Assembly: GCF_016756775.1 (NCBI RefSeq)
Contig: NZ_JAERMU010000005.1
Location: 124,001-188,000, forward strand
Origin: Dryocola clanedunensis subsp. sulfonylureivorans
GTDB lineage: Bacteria > Pseudomonadota > Gammaproteobacteria > Enterobacterales > Enterobacteriaceae
Length of the DNA: 64,000 nucleotides
Reading direction: 5' to 3'
The translations under genes were made by a program, and so were the position numbers. Shown here piece by piece: positions 1 to 64,000 of the stretch (position 1 is the first letter of the stretch; every line of letters begins with the position of its first letter). The notes under the pieces were generated by a model. That model saw only the letters and a list, made by a program, of their open reading frames with translations. It was not told the DNA's origin and ran no database searches.

Positions 1-22
1 TATCGTCCGGTTTTATCCGCAT
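1..22 (-). CDS. zapC: ZapC cell division protein, first 7 codons only (cut by window edge)
   Basis: The first seven codons on the minus strand read MRIKPDD, the known N-terminus of ZapC, an FtsZ-ring stabilising protein. The gap to the pyrD stop (about 160 bp) and the order pyrD-zapC are as in E. coli. A ribosome binding stretch (AGGG) lies a few bases before the ATG. The rest of the gene is outside the window, so the call rests on seven residues plus synteny. Confidence 0.7.
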
Positions 23-130
23 AATGACTTACCCTTTTGTCTATTCCGCAAACTTAAAACATCCTTATCGCTACCTGATTATCAGGTCATATTAATAAAA
101 GACCAATATGTATAATTAAGCAACATCTAC

Positions 131-172
131 GGAATATAAAACAACCAGGGCTGAAAATAAAGCCCCGGTTGT
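131..172 (-). terminator. Rho-independent terminator of pyrD
   Basis: Just downstream of the pyrD stop, a 12-bp stem (arms 141-152 and 161-172, one wobble pair) is followed on the minus strand by a T-rich run. It separates pyrD from zapC. Confidence 0.75.
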
Positions 173-184
173 CTGTAAATCGTT

Positions 185-1195
185 TTAAAGATGATTCACA
201 ATTTCTTTAATCAACGGTGGGCCTTTAAATATGAAGCCAGAATAAATCTGAATTAGCGATGCACCTGCTGCCATTTTTTCTCGCGCAGCGATCACCGAAT
301 CAATACCGCCGACACCAATTACAGGCAGGCGACCATTTAATTCTTGCGACAGACGGCGAATAATTTCTGTACTTTTAAGCTGAACCGGACGGCCGCTCAG
401 GCCCCCCATTTCATCGCAATGCTTCATGCCCTGGACAAGGCTGCGATCTAACGTGGTATTAGTCGCAATGACCCCATCAATATTATGGCGAACTAAACTG
501 TCTGCTACCTGGATCAATTCTTCCTCAGAAAGATCCGGCGCGATCTTAACAGCGATCGGCACATATTTATGGTGCAGTTCCTGGAGCGCCTGCTGCTTAA
601 TTTTGATCGCGCCAAGAAGATCGTCTAACGCTTCTCCGTATTGCAGAGAACGTAAACCCGGGGTATTTGGGGAAGATATATTGATCGCAATATAGCCGGC
701 GTACGGATAAATTTTATCCATACAGATCAAATAATCATCTTTACCCTGTTCAACCGGGGTGTCTTTATTCTTACCAATGTTGATCCCAAGCACACCATCA
801 AAATGCGCTTTTTTAACGTTCTCAACCAGGTTATCAACACCCAGGTTATTAAAGCCCATACGGTTGATAAGCCCTTCTGCCTCAACCAGACGGAAGATGC
901 GCGGTTTGTCGTTACCCGGCTGCGGGCGCGGTGTCACGGTACCGATCTCAATGGAGCCAAAGCCCATGGCACCAAAGGCGTCGATGCATTCGCCGTTTTT
1001 ATCCAGGCCTGCGGCTAAGCCAAGCGGGTTCTTGAAAGTCAGCCCCATGCAGGTCACAGGTTTTGACTGGACGTTTTGACGCACCAGCCACTCGAGCGGG
1101 GTACCCGTGACTCGACGTAATTGCTGAAATGTCATTTCATGAGCGCGCTCAGGATCGAGCTGGAATAGAGCTTTACGAACGAAGGGGTAGTACAT
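185..1195 (-). CDS. pyrD: Dihydroorotate dehydrogenase (quinone), class 2
   Basis: PyrD oxidises dihydroorotate to orotate with FMN and passes the electrons to membrane quinones, the fourth step of UMP synthesis. The start at [10 protein letters not shown] gives 336 residues, the E. coli length; the reading frame is open 39 codons further upstream, but that stretch has no family match and covers the promoter. The N-terminal helix (about 1-40) is the membrane/quinone-binding part of class 2 enzymes. The active-site motif NISSPNTPG places the catalytic Ser at residue 175, as expected for class 2, and GVGGID near the C-terminus is the FMN phosphate site. It is a single gene with its own leader and terminator, divergent from the ssu operon. 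Confidence 0.98.
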
Positions 1196-1264
1196 GAACT
1201 CTCCTGGATTCCGGTGTGCAAACCGGGGCCGTATTATTATCGATTCCGGACGTGAATGGAATTG
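1196..1264 (-). promoter_or_regulatory. pyrD promoter and pyrimidine-responsive leader hairpin
   Basis: On the minus strand an AT-rich -10 (GATAAT, 1241-1236) is followed by GGCCCCGG, where transcription would start, then an inverted repeat CCGGT (1226-1222) / ACCGG (1215-1211) directly before the Shine-Dalgarno CAGGAG. In E. coli pyrC and pyrD, CTP levels shift the start nucleotide so that the hairpin forms or not and masks the ribosome site. The layout here fits that mechanism. The -35 is weak, and the exact start nucleotides are inferred. Confidence 0.6.
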
Positions 1265-1289
1265 ACCTGCAACAAAAAATCCCGAATCG

Positions 1290-1305
1290 GCGCAATCGTT
1301 TTCTC
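1290..1305 (-). promoter_or_regulatory. Candidate PurR operator upstream of pyrD
   Basis: The 16-mer GAGAAAACGATTGCGC (minus strand) keeps the AAACG-TT-GCG core of the PurR box and matches 11 of 16 consensus positions. PurR is known to repress pyrD about twofold in E. coli. It lies roughly 60-75 bp before the probable start of transcription. Confidence 0.45.
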
Positions 1306-1442
1306 TCCTCAACGGTGCTTATGCGTTTTCTGGCAAATGTTAACCATATAAATCATTTAAATGAATAACGCAGCTCTGCCACTATCCTCTCAATTGTTAT
1401 CAAAGTTAACAATAACCAAACAAAAAGTTATAAGGAGCTAAG

Positions 1443-2018
1443 ATGCGTGTGATGACTCTCGCCGGAAGCCCTCGCTTTCCGTCCCGCTCCAGCGCGTTGC
1501 TGGAATACGCTCGTGAAAAACTCAGCGCGTTAGATATAGAGGTATGTCACTGGCATCTGCAAAACTTTGCGCCGGAAGACCTGCTCTACGCCCGCTTTAA
1601 TAGCCCGGCGATTCAGACGCTGGTCGAACAGCTGGAGGGTGCCGATGGCCTGATCATCGCAACGCCCGTCTATAAGGCTTCCTTTGCCGGCGCGTTAAAA
1701 ACCCTGCTCGACCTTTTACCTGAGCGGGCGCTGGAGAAGAAAATTGTCCTGCCGCTGGCTACCGGCGGCACCGTTGCTCACATGCTGGCGGTGGATTATG
1801 CCCTCAAACCCGTCCTCAATGCGCTGAAGGCTCAGGAGATCCTGCACGGCGTCTTTGCGGACGACAGCCAGATTGCCGACTACCAGCACAGGCCCGCTTT
1901 TACCCCGAATCTACAGCAGCGGCTGGACACGGCGCTGGAAACCTTCTGGCAGGCCCTGCACCGCAGGGAGTTCTCTGTCGCCTCACCTTTTATCCAACAA
2001 GGAGCCGCCTATGTTTAA
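1443..2018 (+). CDS. ssuE: NAD(P)H-dependent FMN reductase of alkanesulfonate use
   Basis: SsuE reduces FMN with NAD(P)H and supplies FMNH2 to the monooxygenase SsuD. The 191 residues equal the E. coli length and show the flavodoxin-like fold: a phosphate loop [10 protein letters not shown] near the N-terminus and [17 protein letters not shown] in the middle. AAGGAG stands a few bases before the ATG. It is the first gene of ssuEADCB; its last 8 nt overlap the ssuA start, so the two are translationally coupled. In E. coli the operon is induced under sulfate starvation by Cbl with CysB; the AT-rich 1313-1442 interval is the likely promoter region, but I could not assign a clear Cbl site. The E. 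coli fimbrial genes usually found between pyrD and ssuE are absent. Confidence 0.96.
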
Positions 2019-2988
2019 CCTGCTCAAACGAAATGCCCCGTGGCTGGCCTTCGCCGGGTTGCTTAGCCTGAGCGGAGCGGTTAATGCCGCGCCGTCAGTG
2101 CCAGATCAGCTGCGCATCGGCTATCAGAAAGGCTCGGTGAGCATGGTGCTGGCCAAAAGCCATAAGTATCTGGAGCAGCGTTACCCGCAAACGAAATTCT
2201 CGTGGATTGAGTTTCCGGCAGGCCCGCAGATGCTGGAGGCCCTGAACGTGGGGAGCATTGATTTGGGCAGCACCGGTGATATTCCGCCGATCTTTGCCCA
2301 GGCCGCCGGGGCGGATTTAGTGTACGTAGGTTCCGAACCCGCCAAGCCGAGAGCCGAAGTGATTCTGGTTCCGGAGAACAGCCCGCTGAAAACCGTTGCC
2401 GATCTTAAAGGGCATAAAGTTGCCTTCCAGAAAGGTTCCAGTTCGCACAACCTGGTCCTGCGCGCCCTGCAAAAAGCCGGGCTTAAATTCACCGATATCC
2501 AGCCCGCTTACCTGACGCCTGCCGACGCCCGCGCCGCGTTTCAGCAGGGTGACGTGGATGCCTGGGCCATCTGGGATCCTTATTACTCCGCGGCGTTGCT
2601 GAACGGTGGCGTACGGGTCCTGACGGACGGCAGCGAACTTAATCAGACAGGCTCTTTCTATCTTGCTTCGCGCCCTTACGCGGAAAAAAACGGTGAATTT
2701 CTGCAAAACGTTCTGAAAACGTTCAGCGATGCCGACGACCTGACCCGAACGCAACGTGCCGAAAGCGTCGCTTTGCTCGCCAAAACAATGGGTCTGCCGG
2801 AGCCAGTGATTGCCAGCTATTTCGACCACCGTCCGCCGACTGAAATCACTCCGGTCAGCGCAGCGACTGCTGAGAAGCAGCAAAAGACCGCCGATCTGTT
2901 CTATGACAACCATTTAGTGCCGAAAAAGGTCGATATCCGCACCCGTATCTGGCAGCCCTCCGACACCGTTAAAGGAGATAAATCATGA
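2011..2988 (+). CDS. ssuA: Aliphatic sulfonate ABC transporter, periplasmic binding protein
   Basis: SsuA captures alkanesulfonates in the periplasm and delivers them to SsuBC. The frame is open back to 1855, but the start at 2011 is preferred: it overlaps the ssuE stop by 8 nt, follows a Shine-Dalgarno (AAGGAG) and begins a clean signal peptide ([11 protein letters not shown], hydrophobic core, cleavage probably after VNA at about residue 27). The product has 325 residues against 319 in E. coli. The core motifs [19 protein letters not shown] and [20 protein letters not shown] are typical of the NrtA/SsuA/TauA family. Confidence 0.96.
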
Positions 2989-4130
2989 GTCTTAATCTGT
3001 TCTGGTTCTTGCCAACCCACGGCGACGGTCATTATTTAGGCAGCAACGATGCCGCCCGCGCCACCGACCACGGTTACTTACAGCAGATAGCCCAGGCGGC
3101 GGACAGAATCGGTTTTACCGGCGTGCTGATCCCGACGGGCCGCTCATGTGAAGATGCCTGGCTGGTCGCCGCCTCGATGATCCCCGTCACCCAGCGGCTC
3201 AAATTCCTTGTGGCGCTGCGCCCGAGTGTGGTTTCCCCTACGGTTGCAGCCCGCCAGGCGGCGACGCTTGACAGGCTCTCAAATGGTCGCGCGCTGTTTA
3301 ATCTGGTCACGGGCAGCGATCCGGAAGAGCTGGCGGGTGACGGCGTGTTCCTTAACCATACTGAGCGTTACGAAGCCTCGGCTGAATTCACCCACGTCTG
3401 GCGTCGCGTGCTGGAAGGCGAAACGGTCGATTACGAAGGTAAACACATTCAGGTCAAAGGAGCGAAGCTGCTCTTCCCGCCGGTGCAGCAGCCGCGCCCT
3501 CCGCTCTATTTTGGCGGTTCATCCGATGTGGCGCAGGATCTGGCGGCTGAACAGGTTGATCTTTATCTGACCTGGGGCGAACCGCCTCATCTGGTGAAAG
3601 AGAAGATTGAACAGGTGCGAGCCAAAGCCGCCGCGCTTGGTCGCACCGTGCGGTTTGGCATTCGCCTACACGTGATTGTGCGTGAAACTAACGAAGAGGC
3701 ATGGCAGGCCGCAGATCGTCTGATTTCTCAGCTCGACGATGCCACTATTGCCAAAGCCCAGGCTGCGTTTGCGCGTACTGATTCGGTTGGTCAGCATCGT
3801 ATGGCCGCCCTGCACGGCGGCAAACGCGATAGCCTCGAAATCAGCCCTAACCTGTGGGCGGGCGTTGGCCTGGTGCGCGGCGGTGCCGGAACGGCGCTGG
3901 TGGGCGATGGTCCCACCGTTGCTGCTCGTATTAACGAGTACGCCGCGCTGGGCATCGACAGCTTTATCTTCTCCGGCTACCCGCATCTGGAAGAGGCTTA
4001 TCGCGTCGGTGAACTGCTCTTCCCCCACCTGGACGTAGCCATCCCGCAGATCCCGCAGCCGCGCCAGCATCTTGAAAAGGGTGAAGTGGTCGCTAACGAC
4101 TTTATCCCACGCAAAGTCGCGCAAAGCTAA
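2985..4130 (+). CDS. ssuD: FMNH2-dependent alkanesulfonate monooxygenase
   Basis: SsuD uses FMNH2 from SsuE and O2 to split C1-C10 alkanesulfonates into aldehyde and sulfite. The length of 381 residues is identical to E. coli SsuD. It belongs to the bacterial luciferase-like TIM-barrel family; the active-site Cys (Cys55 here, Cys54 in mature numbering) is in [10 protein letters not shown], and the mobile loop segment [17 protein letters not shown] is intact. The start overlaps the ssuA stop by 4 nt (ATGA), showing coupling. Confidence 0.97.
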
Positions 4131-4139
4131 GGAGTCCCC

Positions 4140-4931
4140 ATGCCAAACCGTACTCGTAAACTCTTACATCGGCTCGCTCCCTGGGCGCTGCCGGTGGCCA
4201 TTGTTGCCCTCTGGCAGCTGGCATCCGTGACCGGCTGGCTGTCAACGCGCATCCTGCCCTCGCCGGAAGGCGTGGTGATTGCATTCTGGAGCCTCTCGTC
4301 GAGCGGCGAGCTGTGGCAGCACCTGGCGATCAGCTCCTGGCGCGCCGCGATCGGCTTTAGCATCGGCGGATCCTTAGGGCTGATCCTCGGTCTTATCAGC
4401 GGCCTGTCCCGCTGGGGCGAACGCCTGCTGGATACATCCATTCAAATGCTGCGTAACGTGCCGCACCTGGCGCTGATCCCGCTGGTCATCCTGTGGTTCG
4501 GGATCGACGAAAGCGCGAAGATCTTCCTCGTGGCGCTCGGCACGCTGTTCCCGATTTACATCAACACCTGGCACGGCATCAGAAATATTGACCAGGGGCT
4601 GCTGGAGATGGCCCGCAGCTACGGTCTTTCCGGTTTCAGCCTGTTCGCTCAGGTGATCCTGCCCGGCGCCCTGCCCTCGATCATGGTTGGGGTGCGCTTC
4701 GCCCTCGGCCTGATGTGGCTGACGCTGATTGTGGCGGAAACCATCTCTGCCAATTCAGGCATTGGCTACCTGGCGATGAACGCCCGCGAATTCCTGCAAA
4801 CGGACGTGGTGGTGGTTGCCATTATTCTTTACGCCCTGCTCGGCAAACTGGCTGACGTCAGCGCACAGCTGCTGGAACGCGTCTGGCTGCGCTGGCATCC
4901 GGCTTACCAGCTCAAAGAGGAAACCGTATGA
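4140..4931 (+). CDS. ssuC: Aliphatic sulfonate ABC transporter, permease
   Basis: SsuC is the inner-membrane channel of the SsuABC importer. The 263 residues carry about six hydrophobic segments, and the EAA-type cytoplasmic loop that contacts the ATPase is visible as [21 protein letters not shown]. It starts 9 bp after ssuD with AAGGAG just before, and its end overlaps ssuB by 4 nt. Confidence 0.96.
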
Positions 4932-5698
4932 ATACCGCTCGTATTAATCAGGGGACGCCCCTGCTGCTCGACGGCGTGACTAAACGCTACGGCGATAAAA
5001 CGATCCTGAATGAACTGGCATTGCGCATCCCTGCCGGGCAGTTTGTTGCGGTTGTCGGGCGCAGCGGCGGCGGTAAAAGTACCCTGCTGCGCCTGCTTGC
5101 CGGGCTTGAAAACCCAAATGCAGGTTCGCTGCTGGCGGGCAATGCACCGTTACGTGACAGCCAGGACGATACTCGCATGATGTTCCAGGATGCCCGCCTG
5201 CTGCCGTGGAAATCAGTGATCGATAACGTCGGCCTGGGCCTGAAGGGAAACTGGCGAGATGCGGCGTTTCGTGCGCTGGAGGCCGTAGGCCTGGAGAGCC
5301 GCGCTAAAGAGTGGCCTGCCGCCCTGTCCGGCGGTCAGAAACAGCGGGTTGCTCTGGCACGGGCGCTGATCCATCGCCCAGGCCTGCTGCTGCTGGACGA
5401 GCCGCTTGGTGCGCTTGATGCGCTGACGCGAATTGAGATGCAGGAATTGATTGTTTCTCTCTGGCAGGAGCATGGCTTTACCGTGCTGCTGGTGACGCAC
5501 GACGTCAGCGAGGCCGTAGCGATGGCCGATCGGGTGCTGTTAATTGAGGACGGGAAAATTGGCCTGGATTTAACGGTGGATTTGCCGAGGCCGCGCCGTC
5601 TGGGTTCGGTGAGACTGGCGGAGCTGGAGTCGCAGGTGCTGGACCGGGTCATGCTGCGAAGGACAGAAGAACCGGCGCGCGCGGTGCGCACCGGTTAG
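4928..5698 (+). CDS. ssuB: Aliphatic sulfonate ABC transporter, ATP-binding protein
   Basis: SsuB is the ATPase that drives sulfonate import. All ABC motifs are present: Walker [10 protein letters not shown] (44-52), signature LSGGQ (133-137) and Walker B LLLLDE (153-158), followed by the D-loop GALD. The 256 residues match E. coli SsuB (255). It is the last gene of the operon; a REP pair follows instead of a classical terminator. Confidence 0.96.
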
Positions 5699-5699
5699 C

Positions 5700-5777
5700 T
5701 TATTGTCGGGTGACGCTACGCTTACCCGACCTACGTAATTCAAACGTAGAGTGGATAAGCGTCAGCGTCATCTCGCT
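5700..5777. repeat. REP/BIME-type repeat pair between ssuB and pepN
   Basis: Between the convergent ends of ssuB and pepN lie two palindromic units in opposite orientation: one around 5705-5735 (GTCGGGTGACGCTACGCTTA then CCCGAC) and one around 5746-5776 (GTGGATAAGCGTCAGCGTCA). They resemble enterobacterial REP/PU units, which stabilise upstream mRNA and can bind DNA gyrase or IHF. No separate T-tailed terminator is seen here, so the pair may serve both genes. Confidence 0.7.
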
Positions 5778-5788
5778 TCCAGGAAATA

Positions 5789-8401
5789 TTACGCCAGCGC
5801 CTTGCTGATTTTCTCGAACAGATCGCCGGACAGATTTTCCAGCCCTTTCAGCTGTTCCAGCGCCGCACGCATCATCTCCTGACGTTTTGCATCGTAACGG
5901 TTCAGACGGATCAGCGGTTCGATCAGACGTGATGCCACCTGCGGGTTACGGCGGTTCAGCTCGCTGAGCATCTCCACCATAAACTGATAGCCGCTACCGT
6001 CTACCGCATGGAACGCCGCCGGGTTGGCCGCCGCAAACGCCCCAATCAGAGAACGGATGCGGTTCGGGTTGCCCAGGCTGAACGAACGGTGGTTCAGCAG
6101 CTCACGCACTTTCGTCAGCGTATTGGCCGCCGGGCTGGTCGCCTGCAGCACGAACCATTTGTCCATGACCAGGCCGTCCTGGTGCCACTTGTCATCATAA
6201 TGCGCCATCAGCTCTTCACGGCACGGCAGCCGTGCGGCAGACGCTGCTGACAAGGCCGCGATGGCGTCTGTCATGTTGTCTGCCGATTCATAGTGAGCAC
6301 GCACCAGCTGTTCTGCCAGCGTTTTCTCTCCAAAGGCGATGAAGCGCAGGCAGGTATTGCGCAGAGCGCGTTTACCGATATCAGCATGCTCAACGCGGTA
6401 GGCATCCAGCTTGTTGACGTTGTAGATGGCCAGGAACTCATCCGCCAGTTCGCTTGCCAGCGTGCGGGTCAGCGCCTCGTGGACTTCCGCGATAGCAATG
6501 GGATCGATCTTCTGGAACAGCTCGGCGATTTCGTTCTGGGATGGCAGCGTCAGGATCTCCGCCGCCAGGGCCGGATCAATCTTCTCATCGAGCAGAATCG
6601 CACGGAACGCATCCGCCACGTGCAATGGCAGCGACAGCGGCTGTTTCTGCTGGCTGCGGTTGACGTTGATCTTGATATAGGTTGCCAGCAGGCTTTGTGC
6701 CGCGTCCCAGCGGGAGAAATCATTGCGCGCGTGGCGCATCAGGAACGTCAGCTGCTGATCGCTCCATTTATACTCAAGCTTCACCGGCGCGGAGAATTCG
6801 CGCAGCAGCGACGGCACCGGCTGGAAGTAGACGTTATCAAAGACGAACGTCTGTTCCGCCTGGGTCACGTTCAGCACGTTGTGCACCGGGTGGCCGCCCT
6901 TTTGCAGCGGAATGACTTTTCCTTCGTTGTCATACAGCTCAATGTCGAACGGAATGTGCAGCGGCTGCTTTTCCTGTTGTTCTGCCGTTGGCGGCGTCAT
7001 CTGGCTGATGGTCAGGGTGTACTGCTCGGTTTCCGGGTTGTAGTCATCACGCACCGAGACAACCGGCGTTCCCGCCTGGCTGTACCAGCGGCGGAAATGG
7101 GACAGATCGACATTTGAGGCATCTTCCATCGCCTGCACGAAATCATCGCAGGTCGCAGCGCTGCCGTCGTGACGCTCGAAGTACAGCTGCATGCCTTTCT
7201 GGAAGTTATCTTCACCCAGCAGAGTGTGAAGCATACGAATCACTTCTGAACCTTTCTCATACACCGTCAGGGTGTAGAAGTTGTTCATTTCGATGACTTT
7301 GTCGGGGCGGATTGGGTGCGCCATCGGGCTTGCATCTTCAGCAAACTGCAGCGCGCGCATGGTGCGCACGTTCTGAATACGGTTAACCGCTCGTGAGCCC
7401 AGGTCTGAGCTGAACTCCTGGTCGCGGAACACGGTCAGGCCTTCTTTCAGGCTGAGCTGGAACCAGTCCCGGCAGGTCACGCGGTTGCCTGTCCAGTTGT
7501 GGAAATATTCGTGACCGATGACGCGCTCGATATCGAGATAGTCTTTATCCGTCGCGGTTTCTGCACGGGCCAGCACGTATTTGGAGTTAAAGACGTTGAG
7601 GCCTTTGTTCTCCATGGCGCCCATGTTGAAGAAGTCCACGGCGACAATCATGTAGATGTCGAGGTCATACTCCAGGCCGAAGCGGGTTTCGTCCCACTTC
7701 ATGGAGGCTTTCAGCGAGGTCATCGCCCAGCTGGCGCGGTCCAGGTTGCCGCGGTCGACAAACAGCTCCAGCGCAACTTCACGGCCTGAACGCGTTTTGA
7801 AGCTGTCGCGCAGCACATCGAAGTCACCGGCGACCAGCGCAAACAGGTAGCAAGGTTTCGGGAACGGATCCTGCCACTGCACCCAGTGACGACCGTTTTC
7901 CAGCTCGCCTTCAGCAATGCGGTTGCCGTTAGAAAGCAGGAAAGGATATCTGGTTTTATCGGCAATCAGCTTCGTGGTAAAGCGCGCGAGCACGTCCGGG
8001 CGGTCCAGGTACCAGGTAATGTGGCGGAAACCTTCTGCTTCGCACTGGGTGCAAAGCGCTTCGCCTGACTGATAAAGCCCTTCCAGCGCGGTGTTCGTAG
8101 CCGGGCTGATGTCATTGACGATGGTCAGCGTGAAGGTCTCTGGCAGCTGTTCCAGTACCAGCGCGCCCTCTTCCAGACGATAATGCTGCCAGGCTTTGTC
8201 ATTGACGTGAACGCTAACCAGCGTCAGATCGCCACCGTCCAGACGTAAAGCTGCATTGCCAGCGCCCTGGCGGCTGACTTTACTGACGGCGGTGACCTGG
8301 GTTTTTGTGGCATCAAGGTCAAAGGTCAAATCGATGTCGCTGATCGTGTAATCCGGCGCACGGTAGTCGTGGCGGTATTTGGCTTGTGGCTGTTGTGTCA
8401 T
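5789..8401 (-). CDS. pepN: Aminopeptidase N (M1 zinc metallopeptidase)
   Basis: PepN removes N-terminal residues from peptides in the cytoplasm and does much of the final step of protein turnover. The start at MTQQPQAKYR gives 870 residues, as in E. coli; an open extension of 90 codons upstream is unrelated to the family and covers the promoter. Motifs match E. coli numbering exactly: GAMEN at 261-265, zinc motif HEYFH at 297-301 and the third zinc ligand Glu320. It is divergent from pncB with a 268-bp intergenic region and converges on ssuB. Confidence 0.98.
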   Translation of the reverse strand: MTQQPQAKYRHDYRAPDYTISDIDLTFDLDATKTQVTAVSKVSRQGAGNAALRLDGGDLTLVSVHVNDKAWQHYRLEEGALVLEQLPETFTLTIVNDISPATNTALEGLYQSGEALCTQCEAEGFRHITWYLDRPDVLARFTTKLIADKTRYPFLLSNGNRIAEGELENGRHWVQWQDPFPKPCYLFALVAGDFDVLRDSFKTRSGREVALELFVDRGNLDRASWAMTSLKASMKWDETRFGLEYDLDIYMIVAVDFFNMGAMENKGLNVFNSKYVLARAETATDKDYLDIERVIGHEYFHNWTGNRVTCRDWFQLSLKEGLTVFRDQEFSSDLGSRAVNRIQNVRTMRALQFAEDASPMAHPIRPDKVIEMNNFYTLTVYEKGSEVIRMLHTLLGEDNFQKGMQLYFERHDGSAATCDDFVQAMEDASNVDLSHFRRWYSQAGTPVVSVRDDYNPETEQYTLTISQMTPPTAEQQEKQPLHIPFDIELYDNEGKVIPLQKGGHPVHNVLNVTQAEQTFVFDNVYFQPVPSLLREFSAPVKLEYKWSDQQLTFLMRHARNDFSRWDAAQSLLATYIKINVNRSQQKQPLSLPLHVADAFRAILLDEKIDPALAAEILTLPSQNEIAELFQKIDPIAIAEVHEALTRTLASELADEFLAIYNVNKLDAYRVEHADIGKRALRNTCLRFIAFGEKTLAEQLVRAHYESADNMTDAIAALSAASAARLPCREELMAHYDDKWHQDGLVMDKWFVLQATSPAANTLTKVRELLNHRSFSLGNPNRIRSLIGAFAAANPAAFHAVDGSGYQFMVEMLSELNRRNPQVASRLIEPLIRLNRYDAKRQEMMRAALEQLKGLENLSGDLFEKISKALA

Positions 8402-8597
8402 AAAAAACCTTTTACATCGTCTGTAAGTTATCGGAGTCCAGTCTATTCTGGTTGCGTGAATGTTGCCACGCAGAATGTTCATCTTTTCAGGGTGATTCTC
8501 ACTCTCAGCAACATCTATATAACATGCGGCACGAAATGCCCTCGACCCGAAACAAGCCTTGTGTTGTGATCTGGGTTTAATAAACAGATAATCAGGG

Positions 8598-8603
8598 TAT
8601 ACT
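8598..8603 (+). promoter_or_regulatory. Probable -10 box of pncB
   Basis: TATACT lies about 65 bp before the pncB start. Upstream at the -35 position only a poor GTTTAA is seen, overlapping TTTAATAAACA, which contains one half (TAAACA) of a NadR-type box. NadR represses pncB in E. coli and Salmonella, but the second half-site is not recognisable here. Confidence 0.4.
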
Positions 8604-8669
8604 CCTGCGTCTTTATCTGCATTTACCCATTGATGGAAACGCTCCTGTGAGAGGATGCTGCAACGCGCC

Positions 8670-9872
8670 ATGACACGACACGCTTCCCCGATTTTGCAAA
8701 CGCTTCTGGATACTGATGCCTACAAGCTTCATATGCAGCAGGCGGTGTTCCACCGATATGATGACGTGAGCGTCGCAGCCGAGTTTCGCTGCCGCGGTGA
8801 CGATCTGCTGGGTATATACGCAGATGCAATCCGTCAACAGGTTGACCATATGCAACACCTCGCCCTGAGCGACGAGGAGTTTGCCTGGCTTGAGGGACTG
8901 CCCTTCTTTAAAGCAGATTACCTCGCCTGGCTACGCACATTCCGTTACGACCCCTCCCAGGTCGACATCACCAATAATGGCGGTCATCTCGACATACGTC
9001 TGAGCGGCCCCTGGCGTGAAGTCATTATGTGGGAGGTGCCTTTGCTGGCCGTCATCAGCGAAGTGGTGCATCAGCATCGCTCTCCTGGCGTCACGCCACA
9101 AATGGCCCTGGAGACGCTCGAGAGCAAGCTGACACAGTTTAAAGCGCTAACGACAGACGTTGATATGTCCTCGTTCCGCCTGATGGATTTCGGCACCCGT
9201 CGTCGTTTCTCACGTGAGGTACAGGAAGCCATCGTCGAACGTTTGCAGCAGGAGCCGTGGTTTATCGGCACCAGCAACTATGACCTGGCCCGCCGGCTGA
9301 ACCTGACCCCGATGGGTACCCAGGCGCATGAGTGGTTCCAGGCGCACCAGCAAATCAGCCCTGTGCTGGCTAACAGCCAGCGCGCAGCGCTTGAGGCCTG
9401 GCTTGCTGAGTATCCGGATCAGTTAGGTATCGCCCTGACAGACTGCATCACAATGGATGCCTTCCTGCGCGATTTTGACCGCGAATTCGCGACACAATAT
9501 CAGGGGCTGCGCCACGATTCCGGGGATCCGGTTGAATGGGGCGAAAAAGCCATCGCCCATTACCAGAAGCTGGGCATCGACCCAATGAGCAAAGTGCTGG
9601 TCTTCTCTGATAACCTGGATTTGCCAAAGGCCGTTGAGCTGTATAAGCATTTTGCCTCTCGCGTAAACCTGAGCTTCGGTATCGGGACACGGCTGACCTG
9701 CGATATCCCTCAGGTCAAACCGCTCAATATCGTTATCAAGCTGGTGGAGTGCAACGGCAAACCAGTAGCGAAACTCTCTGACAGCCCCGGTAAAACTATC
9801 TGCCACGATAAAGCATTCGTCCGCGCACTGCGCAAAGCTTTCGATTTGCCACTGGTCAAAAAGGCCAGCTGA
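8670..9872 (+). CDS. pncB: Nicotinate phosphoribosyltransferase
   Basis: PncB joins nicotinate and PRPP to nicotinate mononucleotide, the salvage entry to NAD, coupled to ATP use through a phosphohistidine. The phosphorylated His is in GTQAHEW at residue 220. The start at [10 protein letters not shown] gives 400 residues, exactly the E. coli length. An in-frame ATG at 8655 lies directly against GAGAGG, too close for good spacing, while the same GAGG is about 15 nt before 8670, rather far; family length decides for 8670. It is divergent from pepN. Confidence 0.95.
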
Positions 9873-9882
9873 TTCAAATAAT

Positions 9883-9914
9883 ACTCATGGCCCGTATTAA
9901 AGCGGTCCATGAGT
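9883..9914 (+). terminator. Probable pncB terminator
   Basis: ACTCATGG (9883-9890) pairs with CCATGAGT (9907-9914), with three more inner pairs after a mismatch, just after the pncB stop. A pyrimidine-rich, T-containing tail follows. The T run is not uniform, so efficiency is uncertain. Confidence 0.5.
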
Positions 9915-10047
9915 TCCCCTCCTTTCCTTTATTTCTTCGTTGATGATGCGATTTCTGCTTGTCTGATAGCGCATGACAGGTAACATAGATATCCCCCAAT
10001 TGTGGGTAACTTATTTTTGTCATTGACCATTTAATAGAGAGAAAACT

Positions 10048-11448
10048 ATGAGCGTTGTGCCTGTAGCCGACGTACTCCAGGGCCGTGTTGCCGTTGACAG
10101 TGAAGTCACCGTGCGCGGGTGGGTGCGTACCCGAAGAGATTCAAAAGCTGGTATTTCCTTCCTCGCCGTCTATGACGGTTCCTGCTTCTCTCCTGTACAG
10201 GCCGTCATCAATAATTCTCTGCCTAATTACAATGAAGATGTTCTGCGCCTGACGACCGGCTGCTCCGTTGTGGTCACCGGTAAAGTGGTGGAATCTCTCG
10301 GCCAGGGCCAGAGCTTTGAAATCCAGGCTACTGCGGTTGAAGTAACCGGCTGGGTTGACGATCCGGATACCTATCCAATGGCGGCGAAGCGCCACAGCAT
10401 CGAATACCTTCGTGAAGTTGCTCACCTGCGTCCACGCACCAATATGATCGGCGCTGTTGCTCGCGTTCGTCATACGCTGGCTCAGGCTCTGCACCGCTTC
10501 TTCCACGAGAACGGTTATTTCTGGGTTTCTACCCCGCTTATCACCGCCTCCGATACCGAAGGGGCTGGCGAAATGTTCCGTGTTTCTACACTGGATCTGG
10601 AAAACCTGCCGCGCACCGAAGCCGGCAAAGTGGATTTCGACAAAGACTTCTTTGGTAAAGAAGCCTTTCTGACCGTATCAGGCCAGCTGAACGGCGAAAC
10701 CTACGCCTGTGCGCTGTCAAAAATCTATACCTTTGGCCCGACCTTCCGTGCCGAAAACTCCAACACCAGCCGCCACCTGGCTGAGTTCTGGATGCTGGAG
10801 CCAGAAGTCGCGTTCGCGAATCTTGACGACGTTGCCGGCCTCGCAGAAGCCATGCTGAAATATGTCTTCAAAGCGGTGCTGGATGAGCGCATGGACGACA
10901 TGGAGTTCTTCGCCGAGCGCGTAGATAAAGATGCCGTCGACCGTTTGCAGCGTTTCATTAATGCAGACTTCGCTCAGGTGGATTACACCGATGCGGTAAC
11001 CATTCTTGAAAACTGCGGCCAGAAATTCGAAAACCCGGTTTACTGGGGCGTAGACCTCTCCTCCGAGCATGAGCGTTATCTTGCCGAACAGCACTTCAAG
11101 GCGCCGGTGGTAGTGAAAAACTATCCAAAAGACATTAAGGCCTTCTACATGCGCCTTAACGAAGACGGTAAAACCGTCGCGGCAATGGACGTGCTGGCAC
11201 CAGGCATCGGCGAGATCATCGGTGGCTCCCAGCGTGAAGAACGTCTGGACGTGCTTGATGCGCGTATGGCTGAAATGGGCCTTAATAAAGAAGACTACTC
11301 CTGGTATCGCGATCTGCGCCGTTACGGCACAGTGCCCCACTCTGGTTTTGGTCTCGGGTTCGAACGTCTCATCGCATATGTAACAGGCGTTCAGAACGTT
11401 CGCGACGTGATTCCATTCCCACGTACCCCGCGTAACGCCAGCTTCTAA
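10048..11448 (+). CDS. asnS: Asparaginyl-tRNA synthetase
   Basis: AsnS charges tRNA-Asn; class IIb. The 466 residues equal E. coli AsnS. An N-terminal OB-fold anticodon-binding domain (about 15-110) precedes the catalytic domain, with motif 2 in [20 protein letters not shown] and motif 3 in GFGLGFERL near the end. AGAGAG stands before the ATG. It is followed by two copies of its terminator hairpin that bracket a small mobile element. Confidence 0.98.
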
Positions 11449-11465
11449 GTTCTCATCGCGTTATA

Positions 11466-11485
11466 AAGGCCAGCTCTGCTGGCCT
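11466..11485 (+). terminator. asnS terminator hairpin, first copy (lacks T tract)
   Basis: AAGGCCAGCTCTGCTGGCCT forms a GC-rich stem 18 nt after the asnS stop but is followed by G and the small element instead of a T run. It is identical over 20 nt to 11626-11645. Confidence 0.7.
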
Positions 11486-11486
11486 G

Positions 11487-11625
11487 AGACTGATGACAAA
11501 CCTAAAGCGAATGAATTTCGCCAGCATCTCACCGAATAAATAACAAGGAAAATCAATTCATTGATTTTCGCCTGCTTACCACAAAGAAGGAAAAACCACG
11601 CTTTTTCCTTCTTTGTCAGCAATCT
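11487..11625 (+). mobile_element. 139-bp terminator-inserted miniature element, copy A
   Basis: This non-coding element begins AGACTGATGACAAA and ends with the inverse of AGATTGCTGACAAA, giving 14-bp terminal inverted repeats with two mismatches. Inside are a small palindrome AAATCAATTCATTGATTT and, near the right end, a perfect 15-bp hairpin (ACAAAGAAGGAAAAA, loop CCACGC). Copy C differs at one position and copy B at about four. It is flanked by two copies of the asnS terminator hairpin. No ORF of its own is credible, so it would need a transposase acting in trans. I cannot assign it to a named family from memory. Confidence 0.8.
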
Positions 11626-11651
11626 AAGGCCAGCTCTGCTGGCCTTTTTTT
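11626..11651 (+). terminator. asnS terminator, second copy with T tract
   Basis: The same 20-nt hairpin as 11466-11485, here followed by TTTTTTT. This copy should be the functional terminator after insertion of the element. Confidence 0.85.
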
Positions 11652-12009
11652 ACATCTCCCGCCTCAACCTCGCCTTTCTTCAATGGAAGTTAAACGAATG
11701 TCAATTTCAACCCCCTTTCCGGCCTACTGAGTTACCAAGTGTGTCCATGACATAACTCCTCACAAAACAACCATCACTTTGGTGATGATTTTCTCCGAAA
11801 CCACTTGCTTAGCATATTCACATAAAACCTGCACAGATGTCTGGACTTCTAAAATGCAAGGTTGAAAAAATCTAAAAATTGTGAAATGTCGTTCTTTTTT
11901 TAGATTATGCAAATTAAACATAAGTAATTCATATATATATGCAAAGAAAAGCCATTTAACTCAACAAACGAAGCGGAAATATGAGTTGGTTCACAAAGTT
12001 CCACAAAAT

Positions 12010-12070
12010 ACACATTTGGTTACACATATTTTCTCTTTGTAACTCAGTTAGGATGTTTGTAGCACTTTCA
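12010..12070 (+). promoter_or_regulatory. OmpR-binding block (F1-F3 type) of ompF
   Basis: The stretch with ATTTGGTTACACATATTTTC and the following TTTGTAACTC and GTTTGTAGCAC aligns with the E. coli OmpR sites F1-F3 at about -100 to -40. Phospho-OmpR bound there activates ompF at low osmolarity. The assignment is by similarity and position relative to the promoter. Confidence 0.75.
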
Positions 12071-12096
12071 GGCTAGCGAAACGGTTTCATGAATGG

Positions 12097-12112
12097 AAAG
12101 ATGCCTGACAGA
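12097..12112 (+). promoter_or_regulatory. ompF -10 region and transcription start
   Basis: GAATGGAAAGATGCCTG is the conserved ompF core, with the poor -10 AAAGAT at 12097-12102 and a start near 12110, giving a leader of about 97 nt as in E. coli. The weak -10 explains the dependence on OmpR. Confidence 0.7.
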
Positions 12113-12184
12113 TACAGAAAGACACCAAACTCTCATCAATGGTTTCGTAAAGAATTATTGACGGCAGTGGCAGGTGTCACAAAA

Positions 12185-12225
12185 AAACCAATGAGGGTAA
12201 TAAATAATGATGAAGCGCAATATTC
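12185..12225 (+). promoter_or_regulatory. ompF translation start region, MicF target
   Basis: The segment with GAGGGTAATAAATAATGATG and the first codons is essentially identical to the E. coli region that pairs with the antisense sRNA MicF. Conservation of this block, rather than only of the protein, suggests MicF control is kept. micF itself is not in the window. Confidence 0.65.
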
Positions 12226-13313
12226 TGGCAGTGGTTATCCCTGCTCTGCTGGTAGCCGGTGCAGCTAACGCTGCAGAAATCTATAACAAAGACGGCAACA
12301 AAGTTGACCTGTACGGTAAAGCAGTAGGCTTGCATTATTTCTCTAAAGGCAACGGTGAAAACAGCTACGGCGGCAACGGCGACAAAACTTACGCTCGTCT
12401 GGGTTTTAAAGGCGAAACTCAAATTAATGACCAACTGACTGGTTACGGTCAGTGGGAATACAACTTCGCAGGCAACAACTCCGAAGGCGGTAGCGACGCG
12501 CAGAAAGGGAATAAAACCCGTCTGGCTTACGCTGGCCTGAAATTCGGTGATGCAGGTTCTTTCGACTACGGTCGTAACTACGGTCTGGTTTACGATGCAA
12601 TCGGTATTACCGATATGCTGCCAGAGTTCGGTGGTGACACTGGCGCAAGCGACAACTTCTTCGCTGGCCGTAACGGCGGTCTGGCAACTTACCGTAACAG
12701 CGACTTCTTCGGTCTGGTTGAAGGCCTGAACTTCGGTGTTCAGTACCTGGGTAAAAACGAACGTGCCGGCAGCTTTGATCCTGTTAATGACAACTCCGGC
12801 GATGTTACCCGCTCTAACGGTGACGGCTGGGCAACATCTTTAAGCTATGACTTCGATGGCTTCGGCATTGTTGGTGGTTACGGCGCAGCAGACCGTACCA
12901 ATGCACAACAAGAAATGTCTCGTGGCCGCGGCGATAAAGCTGAGCAGTGGGCAACTGGTCTGAAATACGATGCTAACAACATCTACCTGGCAGCACTTTA
13001 CGGCGAAACCCGTAACGCAACGCCTATCAGCGGCGGTTACGCTAACAAAACACAAGATTTCTCCATGGTTGCGCAGTACCAGTTCGATTTCGGTCTGCGT
13101 CCATCACTCGCTTACTACAAATCTAAAGCGAAAAACGTTGAAGGCGTAGGCAACGAAGATTACATCAACTACTTTGAAGTTGGCGCGACTTACTACTTCA
13201 ACAAGAACATGTCTGTCTACGCTGATTACATCATCAACCAGATCGACAGCGACAACAAATTGGGCGTGGGTTCTGACGACACCACCGCAGTGGGTATCGT
13301 TTACCAGTTCTAA
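12207..13313 (+). CDS. ompF: Outer membrane porin OmpF
   Basis: A trimeric 16-strand beta-barrel for small hydrophilic solutes in the outer membrane, and a main entry for beta-lactams. The 368-residue precursor has a signal peptide ([22 protein letters not shown], cleaved before [10 protein letters not shown]), the loop-3 eyelet PEFGGD and the C-terminal Phe needed for BAM recognition. The mature sequence follows E. coli OmpF ([15 protein letters not shown]) rather than the Klebsiella OmpK35 type, while external loops around 185-205 and 230-245 differ, as usual for phage-exposed parts. Regulated by OmpR and probably MicF. It is bracketed by inverted copies of the 139-bp element. Confidence 0.96.
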
Positions 13314-13343
13314 TTATCCGGCAACTTGTTTGTTGAATATAAG

Positions 13344-13369
13344 AAAAACAGGGCTCAGGCCCTGTTTTT
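13344..13369 (+). terminator. ompF terminator, first copy
   Basis: AACAGGGCTCAGGCCCTGTTTTT at 13347-13369 forms a GC-rich hairpin followed by five T, about 30 nt after the ompF stop. The same 23 nt recur at 13509-13531. Confidence 0.8.
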
Positions 13370-13507
13370 GATTGCTGACAAAGAAGGAAAAAGCGTGGTT
13401 TTTCCTTCTTTGTGGTAAGCAGGCGAAAATCAATCAATTGATTTTCCTTGTTATTTATTCGGTGAGATCCTGGCGAAATTCAATCGCTTTAGGTTTGTCA
13501 TCAGTCT
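13369..13507 (-). mobile_element. 139-bp terminator-inserted miniature element, copy B (inverted)
   Basis: The reverse complement of copies A and C, with about four substitutions against copy A over 139 bp. Terminal repeats and the 15-bp internal hairpin are intact. It lies between two copies of the ompF terminator, so the hairpin of the host gene has again been duplicated. Its orientation relative to the host gene is opposite to that of copy A at asnS, showing that insertion is not orientation-bound. Confidence 0.8.
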
Positions 13508-13508
13508 G

Positions 13509-13533
13509 AACAGGGCTCAGGCCCTGTTTTTTT
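13509..13533 (+). terminator. ompF terminator, second copy with long T tract
   Basis: A repeat of the ompF hairpin (13509-13531 identical to 13347-13369), here with seven T. It would catch read-through past the first copy and the element. Confidence 0.85.
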
Positions 13534-13663
13534 ATGCCCGCTAAGTGAAAAAAACCAAGTTGTGAAGTCGGTAGTTTCTTTTTGTAGCAAACGGTTGGCA
13601 ATTGTGAAAACTGCGGTTAACCTGAGTACGTTTGTCCCTTCGAAATCACAATGGAACTCCGTC

Positions 13664-14854
13664 ATGTTTGAGAACATTACCGCTGCCCCAGCCGATCCGA
13701 TTCTTGGTTTGGCCGACCTGTTTCGTGCCGACGACCGCCCAACCAAAATTAACCTCGGCATTGGGGTTTATAAGGATGAAACCGGCAAAACCCCGGTGTT
13801 AACCAGCGTGAAAAAAGCGGAAGCTTACCTGCTGGAAAATGAAAATACCAAAAACTACCTTGGTATTGATGGTATCCCTGAGTTTGGCCGTTGCACCCAG
13901 GAGCTGCTGTTTGGCAAAGGTAATGCAATCAGCGAAGCAAAACGTGCTCGTACTGCACAAACGCCGGGCGGTACTGGTGCACTACGCGTAGCGGCAGATT
14001 TCCTGGCGAAAAACACATCGACAAAACGTGTGTGGGTGAGTAACCCAAGCTGGCCTAACCATAAAAGCGTGTTTAACTCCGCAGGCCTCGAAGTTGTCGA
14101 ATACGCTTATTACGATGCTGAAAACCACTCGCTCGATTTTGATGGTCTGGTGAGCAGCCTGCAAAGCGCACAGGCAGGTGACGTCGTCCTGTTCCATGGT
14201 TGCTGCCATAACCCAACCGGTATCGACCCTACGCTTGAGCAGTGGGAAACTCTGGCGACAATGTCGCAGGAGAAAGGCTGGCTGCCGCTGTTTGACTTCG
14301 CCTATCAGGGCTTTGCGCGTGGTCTGGAAGAAGATGCCGAAGGGCTGCGGGTCTTTGCGGCTAAACATCGCGAACTGATTGTTGCCAGCTCCTACTCCAA
14401 AAACTTCGGTTTGTATAACGAGCGCGTGGGTGCCTGTACGCTGGTTGCTGCCGATGCTGATACCGTGGACCGTGCGTTCAGCCAGATGAAGTCTGTTATT
14501 CGCGCAAACTACTCCAACCCGCCAGCACACGGCGCTTCCGTTGTGGCAACCATCCTGAGCAACGATGCCCTGCGTGCCATCTGGGAGCAAGAGTTGACCG
14601 ACATGCGTCAGCGCATACACCGTATGCGTCAGCTGTTTGTGAATACCCTGCAGGAGAAAGGGGCAAACCGTGACTTCAGCTTTATCATCAACCAGAACGG
14701 CATGTTCTCGTTCAGCGGCTTGACGAAAGAGCAGGTGCTGCGTCTGCGTGAAGAGTTTGGCGTTTACGCAGTGGCTTCCGGCCGCGTTAACGTGGCGGGT
14801 ATGACCCCGGACAACATGGCACCTCTGTGCGAAGCCATCGTTGCTGTACTGTAA
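13664..14854 (+). CDS. aspC: Aspartate aminotransferase
   Basis: AspC interconverts oxaloacetate/glutamate with aspartate/2-oxoglutarate and also transaminates aromatic amino acids, using PLP. The start at [12 protein letters not shown] gives 396 residues, as in E. coli; the frame is open 34 codons upstream without family similarity. The PLP-binding Lys is residue 246 in [15 protein letters not shown], and the NPTG motif lies at about 183-186. It is a single gene ending at a bidirectional terminator shared with gloC. Confidence 0.97.
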
Positions 14855-14863
14855 GCAAAGCAC

Positions 14864-14894
14864 AAAAAAAGAGCCGCTTTTGCGGCTCTTTTTG
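14864..14894. terminator. Bidirectional terminator between aspC and gloC
   Basis: AAAGAGCCGC-TTTT-GCGGCTCTTT with A and T runs on both sides works for aspC on the plus strand and gloC on the minus strand. Confidence 0.88.
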
Positions 14895-14896
14895 TT

Positions 14897-15544
14897 TTAC
14901 CAGACGGGTAATTCATCCTGCAAAAATGGATTGTGCAGGCGCTCATAGCCGAGCGTTGAAAGCGGGCCGTGGCCGGGAATAAAGGTGACATCATCTCCCA
15001 GCGGCAGGAGCTTGCGTTTGATCGAGTCGATCAACGCCGCATGATCTCCCTGCGGGAAGTCACTGCGCCCTACTCCACCTTTAAAAATCACATCACCGGA
15101 AATCAGCAGATTTGATTTATCGTCAAAGAAGACGATATGGCCTGGCGTATGGCCAGGGCAATGCAGCACCTGTAAGGTGATATTGCCAACCGCCACGGTA
15201 TCCCCTTCATTCAGCCAACGATCGGGCGTCAGAGGAAGGCATTCGTCCAGGCCAAACATTCGGCTCTGCGCGGGTAATCCTTCCAGCCAGAACTCGTCTG
15301 CTTTTTCCGGGCCAACAACAGGCACACCGTAGTGCTCGGCCAGTTCGGCTGCTGCTCCTACATGATCAAGATGTCCGTGCGTTAACAGGATCTGGCTGAT
15401 GGTCACGCCTTTATCCGCAACTTCCTGCTTTATCTTGTCTGCCTGGCCACCTGGATCGACCAGCGCTGCCTGAAGCGTCTCTTCACACCACAGCAAAGAA
15501 CAGTTCTGAGCAAAGGCGGTGACCGGGATAATGTGATAATTCAT
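14897..15544 (-). CDS. gloC: Hydroxyacylglutathione hydrolase GloC (glyoxalase II, formerly YcbL)
   Basis: Hydrolyses S-lactoylglutathione to lactate and glutathione in methylglyoxal detoxification; the second type II glyoxalase of enterobacteria. The 215 residues form a single metallo-beta-lactamase fold with the metal motif THGHLDH at 55-61 and further ligands in HCPGHTPGH and the GHGP loop near the C-terminus. It starts 40 bp after the mepK stop, probably in one transcript with it. Confidence 0.93.
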
Positions 15545-15584
15545 GCTGCTCCATTACCGGCTGTAACCGCCGGATTCCGTTGTT

Positions 15585-16133
15585 TTACCAGTGCCTTAAC
15601 GGCCCGGTATCAATATGCACAAAGTTGCTTCGCGGGTAATATCCTACACCACCAGCGCGCATAGATAATGCTGCTTTGCGAACATTGCTTAACGAAATCC
15701 CTTCAATATGAAAATCCATGGCCTGACCTTTGGTGTGATAGCTTTTTTTAGCCACACCGCGGCTGTGGGCACGCAGCTCATTATTGGTGTCTAACGAGCG
15801 GTAGCCGGAGACAAGCTGTACGGGTTTGTTTGTTCCCAGCAGTCCTTGCAGGCGATAAAGTTGGTCAAACAATTTGGGATCGATGGACTTAATTTTGTTC
15901 GCGCGGTAGTCGCGGAAGAAGTGATTAAGTCGAGCTAATTCATCCTGAATATAGCCTCTGCCATCGAAAAACTCGGCTTTTAACGACTCACCGGTATGGA
16001 GATTGTTAAGCGTTAAAATGCGCGGGCGCGGTGTCGAGAGGGTTGCAAACGCTTGCGTTGGCAACAGGGCGGCGCCGAGAGCCACACTGCCTAACGCCAG
16101 CAGCTTGCGGCGATTAGCGTCAAATTTGTCCAT
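15585..16133 (-). CDS. mepK: Murein endopeptidase MepK (YcbK), Tat-exported
   Basis: A peptidase of the M15/DUF882 group. E. coli MepK cleaves mDAP-mDAP (3-3) crosslinks made by L,D-transpeptidases. The 182 residues begin with a twin-arginine signal (NRRKLLALG, Arg8-Arg9, hydrophobic stretch, AFA near 30). Zinc ligands are visible as His133 and Asp140 in YHTKGQAMDF and His173 in FVHIDTG. It lies directly downstream of ldtD, which makes the crosslinks that MepK cuts, so the pairing is functionally meaningful. Confidence 0.9.
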   Translation of the reverse strand: MDKFDANRRKLLALGSVALGAALLPTQAFATLSTPRPRILTLNNLHTGESLKAEFFDGRGYIQDELARLNHFFRDYRANKIKSIDPKLFDQLYRLQGLLGTNKPVQLVSGYRSLDTNNELRAHSRGVAKKSYHTKGQAMDFHIEGISLSNVRKAALSMRAGGVGYYPRSNFVHIDTGPLRHW

Positions 16134-16234
16134 GATATCCAGGTCTACAGGTCAATAACGGTCGAATAATATGCACTTTAGGCGCACTGCTTCGCACCTT
16201 AACCGTCTAATAACGATGAGTCAAGGCGCAGTAA

Positions 16235-16273
16235 ACCCAGATAATCCGGGCCCTGTAAGGGGCCCGACTGGGT
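16235..16273 (-). terminator. Possible ldtD terminator or stem-loop
   Basis: A nested inverted repeat: outer arms ACCCAG/CTGGGT around an inner GGGCCC stem, about 40 bp after the ldtD stop. There is no long T run, so it may be an mRNA-stabilising structure instead. Confidence 0.4.
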
Positions 16274-16315
16274 ATTACCCCTATTCCGACAACTAATTCG
16301 TTAGTATTACTGCAT

Positions 16316-18205
16316 TTACCTGATCAACTGGCCGGCTTTTGAGAGGATTTGTGCGCCAGATCGCGCGGTGAGATCGTAATTGTAAATATCTGTACGATAC
16401 TGCGTACGCCCGTCTTCACCCACAAAAGCGGTCAAATAGTAAAGGTTGACCGGGATCTTCTGCCGAATGTTCACATAGCGCGTATTTCCCTCTTTCAGCT
16501 GGCTGGAGATTCTTGCGTCATTCCATCCCGCATCCTGGAGCAGCATATTAGCCAGTTCTGATGCCTTATTGACACGCACGCAGCCGGAGCTAAGCGCGCG
16601 GGCATCTTTCTGGAACAGAGTATGGTTCGGGGTATCGTGCAGATAGATGGCATCCGAACTTGGCATGTTGAACTTATAAAGCCCTAACGAGTTATGCGCA
16701 CCCGGCTTCTGCTGGAAACGGAATGGCAGGTTGCTGGCCGTGATGGTCTGCCAGTCAACGCGATACGGGTCGATGGCTTCCGCATTGTTACTCCAGCCGC
16801 GCAGAACGCTATAGCCATGGCGGTCAAGATAGCCTGGGTCCTGACGGACCTTCGGCAAAATATCGTTACGGGCGAGCGTATTCGGCACGTTCCACGGCGG
16901 GTTAACGACAACGTTGTTCAGCGCGCTGCTCATCATCGGCGTTTTGCGGTCCGGACGGCCGACAATCACACGAGAAGCCAGCACTTCACTGCCGTTGAGG
17001 TAATAGACCAGCGAGTAATTCGGGATATTCACCATGATGCCGGTATCAAGCTTGTTCGGCAGCAGGCGCAGACGCTGAATGTTCAGCGCCACCAGCGAAG
17101 CACGCTGCTGCGGCGTGACGTTCAGCCAGTCACGGGTGAGCTGACCGATAGCGCCATCCGTCCCCAGTCCCTGCCATTTCTGGAAGCGCTTCACGCCTTC
17201 GACCAGTTCGCGGCTATAGGCACTGCGTACGGCGGTGGAGGATTTCTTTTTCGTTCCGGCAGACACAGCAGGAACACCCTGAGCGCTGTCTTCACCTTCA
17301 ATCGCGATGGCAGAAGGGCTCACCGCCGCTGCGGTCTGCGTATTTGTACGATCGTCGCCCGGCAGCGAAATGGCAGGCTCGACCTGCAACATGCCGCTAC
17401 GTGCCAGGATCTCACGCAGAGCGGGAACGTCGTTACTCCACTGTCCTGGGCGTAGCGTCTCTTTCCCCGTTAGCTGCGGCCATGGACGAGTGTCGCCCAG
17501 CAGATGGACCAGGGAATCGTGCATACGTGCGTATTGAGGATGCTGAGGCGCAAGCGTGGCTATAAAGCTCACCAGCGTCCCCTGATCAACCGCCACCTGC
17601 CACTGGTTGATAACGGACAGCGGCGCGGTCTGCATTTTGTACGGGGTCGCACTGTACAACCAGCGGTTACCCTCTGTCGGAATGCCCGACACGAATTGCA
17701 GATAGCCCATCATGGCATCAGACAGCACGATATCGCGCGCCATACCGGTGACGGAAGGATCGGTCAGCAGTTCAACCCATGTGGTGAACTGAGGCTGAAT
17801 ACCCGCAATGGCCAGCTCCGCTAATTGTTGCTGGAAAGCGTGTACCGCATCGCGGTTTTCCCACATTGGCTTCATATCGCGAGCCGCATAGAATGCGGAC
17901 AAGGCATTAAGATAGACGGGTGTATATCCGGAAGGCATCTGCGCGATCAGCTGCGAGCGGCTTTGTGCGGCGGACATTGATGCAGAGTTAAGCGGCAGTG
18001 TACCTGCCATCGTCGCCGTCGCCGTCGACTGCGCTAACGGTTGGTCGAGCGCTGTAGGTTGCTCTGCTGTGACAGCCGAGCTGTCAGAAGGCACCACGGC
18101 GGGATCCTGATCCTGCGCCTGCACTGTAAACAGCGGAGCCATACTGAGCGCCAGACAGTAGCCAATAGCCGACGCTCTGAAACCGTGCAATTTATTAAGC
18201 AACAT
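16316..18205 (-). CDS. ldtD: Murein L,D-transpeptidase LdtD (YcbB)
   Basis: Makes 3-3 mDAP crosslinks in peptidoglycan, insensitive to most beta-lactams, and supports the envelope under lipopolysaccharide export stress. The 629-residue precursor (615 in E. coli) has an N-terminal signal peptide ending near VQA (about 30), a scaffold domain, a peptidoglycan-binding domain (about 330-365) and the YkuD catalytic domain with His523 and the nucleophile Cys542 in SSGCVRV. The extra length sits in low-complexity Ala/Ser/Thr stretches after the signal peptide and at about 280-325. It has its own upstream region and is followed by mepK. Confidence 0.93.
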
Positions 18206-18336
18206 CCCTTGCCCCCTGTTTTACTGTTTTATCATAACCGGCGTTTCGCCTGGTTCTTCTCTCAGTATATAAACAGTGATACTCAATTGCCCGTATAAAT
18301 GTAAAGAAAATTAAAGATTAAGATAATGCAGAGATC

Positions 18337-18361
18337 AAAAAAGCGGACCGAAGTCCGCTTT
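18337..18361 (-). terminator. Terminator of the cmoM-mukFEB operon
   Basis: AAGCGGAC-TTCG-GTCCGCTT followed by TTTTTT on the minus strand, just after the mukB stop. Confidence 0.9.
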
Positions 18362-18385
18362 ATTGACTGTGCAAATTTTGGCTTG

Positions 18386-21300
18386 CTATGAAGCTTCCGC
18401 CTCTCCCGCCACCGGTTCAGGTAGCGGAGGCGCAAAACCTCGCAGACCAACAACATGAACGTGCTCATGATTGTTAAACACTTTACGAACCAGTTTATAG
18501 GTGGTGCCTTTTTCCGGGCTGATGTTCTCTGGCGCGGCAATAATTAATTGCATTTCAAGGCGCTCGCACAGCTCAAAGAGCGTGGCAATTGACTTGGCAT
18601 CCAGACGAGCCGCTTCATCAAGGAACAGCAGGCGGCAAGGAGAGATGTCTTTACCGCGCAGGCGGCGCGACTCCTCTTCCCAGCTCTGCACAACCATGAC
18701 CAGAATCGACATACCGGTACCGATCGCTTCGCCCGTTGACAGCGCGCCACTTTCCGCACGCAGCCAGCCGTCCGTCCCACGGTTAACTTCCACTTCCATC
18801 TCAAGATAGTTGCGGTAGTCCAGCAGCTCTTCACCGATGGTCTGCGGCGTGCGCTGGCCCATGTCGATCTGCGGGTTCAGACGCTGATACAGCTTCGCCA
18901 GCGCCTCGGAGAAGCTCAGACGGTTGCTGTTAAACAGATCCTGGTGAGCTTCGTGCTGTTCGGACAATACGTTCAACAAGGTGGCATGGGTTTCACGTAC
19001 GTTCACGTTCAGCCGCACGCTGTTTACCTGGCCGAAGGAGACGCTTTGCAGCCCCTGGTTCAGCATACGGATACGGTTTTGCTCGCGCTGAATGGTTTTG
19101 CGAATGATGTTCGCTACGCTGCGTGAGCTGATAGCCAACTTCTGTTCGCGAGAGGTCAGCTCTTCCGTCAGGCGGCCCAGCTCGATTTCCATCTGTTCGA
19201 TGGCTTCAACCGGGTCATCGGTACGGATGATGTCCTGGCGAATACGTTCGCGTAAGTGCTGGTAAACCGCAACGAAGAACTGAATTTTACGCTCTGGCCG
19301 TTTTGGATCTTCCGACATGCGCAGTACGTCGCGCAGGTGTTCGTTATCCGCCACCGCCAGACGCAGCGCACCCAGCGCCTTATCCGACATGGAACGAAGC
19401 TCGTCACCCGTCTGATAGGCCAGCTCACGACGGTGCAGACGGCGCTCGACACCATTGTCTTTCACCATACGCATTACCGCACACCAGCCTGCCTTCGCGG
19501 TGACCACCTGCTCGCGCATTTCGACGTAGTCACGCTCCTGACGTTTAAGCTTACGGGTCAGGTTGTCCATCTCCGCTTCGCAATAGGTCAGCGCTTTTTC
19601 AAGCTGGTTGCGGCGAGAACGGTTGTTGCTAAGCGCGGTATGAAGTTCGTCACGACGAGCTCGGGCACGCTCTTCCGCACCGAGATCCGCACGAACACCG
19701 ATATCCTGCAATTCTTTGTGCAGATCGTTGAGCAGCTCTTTCTTAGTATCAAAGGAGCTTTTCAGCGAGGCCATCAGCTGGCTGAACTGGCTGAGCTGCT
19801 GAGCGTGGCTGCGCAGCGCTTCACGGGAACGCGTACGCTCTGACTCAGCCTGCGCCAGTCGCGCACGCAGTTTCTCATTCAAATCGCTGTTGCCGTCCAG
19901 CATTGCGGCGGAATCTGAATAGCCAAAGTGCGCACGACGTTGCACCACTTCCGTTAAGGCGAAGGCCTGCTGACGTGCATCGCGTTGGACCTGCTGCGCG
20001 TACTGATAATCTTCTTTTAACTGTTCGAACTGCTCCGGGTCACTTTGCAGCACCGAGGCAACGGCCTCCAGTTTTGCCAGCTGATTGCCGTGCTGATGGA
20101 TAAAGCGTGCGGCCTCCTCGGCTTCCATCAGGCGCTCGCGAATTTCATCGCAGCGGTCTGCCAGCGTTTCGTCGCTCAGCAAACTGATGCGCGGCAGCAG
20201 GCGGTTAAGCTGGGCCACGCCCTCTTTGGCCTGATCGAACTGCTGACGCTGCTGCTGGTTGTCATTTTCATGACTGCTGATGGCACGTTCGATTTCACCG
20301 CGGCGGGTGTTGAGCTGACGAATTTCCTCTTCCGGATCTTCGTCAAATGCCACGCCCAGGTGCTGGCCGATAAAGCGGCTGAATGACTGGTGTAAACGCT
20401 GAGATTTCTGCACATCAAACGAAAGCGTGGCAAAACGTTCTGCCAGCATTTCACGTTCGGCATGCAATTTTTCAAGGCGGTTTTCACGCGCCGCGCGGCC
20501 AAACAGCGGCAGCTCCGGAAGGCGGGAATAACGCCACTGGCGCTCGGCGGTTTTCACCAGCACCGCAGCGTCCATCTCTTCGACGGTAAAGACGCTGTCA
20601 TCGAAGGAAGCCGGGTCCCCTTCAATCAGATAAAGATCTTCCGGGCAGTCTTCAAGGCTTTCAAGCTGCTCACGAACCAACGATAAATCAGGCACCACGA
20701 TGGCGTGGCGGGACGGGCCGTAAAGTGCGGAGAAGTACGGAGCATCATCGAGACTGATATCGTCATAAATTTCTGACAACAGCACGCCGCCAAAACGCTC
20801 GGCTAAGGCATTCAGACGTGGGTCTTCGGCACCGCCCGGCTGGCTGAGGCGCTCGATCTCTTCATCAATTGCCTTCTTACGCGCCCCCACTTCATCACGC
20901 TCAACCGTCACGTCGCGCTCGCGCTCCAGCAGCTGCTGCATGTATTCAGTGACGTGCTGGCTGCTTTCGAACTCTTCGTTACTTTGTTCACAAAGCTGGT
21001 TAAGGCTGGTCTGGGCGGCAAGCCAGATTGGCGCACGCTGGCTCAGGCGTTTAATACGCGCCTGAATTTGCTCCTGCTCCTGGCGCAGAGAGACACGCTC
21101 TTCGCTGGCGTCAGACACGCTCTGTTGCAGCGTGGCAATGCGCTCTTCCAGCTCGTCATGGAAGGCTTCGAGATCTTCCGGGTCAAACTGTTTGCCCTGA
21201 CGTTTGCAGAAATCAGCCAGCAGACGCTCGGCCTCCTGCTGCTCGCGCAGGCGCTGTTCAAGCTCGTTCAGGCGCATGCGCAGCGGCTGAACCTGTTCAG

Positions 21301-22834
21301 TCAGGTGTCGCTGGTTGTTGCTGTCGCGAAGTAATTCACGGGCCGCATTCCAGGCTTCACTGCGGCTGACCGGGCCGCTGATAGCCGTCACTAATTGATA
21401 AGCATGTTCAAACTGGCTGTGTGCCGTCTGTGCTACGCTCATTTTTTGTTCAAGCGTCAGCAGTTTTTCCGTCGCTTCCTGCTCTTTTGCCTGGAAGGTA
21501 TCCAGCCACTCGTCGGCGCTGTCTGCGGTCAGGTCAGGCAGATGGCAAACGGCACGGGCGCGTTCTAACGCCTGCAGCGCCTGCTGATACTGAATAGCGC
21601 GGGTCTGCTGCACGTCCAGCGCCTGCTGGTAGTCCGCAAGCTGGCTTTTCAGCTCATCCACTTCCAACTCGGCGGCTTCGGCGCGGGCTTCGTTATCTTC
21701 CTGCTGCTCGTGAGCCTCCGCAACGATCTCGTTTTGCTCTTCGAGGCGCATTTGCAGCTCTTCGAGATCGGTCTCGTAGCGTTCAATTTTTTCCTGCTGG
21801 CGGATAGCGGTCTGCACCAGGTTCAGGTGGTCGCTGGCGGCCTGATAGTCCGTTTCCAGATCCCCTTCCGCACCGCTGTGTTCGCCAAGTTCACGTGCCA
21901 TGTCGACGTGTTTGTACTGCTCGGCGCTCAGCTGTTGACGGCTGACCAGCAGGTCGCGACGGTATTCAAGGGCTTTATCCAGATGGATACGGCGTTCATT
22001 GGCGTGACGCATATAGTCCGCTGCCACATAGTTTGTGGCTTCGGAAATCAGATGCTTAAACAGATCGCGGTCAGACTGAGTGACGCGAATCGCTTCAAGC
22101 GTCATACGGTTCTCACGCAGGGCGGCTTCCATATCCTGGAACGCCTTACGCACACCGCTGTTTTCCGGCAGCAGGTAATCGCGCAGGGAACGGGTAATCG
22201 CGCTGGAGATCCCGCCGTACAGCGAGGCTTCGATAAGACGATAGAATTTGCTACGGTCCGAAGCGCTGCGCAGGCGGCGCGCAACAATACCCAGGTCGAA
22301 CATTAGCGAGTGGTAGTCGGTGATGGAGTTGAACTGCTTAAACTGGACGCCTTCGATGGCTTCCACTTTGTCTTTCAGCTCCGGCAGGCTTAACACTCTG
22401 GCCTGACGCTCGCTTATGGTTTCCGTCAATAATTCCGTGGGTTGCAGAGAATCCGGCAGCCCCTGAATGGCAAACGGCTTGATATCAACTTTACGGTCGC
22501 GCCCGGCAACCTGTTGCAGGCGAACGCCAACAAGCACTCGTTCGCCACGGGAGTTGATGACATCCAGCGTTGAGTAACAAACCCCTGCTTTTAACTTACC
22601 GTGCAGACCTTTGTCACGGGAGCCTGAAGTTGCCCCTGCTTCGGTGGTATTACGGAAGTGCAGCAGCGTTAAATCCGGAATCAGCGCGGTAACAAAGGCA
22701 GCCATGGTCGTGGATTTACCGGCCCCGTTACCGCCCGAAAGCGTGGTGACCAATTCATCTAAGTCAAACGTGCGCGCAAAGAAACCGTTCCAGTTTATTA
22801 GCGTCAGTGAGCGAAATTTTCCGCGATCAATCAT
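18386..22834 (-). CDS. mukB: Chromosome partition protein MukB (condensin SMC-like ATPase)
   Basis: MukB forms the dimeric ring of the MukBEF condensin that extrudes DNA loops and organises the nucleoid. The 1482 residues (E. coli 1486) have the N-terminal Walker [10 protein letters not shown] at 34-42, two long coiled-coil arms rich in Gln/Glu/Arg around the central hinge (about 650-800), and a C-terminal head with [10 protein letters not shown] and Walker [13 protein letters not shown]. It starts with an ATGA overlap on the mukE stop, so it is translationally coupled. It is last in the operon. Confidence 0.97.
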
Positions 22835-23547
22835 TCCTGTTCATCCTCCGCGTTGTCCTGGATTATCTGTGGCTCATCGGTTTCATCGTTGAGCTGTAAG
22901 CGGCTTTCAACAGGCATCGCTTCACCGTCACGAATCATGCGCAGCTGCGCCTCTCGAGGGTCGTCGCCGGTGCGGACATCGGCACCAAAGCGGAATACCG
23001 ATTCGGTAATACGGAATTTGCTGCTGTCGTGACCCATAAACCAGATCATCCCAAGACGGCGCAGACGCGTCAGCGAGGCGCGCATCTTTTCCTGTAACTT
23101 TTGGCGATCAAGGTCTGAGCCAGTCGAACGATTGTTAACCAGCTTGAGCAGTTTGCTTTCATCCGCCAGCGTCAGCAGCTCGTCGTACAGCTCCTGCTGG
23201 GTGAAAATCCCCTCGTTCGCCAGCCGTTCCGGACTCAGGTAGAGGTAGCAAAGAATTTTGCCGACCATCATATCCAGCTCGGATAAGACCGAACGCGGAA
23301 TCAGCGTTGTGGAACGCGGGCGTAAATAGAAGAAACCTTCCGGGGCACGGATCAGCTCCACGTTATAACGGGCGTAGAACTCTTCCAGGTAGTCCTGAAA
23401 ATCCATTAAAAAGGCATGATTATCCAGCTCGTCGAGGCCGACGTGCCGTCCGGCACGCAGCTGGCTGTCGAGCGCCGGGAATAACGGATTTGCCAACGCC
23501 TGTGCCAGCTTAACCGGCATCACTTTTTCAATATTTGTTGATGACAT
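22831..23547 (-). CDS. mukE: Chromosome partition protein MukE
   Basis: MukE is the kite-type winged-helix subunit that joins MukF and the MukB heads. The start at [10 protein letters not shown] gives 238 residues (E. coli 234) and overlaps the end of mukF by 20 nt. A second start at MPVKLAQAL (23520, 229 residues) would avoid the overlap and is possible. Core motifs such as [20 protein letters not shown] and [10 protein letters not shown]-type sequences (here [15 protein letters not shown]) are intact; the tail is acidic, as in relatives. Confidence 0.94.
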
Positions 23548-24850
23548 GCGCCTGTACCTTGGCTCCGTAATCGTTAATTGCCTGCCACTCTGGCGGCAAG
23601 CCGGTAAAGTCTGCTTCAGCCACACCAAGGCGTACCGCCTGGTCGACCACGATTCGTGCCACGTCAAAATGGCGCGCGCGCGGATATTGGGTGAGATAGT
23701 CCCGCATCACTACGCCTAAATCCAGCGGCACCTGTCTGGTTTTGTAGACCTGCAGTGCCGCTTCAATCAGGGCTGCCAGCTGCTCGCGGATTTCATTGAA
23801 CTCTTCGAACTCCAGATCGGTAGGCAGCTCGCCGGTAACTTCTTCATCGCGAAGCGCCATCTCTTCATCACGCATATCCAGAAGGCGGTCCGCGCTGGCG
23901 TGGGTCAATGCCCAAGGCGCATCGAAATAATTCTGTACCGAAACACGTAAGCGCTGAGCAAAAACGCGGTTTTTATCCATGTCGATGGCGGTACGAATAA
24001 ATTTATGCACGTGGCGGTCGTAACCGATCCACAGGTCGATGGCCTGCTGACCCCAGCTGGTGATCCTGTCGAGTTTACTTTGCAGATCAAAGACGAGGCG
24101 ATCGACAAAATGCAGGTCGTCGCGCCCCATTGTAGAGTCCTGGATACGCAGTAAATTCGCCTGCAGTTTGTCCCCGGCTGCTTCGAGCGTGTCCTGTAAT
24201 TCGCGCAGTGTGCCCGACGTTTCGGACAGCAGCAGTTCACAGCTGGAAATCGCCGCCCGCCAGTCTTTGTTCAGCAACTGGGCGATATCATCTTTTACCT
24301 GCTGCTGCTGCTCGTCCATGATGCGCTGGGTCAGGTCGATACTGTCGAAAATCTCCGCCACGGAGTATTTCAGCGGGGCAAAGACGTTACGGTGCCAGTG
24401 GAACTCATCGCCGTTTTCATCGGCGGCATCTGCGGCACGTTTGAGTTCGCCTGCAACGATTGAAAGCTGCATGGAGAGACGCAACGTTGAAAACTCACGC
24501 TGGCGAATGTAGTAGTCGGTGATACCAATCCCCAGCGGCGTGAGGCGGTAGATCGAGTTCCCTTCGTGGATTTCACTGGTAAAGCGGTTGAGCAGACGCT
24601 GACGCACCATGTCATTGATGGCGTTGTTTGCGCGAACGCTGATGGTTTCGGTCGTTTGCTCAAAACCGTCGCTCACGTGGCGGAAGGCATCCACCAGCTC
24701 CCCTTCACTTAACTCGCCGTCAAGCCTTTCGCCGTTAAGCGTGGCAACCGCCAGCAGAAACGTCAGGCGTTCTGTCGGCAACGAGATTGAGAAATCATTT
24801 TTCCTGGCCCAGGCAACCAGCTCCGGCACTGTCTGGGAAACATCACTCAT
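23528..24850 (-). CDS. mukF: Chromosome partition protein MukF (kleisin)
   Basis: MukF is the kleisin that bridges MukB heads and dimerises through its N-terminal winged helix. The start at [12 protein letters not shown] gives 440 residues as in E. coli, with AAGGA about 6 nt before; an in-frame ATG 18 bp upstream is less likely. The helical middle and the C-terminal winged helix ([20 protein letters not shown]) are conserved. It overlaps cmoM by 8 nt at the start and mukE at the end. Confidence 0.95.
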
Positions 24851-25631
24851 AATTTTTCCTTGGCTCAAGCGGCTTGACTGCAGTCACGTGGATATAGCGG
24901 CCGAGGCTGATAAACGGCTCCTGGCGGCAATATCGCGTTTCGAGTTCAAGCAAATCGTCAAAACCATCGCGTTGTTTGTGCTTGTCGCGCAGGTAATCGT
25001 GGAAAACCCGCACCCCGGTTTTCCCGGTAATCTGCCAGCCAATTTGCTCCAGCCAGTGGTATACCTGTTCTGGCTGTAGCGGATTGTCGGGCGACAGGGT
25101 TTTCCTTTTATTCTTCTTCATGCCCTGCATCACGTATTCAAAGTTGCCAACGAACATATTGCGCATCAGCAGGCCGTTAGCATTGTAGAACATCAGCGAC
25201 AAAGCGCCGCCGGGCGCAAGGCAGTTCCATAACGCCTTAAGCACGGCTTCAGGATCTACGACCCATTCCAGCACCGCATGAAACAATATCAGATCAACCT
25301 GGCTTTCTAAATGTTGTCCGATGTCCTGGGCTGCGGAATGTACAAAATGCATGTTCTCGCTCACACCTTTTTCGCAGGCCAGGCTCTGCGCGCGGGCAAT
25401 CATTTCGGAGGAAACATCGCAATGCACAACGTGGTGGCCAAGTTCAGCCATACGGCAGGCAGTTTGTCCTTCGCCACCACCCGCATCTAATACCTGGAGT
25501 TTCGCAGGCAGACTGTTAAGCAGTGCATCAAGATCCTGCCAGAGAATCGCCTGTCGCAGCAGGCCTTTGGTCGTACCATAGATGTTGCGTGAGAACTTCT
25601 CGGCAATGTCATCAAAATTGCGGTCACGCAC
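24843..25631 (-). CDS. cmoM: tRNA 5-carboxymethoxyuridine methyltransferase CmoM (SmtA)
   Basis: CmoM methylates cmo5U34 to mcmo5U in a subset of tRNAs using SAM. The 262 residues (E. coli 261) show the class I methyltransferase motif VLDAGGGEG (48-56) and [10 protein letters not shown]. The start is GTG with GGAG 8 nt upstream; E. coli uses ATG at the same place. It heads the muk operon, the same order as in E. coli. A wobble-uridine enzyme in front of condensin genes has no evident functional reason. Confidence 0.94.
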
Positions 25632-25766
25632 GGGTACTACTCCACGGCCTTTAGGGGTCAGTCTGAGAAAACCGCTATTTTGGCACAGCTTGCACGAGAA
25701 TGAACCTGGCTGGTGTAATATCAGCAGCGTTTGCCGCCTGGATGGTTAAAAAAGGACCCAGAATTC

Positions 25767-26543
25767 ATGCTTTTCATGCTGAAAAAATTTATCGGTGGCC
25801 TGCTGCTGCCTCTGCCTGTACTCCTGATGCTGATTGGAGTGGCGATTTTATTACTCTGGTTTACCCGCTGGCAAAAAACGGGAAAAACGCTGCTCACTGC
25901 CGGATGGCTGGTATTATTCTTAATTAGCCTCCAGCCCGTTGCAGATGGTCTGCTAAAACCCATTGAGGATAAATACCCTACCTGGCGAGGCGGTGAACAG
26001 GTGAATTACATTGTGGTGCTGGGCGGCGGCTATACCTGGAATCCAGACTGGGCACCAAGCTCCAATCTCATCAGCAACAGCCTGCCGCGCGTCACGGAAG
26101 GCATTCGACTGTGGCAGGCGAACCCTGGGGCCAAAATGATTTTTACCGGCGCACCGGCTATGACTAACCCCGTGAGCACTGCTGAAGCAGGTGCGCGGGT
26201 CGCAGAAAGTCTCGGCGTGCCTCGCGATGCAATCATTACTCTGGATACGCCAAAGGATACGGAAGAGGAGGCCGCGGCGGTAGCCAGGCAAATTGGCAAA
26301 CAGCCGTTTTTGCTGGTCACTTCTGCCTCACACTTACCCCGCGCGATGATTTTCTTCAGGCACGCAGGGTTAAATCCTCTGCCTGCGCCTGCTAACCAGA
26401 CCGCTATCGATTCACCGCTAAACCCCTGGGAAAAAATCACGCCCTCCCCGCTATGGCTCATGCATAGCGACCGGGTAGCCTATGAAACCCTGGGTCGGGC
26501 ATGGCAATGGCTCAAGGGGGCGTCAGGCAATCCAGGGGAGTAA
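25767..26543 (+). CDS. elyC: Envelope biogenesis factor ElyC (YcbC)
   Basis: A DUF218 inner-membrane protein; in E. coli its loss impairs peptidoglycan assembly at low temperature, connected with undecaprenyl-phosphate lipid carrier use. The start at MLFMLKKFIGG gives 258 residues (E. coli 259), with AAGGA about 10 nt before. Two hydrophobic segments lie at about 10-30 and 38-55, then the DUF218 domain beginning VNYIVVLGGGYTWNPDW. The enzymatic reaction is unknown. A TTGCAC / TGTAAT promoter-like pair precedes it (25690 and 25714). The 3' end overlaps the convergent ycbJ by 21 nt. Confidence 0.92.
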   Translation: MLFMLKKFIGGLLLPLPVLLMLIGVAILLLWFTRWQKTGKTLLTAGWLVLFLISLQPVADGLLKPIEDKYPTWRGGEQVNYIVVLGGGYTWNPDWAPSSNLISNSLPRVTEGIRLWQANPGAKMIFTGAPAMTNPVSTAEAGARVAESLGVPRDAIITLDTPKDTEEEAAAVARQIGKQPFLLVTSASHLPRAMIFFRHAGLNPLPAPANQTAIDSPLNPWEKITPSPLWLMHSDRVAYETLGRAWQWLKGASGNPGE

Positions 26544-27416
26544 TCCCTTCGATGCAGCATCAAAAGCGGGCCTGTTTACGCGGCCCGTTTGTACAAGCTG
26601 CGCGACGGCATCCCAAAGAACATAAAGCCAGCGTCGCCACAGGAATGACTCCGCTACGGGTGCTCGTTGTAAATAATGCCAGAACAGGCTTTCCGCCTGC
26701 CCTTCTTCGTACAGGCGGAAGATTTCATATTCACGTGGCGCCCAGAGCATCACCCCTGGATTGATCATCGCCAGCAGCTGATCGCTGCGCCCATCTTTGA
26801 GCATGCTGCGCAGCGTGAAGTTGCCGTGTACAAGTACACAGTTATCGTTAAAGCCGTCGAACATACGCGGCAGACATTCCCGAGAGCGGAACAGAATCCG
26901 CCGGTCCTGCATCGTCAGGCCGGTATTCTTGTATTGATTTAAGGTATTCCAGAGTACTTCAACGCGCTGCCGATACCAGGAAGGCCAGATATTTTCCTGC
27001 GTACTGTCCACGCAGCCGACGCAGCCTGCGCTGTCCACTCGATGCCATGCCAGTAAGCCTTCAACTATTTGATCTTTCAGCTGCTCCCAGCGCTCCGGCG
27101 TCCTGGCCGGCGCTTCTACAGCCACGCCGCGCAGACGCTCCATCAGAATGACATCAGGGCCCGGATGATCGTCATGGCTTACGATGCCATAGACTACCGG
27201 CAGGCGAAGGGTTCCCGTGCGGGCAAGCATCGACATTTTCCAGGCCTGCTGCGCGGCCAGTCCGGGCGTGTTAAAGCTTTTAGCAAGCAGCGGCATAGCG
27301 TGCCCGTCGCTGTCATAGAGCGCCCAGACAGCGGTATTCGTCCGCTCGCTGATACATTCGATGCGGCTCAGTTTTTCTCCCAGCAGATGACTTAACTCCT
27401 TACGCAGCAGCTCCAT
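26523..27416 (-). CDS. ycbJ: YcbJ, aminoglycoside-phosphotransferase-like protein of unknown role
   Basis: The 297 residues equal E. coli YcbJ. The fold is of the APH/choline-kinase type by general pattern: a possible hinge segment DVILMERLRGVAVEAPA and a catalytic-loop-like VLVHGNF. In active family members that loop is HGD; here and in E. coli it is HGN (His197-Gly198-Asn199), which argues against normal phosphotransfer or for a changed mechanism. No substrate is known. It is a single gene between elyC and kdsB. Confidence 0.88.
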   Translation of the reverse strand: MELLRKELSHLLGEKLSRIECISERTNTAVWALYDSDGHAMPLLAKSFNTPGLAAQQAWKMSMLARTGTLRLPVVYGIVSHDDHPGPDVILMERLRGVAVEAPARTPERWEQLKDQIVEGLLAWHRVDSAGCVGCVDSTQENIWPSWYRQRVEVLWNTLNQYKNTGLTMQDRRILFRSRECLPRMFDGFNDNCVLVHGNFTLRSMLKDGRSDQLLAMINPGVMLWAPREYEIFRLYEEGQAESLFWHYLQRAPVAESFLWRRWLYVLWDAVAQLVQTGRVNRPAFDAASKGLLPWIA

Positions 27417-27506
27417 AACCCATTACCCCTAAAAATACTGGTATTTTTCATTCTGAGCGCGCTTTGGCGATATGTCATCCCTTGAGATCAATATGTCGGC
27501 AGATAG

Positions 27507-27532
27507 TAAAAAACCGGCGCGTTGGCCGGTTT
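27507..27532 (-). terminator. Terminator of the comEC-msbA-lpxK-kdsB operon
   Basis: On the minus strand AACCGGC-CAACGC-GCCGGTT followed by TTTTTT, 20 bp after the kdsB stop. Confidence 0.88.
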
Positions 27533-27551
27533 GTTTGCAGCAAAGGCAGAA

Positions 27552-28298
27552 CTAGCGCATGGCAACACGCACGCGTTCCAGATCCTCTGGCGTATCTACG
27601 CCTATGCTCGGGATCTCTTTGGCGACGGCAACGTGGATTTTTTCGCCGTTCCACAATACGCGAAGCTGCTCAAGCATTTCGATTTGCTCAAGCTGGCTTG
27701 GTTCCCAGCTGATGTAGCGACGAATAAATCCAGCGCGATAGCCGTAGATGCCGATGTGGCGCAGGAAAGTGTCTCCAATTTGCTCGCGGGACTGGGCAAA
27801 GCGATCGCGATCCCATGGAATAGTCGCACGGGAGAAATAGAGCGCGTAGCCCTGTGCATCCATCACCACTTTTACGGCGTTCGGGTTAAAGGCTTCTTCC
27901 GCCGAGTCGATCGGTACGGCAAGCGTTGCCATCCCCGCCTGGCTGTTCGCGACATTGTCAGCCACCTGGCGAATGATGACCGGTGGGATCATCGGCTCAT
28001 CACCCTGCACGTTAACAATGATGGTGTCGTCGCTAAAAGCGCATTTTTCAATGACTTCAGCCAGACGCTCGGTGCCGGACTGATGGTCGGCACGGGTCAT
28101 GCAAACTTCCCCACCGGCAGCTTCAACCGCACGGGCGACGTCTTCGCTGTCCGTGGCAACGATGATACGTTCAGCACCAGACTCACGAGCGCGCTCAAGC
28201 ACGTGAACAACCATTGGTTTGCCGTTAATGTCTTTTAACGGCTTGCCCGGTAGACGCGTGGATGCAAAGCGGGCGGGAATAATAGCCACAAAACTCAT
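27552..28298 (-). CDS. kdsB: 3-deoxy-manno-octulosonate cytidylyltransferase (CMP-Kdo synthetase)
   Basis: KdsB activates Kdo with CTP for transfer to lipid A, an essential step of lipopolysaccharide inner-core synthesis. The 248 residues match E. coli. The N-terminal nucleotide-binding motif [16 protein letters not shown] is complete, as is [10 protein letters not shown]. Its start overlaps the ycaR stop by 4 nt (ATGA). Confidence 0.97.
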
Positions 28299-28477
28299 GG
28301 GTTAGTCTCGTCGAGGGTCAGTGTACGTGCCTCGGTTTCCAGCAGTACTGGAATACCGTCACGGAACGGGAAGGCCAGGCCGTCAGGCTTGCAAATAAGT
28401 TCCTGCTTTTCCTGATTATAGTAGAGCTTGCCGTTGCAAACCGGGCAGGCAATAATTTCAAGTAAACGATGATCCAT
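28295..28477 (-). CDS. ycaR: YcaR, Trm112-like zinc-ribbon small protein
   Basis: A 60-residue UPF0434/Trm112-family protein starting at [18 protein letters not shown]. In E. coli the knuckle CPVC faces a degenerate second half ([11 protein letters not shown]), the same here. Trm112 relatives act as partners that stabilise methyltransferases, but no partner is known for YcaR. It is translationally coupled to kdsB by an ATGA overlap. The open frame extends 50 codons upstream into ycaQ without family similarity. Confidence 0.9.
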
Positions 28478-28508
28478 AGTTACTCCAGAATGGGCGCCAT
28501 CAAGGGCG

Positions 28509-29759
28509 TCAGGATAACATATCTGATGCGTTGTTCGGGGCAATTTCCCATTCTCCTCCCCAGGCTGAGGCGAGCGTTGCCGGAATATTCCCCGTAGCGA
28601 TCCGTGAAGCCCCTTGCCAACGGCCAAACTCGCTTAATGCATCATGAAGGCCCGAAATCAGCGACTTATCCGGTTTTACGCTTTCCTCAAGATACAGGCT
28701 GATAATTTCCAGAACGCCATGCTTACGATGCATCTTTGCATCCATTCGTCCCACCAGCTCCCCCTTGTGCAACAGAGGAAGAACAAAATAGCCGTACCTG
28801 CGCTTTTCAGCCGGGGTATAGCACTCAAGGCGATAAGAGAAGTTAAACAATGTCTCTGCGCGTTTACGATCCCAGACCACGGGGTCGAAGGGCGACAGTA
28901 CCGCACTGTGGGTGGCTTTGAGTTTGTTCTGCTCGGCTTGCGGCAGCAAAGGGAAAAGGGAGCGATGCAGATACATTTCACCTGACGTCTCTACCTGAAC
29001 TGATATTACCTCCCCCTCCTCAACCCACTTCGCAACCAGGGTTTTTATGTCGATGTTCTTCAGCCTGTAATAATCTGCCAGCCACTCCGGGCGGAAAATA
29101 CCCAGGCTGCGGGCGCTTTTTTGCAACATAAGGCTTTCAGCGTCATGCTGCTCAATAAGATGTCGTTCATCATCCCAGTCGGGCATCACGCGGGAAGTAA
29201 GATCGTAGACGCGCTGGAAATTACGACGCTCCGTTACCATCACCTTGCCCGCCGTAAACAATCCTTCCAGATGTTTTTTATGCGGTTTCCATTCCCACCA
29301 GCCGCTGACCCCTTTACGAGGATGTTCGAAATCCATCGAGCGAACGGGGCCGTTCTCCTGAATGAACGCCAGTAATTTCTCAATCTCCTGCGCGTTTTCG
29401 GTCATCCATTCCGGGCGATATTTCCATCCCATATTCTCCGGGCTCAGCATCCTGTGGCGCACCAGCGCAAAATCCTCTTTCGGCATAAAACAGGCTTCGT
29501 GCGCCCAGTATTCAATAAGCTCGCCACGAAATAACGCGTCATCAAGCCATTCCGGCGCGTAGCGGCCAAGGCGACTAAAAAGGACCAGATAGGGGCTGCG
29601 GGCGACAATATTGATGGTGTCGATCTGCAGCAGAGACATCTGATTAATCGTGCGGAGGATATCGGACGGGCGAGCGCTGCGGCGGGGTTTGTGCAGCAGT
29701 CCCTGGGCTGCCAGGTGGAGGTTTCTGGCGGAGCGTAAAGTCAGGCGCGGTATGGACAT
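28509..29759 (-). CDS. ycaQ: YcaQ (AlkX) winged-helix DNA glycosylase
   Basis: An HTH_42-family glycosylase; E. coli YcaQ excises bulky N7-alkylguanines and unhooks interstrand crosslinks. The 416 residues (E. coli 410) contain the catalytic QxD segment [13 protein letters not shown] (Gln45, Asp47) and conserved [22 protein letters not shown] and [12 protein letters not shown]. The C-terminal 40 residues differ most from E. coli. It lies inside the lipid A/Kdo operon (46 bp after lpxK, 31 bp before ycaR) although its job is DNA repair. Confidence 0.92.
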
Positions 29760-29805
29760 AGCGTCTCCCTGTCATCAACAAACCCGTTAATGTCCGCGCT
29801 GAAAC

Positions 29806-30789
29806 TTATTTGATCAGCGCGCTCACTGAATTCAGCAGCTGTGCTGCCTGCGGTTCGGACAGATGGGCATCTACCGGTAAGTACCACCAGTTATCATGAC
29901 CCGCCGCAAAAGCCCGGCATTTCACCGCATCTTTTTCGGTCATCAGTAACGTCTGTCCGCTCTGAACAAGCTTTGAGACGTCCGCTTCGTTTAGCGCCTG
30001 GTGATCCGCAAGGCCGACGGTACGGACAGGCTCTAAACCACACTGTTTTAGCGTAGCGAAAAAGCGCGGGGGATGGCCAATACCCGCCATAGCAACAACA
30101 TTTTGCAGTGTCTGCACGGCGCGACGTTCATCTGTATTGAGATTAACCGCCTCGCCCGGTTGCAGGCACATGGCAATTTCACCCGCCTTTGCTTCTCCGC
30201 CGTTAACGATAACTGCATCAACGGACTGCAAACGTCCGGCTCTTTCACGCATCGGGCCTGCGGGTAGCCACCAGCCGTTGCCAAACCGACGAACGCCATC
30301 CACGACGACAATTTCTTTATCGCGGGCTAAAGCGTAATGCTGCAAGCCGTCATCAGTGATGATTATCTGCGGCTGAGCATGTTCAATCAGAGCTTTTACC
30401 GCAGCGCTGCGGTCGGGCGCAACGGCTACGGGAGCACCGGTACGCTGATAAATTAATACTGGCTCGTCGCCCGCCTGATCCGTTGTGCTCTGAGGAGTGA
30501 GCAGCAGCGGATAGTTCTCTGCTTTACCGCCATATCCACGTGATACAACGCCTGCCCGAATTCCCCGAGCCTGTAACTGCTCCACAAGCCAGATAACAAC
30601 AGGCGTTTTGCCATTACCGCCCGCAGTCAGGTTACCGACCACGACAACAGGCACTGGCGAATGCCATGCCTTGCGTAACCCGAGTTTATAGCTAAGACGA
30701 ATGGCCCCGCTCACCAGGCCATAGAGCCAGGCGAGCGGTAACAACAGCAGGTAGAGAGGAGATTTTCCCGACCAGATGCGTTCTATCAT
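29806..30789 (-). CDS. lpxK: Tetraacyldisaccharide 4'-kinase
   Basis: LpxK phosphorylates the 4' position of the lipid A precursor at the inner membrane, giving lipid IVA; essential. The 327 residues (E. coli 328) have an N-terminal hydrophobic helix (about 12-30) and the P-loop [12 protein letters not shown] (52-63), plus the conserved [14 protein letters not shown]. It overlaps the msbA stop by 4 nt. Confidence 0.97.
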
Positions 30790-32534
30790 TCGCCGAACTG
30801 CATCTTATGCAGCTGAGCGTACACGCCGCGATGAGCGATCAGCTCAGCGTGAGGGCCACGCTCAACGATACGGCCATCTTCCACGACGATGATTTCGTCA
30901 GCCTGTTCGATAGTAGACAGGCGGTGCGCAATAACCAATGACGTACGGTTTTTCTGCAGCTCATCTAACGCCGCCTGGATAGCACGTTCAGATTCAGTAT
31001 CCAGTGCCGAAGTTGCTTCATCCAGAATCAAAATCGGGCTGTCGCGCAATAAGGCACGAGCAATAGCGATACGCTGGCGTTGGCCACCGGAAAGCAGCAC
31101 GCCGTTCTCACCAATTATTGTGTCCAGACCGTTATCCATCTTCTCGATAAAGTCCATCGCATAGGCCATACGCGCTGCTTTTTCGATGTCTTCACGGCTG
31201 TATTGTTCAGTACGCGCGTAAGCAATGTTATTCGCGATGGTATCGTTAAAGAGGTGTACATTCTGAGAGACCAGAGCGACCTGATTACGCAGCGATGAAA
31301 GCGTATATTCACGTAAATCTACACCGTCAATCTGAATGCTCCCTTCCTGAATATCGTAAAAACGAGTGATCAGGCTGGCGATGGTAGACTTGCCCGAGCC
31401 TGAACGTCCAACCAATGCCACCATTTTACCGGCAGGGATCTCGAGGTTGATATTGCGCAGCGCGGGTGCATCACGGCCTGGATAAGTGAAGGTCACATCG
31501 CGGAAGGCAACGTCACCTTTGGCGCGTTCAATCGTACGGGTACCTTCGTCTTTCTCCTGCTCTGAATCCAGAATTGAGAACAGAGTCTGACAGGCCGCCA
31601 TGCCACGCTGGAACTGCGCGTTGACGTTAGTCAGAGATTTCAACGGACGCATCAGCGCAATCATTGAAGAGAAGACGACGGTGATAGTACCGGCAGTCAG
31701 GGTTTCCATCACGCTCGGGAAGCTGGCAGCATAAAGCACGAAGGCCAAAGCCAGGGAAGCGATAAGCTGTATGATCGGGTCAGAAATAGACGATGCCGAA
31801 ACCAGTTTCATTCCCTGATGACGCATGCGGTTACTGACTTTATTGAAACGTTCCGTTTCAACTTCCTGTCCACCAAAAATCAGAACTTCTTTATGCCCTT
31901 TGAGCATCTGCTCGGCGCTGGTCGTCACCTGACCCATCGTGTTCTGCATGTTTTTGCTGATGTTACGGAAGCGTTTGGAGACGAAACGAATGGCAAAAGA
32001 GACGACAGGTGCAAGCACAATCAGAATCAGCGACAGCTGCCAGCTATACCAGAACATCAGCACAAACAGGCCAATGATCGAGGCACCTTCACGCACGACG
32101 GTGATCAGCGCGCTGGAGGATGAAGAAGCAACCTGCTCTGAGTCATAGGTGATACGGGACAGCAGCGTGCCCGTTGACTGTTGGTCAAAGAACGCGACGG
32201 GCATCCCCATCATATGGCTGAACAGACGGCGACGCATGTTCATCACCACCTGACCAGAAACCCATGAAATACAGTAACTTGAAATATAACTTGTGACACC
32301 ACGCATCACCATCAGTCCGATGACGACCAGCGGCATCCATAACAAAACGGACTTGTCCGCTTTACCAAAACCATCATCCAGTAACGGTTTGAGCAGCGAT
32401 AGCATAAAAGTATCGCTGGCTGCGTTGAGGATTAACGCAATCCCAGCCACGATCAGACCTGCTTTAAAAGGCGAAATCATCGGCCACAAACGGCGGAAGG
32501 TCTGTAATGTGGAGAGATCTTTATCGTTCTGCAT
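30786..32534 (-). CDS. msbA: Lipid A export ATP-binding/permease protein MsbA
   Basis: MsbA flips lipid A-core across the inner membrane; essential. The 582 residues equal E. coli MsbA: six transmembrane segments (about 20-320), then an ABC domain with Walker [10 protein letters not shown] (near 376-384), signature LSGGQRQR and Walker [13 protein letters not shown]. It is coupled to lpxK by a 4-nt overlap; comEC ends 37 bp upstream. Confidence 0.98.
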
Positions 32535-32571
32535 TAAGTCGAACCAGCTTGTTATGAAATAGCCGCATATT

Positions 32572-34848
32572 CTACCTACTATATTGAGTTACGCCAAACC
32601 ACTGATGGTACCAACGGGGCAAAATTTGCTCTCTGAAGCCGATGATTTGCCATTTATCACTGTTTATTCGAATACTGATCTGTCCGGTATGGGCCGTGTC
32701 GTACCACTGATAACCCTGCTTCAGATATCGTTCGGTCACTTTCACTGACGGTAAATGCCAGGCGTTATAGCGAGAAGCAGAGGCTAACGCGACCTGACCG
32801 GAGACGGCACGTAGTAATGGGCTGCCTGACGATGTTCGGCTACCGTGATGAGGAACCTGAATAATATCAGCCTCTAAAGTTCGCCATCTCCCCTTGAGCA
32901 TAGCCAATTCTGCCCCGGCCTCCACATCGCCGGTTAATAAAAGTCGAAAGTGACCGTCGCTGACCATCACGACACAAGAGCCATTATTCCCTTTGTTATC
33001 ACTGCCCGCCGGGGGCCAGTGAACGGTAAAATCCAGCTGCTGCCATTTCCAGCTTTGCCCTTCAAAGCAGGGGCGATGGTTAACCCATCCGAGCGAGCTG
33101 CGAACCTCTAACGTTGGCCACGCCTTCAGCAAACTGTTAAGCCCGCCGCGGTGATCAAGATGCTCGTGGCTGATAATCACGCCTTCAGGAGTAATATTTT
33201 TCCAGCGTAACCAGGGAATAATAGCTTGTTGCGCAGCATCGCCAGCGGGCCAGGCTCCGCCGGTGTCATAAAGAATTGCCCTGCCGTGCCGGACAATGGC
33301 AACAGCAAGCCCGTGCCCGACGTCCAGCATGGTAACTTCCCATGATGAAGGGTCTTTCTTATTTATCAGTCCCGTGGAAAGAGTGCCCAGACAAACACCA
33401 AGCACTGCAACAGACGCAGGAGAGATTCGCCACAGCCCCAGTCGATAAACGATAATGGCCAGCCATCCGCACAGGCTTATTGCCAGAAATCGAGAGTCCA
33501 GTTCCAGCCAGCCGCCGGGCAACCTGTGAAGAAGGAAAAATAACTGCCCCAGCAATGTATCGACCGTCAGCCAAATCGCTTCGTTAACCCAGGGAATAGC
33601 TGTCAACATCAGGCCGGCCAGCAGTAAAGGAACAACCAGAAAGGAAACGAAGGGGACGGCTATCAGATTGGCCAGCAGCGCGTTGATACTGATGCCATGA
33701 AACATGAAGATTTGCAGCGGTATCAGCAAAAGCGTGATACCAACCTGGAGATGGACAAGGCCAACGGGATAGCGGATATACCATTTACTGCATGCCAGTA
33801 CACGAGGCAACGGCATCCACTGATACCAGAATATCAGGCCAGCCACCGCCAACGCTGATAACCAAAAACTGTCTGACAGCAACGTCAACGGGTCGCAAAA
33901 TAGTATTCCCGCCACGCAGCATAGCCAAACGTCCCAGCCTGACCACTGCCGCCCGGTCAGGCGCAAAGCAGTCCAAAATGTCAGACCTGTCAGGGCCCTT
34001 ATTGCCGGAGGGTTACCACCCGCAAGCCAGCAATAGACAACTGCGGTAAACAGACTGGCCAACAAGGGCAGCCGGTAGTCCACCCGATGAGCAGGCAGCA
34101 AAAACTGGCAACAACGAGCCAGCAGCCAACCTATTCCCGCAGCCAACGAGATATGAAGTCCTGAGATTGCCATCAGGTGAGCCGTTCCCGTCAAACGTAG
34201 CAGGCTTTTCACTTCAGAAGTCATGCCTGCGCGCTCTCCAAACGAGAGTGCCATGATGATCCCCTGCCATTTCAGACGCTGGGTTGCTGTCGTGACCCTG
34301 GCCATCCATTGCGCGCGAGAAGTACACGCTTCGCTAAGCCGGGTTGCTTTAACAACTTTGCCACGCAATGGCGTATGCTGTGCCAGGGCATAGCGCTGGC
34401 TGTCAAATCCGCCCTCATTCAGTTGCCCATGTACCGGGCTTAATCGTAGCGTCATTAGCCACTTCTGTCCCTGACACACTGATGCCGGAAGAGATACGCC
34501 TTTTAAAACCACGCCCACCGGTGGGAAGAGAAGGTGGTTATCGACACGGGTTATTTGCAGCTCATGTTTTTGAGCGCCGTCCGTACGCGTAATGACGACC
34601 TGCGTGACAATCGGCTTGCGGACTAGCTTCTCAAAAGGCTCCAGGCTTTCTCGCGCCGCAAGCAACCCCCAGCATAGAGTCATGACAAAGATCGCGACGT
34701 AGCGACACGTCCGTTGCTTCATAATCAGCAGACATAGACCTGCGGCCAGCAGCACCGCTATGGCATGACTCTCGGGAATAGCCGGTAGCCATAGCAACGG
34801 TACTATTCCCGCGATAACACTTATGCATAGCCCAGGCAGATTTAACAC
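32572..34848 (-). CDS. ycaI: ComEC/Rec2-family DNA uptake channel protein (YcaI)
   Basis: An inner-membrane protein related to the ComEC channel that passes single-stranded DNA into the cell in competent bacteria. The start chosen is GTG at 34848 ([11 protein letters not shown]), 5 nt after a perfect AAGGAGG; it gives 758 residues (E. coli 754), and the frame's further upstream opening is unlikely to be used. N-terminal membrane helices, an OB-like region (about 60-170), the competence membrane domain with [16 protein letters not shown], and a C-terminal metallo-beta-lactamase domain with [10 protein letters not shown] and GDV are present. Sequence divergence from E. coli is larger than for neighbours. 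First gene of the msbA-lpxK operon. Confidence 0.92.
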
Positions 34849-35003
34849 TCTCACCTCCTTGTTCAAGAAAGTGTGCCGCGGCAAGCAAGGAGCGTCGAAT
34901 GGGGAAAATAGAATTTGCGCAGGGCTTTCAGAGAAACATGAGGTGCGGACATTCGTCACAAAGATTTTTGCGAGCAGTGCCGAAGAATACAAATTGCGGA
35001 CAT

Positions 35004-35033
35004 AAAAAAACGGCACCCGAAGGTCCCGTTTTT
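35004..35033 (-). terminator. ihfB terminator
   Basis: On the minus strand AACGGGACC-TTCG-GGTGCCGTT (one internal mismatch) followed by seven T, 20 bp after the ihfB stop. Confidence 0.85.
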
Positions 35034-35052
35034 AACAGCTCAGTCCGTGGAC

Positions 35053-35340
35053 TCAGTTGCCGTAAATATTGGCGCGGTCACGTAGCTCTTTACCTGGTTT
35101 AAAGTGCGGAACGTATTTACCTTCCAGATCCACTTTATCGCCAGTTTTCGGGTTACGACCGGTGCGAGGCGCGCGATAGTGTAAGGAGAAACTGCCGAAA
35201 CCCCGGATTTCAATGCGCTCGCCGAGGGCAAGCGTAGAGGCCATATGTTCCAACATCTCTTTTACTGCATCTTCCACGGCCTTAGCGGGAATATGAGATT
35301 GCTGGGTAGCAAGTCTTTCGATCAATTCTGACTTGGTCAT
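35053..35340 (-). CDS. ihfB: Integration host factor subunit beta
   Basis: IHF-beta pairs with IHF-alpha to bend DNA at specific sites in replication, recombination and promoters. The 95 residues (E. coli 94, one extra C-terminal Asn) include the DNA-inserting arm [12 protein letters not shown] with the intercalating Pro. It lies 90 bp after rpsA, and in E. coli it is transcribed both from rpsA and from its own promoter. Confidence 0.97.
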
Positions 35341-35392
35341 GATTCCTCCGGTTTCCTTTCAGGAAAATTAGCTTACAGCTATCAATCGAACA

Positions 35393-35412
35393 AGGGCGGC
35401 CGTAGCCGCCCT
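35393..35412 (-). terminator. Hairpin between rpsA and ihfB
   Basis: A perfect 8-bp GC stem (AGGGCGGC / GCCGCCCT, 4-nt loop) 18 bp after the rpsA stop, with only a weak T-containing tail. It probably gives partial termination before ihfB. Confidence 0.55.
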
Positions 35413-35430
35413 GATTTAGCGCTCGGACGA

Positions 35431-37104
35431 TTACTCGCCTTTAGCTGCTTTGAATGCTTCAGCCATTGCGTTAGAGAAGTTGCCTTCTTCCTGTTTGTTG
35501 TTAACAGTCGCAATTGCATCTTTCTCGTCAGCTTCGTCTTTAGCACGAACAGACAGGCTTACAACACGGTTTTTACGGTCAACGCCAGTGAATTTAGCTT
35601 CAACGTCGTCGCCTACGTTCAGAACCAGAGTTGCATCTTCAACGCGGTCACGGGACGCTTCAGAAGCACGCAGGTAGCCTTCTACGCCATCTGCTAATTC
35701 AACTGTAGCACCTTTCGCGTCAACTGCCGTTACTTTACCAGTAACGATAGTACCTTTCTTGTTCAGCGCAACGTAGTTGTTGAACGGATCTTCTGCGAGC
35801 TGTTTAACGCCCAGGGAGATACGTTCGCGCTCTGCGTCAACCTGCAGAACCACAGCTGCGATTTCGTCGCCTTTCTTGTATTCACGTACTGCTTCTTCGC
35901 CTGTAACGTTCCAGGAGATGTCAGACAGGTGAACCAGGCCGTCGATACCGCCGTCCAGGCCGATGAAGATACCGAAGTCAGTGATAGACTTGATTTTACC
36001 TTCAACGCGGTCGCCCTTGTTGTGGGTCTCAGCAAACTGCTGCCATGGGTTGTTTTTGCACTGCTTCAGGCCCAGGGAGATACGACGACGTTCTTCGTCG
36101 ATATCCAGAACCATAACTTCCACTACGTCACCAACGTTAACAACTTTGGATGGGTGGATGTTTTTGTTGGTCCAGTCCATTTCTGAAACGTGCACCAGGC
36201 CTTCAACGCCTTCTTCGATTTCAACGAAGCAGCCGTAGTCGGTCAGGTTGGTCACGCGGCCAGTCAGACGAGTCCCTTCTGGGTAACGCTTAGCGATAGC
36301 TACCCATGGATCTTCGCCCAGCTGCTTCAGGCCCAGAGAAACACGAGTACGCTCGCGGTCGAACTTCAGCACTTTAACAGTGATTTCGTCGCCAACGTTC
36401 ACGATTTCGCTTGGATGCTTAACGCGTTTCCATGCCATGTCAGTGATGTGCAGCAGGCCATCAACGCCGCCCAGATCAACGAATGCACCGTAGTCAGTAA
36501 GGTTCTTAACGATACCTTTAACTTCCATGCCTTCCTGCAGGTTTTCCAGCAGCTGATCGCGTTCTGCGCTGTTTTCAGATTCAATAACAGCACGGCGAGA
36601 AACAACAACGTTGTTACGTTTCTGGTCAAGCTTGATTACTTTGAACTCAAGCTCTTTGCCTTCGAGGTGCAGAGTGTCGCGAACCGGACGAACGTCAACC
36701 AGGGAACCTGGCAGGAACGCGCGAATACCGTTCAGCTCAACAGTGAAGCCACCTTTAACTTTACCGTTGATAACACCGACCACAGTTTCAGCTTCTTCGT
36801 AAGCTTTTTCCAGCGTGATCCAGGCTTCGTGACGCTTAGCTTTCTCACGGGACAGCAGAGTTTCGCCGAAGCCATCTTCAACTGCGTCCAGAGCAACATC
36901 AACTTCGTCGCCTACCTGGATTTCCAGTTCGCCAGCAGCGTTTTTGAATTGCTCAGCAGGGATCGCAGACTCAGATTTCAGACCGGCGTCAACCAGTACT
37001 ACGTCTTTGTCGATAGCAACTACAACGCCACGAACGATGGAACCCGGACGGGTTTCGATTGTTAACAGGGATTCTTCAAAGAGTTGAGCGAAAGATTCAG
37101 TCAT
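35431..37104 (-). CDS. rpsA: 30S ribosomal protein S1
   Basis: S1 binds mRNA leaders and brings them to the 30S subunit; it is also the host subunit of Q-beta replicase. The start at [12 protein letters not shown] gives 557 residues as in E. coli; an in-frame ATG five codons upstream is less likely. Six S1/OB repeats are recognisable by recurring [14 protein letters not shown] / [15 protein letters not shown] / [15 protein letters not shown] patterns. Codon use is strongly biased to optimal codons, as expected for a very highly expressed gene. E. coli S1 represses its own translation through the leader. Confidence 0.98.
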
Positions 37105-37220
37105 GTTGTTAATCTTCAAGGTTCTTTAGTTTAACGTCCATTTAGCGTCCCGCCGAATGGGGTTGTTTGACATACCCCGCCATTGGCTCCATGCCGACAG
37201 GGTTAGATTACAGCGGGCAA

Positions 37221-37226
37221 ATTTTA
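37221..37226 (-). promoter_or_regulatory. Probable -10 of an rpsA promoter
   Basis: TAAAAT on the minus strand, about 115 bp before the rpsA start, in the cmk-rpsA gap. The -35 is weak. A 15-bp dyad (37248-37262, CATGCCA-G-TGGCATG) lies just upstream. Confidence 0.4.
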
Positions 37227-37295
37227 CCCGATCTGTAGAGATATCGCCATGCCAGTGGCATGACAATATTGACAAAATTCTTAGTTCATGGCGGC

Positions 37296-37976
37296 TTACG
37301 CTGCCAGTACTTCCCTTGCATAGGCCAGTGCGCGCTCGATGACTTCGTCAATCGACATGCTGGTCGAATCCAGCACTAAGGCATCTGCTGCAGGCACAAG
37401 TGGCGCTACGGACCGATTCCGATCGCGATCGTCGCGTTCTTTTATTTCGGCCAAAAGGCGTTCAAAGTTAACACTAAAGCCCTTTTCCTGCAACTGTAGC
37501 ATACGCCGGTGCGCGCGTTCCTCTGAGGAAGCATCGAGGAAAATTTTTACCGGGGCGTCCGGAAAGACTACCGTGCCCATGTCTCGTCCGTCCGCAATCA
37601 GTCCTGGTGCTTCACGGAAAGCACGTTGGCGGCGCAATAGCGCTTCGCGCACGCGCGGGAAAGCGGCAACTTGTGAGGCTGCATTAGCCACTTCCTGAGT
37701 CCGAATCTCACCGCTAACGTCTTCGCCTTCCAGAATCACTTCCAGATTACCGTCGGTCGCCACGAAACGGACATCAAGGTGCGCCGCTAAAGGGACCAAT
37801 GCTTCTTCGGAGGTCACATCCACCTGGTGGTGTAACGCAGCCAGAGCAAGCACCCGGTAGATTGCGCCGGAGTCGAGCAGATGCCATTGCAGCGCTTCCG
37901 CCATGGCCTTACACAGCGTGCCTTTACCTGCACCGCTAGGGCCATCAATGGTTATTACTGGAGCGGGTGCCGTCAT
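37296..37976 (-). CDS. cmk: Cytidylate kinase
   Basis: Cmk phosphorylates CMP and dCMP, recycling them from RNA turnover and lipid synthesis. The start at [12 protein letters not shown] gives 226 residues (E. coli 227); an open 17-codon extension lacks similarity. Walker [10 protein letters not shown] is at 12-20, the CMP-binding DSGAIYR follows, and [12 protein letters not shown] is intact. It precedes rpsA, as in E. coli. Confidence 0.97.
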
Positions 37977-38025
37977 CTTTTTCTCCTTCTCGCAGGAATG
38001 CGGGCTTAAGTCGTAAACGCCGCGC

Positions 38026-38031
38026 ATTATA
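38026..38031 (-). promoter_or_regulatory. Probable -10 of cmk
   Basis: A perfect TATAAT on the minus strand, about 50 bp before the cmk start, preceded by TGACG. No good -35 was found. Confidence 0.5.
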
Positions 38032-38135
38032 CGTCAGCCCTGCCAGGACTGTTATCTTTCCTGCGAAATATCCTCAGGATCAAGGCTGAGTGTAGAAGAT
38101 TTGCGCAACAACGTTGTAAGGAAACGTAGAGGGAT

Positions 38136-38161
38136 AAAAAAACCGCATCGAATGATGCGGT
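38136..38161 (-). terminator. aroA terminator, distal copy with long T tract
   Basis: Read on the minus strand: ACCGCATCATTCGATGCGGT followed by seven T. It repeats the hairpin at 38304-38326 with one change in the loop. Confidence 0.85.
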
Positions 38162-38164
38162 TAC

Positions 38165-38303
38165 AGACTGATGACAAACCTAAAGCGAATGAATTTCGCC
38201 AGCATCTCACCGAATAAATAACAAGGAAAATCAATTCATTGATTTTCGCCTGCTTACCACAAAGAAGGAAAAACCACGCTTTTTCCTTCTTTGTCAGTAA
38301 TCT
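38165..38303 (+). mobile_element. 139-bp terminator-inserted miniature element, copy C
   Basis: It differs from copy A at one base (T for C in the right terminal repeat). It lies between two 23-nt copies (one mismatch) of the aroA terminator. Relative to aroA, which runs on the minus strand, the element is inverted, as copy B is relative to ompF. No coding capacity. Confidence 0.8.
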
Positions 38304-38326
38304 AAAACCGCATCGGATGATGCGGT
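38304..38326 (-). terminator. aroA terminator, proximal copy with short T tract
   Basis: ACCGCATCATCCGATGCGGTTTT on the minus strand, 10 nt after the aroA stop; the T run is cut to four by the element. Confidence 0.75.
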
Positions 38327-38335
38327 CTTGAAGCG

Positions 38336-39622
38336 TTACGCCGGAGTGCTGATGCTGGCGAGCCGGTCAAAATAGTCCGGGAAGGTTTTCGCGGTGCACT
38401 TCGGATCGAGGATGGTTACCGGAGTATCAGACAGCGCCACCAGTGAGAAACACATAGCCATACGATGATCGTCATAGGTGGCAATGTCGGCGAACTTCAG
38501 CTGCGCCGGAGGCGTGACGGTGATGTAGTCTTCACCCTCTTCCACCTCTGCGCCAACCTTACGCAGCTCGGTAGCCATCGCTGCCAGACGGTCAGTCTCT
38601 TTGACGCGCCAGTTGTAAATGTTACGCAGCGTCGTGGTGCCTTTGGCGAACAGCGCCGCCGTCGCGATAGTCATGGCCGCGTCAGGGATATGGTTCATGT
38701 CCATATCGATGGCGTTCAGCTCACCCCGTTCGCAGGCGATGAAGTCTTCACCCCAGGTTACCTTCGCGCCCATTTTTTCCAGCACGTCTGCAAAGCGGAT
38801 ATCACCCTGCACGCTGTTACGCCCAATACCGGTCACTTTTACGGTGCCGCCTTTGATGGCGCCAGCTGCCAGGAAGTAGGAGGCAGAGGAAGCATCGCCC
38901 TCGACCAGATAAGCACCAGGCGACTGGTAATGCTGGCCGCCGCGAATGACAAAGCTGCGATAATCACGGTTTTCAACTTCCACGCCAAAGGTTTGCATCA
39001 AATGCAGCGTGATATCGATATAAGGTTTGGAGACCAGCTCACCTTTAATGGTGATTTCGGTGTCAGCAGCCGCCAGCGGCGCGGTCATCAGCAGTGCAGT
39101 CAGGAACTGGCTGGAAACGCTGCCGTCTACGGAAACCTGACCACCAGCAAATCCACCGCGCAGGCGCAGCGGCGGATAATTTTCCTGCTCAAGATAGTTA
39201 ATCTGCGCGCCGCCCTGGCGCAGGGCATCCACAAGGTGACCGATTGGCCGCTCTTTCATTCGCGGCTCACCCGTCAGGACGATGTTATTGCTGCCGAGGC
39301 ATAAAGCTGCTGCCAGCGGACGCATCGCCGTGCCTGCGTTGCCAAGGAAAAGCTCCAGCTCGCCGGTCGCCTGTAAAGGGCCGCCCATACCGGTGACTTC
39401 GCAGCGCGTACGATCGGCAGAGAGCGTATAGGTTACGCCCAGCGCACTGAGCGCGTTGAGCATGTGACGAACATCATCGCTATCAAGCAGATTAGTCAGT
39501 TCCGTCGTACCGCGGGCAAGGGCAGCGAGCAGCAATGCACGGTTAGAAACGCTTTTTGAACCAGGAAGATTAATGGTGCCGTCAACCAGCGCGATGGGTT
39601 GTAACGTCAGGGATTCCAGCAT
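38336..39622 (-). CDS. aroA: 3-phosphoshikimate 1-carboxyvinyltransferase (EPSP synthase)
   Basis: AroA joins PEP and shikimate-3-phosphate in the aromatic pathway; it is the glyphosate target. The 428 residues (E. coli 427) contain the PEP/glyphosate loop [17 protein letters not shown], of the sensitive class I type, and the N-terminal [16 protein letters not shown]. It is in one operon with serC (74 bp apart), linking serine and chorismate synthesis towards enterobactin. Confidence 0.98.
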
Positions 39623-39654
39623 GGGGAATGTACTCTCAAATCAAACAGAATAAA

Positions 39655-39676
39655 CCCCGCGAGGTAGCCCGCGGGG
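39655..39676 (-). terminator. Hairpin between serC and aroA
   Basis: CCCCGCG pairs with CGCGGGG (7 bp), about 20 bp after the serC stop, followed on the minus strand by TTTATT. It probably acts as a partial terminator that lowers aroA relative to serC. Confidence 0.6.
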
Positions 39677-39696
39677 AGAAATACAACGCGCCTGAA

Positions 39697-40782
39697 TTAA
39701 CCGTGGCGACGTTCGAAATTAATCATAAATTCAGTCAGCGCCTGCACACCTTCCAGCGGCATTGCGTTATAGATTGAAGCACGCATGCCGCCAACAACCC
39801 GGTGGCCTTTCAGAGCATGCAAGCCTGCTGCGAACGACTCTTCCAGGAAGAGTTTATCCAGCGCGCTGTCCGCCAGCTGGAACGGCACGTTCATGCGTGA
39901 ACGGTTAGCGGGAGCCACATCATTTCGGTAGAAGTCGCTCTTATCGATAACGCCATACAGCAGGTCTGACTTCGCCTGGTTGATGTTATCCATCGCGCTC
40001 ACGCCGCCCTGCTCCTTCAGCCACTTGAACACCAGGCCGGAGAGATACCAGGCGAAGGTCGGTGGCGTATTGAACATCGAGTCGTTTTCATTAAGCACGG
40101 TGTAATCAATAATAGAAGGACAGGCCTGATGGGCTTTACCCAGCAGATCTTCGCGGACGATAACGATAGTCAGGCCAGCAGGCCCGATATTTTTCTGCGC
40201 GCCGGAATAGATCACGCCAAAACGGCTGATATCCAGAGGCTGGGACAGAATAGTGGAGGAGAAGTCGGCGGTGACCACGGTATCGCCAAAGTCAGGCGTT
40301 TCGTGGATGGCTATGCCGTCAATGGTTTCATTCGGGCAGTAGTGCAGATAGGCGCTGTTGTCGGAAACCTGCCATTCGCTCATCGGCTTGATAGCGCGCA
40401 GGCCGTCAACGGTAGTTTTGGCATCGAATACGACCGGCGAGCAGTATTTTTGCGCTTCGTTAATTGCGCTGTGGGCCCAGTAGCCGCCGTCAATATAGTC
40501 GGCCGTTGTTTTGTCGCCCAGCAGGTTTAACGGTAAGGCTGAAAACTGGCCGCGTCCGCCGCCGTGGCAGAACAATACTTTATAGTTCGAGGGGATTTGC
40601 AGCAGATCGCGAAAATCCTGTTCGGCCTCTTCAGCGACCTGAATGAACTCTTTACTACGGTGGCTGATCTCCATAACGGAAGTGCCTAAACCATTCCAGT
40701 CACAGAGGTCGTGCTGTGCACGACGAAGCACTTCGGCCGGCAGCATTGCCGGGCCAGAACTAAAATTGTATACCTGAGCCAT
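39697..40782 (-). CDS. serC: Phosphoserine/phosphohydroxythreonine aminotransferase
   Basis: SerC makes phosphoserine for serine synthesis and 4-phosphohydroxythreonine for pyridoxal phosphate, with PLP. The 361 residues (E. coli 362) have the PLP Lys at 197 in [13 protein letters not shown] and GGGRGQF for phosphate binding. First gene of serC-aroA; GAGGGG lies just before the ATG. Confidence 0.97.
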
Positions 40783-40942
40783 TTCCCCTCACCAACCTTT
40801 GAGCAATAAGTTTTTATTACGTCATCGGTTTTATCATTCACTCGCGGAGGCTGCAATGGTTAATCAGGCAGCCGGGGAGAATGTGCGCCATATCACACAA
40901 AACAATTCACCATCCCGGCTGCAAAAAGCCCTATTTTCCCCG

Positions 40943-41647
40943 TCAGGTCACACGCTTAGCGGTAGAAGCTTTAACCCACTGCTGATGTTCGCAACGCGGA
41001 CACTGCGATTTCTCACCAGCATTAAAGGTCAGCACTTCACTGCAGTGAATGCAGGCGTAATCGCCATCTTCCGGCACTTCTTCAAAGCGTTCGTTGCAGG
41101 GCTCAGGCAGGATCGACAGGCCGGGCCTGACGAGATGATCGGGGAAGAAATAGACGCTTATCTGCCCGTTGGTTTCAAGAATTGCCAGCCGCACCTGGCC
41201 CAGGTGTTCCACGCCGTGCAGACGCAGTTCCATAAAGAATTCAAACTCCGTCATGTTCTGGGACTGCATTTTTTCCCACGCAAACTCACCCTCTTCAATA
41301 ATGACGGCAGGTTTGCCTTCAAACAGGTTTTCAAGCTTTTCACTGTGGCTCATGAGCCACATGACCAGACGATAGAGGCAGGCGAGCGTGATAAAGACCA
41401 CAAAGACCGGCAGCATCGGCACATCATGATAAAACGCTACGTCGCCCGCCGCCGAGCCCAGCGTCAGGATAATCAGCACTTCAAAAAGCGACATCTGCCG
41501 CACGCCGCGGCGGCCCGTGATTTTTAAAAACAGGAATACAAGAATAAAGGTATAAACGCTGCGCACGGCGACCTCCCATAAGAAGTCCGGGGGCATTTCA
41601 TCAAACGCCATACGCTGTAAATCAAATGTCTTCATTTTCTTCGCCAT
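40943..41647 (-). CDS. ycaP: YcaP, DUF421 inner-membrane protein
   Basis: The 234 residues (E. coli 230) start with two or three membrane helices (about 22-42, 50-65, 72-95), then the cytoplasmic DUF421 domain (HSEKLENLFEGKPAVIIEEG; FEFFMELRLHGVEHLGQVRLA). The C-terminus has two CxxC knuckles (CIHC and CPRC), suggesting a zinc ribbon. Function unknown. Divergent from ycaO. Confidence 0.88.
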   Translation of the reverse strand: MAKKMKTFDLQRMAFDEMPPDFLWEVAVRSVYTFILVFLFLKITGRRGVRQMSLFEVLIILTLGSAAGDVAFYHDVPMLPVFVVFITLACLYRLVMWLMSHSEKLENLFEGKPAVIIEEGEFAWEKMQSQNMTEFEFFMELRLHGVEHLGQVRLAILETNGQISVYFFPDHLVRPGLSILPEPCNERFEEVPEDGDYACIHCSEVLTFNAGEKSQCPRCEHQQWVKASTAKRVT

Positions 41648-41774
41648 TACAGTCAGTTACTGACCATAAGCATAGCCTGTTATGCTAGCTTCGCCTGCAA
41701 GCGGCCTGGGATAGCCTCAGCCCGCTAAAACCCGTATCATTGCGCGCTTTGCGTACGACAAAAGTGAACCCCTG

Positions 41775-43538
41775 ATGACCCAAACCTTTATTCCTGGCAA
41801 AGATGCCGCACTGGAAGATTCCATCGCTCGCTTCCAGAAGCAGCTTTCCGACCTCGGCTTTAATATTGAAGAAGCCTCCTGGCTGAATCCGGTGCCCAAC
41901 GTCTGGTCCGTGCATATTCGTGATAAAGACAGCGCGCTGTGCTTTACCAACGGCAAGGGTGCGACTAAAAAAGCCGCTCTGGCTTCCGCGCTTGGCGAAT
42001 ACTTCGAGCGTCTGTCCACTAACTATTTCTTCGCAGACTTCTGGCTGGGTAAAACCATCGCTAACGGTCCGTTCGTGCACTACCCGAACGAGAAATGGTT
42101 TGCGATCCCGGAAGATGAGCAGCTGCCGGCAGGAATTCTCGACGATCGCCTGCGCGCGTTTTACGACCCTGAAAACGAACTGACCGCCGGTATGCTTATC
42201 GATCTGCAATCGGGGAATGAAGAGCGCGGTATCTGCGCCCTGCCGTTCACTCGTCAGTCGGATCAGCAAGCTGTCTATATTCCAATGAATATTATCGGCA
42301 ACCTGTACGTTTCCAACGGCATGTCCGCTGGCAACACCGCCAACGAAGCGCGCGTTCAGGGCCTGTCAGAGGTGTTTGAGCGTCACATCAAGAACAAAAT
42401 TATCGCTGAGAGCATCAGCCTGCCGGAAATCCCGCAGGAAGTGCTTGCTCGCTACCCAGGCGTTGTCGAGTCTATCGCCACGCTTGAAGCGGAAGGCTTC
42501 CCAATCTTTGCCTACGACGGCTCGCTCGGCGGTAAATACCCGGTTATTTGCGTCGTGTTGTTCAACCCGGCTAACGGCACCTGCTTCGCCTCTTTCGGCG
42601 CGCACCCGGACTTCGGCGTTGCGCTGGAGCGTACGGTGACCGAGCTGCTGCAGGGCCGTGGACTGAAAGATCTGGACGTGTTTACCCCGCCGACCTTCGA
42701 TGACGAAGAAGTTGCGGAGCACGCCAACCTTGAAACCCACTTTATCGACTCAAGCGGCCTGATTTCCTGGGATATGTTCAAGCAGGATGCAGATTATCCG
42801 TTCGCTGACTGGAGCTTCTCCGGCACCACGGAAGAAGAGTTCGCCACGCTGATGGCCATCTTTGATGCGGAAGACCAGGAAGTTTATATCGCGGATTATC
42901 AGCATCTGGATGTTTACGCCTGCCGTATCATCGTGCCGGGCATGTCGGATATCTATCCGGCTGAAGACCTGCTGTTAGCCAACAACAATATGGGCTATCA
43001 CCTGCGTGAAACTATTCTCGCCCTGCCGGGCAGCGAGTGGGAGCAGCAGGACTATCTCAATCTGATTTCTCAGCTGGATGAAGAAGGCCACGATGACTTT
43101 ACCCGCGTGCGCGAGCTGCTGGGTCTGGCAACCGGTAAAGATAACGGCTGGTATACGCTGCGCATCGGCGAACTGAAGGCGATGCTGGCGCTGGCCGGCG
43201 GCGACACCGAGCAGGCGCTAATCTGGACCGAGTGGACGATGGAGTTCAACGCTTCCCTCTTTAGCGCAGAACGGGCTAACTACTACCGCTGCCTGCAGAC
43301 CCTTCTGCTGCTGGCAATGGAAGAAGAGCGCGAACCGCTACAGTACCTGAACGCCTTCGTTCGTATGTACGGAGCTGAAACTGTTGAAGCTGCAAGCGCG
43401 GCACTTTCCGGTGAAGCGGCGTTCTATGGCCTGCAGGCCGTGGATAGCGATCTTAAAGCCTTCCCGGCACACCAGGCCCTGTTAGCAGCCTACGAAAAAC
43501 TTCAGCGTGCCAAGGCGCGCTTCTGGCAAGCAGACTAG
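41775..43538 (+). CDS. ycaO: YcaO, ribosomal protein S12 methylthiotransferase accessory factor
   Basis: YcaO-type ATP-dependent enzyme; in E. coli it is reported to assist RimO-dependent beta-methylthiolation of S12. The 587 residues (E. coli 586) comprise the YcaO ATPase domain (about 50-390; KGATKKAALASALGEYFERL, SNGMSAGNTANEARVQGLSEVFERH with Glu/His metal ligands) and a C-terminal TPR-like helical domain. It does not have the proline-rich C-terminus of azoline-forming members. It is the gene next to focA, separated by a strong terminator. Confidence 0.93.
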   Translation: MTQTFIPGKDAALEDSIARFQKQLSDLGFNIEEASWLNPVPNVWSVHIRDKDSALCFTNGKGATKKAALASALGEYFERLSTNYFFADFWLGKTIANGPFVHYPNEKWFAIPEDEQLPAGILDDRLRAFYDPENELTAGMLIDLQSGNEERGICALPFTRQSDQQAVYIPMNIIGNLYVSNGMSAGNTANEARVQGLSEVFERHIKNKIIAESISLPEIPQEVLARYPGVVESIATLEAEGFPIFAYDGSLGGKYPVICVVLFNPANGTCFASFGAHPDFGVALERTVTELLQGRGLKDLDVFTPPTFDDEEVAEHANLETHFIDSSGLISWDMFKQDADYPFADWSFSGTTEEEFATLMAIFDAEDQEVYIADYQHLDVYACRIIVPGMSDIYPAEDLLLANNNMGYHLRETILALPGSEWEQQDYLNLISQLDEEGHDDFTRVRELLGLATGKDNGWYTLRIGELKAMLALAGGDTEQALIWTEWTMEFNASLFSAERANYYRCLQTLLLLAMEEEREPLQYLNAFVRMYGAETVEAASAALSGEAAFYGLQAVDSDLKAFPAHQALLAAYEKLQRAKARFWQAD

Positions 43539-43584
43539 CCGGCAGCCACTTGCGGGTGCAATGTTCACCCTCTCTAAGCTATAT

Positions 43585-43616
43585 TACGGGGCAATTTACT
43601 TGCCCCGTATTTTTAT
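43585..43616 (+). terminator. ycaO terminator
   Basis: ACGGGGCAA-TTTAC-TTGCCCCGT followed by ATTTTTAT, 47 bp after the ycaO stop. Confidence 0.9.
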
Positions 43617-43864
43617 TGTCGTCAAAACAATTCCATATGTAATCGGCGAGTTAAATAATGGTGAAATATTTTAATATTAATCTATAAATAATGTTGCCAT
43701 TATTTTGAAATACTCCGTTTTAATTAACCAATAAAAGGAAGCCAGCTCGCAGAACTCAAATTATCGTACAATTATTAAAATTTATTTTTACATGGATAGT
43801 CAACACGTTACGTAAATAAACAGGTATTCACCTGCTGTTTACAGGCCTATAAGCTTGGCGAGAT

Positions 43865-43906
43865 ATGATCCATGTCAAATTTTACTCTATAATGCTTTGT
43901 TAGTAT
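43865..43906 (+). promoter_or_regulatory. FNR-type box and proximal promoter of focA-pflB
   Basis: ATGATCCATGTCAA (43865-43878) matches 8 of 10 fixed positions of TTGAT-N4-ATCAA. A -10 TAGTAT (43901-43906) would put the start at about 43913, placing the box at -41.5, the standard class II activator position. A second -10-like TATAAT at 43888-43893 is closer and may be an alternative. The sequence corresponds to the E. coli P6 promoter. Confidence 0.65.
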
Positions 43907-43937
43907 CTCGTCGCCGAATAAATAAGAGAGAGTTAGT

Positions 43938-44795
43938 GTGAAAACTGACAACCCTTTTGAAGTATTACTTCCCCCAGCCATGGCAAAAGTTGCCGAAGAC
44001 GCTGGTGTCTATAAAGCAACAAAACATCCGCTGACTACGTTTTATTTAGCGATCACCGCTGGCGTATTCATCTCGATTGCTTTCGTCTTCTATATCACCG
44101 CCACTACCGGTACCGCGGGCGTTCCCTTTGGTATTGCTAAGCTGATTGGCGGGACTTGCTTCTCTCTGGGCCTGATTCTTTGCGTTATCTGCGGGGCTGA
44201 CCTCTTCACCTCCACCGTATTGATTGTCGTCGCTAAGGCTAGCGGCCGAATTACGTGGGGACAGCTAGCCCGTAACTGGGTAAACGTTTATGTCGGTAAC
44301 CTGGTCGGCGCGCTACTGTTTGTGCTGCTCATCTGGCTGTCGGGTATGTATATGACCGACAACGGAGCATGGGGCATGAACGTGCTGCAAACTGCCGATC
44401 ATAAAATGCACCACACATTCATTGAAGCGGTATGCCTCGGTATCCTCGCAAACCTGATGGTCTGTCTGGCGGTCTGGATGAGCTACTCCGGTCGCAGTTT
44501 GATGGACAAGATGTTTGCTATGATACTGCCGGTCGCCATGTTTGTTGCCAGCGGTTTTGAGCACAGTATCGCAAACATGTTCATGATCCCTATGGGTATC
44601 GTAGTACGTAACTTCGCAAGCCCGGAATTCTGGACCGCAGTCGGGTCGTCTCCGGACAGTTTCTCTCATCTGACCATTATGAACTTCATCACCGATAACC
44701 TGATTCCAGTCACTATCGGGAACATCATCGGCGGTGGTTTGTTGGTTGGGTTGACATACTGGGTAATTTATCTGCGCGGTGGCGATAAGCACTAA
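43938..44795 (+). CDS. focA: Formate channel FocA
   Basis: A pentameric inner-membrane FNT channel moving formate out, and back in at low pH. The 285 residues equal E. coli and start with GTG (AGAGAG upstream), as there. Six membrane segments; the gating residues Thr91 (DLFTSTV) and His209 (GFEHS) are in place. 52 bp separate it from pflB, and E. coli co-transcribes them under FNR/ArcA control. Confidence 0.97.
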   Translation: MKTDNPFEVLLPPAMAKVAEDAGVYKATKHPLTTFYLAITAGVFISIAFVFYITATTGTAGVPFGIAKLIGGTCFSLGLILCVICGADLFTSTVLIVVAKASGRITWGQLARNWVNVYVGNLVGALLFVLLIWLSGMYMTDNGAWGMNVLQTADHKMHHTFIEAVCLGILANLMVCLAVWMSYSGRSLMDKMFAMILPVAMFVASGFEHSIANMFMIPMGIVVRNFASPEFWTAVGSSPDSFSHLTIMNFITDNLIPVTIGNIIGGGLLVGLTYWVIYLRGGDKH

Positions 44796-44847
44796 GTGCC
44801 GTCCATCAGCAGGGAATAAGAAATCCACATTAGAAGGTAGGTGTTAA

Positions 44848-47130
44848 ATGTCCGAGCTTAATGAAAAGTTAGCCACAGCCTGGGAAGGTTTTGCCAAAGG
44901 CGACTGGCAGAATGAAGTAAACGTACGTGACTTCATTCAGAAAAACTACACCCCTTACGAGGGCGACGAGTCCTTCCTGGCAGGTGCGACTGACGCAACT
45001 ACCAAGCTGTGGGACAACGTTATGGAAGGCGTTAAACAGGAAAACCGCACTCACGCGCCTGTTGACTTCGATACCGACCTCGCTTCCACCATCACTTCCC
45101 ATGATGCTGGTTACATCAACAAGTCCCTCGAAACCATCGTGGGCCTGCAGACTGATGCGCCTCTGAAACGTGCCATCATTCCGTTTGGCGGCATCAAAAT
45201 GGTTGAAGGTTCTTGTAAAGTATACGGTCGTGAACTCGACCCAATGCTTAAGAAGATCTTCACCGAATACCGTAAAACGCACAACCAGGGCGTGTTTGAT
45301 GTTTACACCAAAGACATCCTGAACTGCCGTAAATCAGGTGTTATCACCGGTCTGCCAGATGCGTATGGCCGTGGTCGTATCATCGGTGACTACCGTCGCG
45401 TAGCGCTGTACGGTATCGACTTCCTGATGAAAGACAAGTTCGCTCAGTTCAACTCACTGCAGACCAAACTGGAAAACGGTGAAGACCTGGAAGCGACTAT
45501 CCGTCTGCGTGAAGAGATCTCCGAACAGCACCGTGCGCTGGGTCAGATCAAAGAAATGGCTGCTAAATATGGCTGCGATATCTCTGGTCCTGCAACCAAC
45601 GCTCAGGAAGCGATTCAGTGGACTTACTTCGGCTACCTGGCCGCGGTTAAATCTCAGAACGGCGCTGCAATGTCCTTTGGTCGCGTATCCACCTTCCTGG
45701 ATGCCTTCATCGAACGTGACCTGAAAGCAGGCAAAATCACCGAAACTGACGCTCAGGAAATGATTGACCACCTGGTCATGAAACTGCGTATGGTTCGCTT
45801 CCTGCGTACTCCTGAGTACGATGAGCTGTTCTCCGGTGACCCAATCTGGGCAACTGAATCTATCGCCGGGATGGGCGTTGATGGCCGTACTCTGGTCACC
45901 AAATCCAGCTTCCGCTTCCTGAACACCCTGTACACCATGGGGCCGTCTCCGGAGCCGAACATCACCATCCTGTGGTCTGAAAAACTGCCACTGAACTTCA
46001 AAAAATACGCGGCTAAAGTCTCCATCGATACCTCTTCTCTGCAGTACGAGAATGACGATTTGATGCGTCCTGACTTCAACAACGATGACTACGCTATCGC
46101 TTGCTGCGTAAGCCCAATGGTTGTTGGTAAGCAAATGCAGTTCTTCGGTGCTCGTGCTAACCTCGCGAAAACCATGCTGTATGCCATCAACGGCGGCGTT
46201 GATGAAAAACTGAAAATGCAGGTTGGTCCTAAAGAAGCGCCAATTACTGCTGACGTTCTGGATTACGATAACGTGCTGGACCGTCTGGACCACTTCATGG
46301 ACTGGCTGGCTAAGCAGTACGTCACCGCGCTGAACATCATTCACTACATGCATGATAAGTACAGCTACGAAGCGTCTCTGATGGCTCTGCATGACCGTGA
46401 CGTTGTTCGCACCATGGCTTGTGGTATCGCGGGTCTTTCCGTTGCAGCTGACTCACTGTCTGCAATCAAATACGCGAAAGTTAAACCAATTCGTGACGAA
46501 GATGGTCTGGCGACTGACTTCGAAATCGAAGGCGAGTACCCAATGTTCGGTAACAACGATCCTCGCGTAGATGACATCGCTGTTGACCTGGTAGAACGTT
46601 TCATGAAGAAAATTCAGAAGCTGACTACTTACCGTAACGCTGTACCGACTCAGTCTGTTCTGACCATCACCTCTAACGTGGTTTATGGTAAGAAAACCGG
46701 TAACACCCCAGACGGCCGTCGCGCAGGTACTCCATTCGGTCCAGGTGCTAACCCAATGCACGGTCGTGACCAGAAAGGTGCTGTTGCCTCTCTGACCTCC
46801 GTTGCTAAACTGCCGTTTGCCTACGCGAAAGATGGTATCTCTTATACCTTCTCCATCGTGCCAAACGCGCTGGGTAAAGACGACGAAGTGCGTAAAACTA
46901 ACCTCGCGGGTCTGATGGATGGTTACTTCCACCACGAAGCGTCCATCGAAGGTGGTCAGCACCTGAACGTGAACGTGATGAACCGTGAAATGCTGCTGGA
47001 TGCGATGGAACACCCTGAGAAATATCCTCAGCTGACCATCCGCGTTTCCGGTTACGCCGTACGTTTTAACTCCCTGACTAAAGAACAGCAGCAGGACGTT
47101 ATTACCCGTACCTTCACCCAAACCATGTAA
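44848..47130 (+). CDS. pflB: Formate acetyltransferase (pyruvate formate-lyase)
   Basis: PflB splits pyruvate with CoA into acetyl-CoA and formate in anaerobic growth, by a glycyl radical. The 760 residues equal E. coli. The catalytic Cys pair is in [10 protein letters not shown], and the radical Gly in RVSGYAVRF, 26 residues from the end (Gly734 in mature numbering). Codon bias is very strong. GAAGGTAG stands before the ATG. It is activated by PflA, encoded downstream after an ERIC repeat. Confidence 0.98.
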
Positions 47131-47160
47131 TACCCGGTTTGTCTGAAAAGGCGTAGAATA

Positions 47161-47189
47161 AAGGCTCCACTTCGGTGGGGCCTTTTCTT
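47161..47189 (+). terminator. pflB terminator
   Basis: AAGGCTCCAC-TTCG-GTGGGGCCTT with one wobble, followed by TTCTTA, 30 bp after the pflB stop. Confidence 0.85.
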
Positions 47190-47238
47190 ATGTCAGAGCC
47201 AGTTTTGCAGGATAACTGCTATATAACTTTAAATTTTG

Positions 47239-47361
47239 TACCCTAAATAATTCAATTTGCAGGTAGGCGGCAAGGGAGTGAATCCCCAGGAGCTTACTAA
47301 AGTAAGTGACTGGGGTGAGGGAGTGCAGCCAACACCCCTGCAAGTTGAAGTATGACGGGTA
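47239..47361. repeat. ERIC (IRU) element
   Basis: About 123 bp beginning TACCCTAAATAATT and ending GAAGTATGACGGGTA, with the central hallmark GTGAATCCCCAGGAGCTTAC and AAGTAAGTGACTGGGGTGAG, the sites used by ERIC-PCR primers. Ends carry TA, the usual target dinucleotide. It is a near-full-length, slightly diverged copy (consensus 127 bp) and forms an extended hairpin if transcribed. Confidence 0.93.
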
Positions 47362-47456
47362 TCCTGCAAAACTGATTCGACGCGGCATTCTTTATACAGA
47401 CCGCGCTCAACCTGGCAGATGTAAATACATCCGCTAATACTGGAGAAAACACCGCA

Positions 47457-48197
47457 ATGTCAGTAATTGGCCGAATTCATTCCTTTGAATCATGCGGTAC
47501 CGTGGATGGCCCCGGTATTCGTTTTATCACCTTCTTCCAGGGCTGCCTGATGCGCTGCCTGTACTGTCATAACCGTGATACATGGGACACGCATGGCGGC
47601 AACGAAATCACCGTTGAAGACCTGATGAAAGAGGTGGTGACCTATCGTCACTTTATGAATGCTTCCGGCGGCGGCGTGACCGCTTCCGGTGGGGAAGCCA
47701 TTCTGCAAGCTGAGTTTGTGCGCGACTGGTTCCGCGCCTGCCACAAAGAAGGTATTCATACCTGCCTCGACACCAACGGTTTTGTTCGCCGCTACGATCC
47801 GGTGATTGATGAACTGCTGGAAGTGACCGATCTTGTGATGCTCGACCTGAAGCAGATGAACGATGAGATCCATCAGAATCTGGTTGGCGTCTCGAACCAC
47901 CGCACCCTTGAGTTCGCACAGTATCTGTCGAAGAAAGGCATTAACGTCTGGATCCGCTATGTGGTAGTACCGGGCTGGTCGGACGATGACGATTCCGCGC
48001 ACCGCCTCGGCGAATTCACCCGTGATATGGGCAACGTAGAGAAAATCGAACTGCTGCCGTACCACGAGCTGGGCAAGCACAAGTGGGTGGCAATGGGCGA
48101 AGAGTACAAGCTGGATGGCGTTCACCCACCGAAGAAAGAGACCATGGAGCGTGTGAAAGGCATTCTCGAGCAGTACGGTCACAAAGTTATGTATTAA
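47457..48197 (+). CDS. pflA: Pyruvate formate-lyase activating enzyme
   Basis: A radical SAM enzyme that abstracts H from the radical Gly of PflB. The 246 residues equal E. coli. The [4Fe-4S] cluster motif CxxxCxxC is Cys30, Cys34 and Cys37 in [23 protein letters not shown] is the SAM-binding stretch. Separated from pflB by an ERIC repeat, so it probably uses its own promoter. Confidence 0.98.
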
Positions 48198-48226
48198 AAA
48201 AATGGCCCTCATCGAGGGCCATTTTC
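48197..48226. terminator. Bidirectional terminator between pflA and ycaD
   Basis: AATGGCCCTC-ATC-GAGGGCCATT with a run of A on the left and TTTT on the right, directly after pflA and 20 bp from the end of ycaD. Confidence 0.9.
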
Positions 48227-48244
48227 ACATCTGCATTAAGCCAT

Positions 48245-49393
48245 TCAGGCGTGCGCCACGGGCGTTGGATGCTGCCCTGCTTTACGCAGCAGCATCAGCA
48301 GGTAAACAAACGCGACGCCCGCAATCATCACAAACAGCAGGTCGTCTGAGTAGCTCTGCATCAGCATTGCCGTAAGCGTTGGCCCCAGCAGGCTGCCGAT
48401 GGTATAGCTCAGCAGCAGCGCCTGATTCATCGCCACCAGCTGATGATGCTCAACCTTCTCGCAGGCCCAGGCCATCGCCACAGGGTAAAGCGTGAAGCCA
48501 GCCGCCCCGAGAACAAACAGCACCGGCCCCATCGCGGCACCGGTGAGCATCGCCAGACAGCCGAGAATGATGACAAAGACCTGTACGCGCAAAACCAGCA
48601 GACGACCATAGCGATCGGCCAGACGACCTACCGGCCACTGGCCGAGGATCCCCGCGCTGACCATCACTGCCATCCAGAAGCCGATACCAGAATCGCTGAC
48701 GCCCTGATGATTAAGATACAGCGGCATCAGGCCATACAGCGAGCCCAGAACGATACCGGAGATAATGCAGCCATTGACCCCAAGGCGTGCGTGACGCAGG
48801 CGCAGCATTGGCCACACGGGAGTTGACTCCTGATTCTCGCTGCGGTCATTTACGATGCGCGTGAACAGCAGAGGAAGAATGGCGGCCAGAATCATGCCGG
48901 TGACCCACGGCAGCACGCTGACGATATCCGTTGGCATCTTGCTGACCATCAGCTGGCCCAGCACGGTACCCACATAATAAACCATCATGTAAGCGGCAAG
49001 CAGGCGACCACGGTTGCGCGAAGTGCCGCTGCACATCAGCGCGCTTTCCACCACAACCCAAATCATCGCGCAGCCAACCCCGGCAACGAAGCGCCACATC
49101 ATCCAGCTCCAGAAGCCGACCATCAGGCCCAGCCCGACGCAGCCAACGGCAAAAATCAGCGAGGCAAGATAATAGCTGCGGTTAAAGCCGTAGCGCTTTA
49201 TTAACCAGCCGGTGACCAGCGTACCCAGCAGATTGCCGGTAAAATAGGACGAGCCAACCATACCCACCTGCCAGGTTGGCAGGTGTTCGTGGGCAAGCCA
49301 TAGCGGCACCAGCGTATTTAAAACCGCTATGGCCAGGGTCAACAGCATCAGGCCACAGAGCAAAAGCATCACTGGCCGGGTATAGGTGGACAT
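48245..49393 (-). CDS. ycaD: YcaD, major facilitator superfamily transporter of unknown substrate
   Basis: The start at [10 protein letters not shown] gives 382 residues, as in E. coli; 21 further upstream codons are open but unrelated. Twelve hydrophobic segments are visible. Signature stretches include [21 protein letters not shown] and [19 protein letters not shown], the inter-helix 2/3 and 8/9 motifs of the superfamily. No substrate is known. E. coli has ycaM/ycaN/ycaK between this gene and pflA; they are absent here. Confidence 0.93.
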
Positions 49394-49706
49394 GTAAAAA
49401 CCGCGAGGAAGAGAAGAAATTTGTGCGCATAATGCCACCGGCAAAACTATTGTCAATCCAGTGCTGACGGGGCCTGTGGCGAAATCAGGTCTGTCGATTT
49501 GTAAAACTAATCCTCCCGACGACCCTGCCGCTAAGCTAAATTGCTATCCCGCTGTTTTTGATGGGATCATGCAAAATAAAACGCAGCGGATCGGATGAAA
49601 AATTTCATGGTAAACGACATGATATTTTCTTATTCGAAAGGCTTAACAGGTACCGGAAATAAAAAACGCGCCCGAAGGCGCGCTCAATAAATATAATGCA
49701 GAGCAA
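49394..49706 (-). other. ycaD-dmsC intergenic region (313 bp)
   Basis: It holds the dmsABC terminator at its right end and must contain the ycaD promoter. E. coli has ycaC (a hydrolase gene) here; no remnant is visible and no ORF of useful length exists. Confidence 0.7.
49660..49682 (-). terminator. dmsABC terminator
   Basis: On the minus strand CGCGCC-TTCG-GGCGCG followed by TTTTTT, 25 bp after the dmsC stop. Confidence 0.88.
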
Positions 49707-50567
49707 TTAGCTGGCAATAGCCATACCTACCGTCATATGCAGACCGTAGAATACTCCGCGCCCGATAAGCTCACCCGCCACGACCAGCACGAAAGCTAAT
49801 GTCAGCAGGCCAACTTGCGGCTGTCGCCCTTTAAGCTGCGGTACTATCCAGCAAACCAGCGCCACCACCAGCAGGCCAAGACGCCATGACATCAGCGTGC
49901 CGTACTGAGGGATCAGCGCAGAGGCCTGCTGAATCGAGCTTTGAATCGTTGCCAGCTCCATACCCTGCAAAAGCACGACAACGGTGCTGACGATAAGCCC
50001 CAGGAGCGTGATTACCGGCAGCAAACGCATGCCCCAGCCCGTTACGCCCGCCGCACGGAGCAGCAGATAGCCCAGCAGCGGGCCGCCGATAAACATCGTC
50101 AGGAAGAAGCTCAGCGGCGTATAAACGCTGTACCACGTTGGCACGGTGTCGATAAGGTACACGCGGCACATCATCCAGACGAAGAAGACGCCCAGTACCA
50201 TAGTGAGGATCATCCACAGCTTCCCTAACGCCGCGGGCATTTTGCCCATTACGGTGATAAGCCACCAGAACCCACCGACGGCGAAGAACACCGAGCCGCT
50301 GGCAATCTCGTTGCTAAGCGCAGAGGCGCCAATGCGGTTAAGAGAGTTAAAGGCGCGCAGCGGTGAGCCAAGGTGGAGAATCGAAGCGATGAACCCGACT
50401 CCCATCAGCACCCAGAGCACGATCATTGCCCATTGCACTCGCTTTTGCTGAGCGCGGTCGTCAACACCGTTCAGCAGTGCAAGCGCCATGACGATAAACC
50501 CACCCGCTACGCACTGGCCGAGCACGGTAAAAATCATCAGCGGCCATTCATGCCATCCGTTACCCAT
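49707..50567 (-). CDS. dmsC: Dimethyl sulfoxide reductase, membrane anchor subunit
   Basis: DmsC anchors DmsAB to the inner membrane and oxidises menaquinol. The start at MGNGWHEWPLMIF, preceded by AAGGAGG, gives 286 residues (E. coli 287) with about eight membrane segments; upstream codons in the same frame belong to dmsB sequence read in another frame. The N-terminal HEWPL motif and SNEIASGSVFFAVGG are conserved. One base separates it from the dmsB stop. Confidence 0.96.
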   Translation of the reverse strand: MGNGWHEWPLMIFTVLGQCVAGGFIVMALALLNGVDDRAQQKRVQWAMIVLWVLMGVGFIASILHLGSPLRAFNSLNRIGASALSNEIASGSVFFAVGGFWWLITVMGKMPAALGKLWMILTMVLGVFFVWMMCRVYLIDTVPTWYSVYTPLSFFLTMFIGGPLLGYLLLRAAGVTGWGMRLLPVITLLGLIVSTVVVLLQGMELATIQSSIQQASALIPQYGTLMSWRLGLLVVALVCWIVPQLKGRQPQVGLLTLAFVLVVAGELIGRGVFYGLHMTVGMAIAS

Positions 50568-50568
50568 C

Positions 50569-51186
50569 TCACACCTCCTTCGGGTTGGCCAGATAACCGG
50601 TTTTATCCCCACACGGGCGGCTGTTGGCGTTAGGTTTAATGACGATATTTGGTTTGGTAAAGTGCGCAGACGGCAGCGGCGCAATGGCAGCCTGCTCGCC
50701 GTGTTTTTCGCGCAGCTCGTCGATAGGTGCCATATCCAGCGCGCGCAGCGGGCAGGATTCGACGCAAATCGGTTTTTTACCGTCAGCAACGCGGTCATAG
50801 CAGCCGTCGCATTTGGTCATGTGGCCTTTTTCCGCGTTGTACTGCGGGGCGCCGTACGGGCAGGCCATGTGGCAGTAGCGGCAGCCTATGCAGACGTCTT
50901 CGTTAACCACCACAAAACCATCTTCACGTTTGTGCATCGCACCGCTCGGGCAGACCTTAGTGCAGGCGGGGTCTTCGCAATGGTTACAGGAGATGGACAG
51001 GTAGTAGGCAAACACGTCCTGATGCCAGACGCCGTTGTCCTCCTGCCAGTTGCCGCCCGCATATTCATAAATGCGGCGGAAGCTGACGTCCGGGCCTAAG
51101 TTTTTGTAGTCTTTGCAGGCCAGCTCGCAGGTTTTGCAGCCGGTACAGCGACTTGAGTCAATGTAAAATCCATGTTGGGTTGTCAT
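50569..51186 (-). CDS. dmsB: Dimethyl sulfoxide reductase, iron-sulfur subunit
   Basis: DmsB carries electrons from DmsC to DmsA through four [4Fe-4S] clusters. The 205 residues have four Cys groups of ferredoxin type: CTGCKTCELAC, CEDPACTKVCPSG, CIGCRYCHMACPYG and CDGCYDR...CVESCPLRA. Located between dmsA (10 bp) and dmsC. Confidence 0.97.
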   Translation of the reverse strand: MTTQHGFYIDSSRCTGCKTCELACKDYKNLGPDVSFRRIYEYAGGNWQEDNGVWHQDVFAYYLSISCNHCEDPACTKVCPSGAMHKREDGFVVVNEDVCIGCRYCHMACPYGAPQYNAEKGHMTKCDGCYDRVADGKKPICVESCPLRALDMAPIDELREKHGEQAAIAPLPSAHFTKPNIVIKPNANSRPCGDKTGYLANPKEV

Positions 51187-51196
51187 CAGCTACTCC

Positions 51197-53641
51197 TTAC
51201 GCCTTCTCGACCTGAACCAGGTTGCTGTGGGATGGGTTACCTTTCGCCAGCGGAGACGGACGTTGGGTGGTTAACACGTTGATACTGCCCGCATGGTCAA
51301 TTTTGTTTGCATCCGGGTTGTACCAGGCCCCTTCCCCCAGCGCGACGACGCCAGGAATGATACGAGGAGTGACTTTGGCATTAATGCGCACTTCGCCGCG
51401 ACCGTTGAAGATACGAACGACGTCGCCATTAGCAATGCCACGCTTTTGCGCGTCGATAGGGTTGATCCACATTTCCTGACGGCAAGCGGCCTTCAGCACT
51501 TCAACGTTGCCGTAAGTGGAGTGAGCACGAGCCTTATAGTGGAAGCCTGTCAGCTGCAGCGGCCACTTTTCCGCCAGCGGATCGCCGAAGTTTTCAAATC
51601 CAGCGCTGTAGACCGGCAGCGGATCGATGACGTCCCCCTCCGACAGTTGCCAGGTCGCGGCGATATCAGCCAGCTGAGTGGAGTAGATTTCGATTTTGCC
51701 TGATGGCGTAGTCAACGGGTTAGCCGCTGGATCTTCGCGGAACGCTTTGTAAGCCACGTGGTGCCCTTCCGGGTCACGTTGCTTAAAGATGCCCTGCTGC
51801 TGGAACTCTTCGAAGCTCGGCAGGTCTGGAATCGCTTCCTGAGACTGCTTGTACAGGTGGCGCATCCAGCCTTCCTGAGTGCGGCCTTCGGTAAACTGCT
51901 GCTCAACGCCCATGCGTTTTGCAAGCTCGGTGGTCATCTCATAAATGGTTTTGCATTCGAAGCGGGGCTTAATGGCCTGCCCGGCAAAAATCACGTAGGA
52001 CATGTTGCCGCAGGAGGCATCCAGACAGAAGTCCATCTGCTCAGACGCGGTGCAGTCCGGCAGCAGGATATCGGCGTACTTCGCCGAGGAGGTCATGTGG
52101 TTATCGATAACCACAATCATCTCGCACTTCTTGTCGTCCTGCAGGATATCGTGGGTGCGGTTGATTTCGGAATGCTGGTTAATCAGGCAGTTGCTGGCGT
52201 AGTTCCAGACCATCTTGATGGGTACATCGAGCTTGTCCTTGCCGCGCACGCCGTCACGGGTAGCGGTCATTTCCGGGCCACGCTCAATAGCATCCGTCCA
52301 AAGGAACATTGAAATACTGGTTTTCACCGGGTTTTCAAGGGTTGGCATGCGCACGAACGGCAGATCGTAAGAGCCTTCACGCGCCCCGCTGTTGCCGCCG
52401 TTGATCCCTACGTTGCCGGTCAGAATGGACAGCATGGCGATAGCACGAGAAACCAGCTCGCCGTTGGAGTGGCGCTGCGGCCCCCAACCCTGGCTGATGA
52501 ATGCAGGTTTGGTGCTGCCGATTTCTCGGGCCAGCTGAACGATGCGGTCGACGGGGATGCCGGTAATCTGCGAAGCCCATTGCGGGGTTTTGGCGATGCC
52601 GTCAGCACCCTGGCCCAGAATGTAGGCTTTATAATGACCGTTAGCCGGCGCACCAGCAGGCAGCGTTTTTTCGTCGTAGCCAACGCAGTATTTATCCAGG
52701 AATGGCTGGTCGACCAAGTTTTCATCGATCATTACCCATGCTAACGCTGAGATCAGCGCCGCATCGGTACCCGGACGGATAGGGATCCACTCATCCTCAC
52801 GGCCGGCACCGGTATCGGTGTAGCGCGGGTCGATGATGATCATGCGGGCATTGGATTTTTCGCGAGCCTGCTCGAGATAGTAAGTCACCCCACCACCGCT
52901 CATGCGAGTTTCACCGGGGTTATTACCGAACAGCACAACCAGTTTACTGTTTTCAATATCCGACGGGCTATTGCCGTCTGCCCAACCGCCGTAGGTGTAG
53001 TTCAGACCAGCGGCAATCTGCGCGGTAGAATAGTCACCGTAGTGATTCAGATACCCCCCCACGCAGTTCATCATGCGGGCAATAAGCGAGGAGCCTGGCG
53101 GCCAGGAGCGGGTCATCGTCCCCCCCAGCGTACCGGTGCCGTAGTTCAGGTAAATCGCTTCGTTGCCGTACTCTTTGATAATGCCCTTCATGCTCGCGGC
53201 GAGAGTATCAAAAGCCTCTTCCCAGCTAATACGCTCGAACTTTCCTTCCCCTCGGGCACCAACGCGCTTCATCGGGTATTTCAGGCGGTCTGCGTTATAG
53301 ACGCGACGACGCATGGAGCGGCCACGCAAACAGGCGCGCACCTGGTGCAACCCTTCGTAGTCATCATCACCGGTGTTGTCGGTTTCCACGTATTTAATTT
53401 CACCATCAACCACGTGCATACGCAGCGGGCAACGGCTGCCGCAGTTAACGGTACAGGCGCTCCATACCACTTTTTCAGTACCGCTGACGGTTCCGGCAGG
53501 TGTTTGGGCGAAAGCCATACGAGAGAAAGGCAGAGAGAAGGCGCTGCTCGCTGCAGCCAGCCCACCGATAGCCGTGGTTGTCACCAGCTTACGGCGGCTT
53601 ACCTCTGCGGCGAGGATCGCGTTAGGGGTTTTATCAGTCAT
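51197..53641 (-). CDS. dmsA: Dimethyl sulfoxide reductase, catalytic molybdopterin subunit
   Basis: DmsA reduces DMSO and N-oxides in anaerobic respiration, with Mo-bis(guanine dinucleotide) cofactor. The 814-residue precursor begins with a twin-arginine signal SRRKLVTTT (Arg16-Arg17), cleaved after AFA at about 45. An N-terminal [4Fe-4S] site uses Cys63, Cys67, Cys71 and Cys104 (CTVNCGSRC...ACLRGRS). The Mo-ligand Ser lies in GTMTRSWPPG. First gene of the operon, expected to be FNR-activated and NarL-repressed. Confidence 0.97.
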   Translation of the reverse strand: MTDKTPNAILAAEVSRRKLVTTTAIGGLAAASSAFSLPFSRMAFAQTPAGTVSGTEKVVWSACTVNCGSRCPLRMHVVDGEIKYVETDNTGDDDYEGLHQVRACLRGRSMRRRVYNADRLKYPMKRVGARGEGKFERISWEEAFDTLAASMKGIIKEYGNEAIYLNYGTGTLGGTMTRSWPPGSSLIARMMNCVGGYLNHYGDYSTAQIAAGLNYTYGGWADGNSPSDIENSKLVVLFGNNPGETRMSGGGVTYYLEQAREKSNARMIIIDPRYTDTGAGREDEWIPIRPGTDAALISALAWVMIDENLVDQPFLDKYCVGYDEKTLPAGAPANGHYKAYILGQGADGIAKTPQWASQITGIPVDRIVQLAREIGSTKPAFISQGWGPQRHSNGELVSRAIAMLSILTGNVGINGGNSGAREGSYDLPFVRMPTLENPVKTSISMFLWTDAIERGPEMTATRDGVRGKDKLDVPIKMVWNYASNCLINQHSEINRTHDILQDDKKCEMIVVIDNHMTSSAKYADILLPDCTASEQMDFCLDASCGNMSYVIFAGQAIKPRFECKTIYEMTTELAKRMGVEQQFTEGRTQEGWMRHLYKQSQEAIPDLPSFEEFQQQGIFKQRDPEGHHVAYKAFREDPAANPLTTPSGKIEIYSTQLADIAATWQLSEGDVIDPLPVYSAGFENFGDPLAEKWPLQLTGFHYKARAHSTYGNVEVLKAACRQEMWINPIDAQKRGIANGDVVRIFNGRGEVRINAKVTPRIIPGVVALGEGAWYNPDANKIDHAGSINVLTTQRPSPLAKGNPSHSNLVQVEKA

Positions 53642-53806
53642 GATGACCTACTTTTTATGCTCACAGTTAAAATAAGCTGACAGCACGACCACAGGGTGAG
53701 AACGGCCTGCGGCTCCGTTGCAGCCAAAGAGAGAAAGGAGTGTCGGAAAATTTAGAGTTATGCTGATTGGCCTGCCGCGTCACATCATGTAAATCACGAC
53801 GGCCAA

Positions 53807-53820
53807 ATGATAAGTATCTT
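53807..53820 (-). promoter_or_regulatory. Candidate FNR box upstream of dmsA
   Basis: On the minus strand AAGATACTTATCAT matches 7 of 10 fixed positions of TTGAT-N4-ATCAA. It lies about 165-180 bp before dmsA. FNR activation of dmsA is established in E. coli, but the position here is only a similarity match. Confidence 0.4.
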
Positions 53821-53943
53821 GAATAAGTAATTATAAAATCATCACCCACTTTCTGGCGGCAATGATACTTCCTTAGGGGTAGAGGTTATTGTCTGGCGTC
53901 AAAGAAGGAGGATTATCTGCGGTATTGAGGAGAATCGGGGCGT

Positions 53944-53970
53944 AAAAAAAGCGCCCTGAGGCGCTTTTTT
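53944..53970 (-). terminator. serS terminator
   Basis: GCGCC-TCAG-GGCGC with seven T on the minus strand and six T on the plus strand, about 30 bp after the serS stop; it can work both ways. Confidence 0.88.
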
Positions 53971-53997
53971 CATTCAACGTATAGTCTGAATGAATGT

Positions 53998-55311
<1,314 letters not shown>

Positions 55312-55383
55312 TTAAATGAAGGGGATGCGGTCACAGCCTGCAACCGCATTGATAGTCTTGCTAACCTTACCGCAACGCCTGCA

Positions 55384-56730
55384 TTAGCGGTAGCGTTTTA
55401 TGGGGCTTTTCTGATCCTGTTCAGCAAGCCAGGCGAGCTTTTCACCTATCTTGCCCTCAAGACCTCTGTTTGTTGGGGAATAATAGCGTGTTTGTGCCAT
55501 TTCCTCCGGAAAGAAGACTTCTCCGGCAGCGTAGGCGTTGGGTTCGTCATGGGCGTAGCGATATTCCTGACCGTAACCCATTTCTTTCATCAGTTTGGTT
55601 GGCGCATTGCGAAGATGGACCGGTACATCATAATCCGGACGTTCTCGGGCATCTGCCATTGCGGCCTTAAAGGCGGTGTAGACGGCGTTACTTTTTGGGG
55701 CACAGGCCAGGTAAACAATAGCCTGAGCAATGGCCCGCTCGCCTTCTGCCGGGCCAACGCGTGTAAAACAATCCCACGCTGATATGGCTACCTGCATACC
55801 ACGCGGATCGGCATTGCCCACATCTTCCGAAGCAATGGCGAGTAAACGGCGCGCGACATACAGCGGATCGCCGCCTGCGGTAATGATCCTCGCATACCAG
55901 TAAAGCGCCGCATCTGGCGAAGAGCCTCGCACTGACTTGTGCAACGCGGAAATCAGGTCGTAAAAGCGGTCGCCTTTATTATCGAAACGGGCGCTGCGTT
56001 CACCGGCAATTTCGGTGAGCAGCGTGGTCTGCAAAACTCGTTTGCCTTTGGCGTCCGTCTCCACCATGTCCGCCATCATTTCCAGCGTGTTCAGCGCGCG
56101 GCGGGCATCACCGTTAACCAGCTCAGCGATGGCTTTACGGGTTTCGCCAGGTAAGACCAAATCAGTCTGCTTACCGTAGCCGCGATCGCTGTCTTTCATT
56201 GCCTGATCCAGCACCTGCTCGATATCTTCAACGGTGAGGGATTTCAGTAAATAAACACGGGCGCGGGACAGCAGTGCCGAGTTCAGCTCAAAAGAGGGGT
56301 TTTCTGTCGTTGCACCGATAAAGGTGATAGTGCCATCTTCAATGTGCGGCAGAAACGCATCCTGCTGGCTTTTATTGAAACGATGGACTTCGTCGACGAA
56401 GAGAATGGTGCGGCGGCCTGCGTTACGGTTCTGGCGGGCGCGTTCTATGGCCTCGCGAATCTCTTTCACACCCGAGGTGACCGCTGAAATTCTTTCTATA
56501 TCGGCATTTGCATAGCGACCAATCACTTCGGCAAGCGTGGTTTTACCGGTGCCGGGTGGCCCCCATAAAATCATTGAATGAAGGTGCCCTGCTTCGATCG
56601 CCCGAGGCAAAGGCTTGCCGGACGCCAGAAGATGCTGCTGGCCGATATACTGCGCCAGATTCTCTGGCCGCATGCGAGCGGCCAGAGGCTGGAAGGTGTT
56701 ATCAGAAAAATCGAGCGACAGATTGCCCAC
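55384..56730 (-). CDS. rarA: Replication-associated recombination protein RarA (MgsA)
   Basis: An AAA+ ATPase of the WRNIP1/Mgs1 family acting at stalled forks and related to clamp loaders. The 448 residues (E. coli 447) start with GTG, as in E. coli. Walker [10 protein letters not shown] is at 57-65, Walker [10 protein letters not shown] at about 109-117, the sensor region [12 protein letters not shown] follows, and the C-terminal tetramerisation domain ends [20 protein letters not shown]. 8 bp separate it from lolA, so the two are co-transcribed. Confidence 0.97.
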
Positions 56731-56738
56731 TCAGACCT

Positions 56739-57350
56739 CTACTTACGCTGGTCATCCACCGTCACGCCTTTTGGCGGGGTGAACGTAAACTTGCTCATAT
56801 CTGACGCGCCGTTTTGCTGCGTTTTGAGCGCATAGCTGCTGCGCTGTTCGTCCTGCTCTACGGCGCTGAACTGATGAATCGTCCCGTCGCGTCCCACGTT
56901 AATGGTGAACTGCTTGAGGTTGCCGGCGCTGGTTTTCGGCGTCAGCACAAAGTCATCACCGTTTTGTTTGATGTTGTACTGCTGCCAGTCACTGGTCTGG
57001 TTACGGGCGATCAGCATGAACGGCGTGTTGCTGGTCGCGTCTTTCAGCCAGGTCGCACTGACCTGCTCAACAAACGGGTTATAAAACCATAAGGTTTTAC
57101 CGTCGGACACCAGGATGCTTTCGTCCGGCTGGGTCATATGCCAGTTGAACAGATTCGGGCGCTTGACCCACAGGTCGCCCTGGCCTTCCTGCACCGCAGC
57201 ACCGCTGCCGTCGGTGACTTTTTGAGTGAAGCTGGCGTGGAAGCTGCTCACTTTATCCAGACGGCCTTTCAGGTCGCCTGCGGCATCCGCCCACACGCTG
57301 GTGGCAGCAAAGGTAGTTAACAAAGCACAGGCAATGACGATCTTTTTCAT
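56739..57350 (-). CDS. lolA: Periplasmic lipoprotein chaperone LolA
   Basis: LolA takes lipoproteins released by LolCDE and carries them to LolB on the outer membrane; essential. The start at [11 protein letters not shown] gives 203 residues, as in E. coli, with a signal peptide cleaved after VWA (residue 21). A long open extension upstream runs back into ftsK sequence and is not real. Start preceded by GAGGAATAATA. Confidence 0.97.
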
Positions 57351-57477
57351 TATTATTCCTCTGGATTCATTTGCCGCCGCGCGGTGGCGCGATGGCGCTT
57401 CTATTGTCCACTCTAGTGCAGAGCGAAAGCGGAACAACAGAAGAAAAAGCTGATTTTTCGGCAATTTACCCTTCTTT

Positions 57478-57507
57478 GCATAAAAGCCGCGGCGGCGGCT
57501 TTTATGC
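57478..57507 (-). terminator. ftsK terminator
   Basis: A perfect 13-bp stem, GCATAAAAGCCGC / GCGGCTTTTATGC with a 4-nt loop, just after the ftsK stop. The A/T-rich stem base gives U-rich ends in both directions. Confidence 0.85.
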
Positions 57508-57513
57508 TGGTCA

Positions 57514-60500
57514 TCACTCGAACGGCGGTGGTGCCAGCACTTCGCGGTTACCGTTATGTCCCTGCGGACTGACGATCCCCTGAGCCTCCATTTGCTCAAC
57601 GATACGCGCCGCTCGGTTATAGCCGATACGGAACTGACGCTGCACGCCGGAAATTGACGCTTTACGTTTCTCAACGACAAAGGCCACGGCCTGGTCAAAC
57701 AGCGGGTCCAGCTCTTCGTCGCCATCCAGTCCCCCCCCTGCGCCACCTTCGCTTTCGCTATCGGAGGTGATGCCAGAGATGTACTGCGGACGACCACGCG
57801 CTTTCCAGTCCTGAACCACCGAGTGAACTTCCTGGTCGCGAACAAACGCGCCATGGACGCGCACAGGCGTAGTGGAGTTCGGGCCAGAATAGAGCATATC
57901 ACCCATGCCGAGCAGTGATTCCGCGCCGCCCTGGTCAAGGATGGTACGGGAGTCGATTTTGCTCGATACGGTAAAGGCGATACGCGTTGGGATGTTCGCT
58001 TTAATCAGACCGGTGATAACATCAACGGATGGACGCTGAGTAGCAAGTACAAGGTGGATCCCCGCCGCACGCGCCTTCTGGGCCAGACGAGCAATCAGCT
58101 CTTCCACTTTTTTACCGACGGTCATCATCAGGTCGGCAAATTCATCCACCAGCACCACGATGTACGGCAGCTTCTCAAGCATTGGATGAGAAACATCCAT
58201 GCTGTCACCCGGCTTCCAGAACGGGTCTGGAATTGGACGCCCCATGCGTTCGGCTTCCAGCACGCGTTCGTTATAGCCTGCAAGGTTACGTACGCCGAGC
58301 GCGGACATTAATTTGTAGCGGCGTTCCATCTCGTTGACGCTCCAGCGCAGGGCGTTGGCGGCGTCTTTCATGTCGGTGACCACTTCGGTCAACAGGTGAG
58401 GAATGCCTTCATAGACCGACAGCTCGAGCATTTTCGGGTCGATCATGATGAACTTCACTTCTTCCGGCGTAGCCTTGTACAGAATACTGAGGATCATCGC
58501 ATTCACGCCAACGGACTTACCGGAACCGGTAGTACCCGCCACCAGCAGGTGAGGCATTTTAGCCAGATCGGCCACCACGGACTCGCCACCGATGTCTTTA
58601 CCCAGAACGACCGTCAGCGGCGATGTGCTTTCGCGGAATTTCGCGCAGTCGAGCACCTCACGTAAATACACGGTCTGGCGTTTTTTATTTGGCAGCTCCA
58701 GGCCAACGTACGGTTTGCCTGGGATCACTTCAACAACGCGCACCGCCACGGTAGACAATGAACGGGCAAGGTCGCGGGACAGGTTAGAGATACGCGCGGC
58801 CTTGACGCCAGGGGCTAAATCCAGTTCGAAACGGGTAATCACCGGGCCTGGTGAGTAATCGACTACGTCTGCTTTAATGCGATAATCCGCCAGACGTGCT
58901 TCAACTAAACGAGCCATCTGCTCCAGCGCGAAGGTATCTATTGGTTCCACCTCTTCAGGAGGAGAGGTCAGCAGATCCAGCGACGGCAGCGGCGTGGTTG
59001 GTTTTTGCAGCGGACGATCGTCACCGTTACGCATCAGGAATGGGTGAATCAGGCTTTCCTGAGGCGGTGGCGCAGCAGGCTGCGGCGGCTGGTATGCAGG
59101 TTGTGCCGGAGCGGCCTGATACTGCTGCTGAGGCGGTTGCTGAGCATAGTTCTGATGGGCCGCTGGCTGTACCGGAGCCGGCTCATCTACTACGCTCGGG
59201 GTGAACAACGGCTCGCTTGGGCCATCATCCACCAGCGCTTTCATCGGTGAGAAATCAAAATCATCCAGCGAAAACGGTGCGCTGGCAGGCGGAGGCGTCT
59301 GCTCGTAACGCTGCTGCTGCTGAGCGGCAAACTGGCGCGCCAGCTCAGCTTGTTCTGCTGCATCTTCGTCTTCCTGCGAAGGCCGTTCCGCTTCGTATTC
59401 CTGACCATAACGCTGCTGTTGCTGGGCAGAGAACTGGCGCGCCAGCTCATGTTGTTCCAGCTCGTCGGCGTTACCGTCCTCGTAGTCGTCGTAGCCACCG
59501 TTCTGGCGACGCTCTTCTTCACGCGCCGCCTGCTCTTCCGCCATACGTTGTGAAGGAAGCTTGATACCGTAAGAAGCCAGCTCTCGACGGGTTGGTACAC
59601 GCACGCGATTAGGACGAGGCAGCTGTGGGCCAATCCCCTCTTTCACCTGCGTGCGAGGTGCATCGCTGGCAATACCGAATACCGGTGTGAACGCGGCTGC
59701 CGTCGCTGCAACCTTCGCAGCTTCCTGAACTCCTGGCGCAGCAGCAGACATATCCGGCGTCGGCATGCCCTGTGGGATAACAGGGTTAGCAGCCGGAGCC
59801 GCTGGAGTTATTGATGGCCGCTCGTAGGGATCGGGCTTGGGTTCATGAACCGGTTGATACCAGGCAGCCAGCTGTTCGCGCTCACGGGCACGCTGGGCTT
59901 CCACTTCTTCAAAGTGGTAAAGCGGTGGCCGCGAAGGTTTTATTTCTTCAACTGGTTCAGGCTGATACTGCGGCACAGCTTCCGCTTCCGCGGTTTCTGG
60001 CGCTGACCAATGGCTGGTGACTTCCTGTGGAAGCTGCTGTTCCGCCTGGCGCGGCGGCGTATAGCTTTCTGGGGCCGGAGCGATAACAGGTTCCGGCGTC
60101 ACCGTTGTTGGCGCAGGCTCCCAGGCTATGGCCGGGCTGGCCTCAGTTTCTGGAGAAGGTGTCTGCACAGCAGGCATGGGGGCTGTTGGAATGGCCGGGC
60201 CAGCATACGCCTGATTGGCCATTGTCGCAGCGGCAGCCGCCGCAACAGGCTCAGCGATGGAATAACCGCTTAATAACGGATCGTACTCTTCATCTTCCGG
60301 CAGCGTCGCTTTGTTCCCCGAGAACAATACATCGTTCGCGTCGGCTTCTACGCCACGGGCGCTGAAGAGAACGTCGTCTTCGTCATCCATGCGTTTACCG
60401 GAGAACAACGCAGCATCCGTTTGGCGTGCGTTAGGATTAGCGAATTTCTCAGAGATGCGCTGCTTGCGGGCAAGGGCACCGCGCAGAATACGAGCACGAC

Positions 60501-61224
60501 GAGACTCACGTTTCTCCATTGCTGGTTCGTGTTCCTCCTCAAGCTCATCTTCATCGTCATGTTCTTCGTCGTAGTCGTATTCGTCTTCCTGCCAGGTGTT
60601 ATCCCGACGGGTACGGTTGCTGGCGAAGGTCAGTACAGTGAGCACGGCGCTGCCGATTTTTTCAGCAATACCCACCCACGACCAACCGGTGAACAGAGTC
60701 AAACCCGCCGCCCAGACACACAGCAATGCGATCGTTCCGCCGCTACTGTTGAGCAGCGGCATCATCGCGGTGCTCAACAGGCTCCCGATTACCCCGCCGG
60801 AGGCGAAGTACCAGATATCATCGGCATTAATAGAGGCCAGCCCACAGGAGGTCAGCACCATGGCCAGCACGCCGATCAGACGCAGGGAGACGGCGAAGTA
60901 ATCAATGTAATCTTCGCTTCCTCTTTGCTGCCATGTGAACCAACAGCCGCCGATGATTATCACCGGTATGGTATAGGCCATGACGCCAAAGATGAATAAC
61001 AGCGTATCGGCAAGCCACGCTCCAGGGGCACCACCTAAATTGTGGATAGGTTCATGCCACGCCGTTTGTGACCAACTCGGATCGGACGGGTTGAAGCTCA
61101 GTAAGGCTGCCATCAGGTAGACGGCAAAAATGGCAACAAGGATCAGCAACGCCTCGAGTAAACGGCGCCCGCTGCTGAGTTTCCTCAATGTAACTTCTTT
61201 ATCTTCGGTATATTCCTGGCTCAA
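57514..61224 (-). CDS. ftsK: DNA translocase FtsK
   Basis: FtsK couples division and chromosome dimer resolution: four or five N-terminal membrane helices (about 22-180) join the septum, a long linker follows, and the C-terminal hexameric motor pumps DNA towards XerCD/dif. The 1236 residues (E. coli 1329) start with TTG (GGAGAG upstream). Walker A GTTGSGKS is near residue 900, Walker B is [11 protein letters not shown], and the gamma winged helix [20 protein letters not shown] reads KOPS sites. The linker is about 90 residues shorter: the E. coli PQQPV repeats are missing. A 34-residue duplication ELARQF(S/A)AQQQQRY is present. Confidence 0.97.
59306..59459 (-). repeat. Internal direct repeat in the ftsK linker (102-bp period)
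   Basis: Segments 59306-59357 and 59408-59459 are near-identical and both encode ELARQF-AQQQQRY. The period is 102 bp, so the frame is kept. A similar duplication exists in E. coli FtsK with different spacer residues. Confidence 0.7.
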
Positions 61225-61255
61225 GTAAGACTCTCCAGGTCCTTATCTTTCATGG

Positions 61256-61287
61256 AAAACAACAGTGCCGGGACAATCCCGGCACTG
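61256..61287 (-). terminator. lrp terminator
   Basis: A perfect 11-bp stem CAGTGCCGGGA / TCCCGGCACTG with a short loop and TTGTTTTCC after it on the minus strand, about 60 bp after the lrp stop and before ftsK. Confidence 0.85.
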
Positions 61288-61290
61288 AAG

Positions 61291-61306
61291 CTGTATGGAT
61301 TACCAG
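61291..61306 (-). promoter_or_regulatory. LexA box upstream of ftsK
   Basis: CTG-GTAATCCATA-CAG on the minus strand fits the CTG-N10-CAG core and closely resembles the E. coli dinH box in front of ftsK. This implies SOS induction of ftsK. The box lies immediately before the lrp terminator hairpin. Confidence 0.75.
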
Positions 61307-61346
61307 GAGTGTAACCAAAATGCGTGGATTTTGCACCTGGCCCGTA

Positions 61347-61841
61347 TTAACGGGTCTTAATAACCAGACGATTACTCTGTTTGACCTCTTCCATCACCAC
61401 ATAGGTACGGGTGTCATTCACACCTGGCAGTCGCAGCAGGGTTTCGCCTAATAGTTTACGATAGGCCGACATATCGGGTACGCGGGTTTTCAACAGGTAG
61501 TCGAAATCGCCGGATACCAGGTGACACTCTTGAATTTCTTCAAGTTTCTGTACAGCAGAGTTAAATTGTTCAAACACATCCGGCGCGCCGCGATTCAGAG
61601 TAATCTCAACAAAAACCAGAAGTGATGCATCCAGATAATGCGGGTTCAACAGCGCCGTATAGCCCTGAATAAAACCCTGTCGTTCCAGACGACGTACGCG
61701 CTCAAGGCACGGCGTCGGTGAAAGCCCAACACGCTTCGAAAGCTCGACGTTTGAAATTCGCCCATCCTTTTGCAGCTCGTTGAGAATATTGCGATCGATG
61801 CGGTCGAGATCTTTGCCAGGGCGCTTCTTGCTATCTACCAT
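61347..61841 (-). CDS. lrp: Leucine-responsive regulatory protein
   Basis: Lrp is a global octameric/hexadecameric regulator of amino acid metabolism, fimbriae and transport, and responds to leucine. The 164 residues equal E. coli and are nearly identical. The helix-turn-helix SKRVGLSPTPCLERVRRLE is at about 30-50, and the RAM/AsnC ligand domain follows. It has a long upstream region shared with divergent trxB. Confidence 0.98.
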   Translation of the reverse strand: MVDSKKRPGKDLDRIDRNILNELQKDGRISNVELSKRVGLSPTPCLERVRRLERQGFIQGYTALLNPHYLDASLLVFVEITLNRGAPDVFEQFNSAVQKLEEIQECHLVSGDFDYLLKTRVPDMSAYRKLLGETLLRLPGVNDTRTYVVMEEVKQSNRLVIKTR

Positions 61842-63307
<1,466 letters not shown>

Positions 63308-63349
63308 GTATCAGGGTAGAGTCACTTAGCTTTTTCCACCCTCTGCTCC

Positions 63350-63381
63350 GTCTGGAGGATAGCGCACCGCTTCCTCCAGAC
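63350..63381 (+). terminator. Possible trxB terminator
   Basis: GTCTGGAGGA pairs with TCCTCCAGAC (10 bp, 12-nt loop) 42 bp after the trxB stop; only ATTT follows, so termination may be weak. Confidence 0.45.
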
Positions 63382-63491
63382 ATTTCCTGACAGTTCTCCT
63401 TGCCCCTGAGCCTCGCCTTTCTTCTCTTCGCGTTGTAACATGCCAGCAAAATTTGCCTGATAATTCCATTATCTACCTGCACTGGCACGCC

Positions 63492-64000
63492 ATGAATAAA
63501 ACCCGTCAACAAGAACTCAATCGCTGGCTCAAGCAGCAAAGTATTATTTCACGCCGCTGGCTTGGCCTTTCACGTATTTTAGGACTGGTAAGCGGTCTGC
63601 TGATTGTTGCGCAGGCCTGGATACTGGCGCGCCTGCTCGACCATATGATCATGGAAAATATTCCACGTGAGGCTCTGTTACTGCCGTTTATTATGCTCGT
63701 GCTGATTTTTATTTTGCGTGCGTGGCTGGTCTGGTTACGCGAAAAGGTCGGTTTTCACGCAGGGCAGCATATTCGCCATGAGATCCGCCGAAAGGTGCTG
63801 GATCGCCTGCATAAAGCTGGCCCGGCCTGGATACAGGGTAAACCTGTCGGCAGCTGGGCAACGCTGGTTCTCGAACAGATCGAAGATATGCATGATTACT
63901 ACGCTCGCTATCTGCCGCAAATGTCTCTGGCGGTCATGATTCCCGTGCTGATACTCATCGCTATTTTCCCTGTCAACTGGGCTGCTGCTCTGATTTTGCT
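63492..64000 (+). CDS. cydD: Glutathione/L-cysteine exporter subunit CydD, N-terminal part (cut by window edge)
   Basis: CydDC is the heterodimeric ABC exporter of cysteine and glutathione to the periplasm, needed for cytochrome bd assembly. The frame reads MNKTRQQELNRWLKQQ and stays open for 169 codons to the window end; residues include AWIQGKPVGSWATLVLEQIE, as in E. coli CydD. Hydrophobic segments at about 25-50 and 60-80 belong to the membrane domain; the ATPase half is outside the window. Order trxB-cydD as in E. coli. Confidence 0.95.
   Translation, partial: MNKTRQQELNRWLKQQSIISRRWLGLSRILGLVSGLLIVAQAWILARLLDHMIMENIPREALLLPFIMLVLIFILRAWLVWLREKVGFHAGQHIRHEIRRKVLDRLHKAGPAWIQGKPVGSWATLVLEQIEDMHDYYARYLPQMSLAVMIPVLILIAIFPVNWAAALIL

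Follow-up and report, generated by a model that had tools for sequence, protein, structure and literature searches.

The terminator hairpin of asnS occurs twice in the window (the whole 64,000-nucleotide stretch of Dryocola clanedunensis subsp. sulfonylureivorans DNA analysed here), once on each side of a small element, and further copies of this element lie between duplicated hairpins at ompF and aroA. This raises the question of how an element can insert at a terminator so that the entire hairpin is left on both sides of it, and which transposase would be responsible. The features of the window that bear on this question are as follows (coordinates, strand, description):

11467 to 11485, no strand: asnS terminator hairpin, left copy, AGGCCAGCTCTGCTGGCCT; a single hairpin in all five congeners
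11486 to 11626, plus strand: non-autonomous element, asnS copy (from the sequence and boundary placement)
11627 to 11645, no strand: asnS terminator hairpin, right copy, with the T-run retained after it (from the sequence)
13347 to 13366, no strand: ompF terminator hairpin, gene-side copy; a single hairpin in five congeners
13368 to 13508, minus strand: copy at ompF with 98% identity; one end base is altered and 13368 is an approximate boundary
13509 to 13528, no strand: ompF terminator hairpin, far copy, with T-run
14868 to 14891, no strand: empty hairpin 3' of an aminotransferase gene; the site in congener G003 has the element between two hairpins
38140 to 38162, no strand: aroA hairpin, left copy; a single hairpin in five congeners
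38164 to 38304, plus strand: copy at aroA/cmk with 99% identity
38305 to 38326, no strand: aroA hairpin, right copy
43586 to 43608, minus strand: empty hairpin ACGGGGCAAGTAAATTGCCCCGT; the site in congener G002 has the element between two hairpins

Extent of the element at asnS

The first-pass annotation described a 139-bp element with 14-bp ends and a duplicated 20-nt hairpin. All of these are present where it placed them, although the sizes needed adjusting: the asnS copy is 141 bp long (11486-11626), its imperfect terminal repeats are 15 bp (11486-11500 and 11612-11626), and the duplication is the 19-bp palindrome AGGCCAGCTCTGCTGGCCT. Boundaries were placed by script in 44 of 56 full-length copies under the assumption that the duplication is symmetric about the hairpin dyad, so that symmetry is built into the placements; the independent check is where the right hairpin copy starts relative to the 139-bp unit. 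It started one base after the unit in 33 of the 44 copies, directly after it in 6 and two bases after it in 3, and two placements (L005 and L030) were plainly off. The 12 copies without a placement had indels, long hairpins, an inverted hairpin, divergence or a missing side. Among the 33 one-base copies, the upstream target base was not A in five, and in four of these five the base before the right hairpin mismatched the target. Autonomous insertion sequences (IS; see below) as a rule carry a C first and a G last, outside the 14-mer (exception: L442, which starts with T). The element was therefore taken as 141 bp. The first base is C in 42 of the 44 placed copies and G in the asnS copy. The element is non-autonomous, being too short at 141 bp to hold a transposase gene. 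No Rfam model matched the window between 11400 and 11700 at its gathering score. The interior (11547-11616), together with relatives of the element, holds two palindromes kept across genera, one of them with compensatory changes.

Copies across the genome and their flanks

The genome contains at least 41 long matches to the element (107 candidates, 40 scored), and the terminal 14-mer pattern occurs 78 times vs 0 for its reversed control. We took 64 loci, comprising 56 full-length copies, seven partial query matches (two of which, L060 and L061, are diverged 139-bp copies) and two with an end only; further copies may exist. Matching hairpins in both flanks exceeded the flank-similarity threshold in 51 of the 56 full-length copies, compared with 12 of 5,000 control positions, which may themselves include flanks of neighboring copies. 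The paired flanking hairpins are not due to chance. Five copies fell below the threshold: the left hairpin is absent in L038, L046 and L047, L044 has two diverged hairpins, and L015 is the second element of a tandem and has lost its right hairpin. Runs of T or A like those of terminators (five or more T in the ten bases after the right hairpin, or five or more A in the ten before the left; L015, L038, L046 and L047 excluded) accompany 48 of 52 copies and are present on both sides in 28 of 52. By a simple ORF rule, 20 of the 56 copies lie between convergent genes, 27 between co-directional genes (19 pairs on the element's minus strand and eight on its plus strand) and one between divergent genes, while eight have a gene on one side only.

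These counts broadly bear out the expectation that other copies would also sit in terminators with flanking duplications. Gene identities of asnS, ompF, aroA and cmk were confirmed with NCBIfam, and the ompF and aroA sites each duplicate their own hairpin, in agreement with the first-pass annotation, which had called the flanking hairpins there gene-specific. Its description of the target as a hairpin plus T-run held for the hairpin, but the T-run is sometimes absent and a minority of copies lie outside hairpins. A few MITE copies of this minority carry 7-9 bp direct repeats (L060 and L061 in this genome, L318 in a Dryocola stretch), which may mean that the enzyme also accepts ordinary duplex DNA as a target, cutting it with a short stagger. 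A related element in genome G021 (L275) likewise lies outside any clear hairpin and has direct repeats of 7-9 bp.

Some copies have unusual arrangements. Two elements in tandem (L015/L020; C2:273590-273890 of this genome) share hairpins, and a second element begins in L035; in both cases a duplicated hairpin seems to have been reused as a target. At L041 (C1:139323-139459) the loop is inverted, the right-hand hairpin reading as the left one in reverse complement.

Empty sites carry a single hairpin

If insertion duplicates the hairpin, sites lacking the element should hold one hairpin, as had been predicted. This was the case at the asnS, ompF and aroA sites of five congeners (15 of 15, read by eye; the asnS 20-mer of G004 is identical) and at two reciprocal sites that are filled in a congener (G003 and G002, respectively) and empty in the window. 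Three IncC plasmid sites allowed a comparison letter for letter over 100 and 60 flanking bases, and at all three the left flank, one hairpin and the right flank reproduced the empty record exactly. Two further records were also filled and are uninformative on this point. The duplications in these three pairs (AGGCGCTGACGCGCCT, AGGCGGCCTAAGCCGCCT and AGGCCAGCAATAGCTGGCCT) are 16, 18 and 20 bp for stems of 6, 7 and 8 bp, each stopping one A-T pair outside the G-C stem.

Relatives in other genomes

Relatives in Klebsiella and Providencia, in which the last 80-96 nt are conserved, had a hairpin on both sides in all five regions examined (four sites). Exact matches to the core of the element came from 17 stretches, including Citrobacter, Serratia, Buttiauxella, Cedecea and Dryocola; similar hairpins flanked the element in 10 of the 15 with both flanks visible (by eye), the exceptions without paired hairpins being L307, L309, L310, L311 and L318. 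One core match lies in a Chryseobacterium assembly, where contamination is possible. In genome G043, elements that share these ends but look different in their interiors measure 68-269 bp, and duplicated hairpins were seen in at least eight of the 21 loci viewed (L332, L334, L340, L343, L344, L348, L350 and L272); L335 and L342 have none, and the remaining loci are partial or ambiguous. A covariance model search over the order, filtered so strictly that copies are lost, returned matches in three of 197 genomes.

No match to the element was found in phage records or Escherichia coli genomes. Viral contigs containing the terminal 14-mer were set aside as chance-like matches, and the core of the element occurred in two stretches from viral contigs. 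One IMG/VR contig classed as viral (L331) has a copy of the element with hairpins on both sides.

An IS1182-family insertion sequence has the same ends

A full-length IS of the IS1182 family, 1.56-1.61 kb long and with the same ends, is likely the autonomous partner of the MITE. Its ends read CAGAYT(G/A)NTGACAAA or near, and it is present in other Enterobacterales and in Vibrionaceae. All four proteins scanned (L374, L375, L439 and L441, the last from Salinivibrio kushneri) matched the IS1182 model NF033551 at 495-514 bits (cut-off: 270) and contained the Pfam domains DDE_Tnp_1_6 and DUF772. Across 392 genomes of the host's family, an IS1182 transposase was found in 31 at 1e-20 and scored above the cut-off in 14. 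Both ends occurred 1.4-1.6 kb apart in eight of 37 loci (L374-L410), namely L374, L375, L376, L383, L385, L389, L392 and L404; L387, with a doubtful end pair, was excluded. Since several IS1182 loci, including L377-L382, lack these ends as a pair, the IS with MITE-like ends represent one subgroup of IS1182.

Exact hairpin duplications of 17-24 bp flank four of the eight chromosomal IS (L374, L375, L385 and L389); L392 has an imperfect pair, and L376, L383 and L404 have no matching hairpin pair. The hairpin duplicated exactly at L385 (G421) has no T-run, and a hairpin alone may therefore be enough as a target. A further 20 regions included L411, in which both ends are present but the two hairpins differ. 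On plasmids, at least 80% of the IS is present in 16 records, and 12 plasmid regions were examined (11 of those 16 plus one weaker match). Nine regions, representing eight sites, have exact duplications of 16-28 bp; the exceptions are L433, with two different hairpins, and L431, whose ends could not be placed. In L432 (CP053580.1), an IS1182-type IS lies between inverted flank copies (148 of 150 bp identical), which is not a direct duplication. The IS at L404, L411 and L433 have intact ends and differing hairpins, an arrangement that recombination between copies could produce. In all, whole-hairpin duplication is exact at 12 distinct IS sites (16-28 bp), three of them with exact empty sites, and the full-length IS with the same terminal repeats that the first-pass annotation had proposed looking for does exist. 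Apart from the exceptions named, MITE and autonomous IS share the same target and the same duplication.

Similarity between the asnS MITE and the IS is confined to the terminal repeat (14-16 bp in common; 14 of 14 bp with one end of the L392 IS). A MITE of G043 has 19 bp in common with an IS end. An IS1182 transposase above the cut-off was not found in the draft genome of the host or in five congeners (G000-G005), where G002 and G004 gave weak partial IS1182 matches lacking the ends. Exact pairs of the terminal repeat 0.5-4 kb apart were absent from the host genome and, among the matches listed, from 22 other genomes, and E. coli genomes contained no near match to the IS. The autonomous copy was found solely through the IS1182 family search. 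DDE_Tnp_1 (PF01609) was also considered as a partner and rejected: its 18 matches, in eight of 10 genomes, had no end pair at any locus and included three single weak end-like matches.

Duplication length follows the hairpin

The first-pass annotation gave 20-25 nt for the duplications. They are indeed hairpin-sized, but the range is wider, at 16-32 bp over MITE and IS, and varies with the hairpin. Duplications measured 18-26 bp in 42 placed MITE copies and about 30 and 32 bp in L040 and L034, respectively, which lay outside the script placement. In 48 of 52 copies, one to three A/T bases separate the element from the outermost G/C of the left hairpin. Pairing of the stem could extend beyond the cut in 27 of the 44 placed copies, showing that the position of the cut does not always coincide with the outermost base pair available. 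Duplication length was correlated with the length of the G/C-bounded hairpin (rank correlation of 0.73 for 24 MITE copies; 0.54, P = 0.07, for 12 IS), a relationship that is partly built in, as hairpin and duplication overlap. The first duplicated base was A in 24 of 24 MITE copies, hand-picked from the 56, and in 12 of 12 hand-listed IS; L051, and L016 in one copy, start with another base. Because that base is usually A, any sequence preference is confounded with terminator composition. The targets have no common sequence across sites.

Proposed mechanism

MITE and IS have common 15-bp ends and duplicate whole hairpins, empty sites hold single hairpins, and the length of the duplication follows the hairpin. 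We consider it highly probable that the asnS element is a MITE of an IS1182-family IS whose transposase targets hairpins, mostly those of intrinsic terminators, and duplicates the entire hairpin. A DDE transposase joins 3' ends to target 5' phosphates. On either strand, the bond under attack becomes the 5' edge of the duplication, which in an extruded cruciform would be the 5' foot of the stem-loop. The target hairpin would be extruded as a cruciform or single-strand stem-loop, and each of the element's two 3' ends would attack the 5' foot of one stem. At a four-way junction these feet would lie close to each other whatever the stem length, which would explain duplications of 16-32 bp. Gap repair would then copy the stem-loop to both sides. 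The MITE would be moved in trans by the IS transposase, which may have been lost from the host genome or never been resident there. As no above-cut-off transposase was found in this genome or the five congeners, mobilization in trans is argued from the shared ends and shared behavior.

With moderate confidence, we further propose that the IS1182-family DDE transposase reads DNA secondary structure, attacking the two 5' feet of a cruciform so that the duplication is the resident hairpin (16-32 bp). It would thereby realize a pathway that, in the parts of the literature available to us, had previously only been drawn as an alternative. Insertion would keep terminators intact, and several Enterobacterales MITE families with different interiors would have spread in this way. 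Each transcript would meet a hairpin lacking a U-tract, then the element, then a second hairpin with its U-tract. Judged from this layout, termination of the host gene should be retained after insertion, as the first-pass annotation had assumed in calling it an insertion "without harm".

Alternative explanations

Four other explanations were weighed against structure-directed insertion. A DDE transposase might make a staggered cut of about 20 bp on linear duplex, preferring A/T flanks and recognizing no structure. Such a preference would fit the A that opens the 24 hand-picked MITE and 12 IS duplications, and the majority of lengths fall within 18-24 bp. However, lengths from 16 to about 32 bp track the stem, most directly as 16, 18 and 20 bp for stems of 6, 7 and 8 bp; the rank correlations (0.73 for 24 MITE copies; 0.54, P = 0.07, for 12 IS), though partly built in, point the same way, and the targets have no common sequence, making a fixed stagger quite unlikely. 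Tandem terminators that predate the insertion have next to no probability: they are known in bacteria, but the idea is refuted at the sites tested by the single hairpins at 15 of 15 congener sites, two reciprocal sites and three plasmid pairs.

The identity of the enzyme can also be questioned. The two conserved interior palindromes, one with compensatory changes, and the single Y1_Tnp gene of the host genome might suggest mobilization by an HUH (Y1) transposase acting through internal palindromes, as in RAYT/REPIN systems. Against this, a search for Y1_Tnp (PF01797) found no gene in the copy-rich congeners G001-G005, elements with the same ends and other interiors still lie in duplicated hairpins, and insertion of the IS200/IS605 type proceeds without target duplication, so we regard this as very improbable. 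Less easily dismissed, though still unlikely, is that another transposase with similar ends and the usual 7-9 bp duplication moves the MITE of this genome, which the IS1182 group merely resembles. The lack of an above-cut-off IS1182 gene in the host genome and five congeners and the non-hairpin copies with 7-9 bp repeats are in its favor; yet MITE and IS have the same 15-bp ends and the same whole-hairpin duplication, a G043 MITE and an IS end agree over 19 bp, and PF01609, the one family covered by this search, was not found in the MITE-rich congeners G001 and G005.

Relation to known systems

Members of the IS1182 family in Staphylococcus (IS1272, TnSha1 and TnSha2) are described, in the parts of the reports available to us, as targeting an inverted repeat, often a terminator hairpin, by structure and not by sequence (PMC4923244, PMC5678879). 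The transposase family and the kind of target are thus the same as in the present IS group. The outcome differs: IS1272 replaces the hairpin (Wan et al. 2017, PMC5678879) and TnSha1 partly deletes hairpins (Furi et al., PMC4923244), such that in these portions of the reports IS1272, TnSha1 and TnSha2 delete or replace the hairpin with no target duplication, whereas the present element keeps and duplicates it. Duplication appears there as a hypothetical pathway b in a model figure and not as an observed result (Wan et al. 2017, PMC5678879). The available parts of PMC5678879, PMC2267715, PMC4923244 and PMC10969869 contain no report of an IS1182 element observed to duplicate a whole hairpin, and a search of the literature text accessible to us for six terminal 14-mers gave only matches judged to be chance. 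Relative to these parts of the literature, the kind of target is already known for the IS1182 family, and what is new here is the outcome, duplication instead of deletion, together with the MITEs.

ISKpn6 and other IS1182 elements (about 1.5-1.9 kb) share the transposase family. By our own comparison, four of them, including ISKpn6, have the tip GAGNCTG or one close to it (GAAGCTG at one end of L223), which resembles the (C/G)AGNYTG found here, although this motif is short and the terminal repeats are otherwise different. At the four copies of these elements examined (L371, L372, L373 and L223), inspection by eye revealed no duplicated hairpin. For IS1182, the direct repeats given in IS tables range over 0-60 bp. 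REPIN/RAYT and ERIC sequences (the latter compared by their general description) are, like the present element, small, palindromic, mostly intergenic and present in many copies. REPIN/RAYT differ in that a Y1 transposase was not found in the five MITE-rich congeners, and in the DDE-type ends and target duplication seen here. The IS1202 family, in the part of its description available to us, also shows site-directed insertion, in some cases beside XerC/D sites (PMC10132070); the targets here are instead hairpins with no shared sequence.

Implications

The target duplication is usually taken to be an invariant trait of a transposase; in the present case its length depends on the hairpin at the target. 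The natural pairs of empty and filled sites and the small size of the IS make structure-directed integration directly testable. If true, this mode of insertion would explain how tens of copies have come to lie at the 3' ends of core genes such as asnS, ompF and aroA with a hairpin and U-tract remaining, and would link an unnamed repeat family to a known family of transposases.
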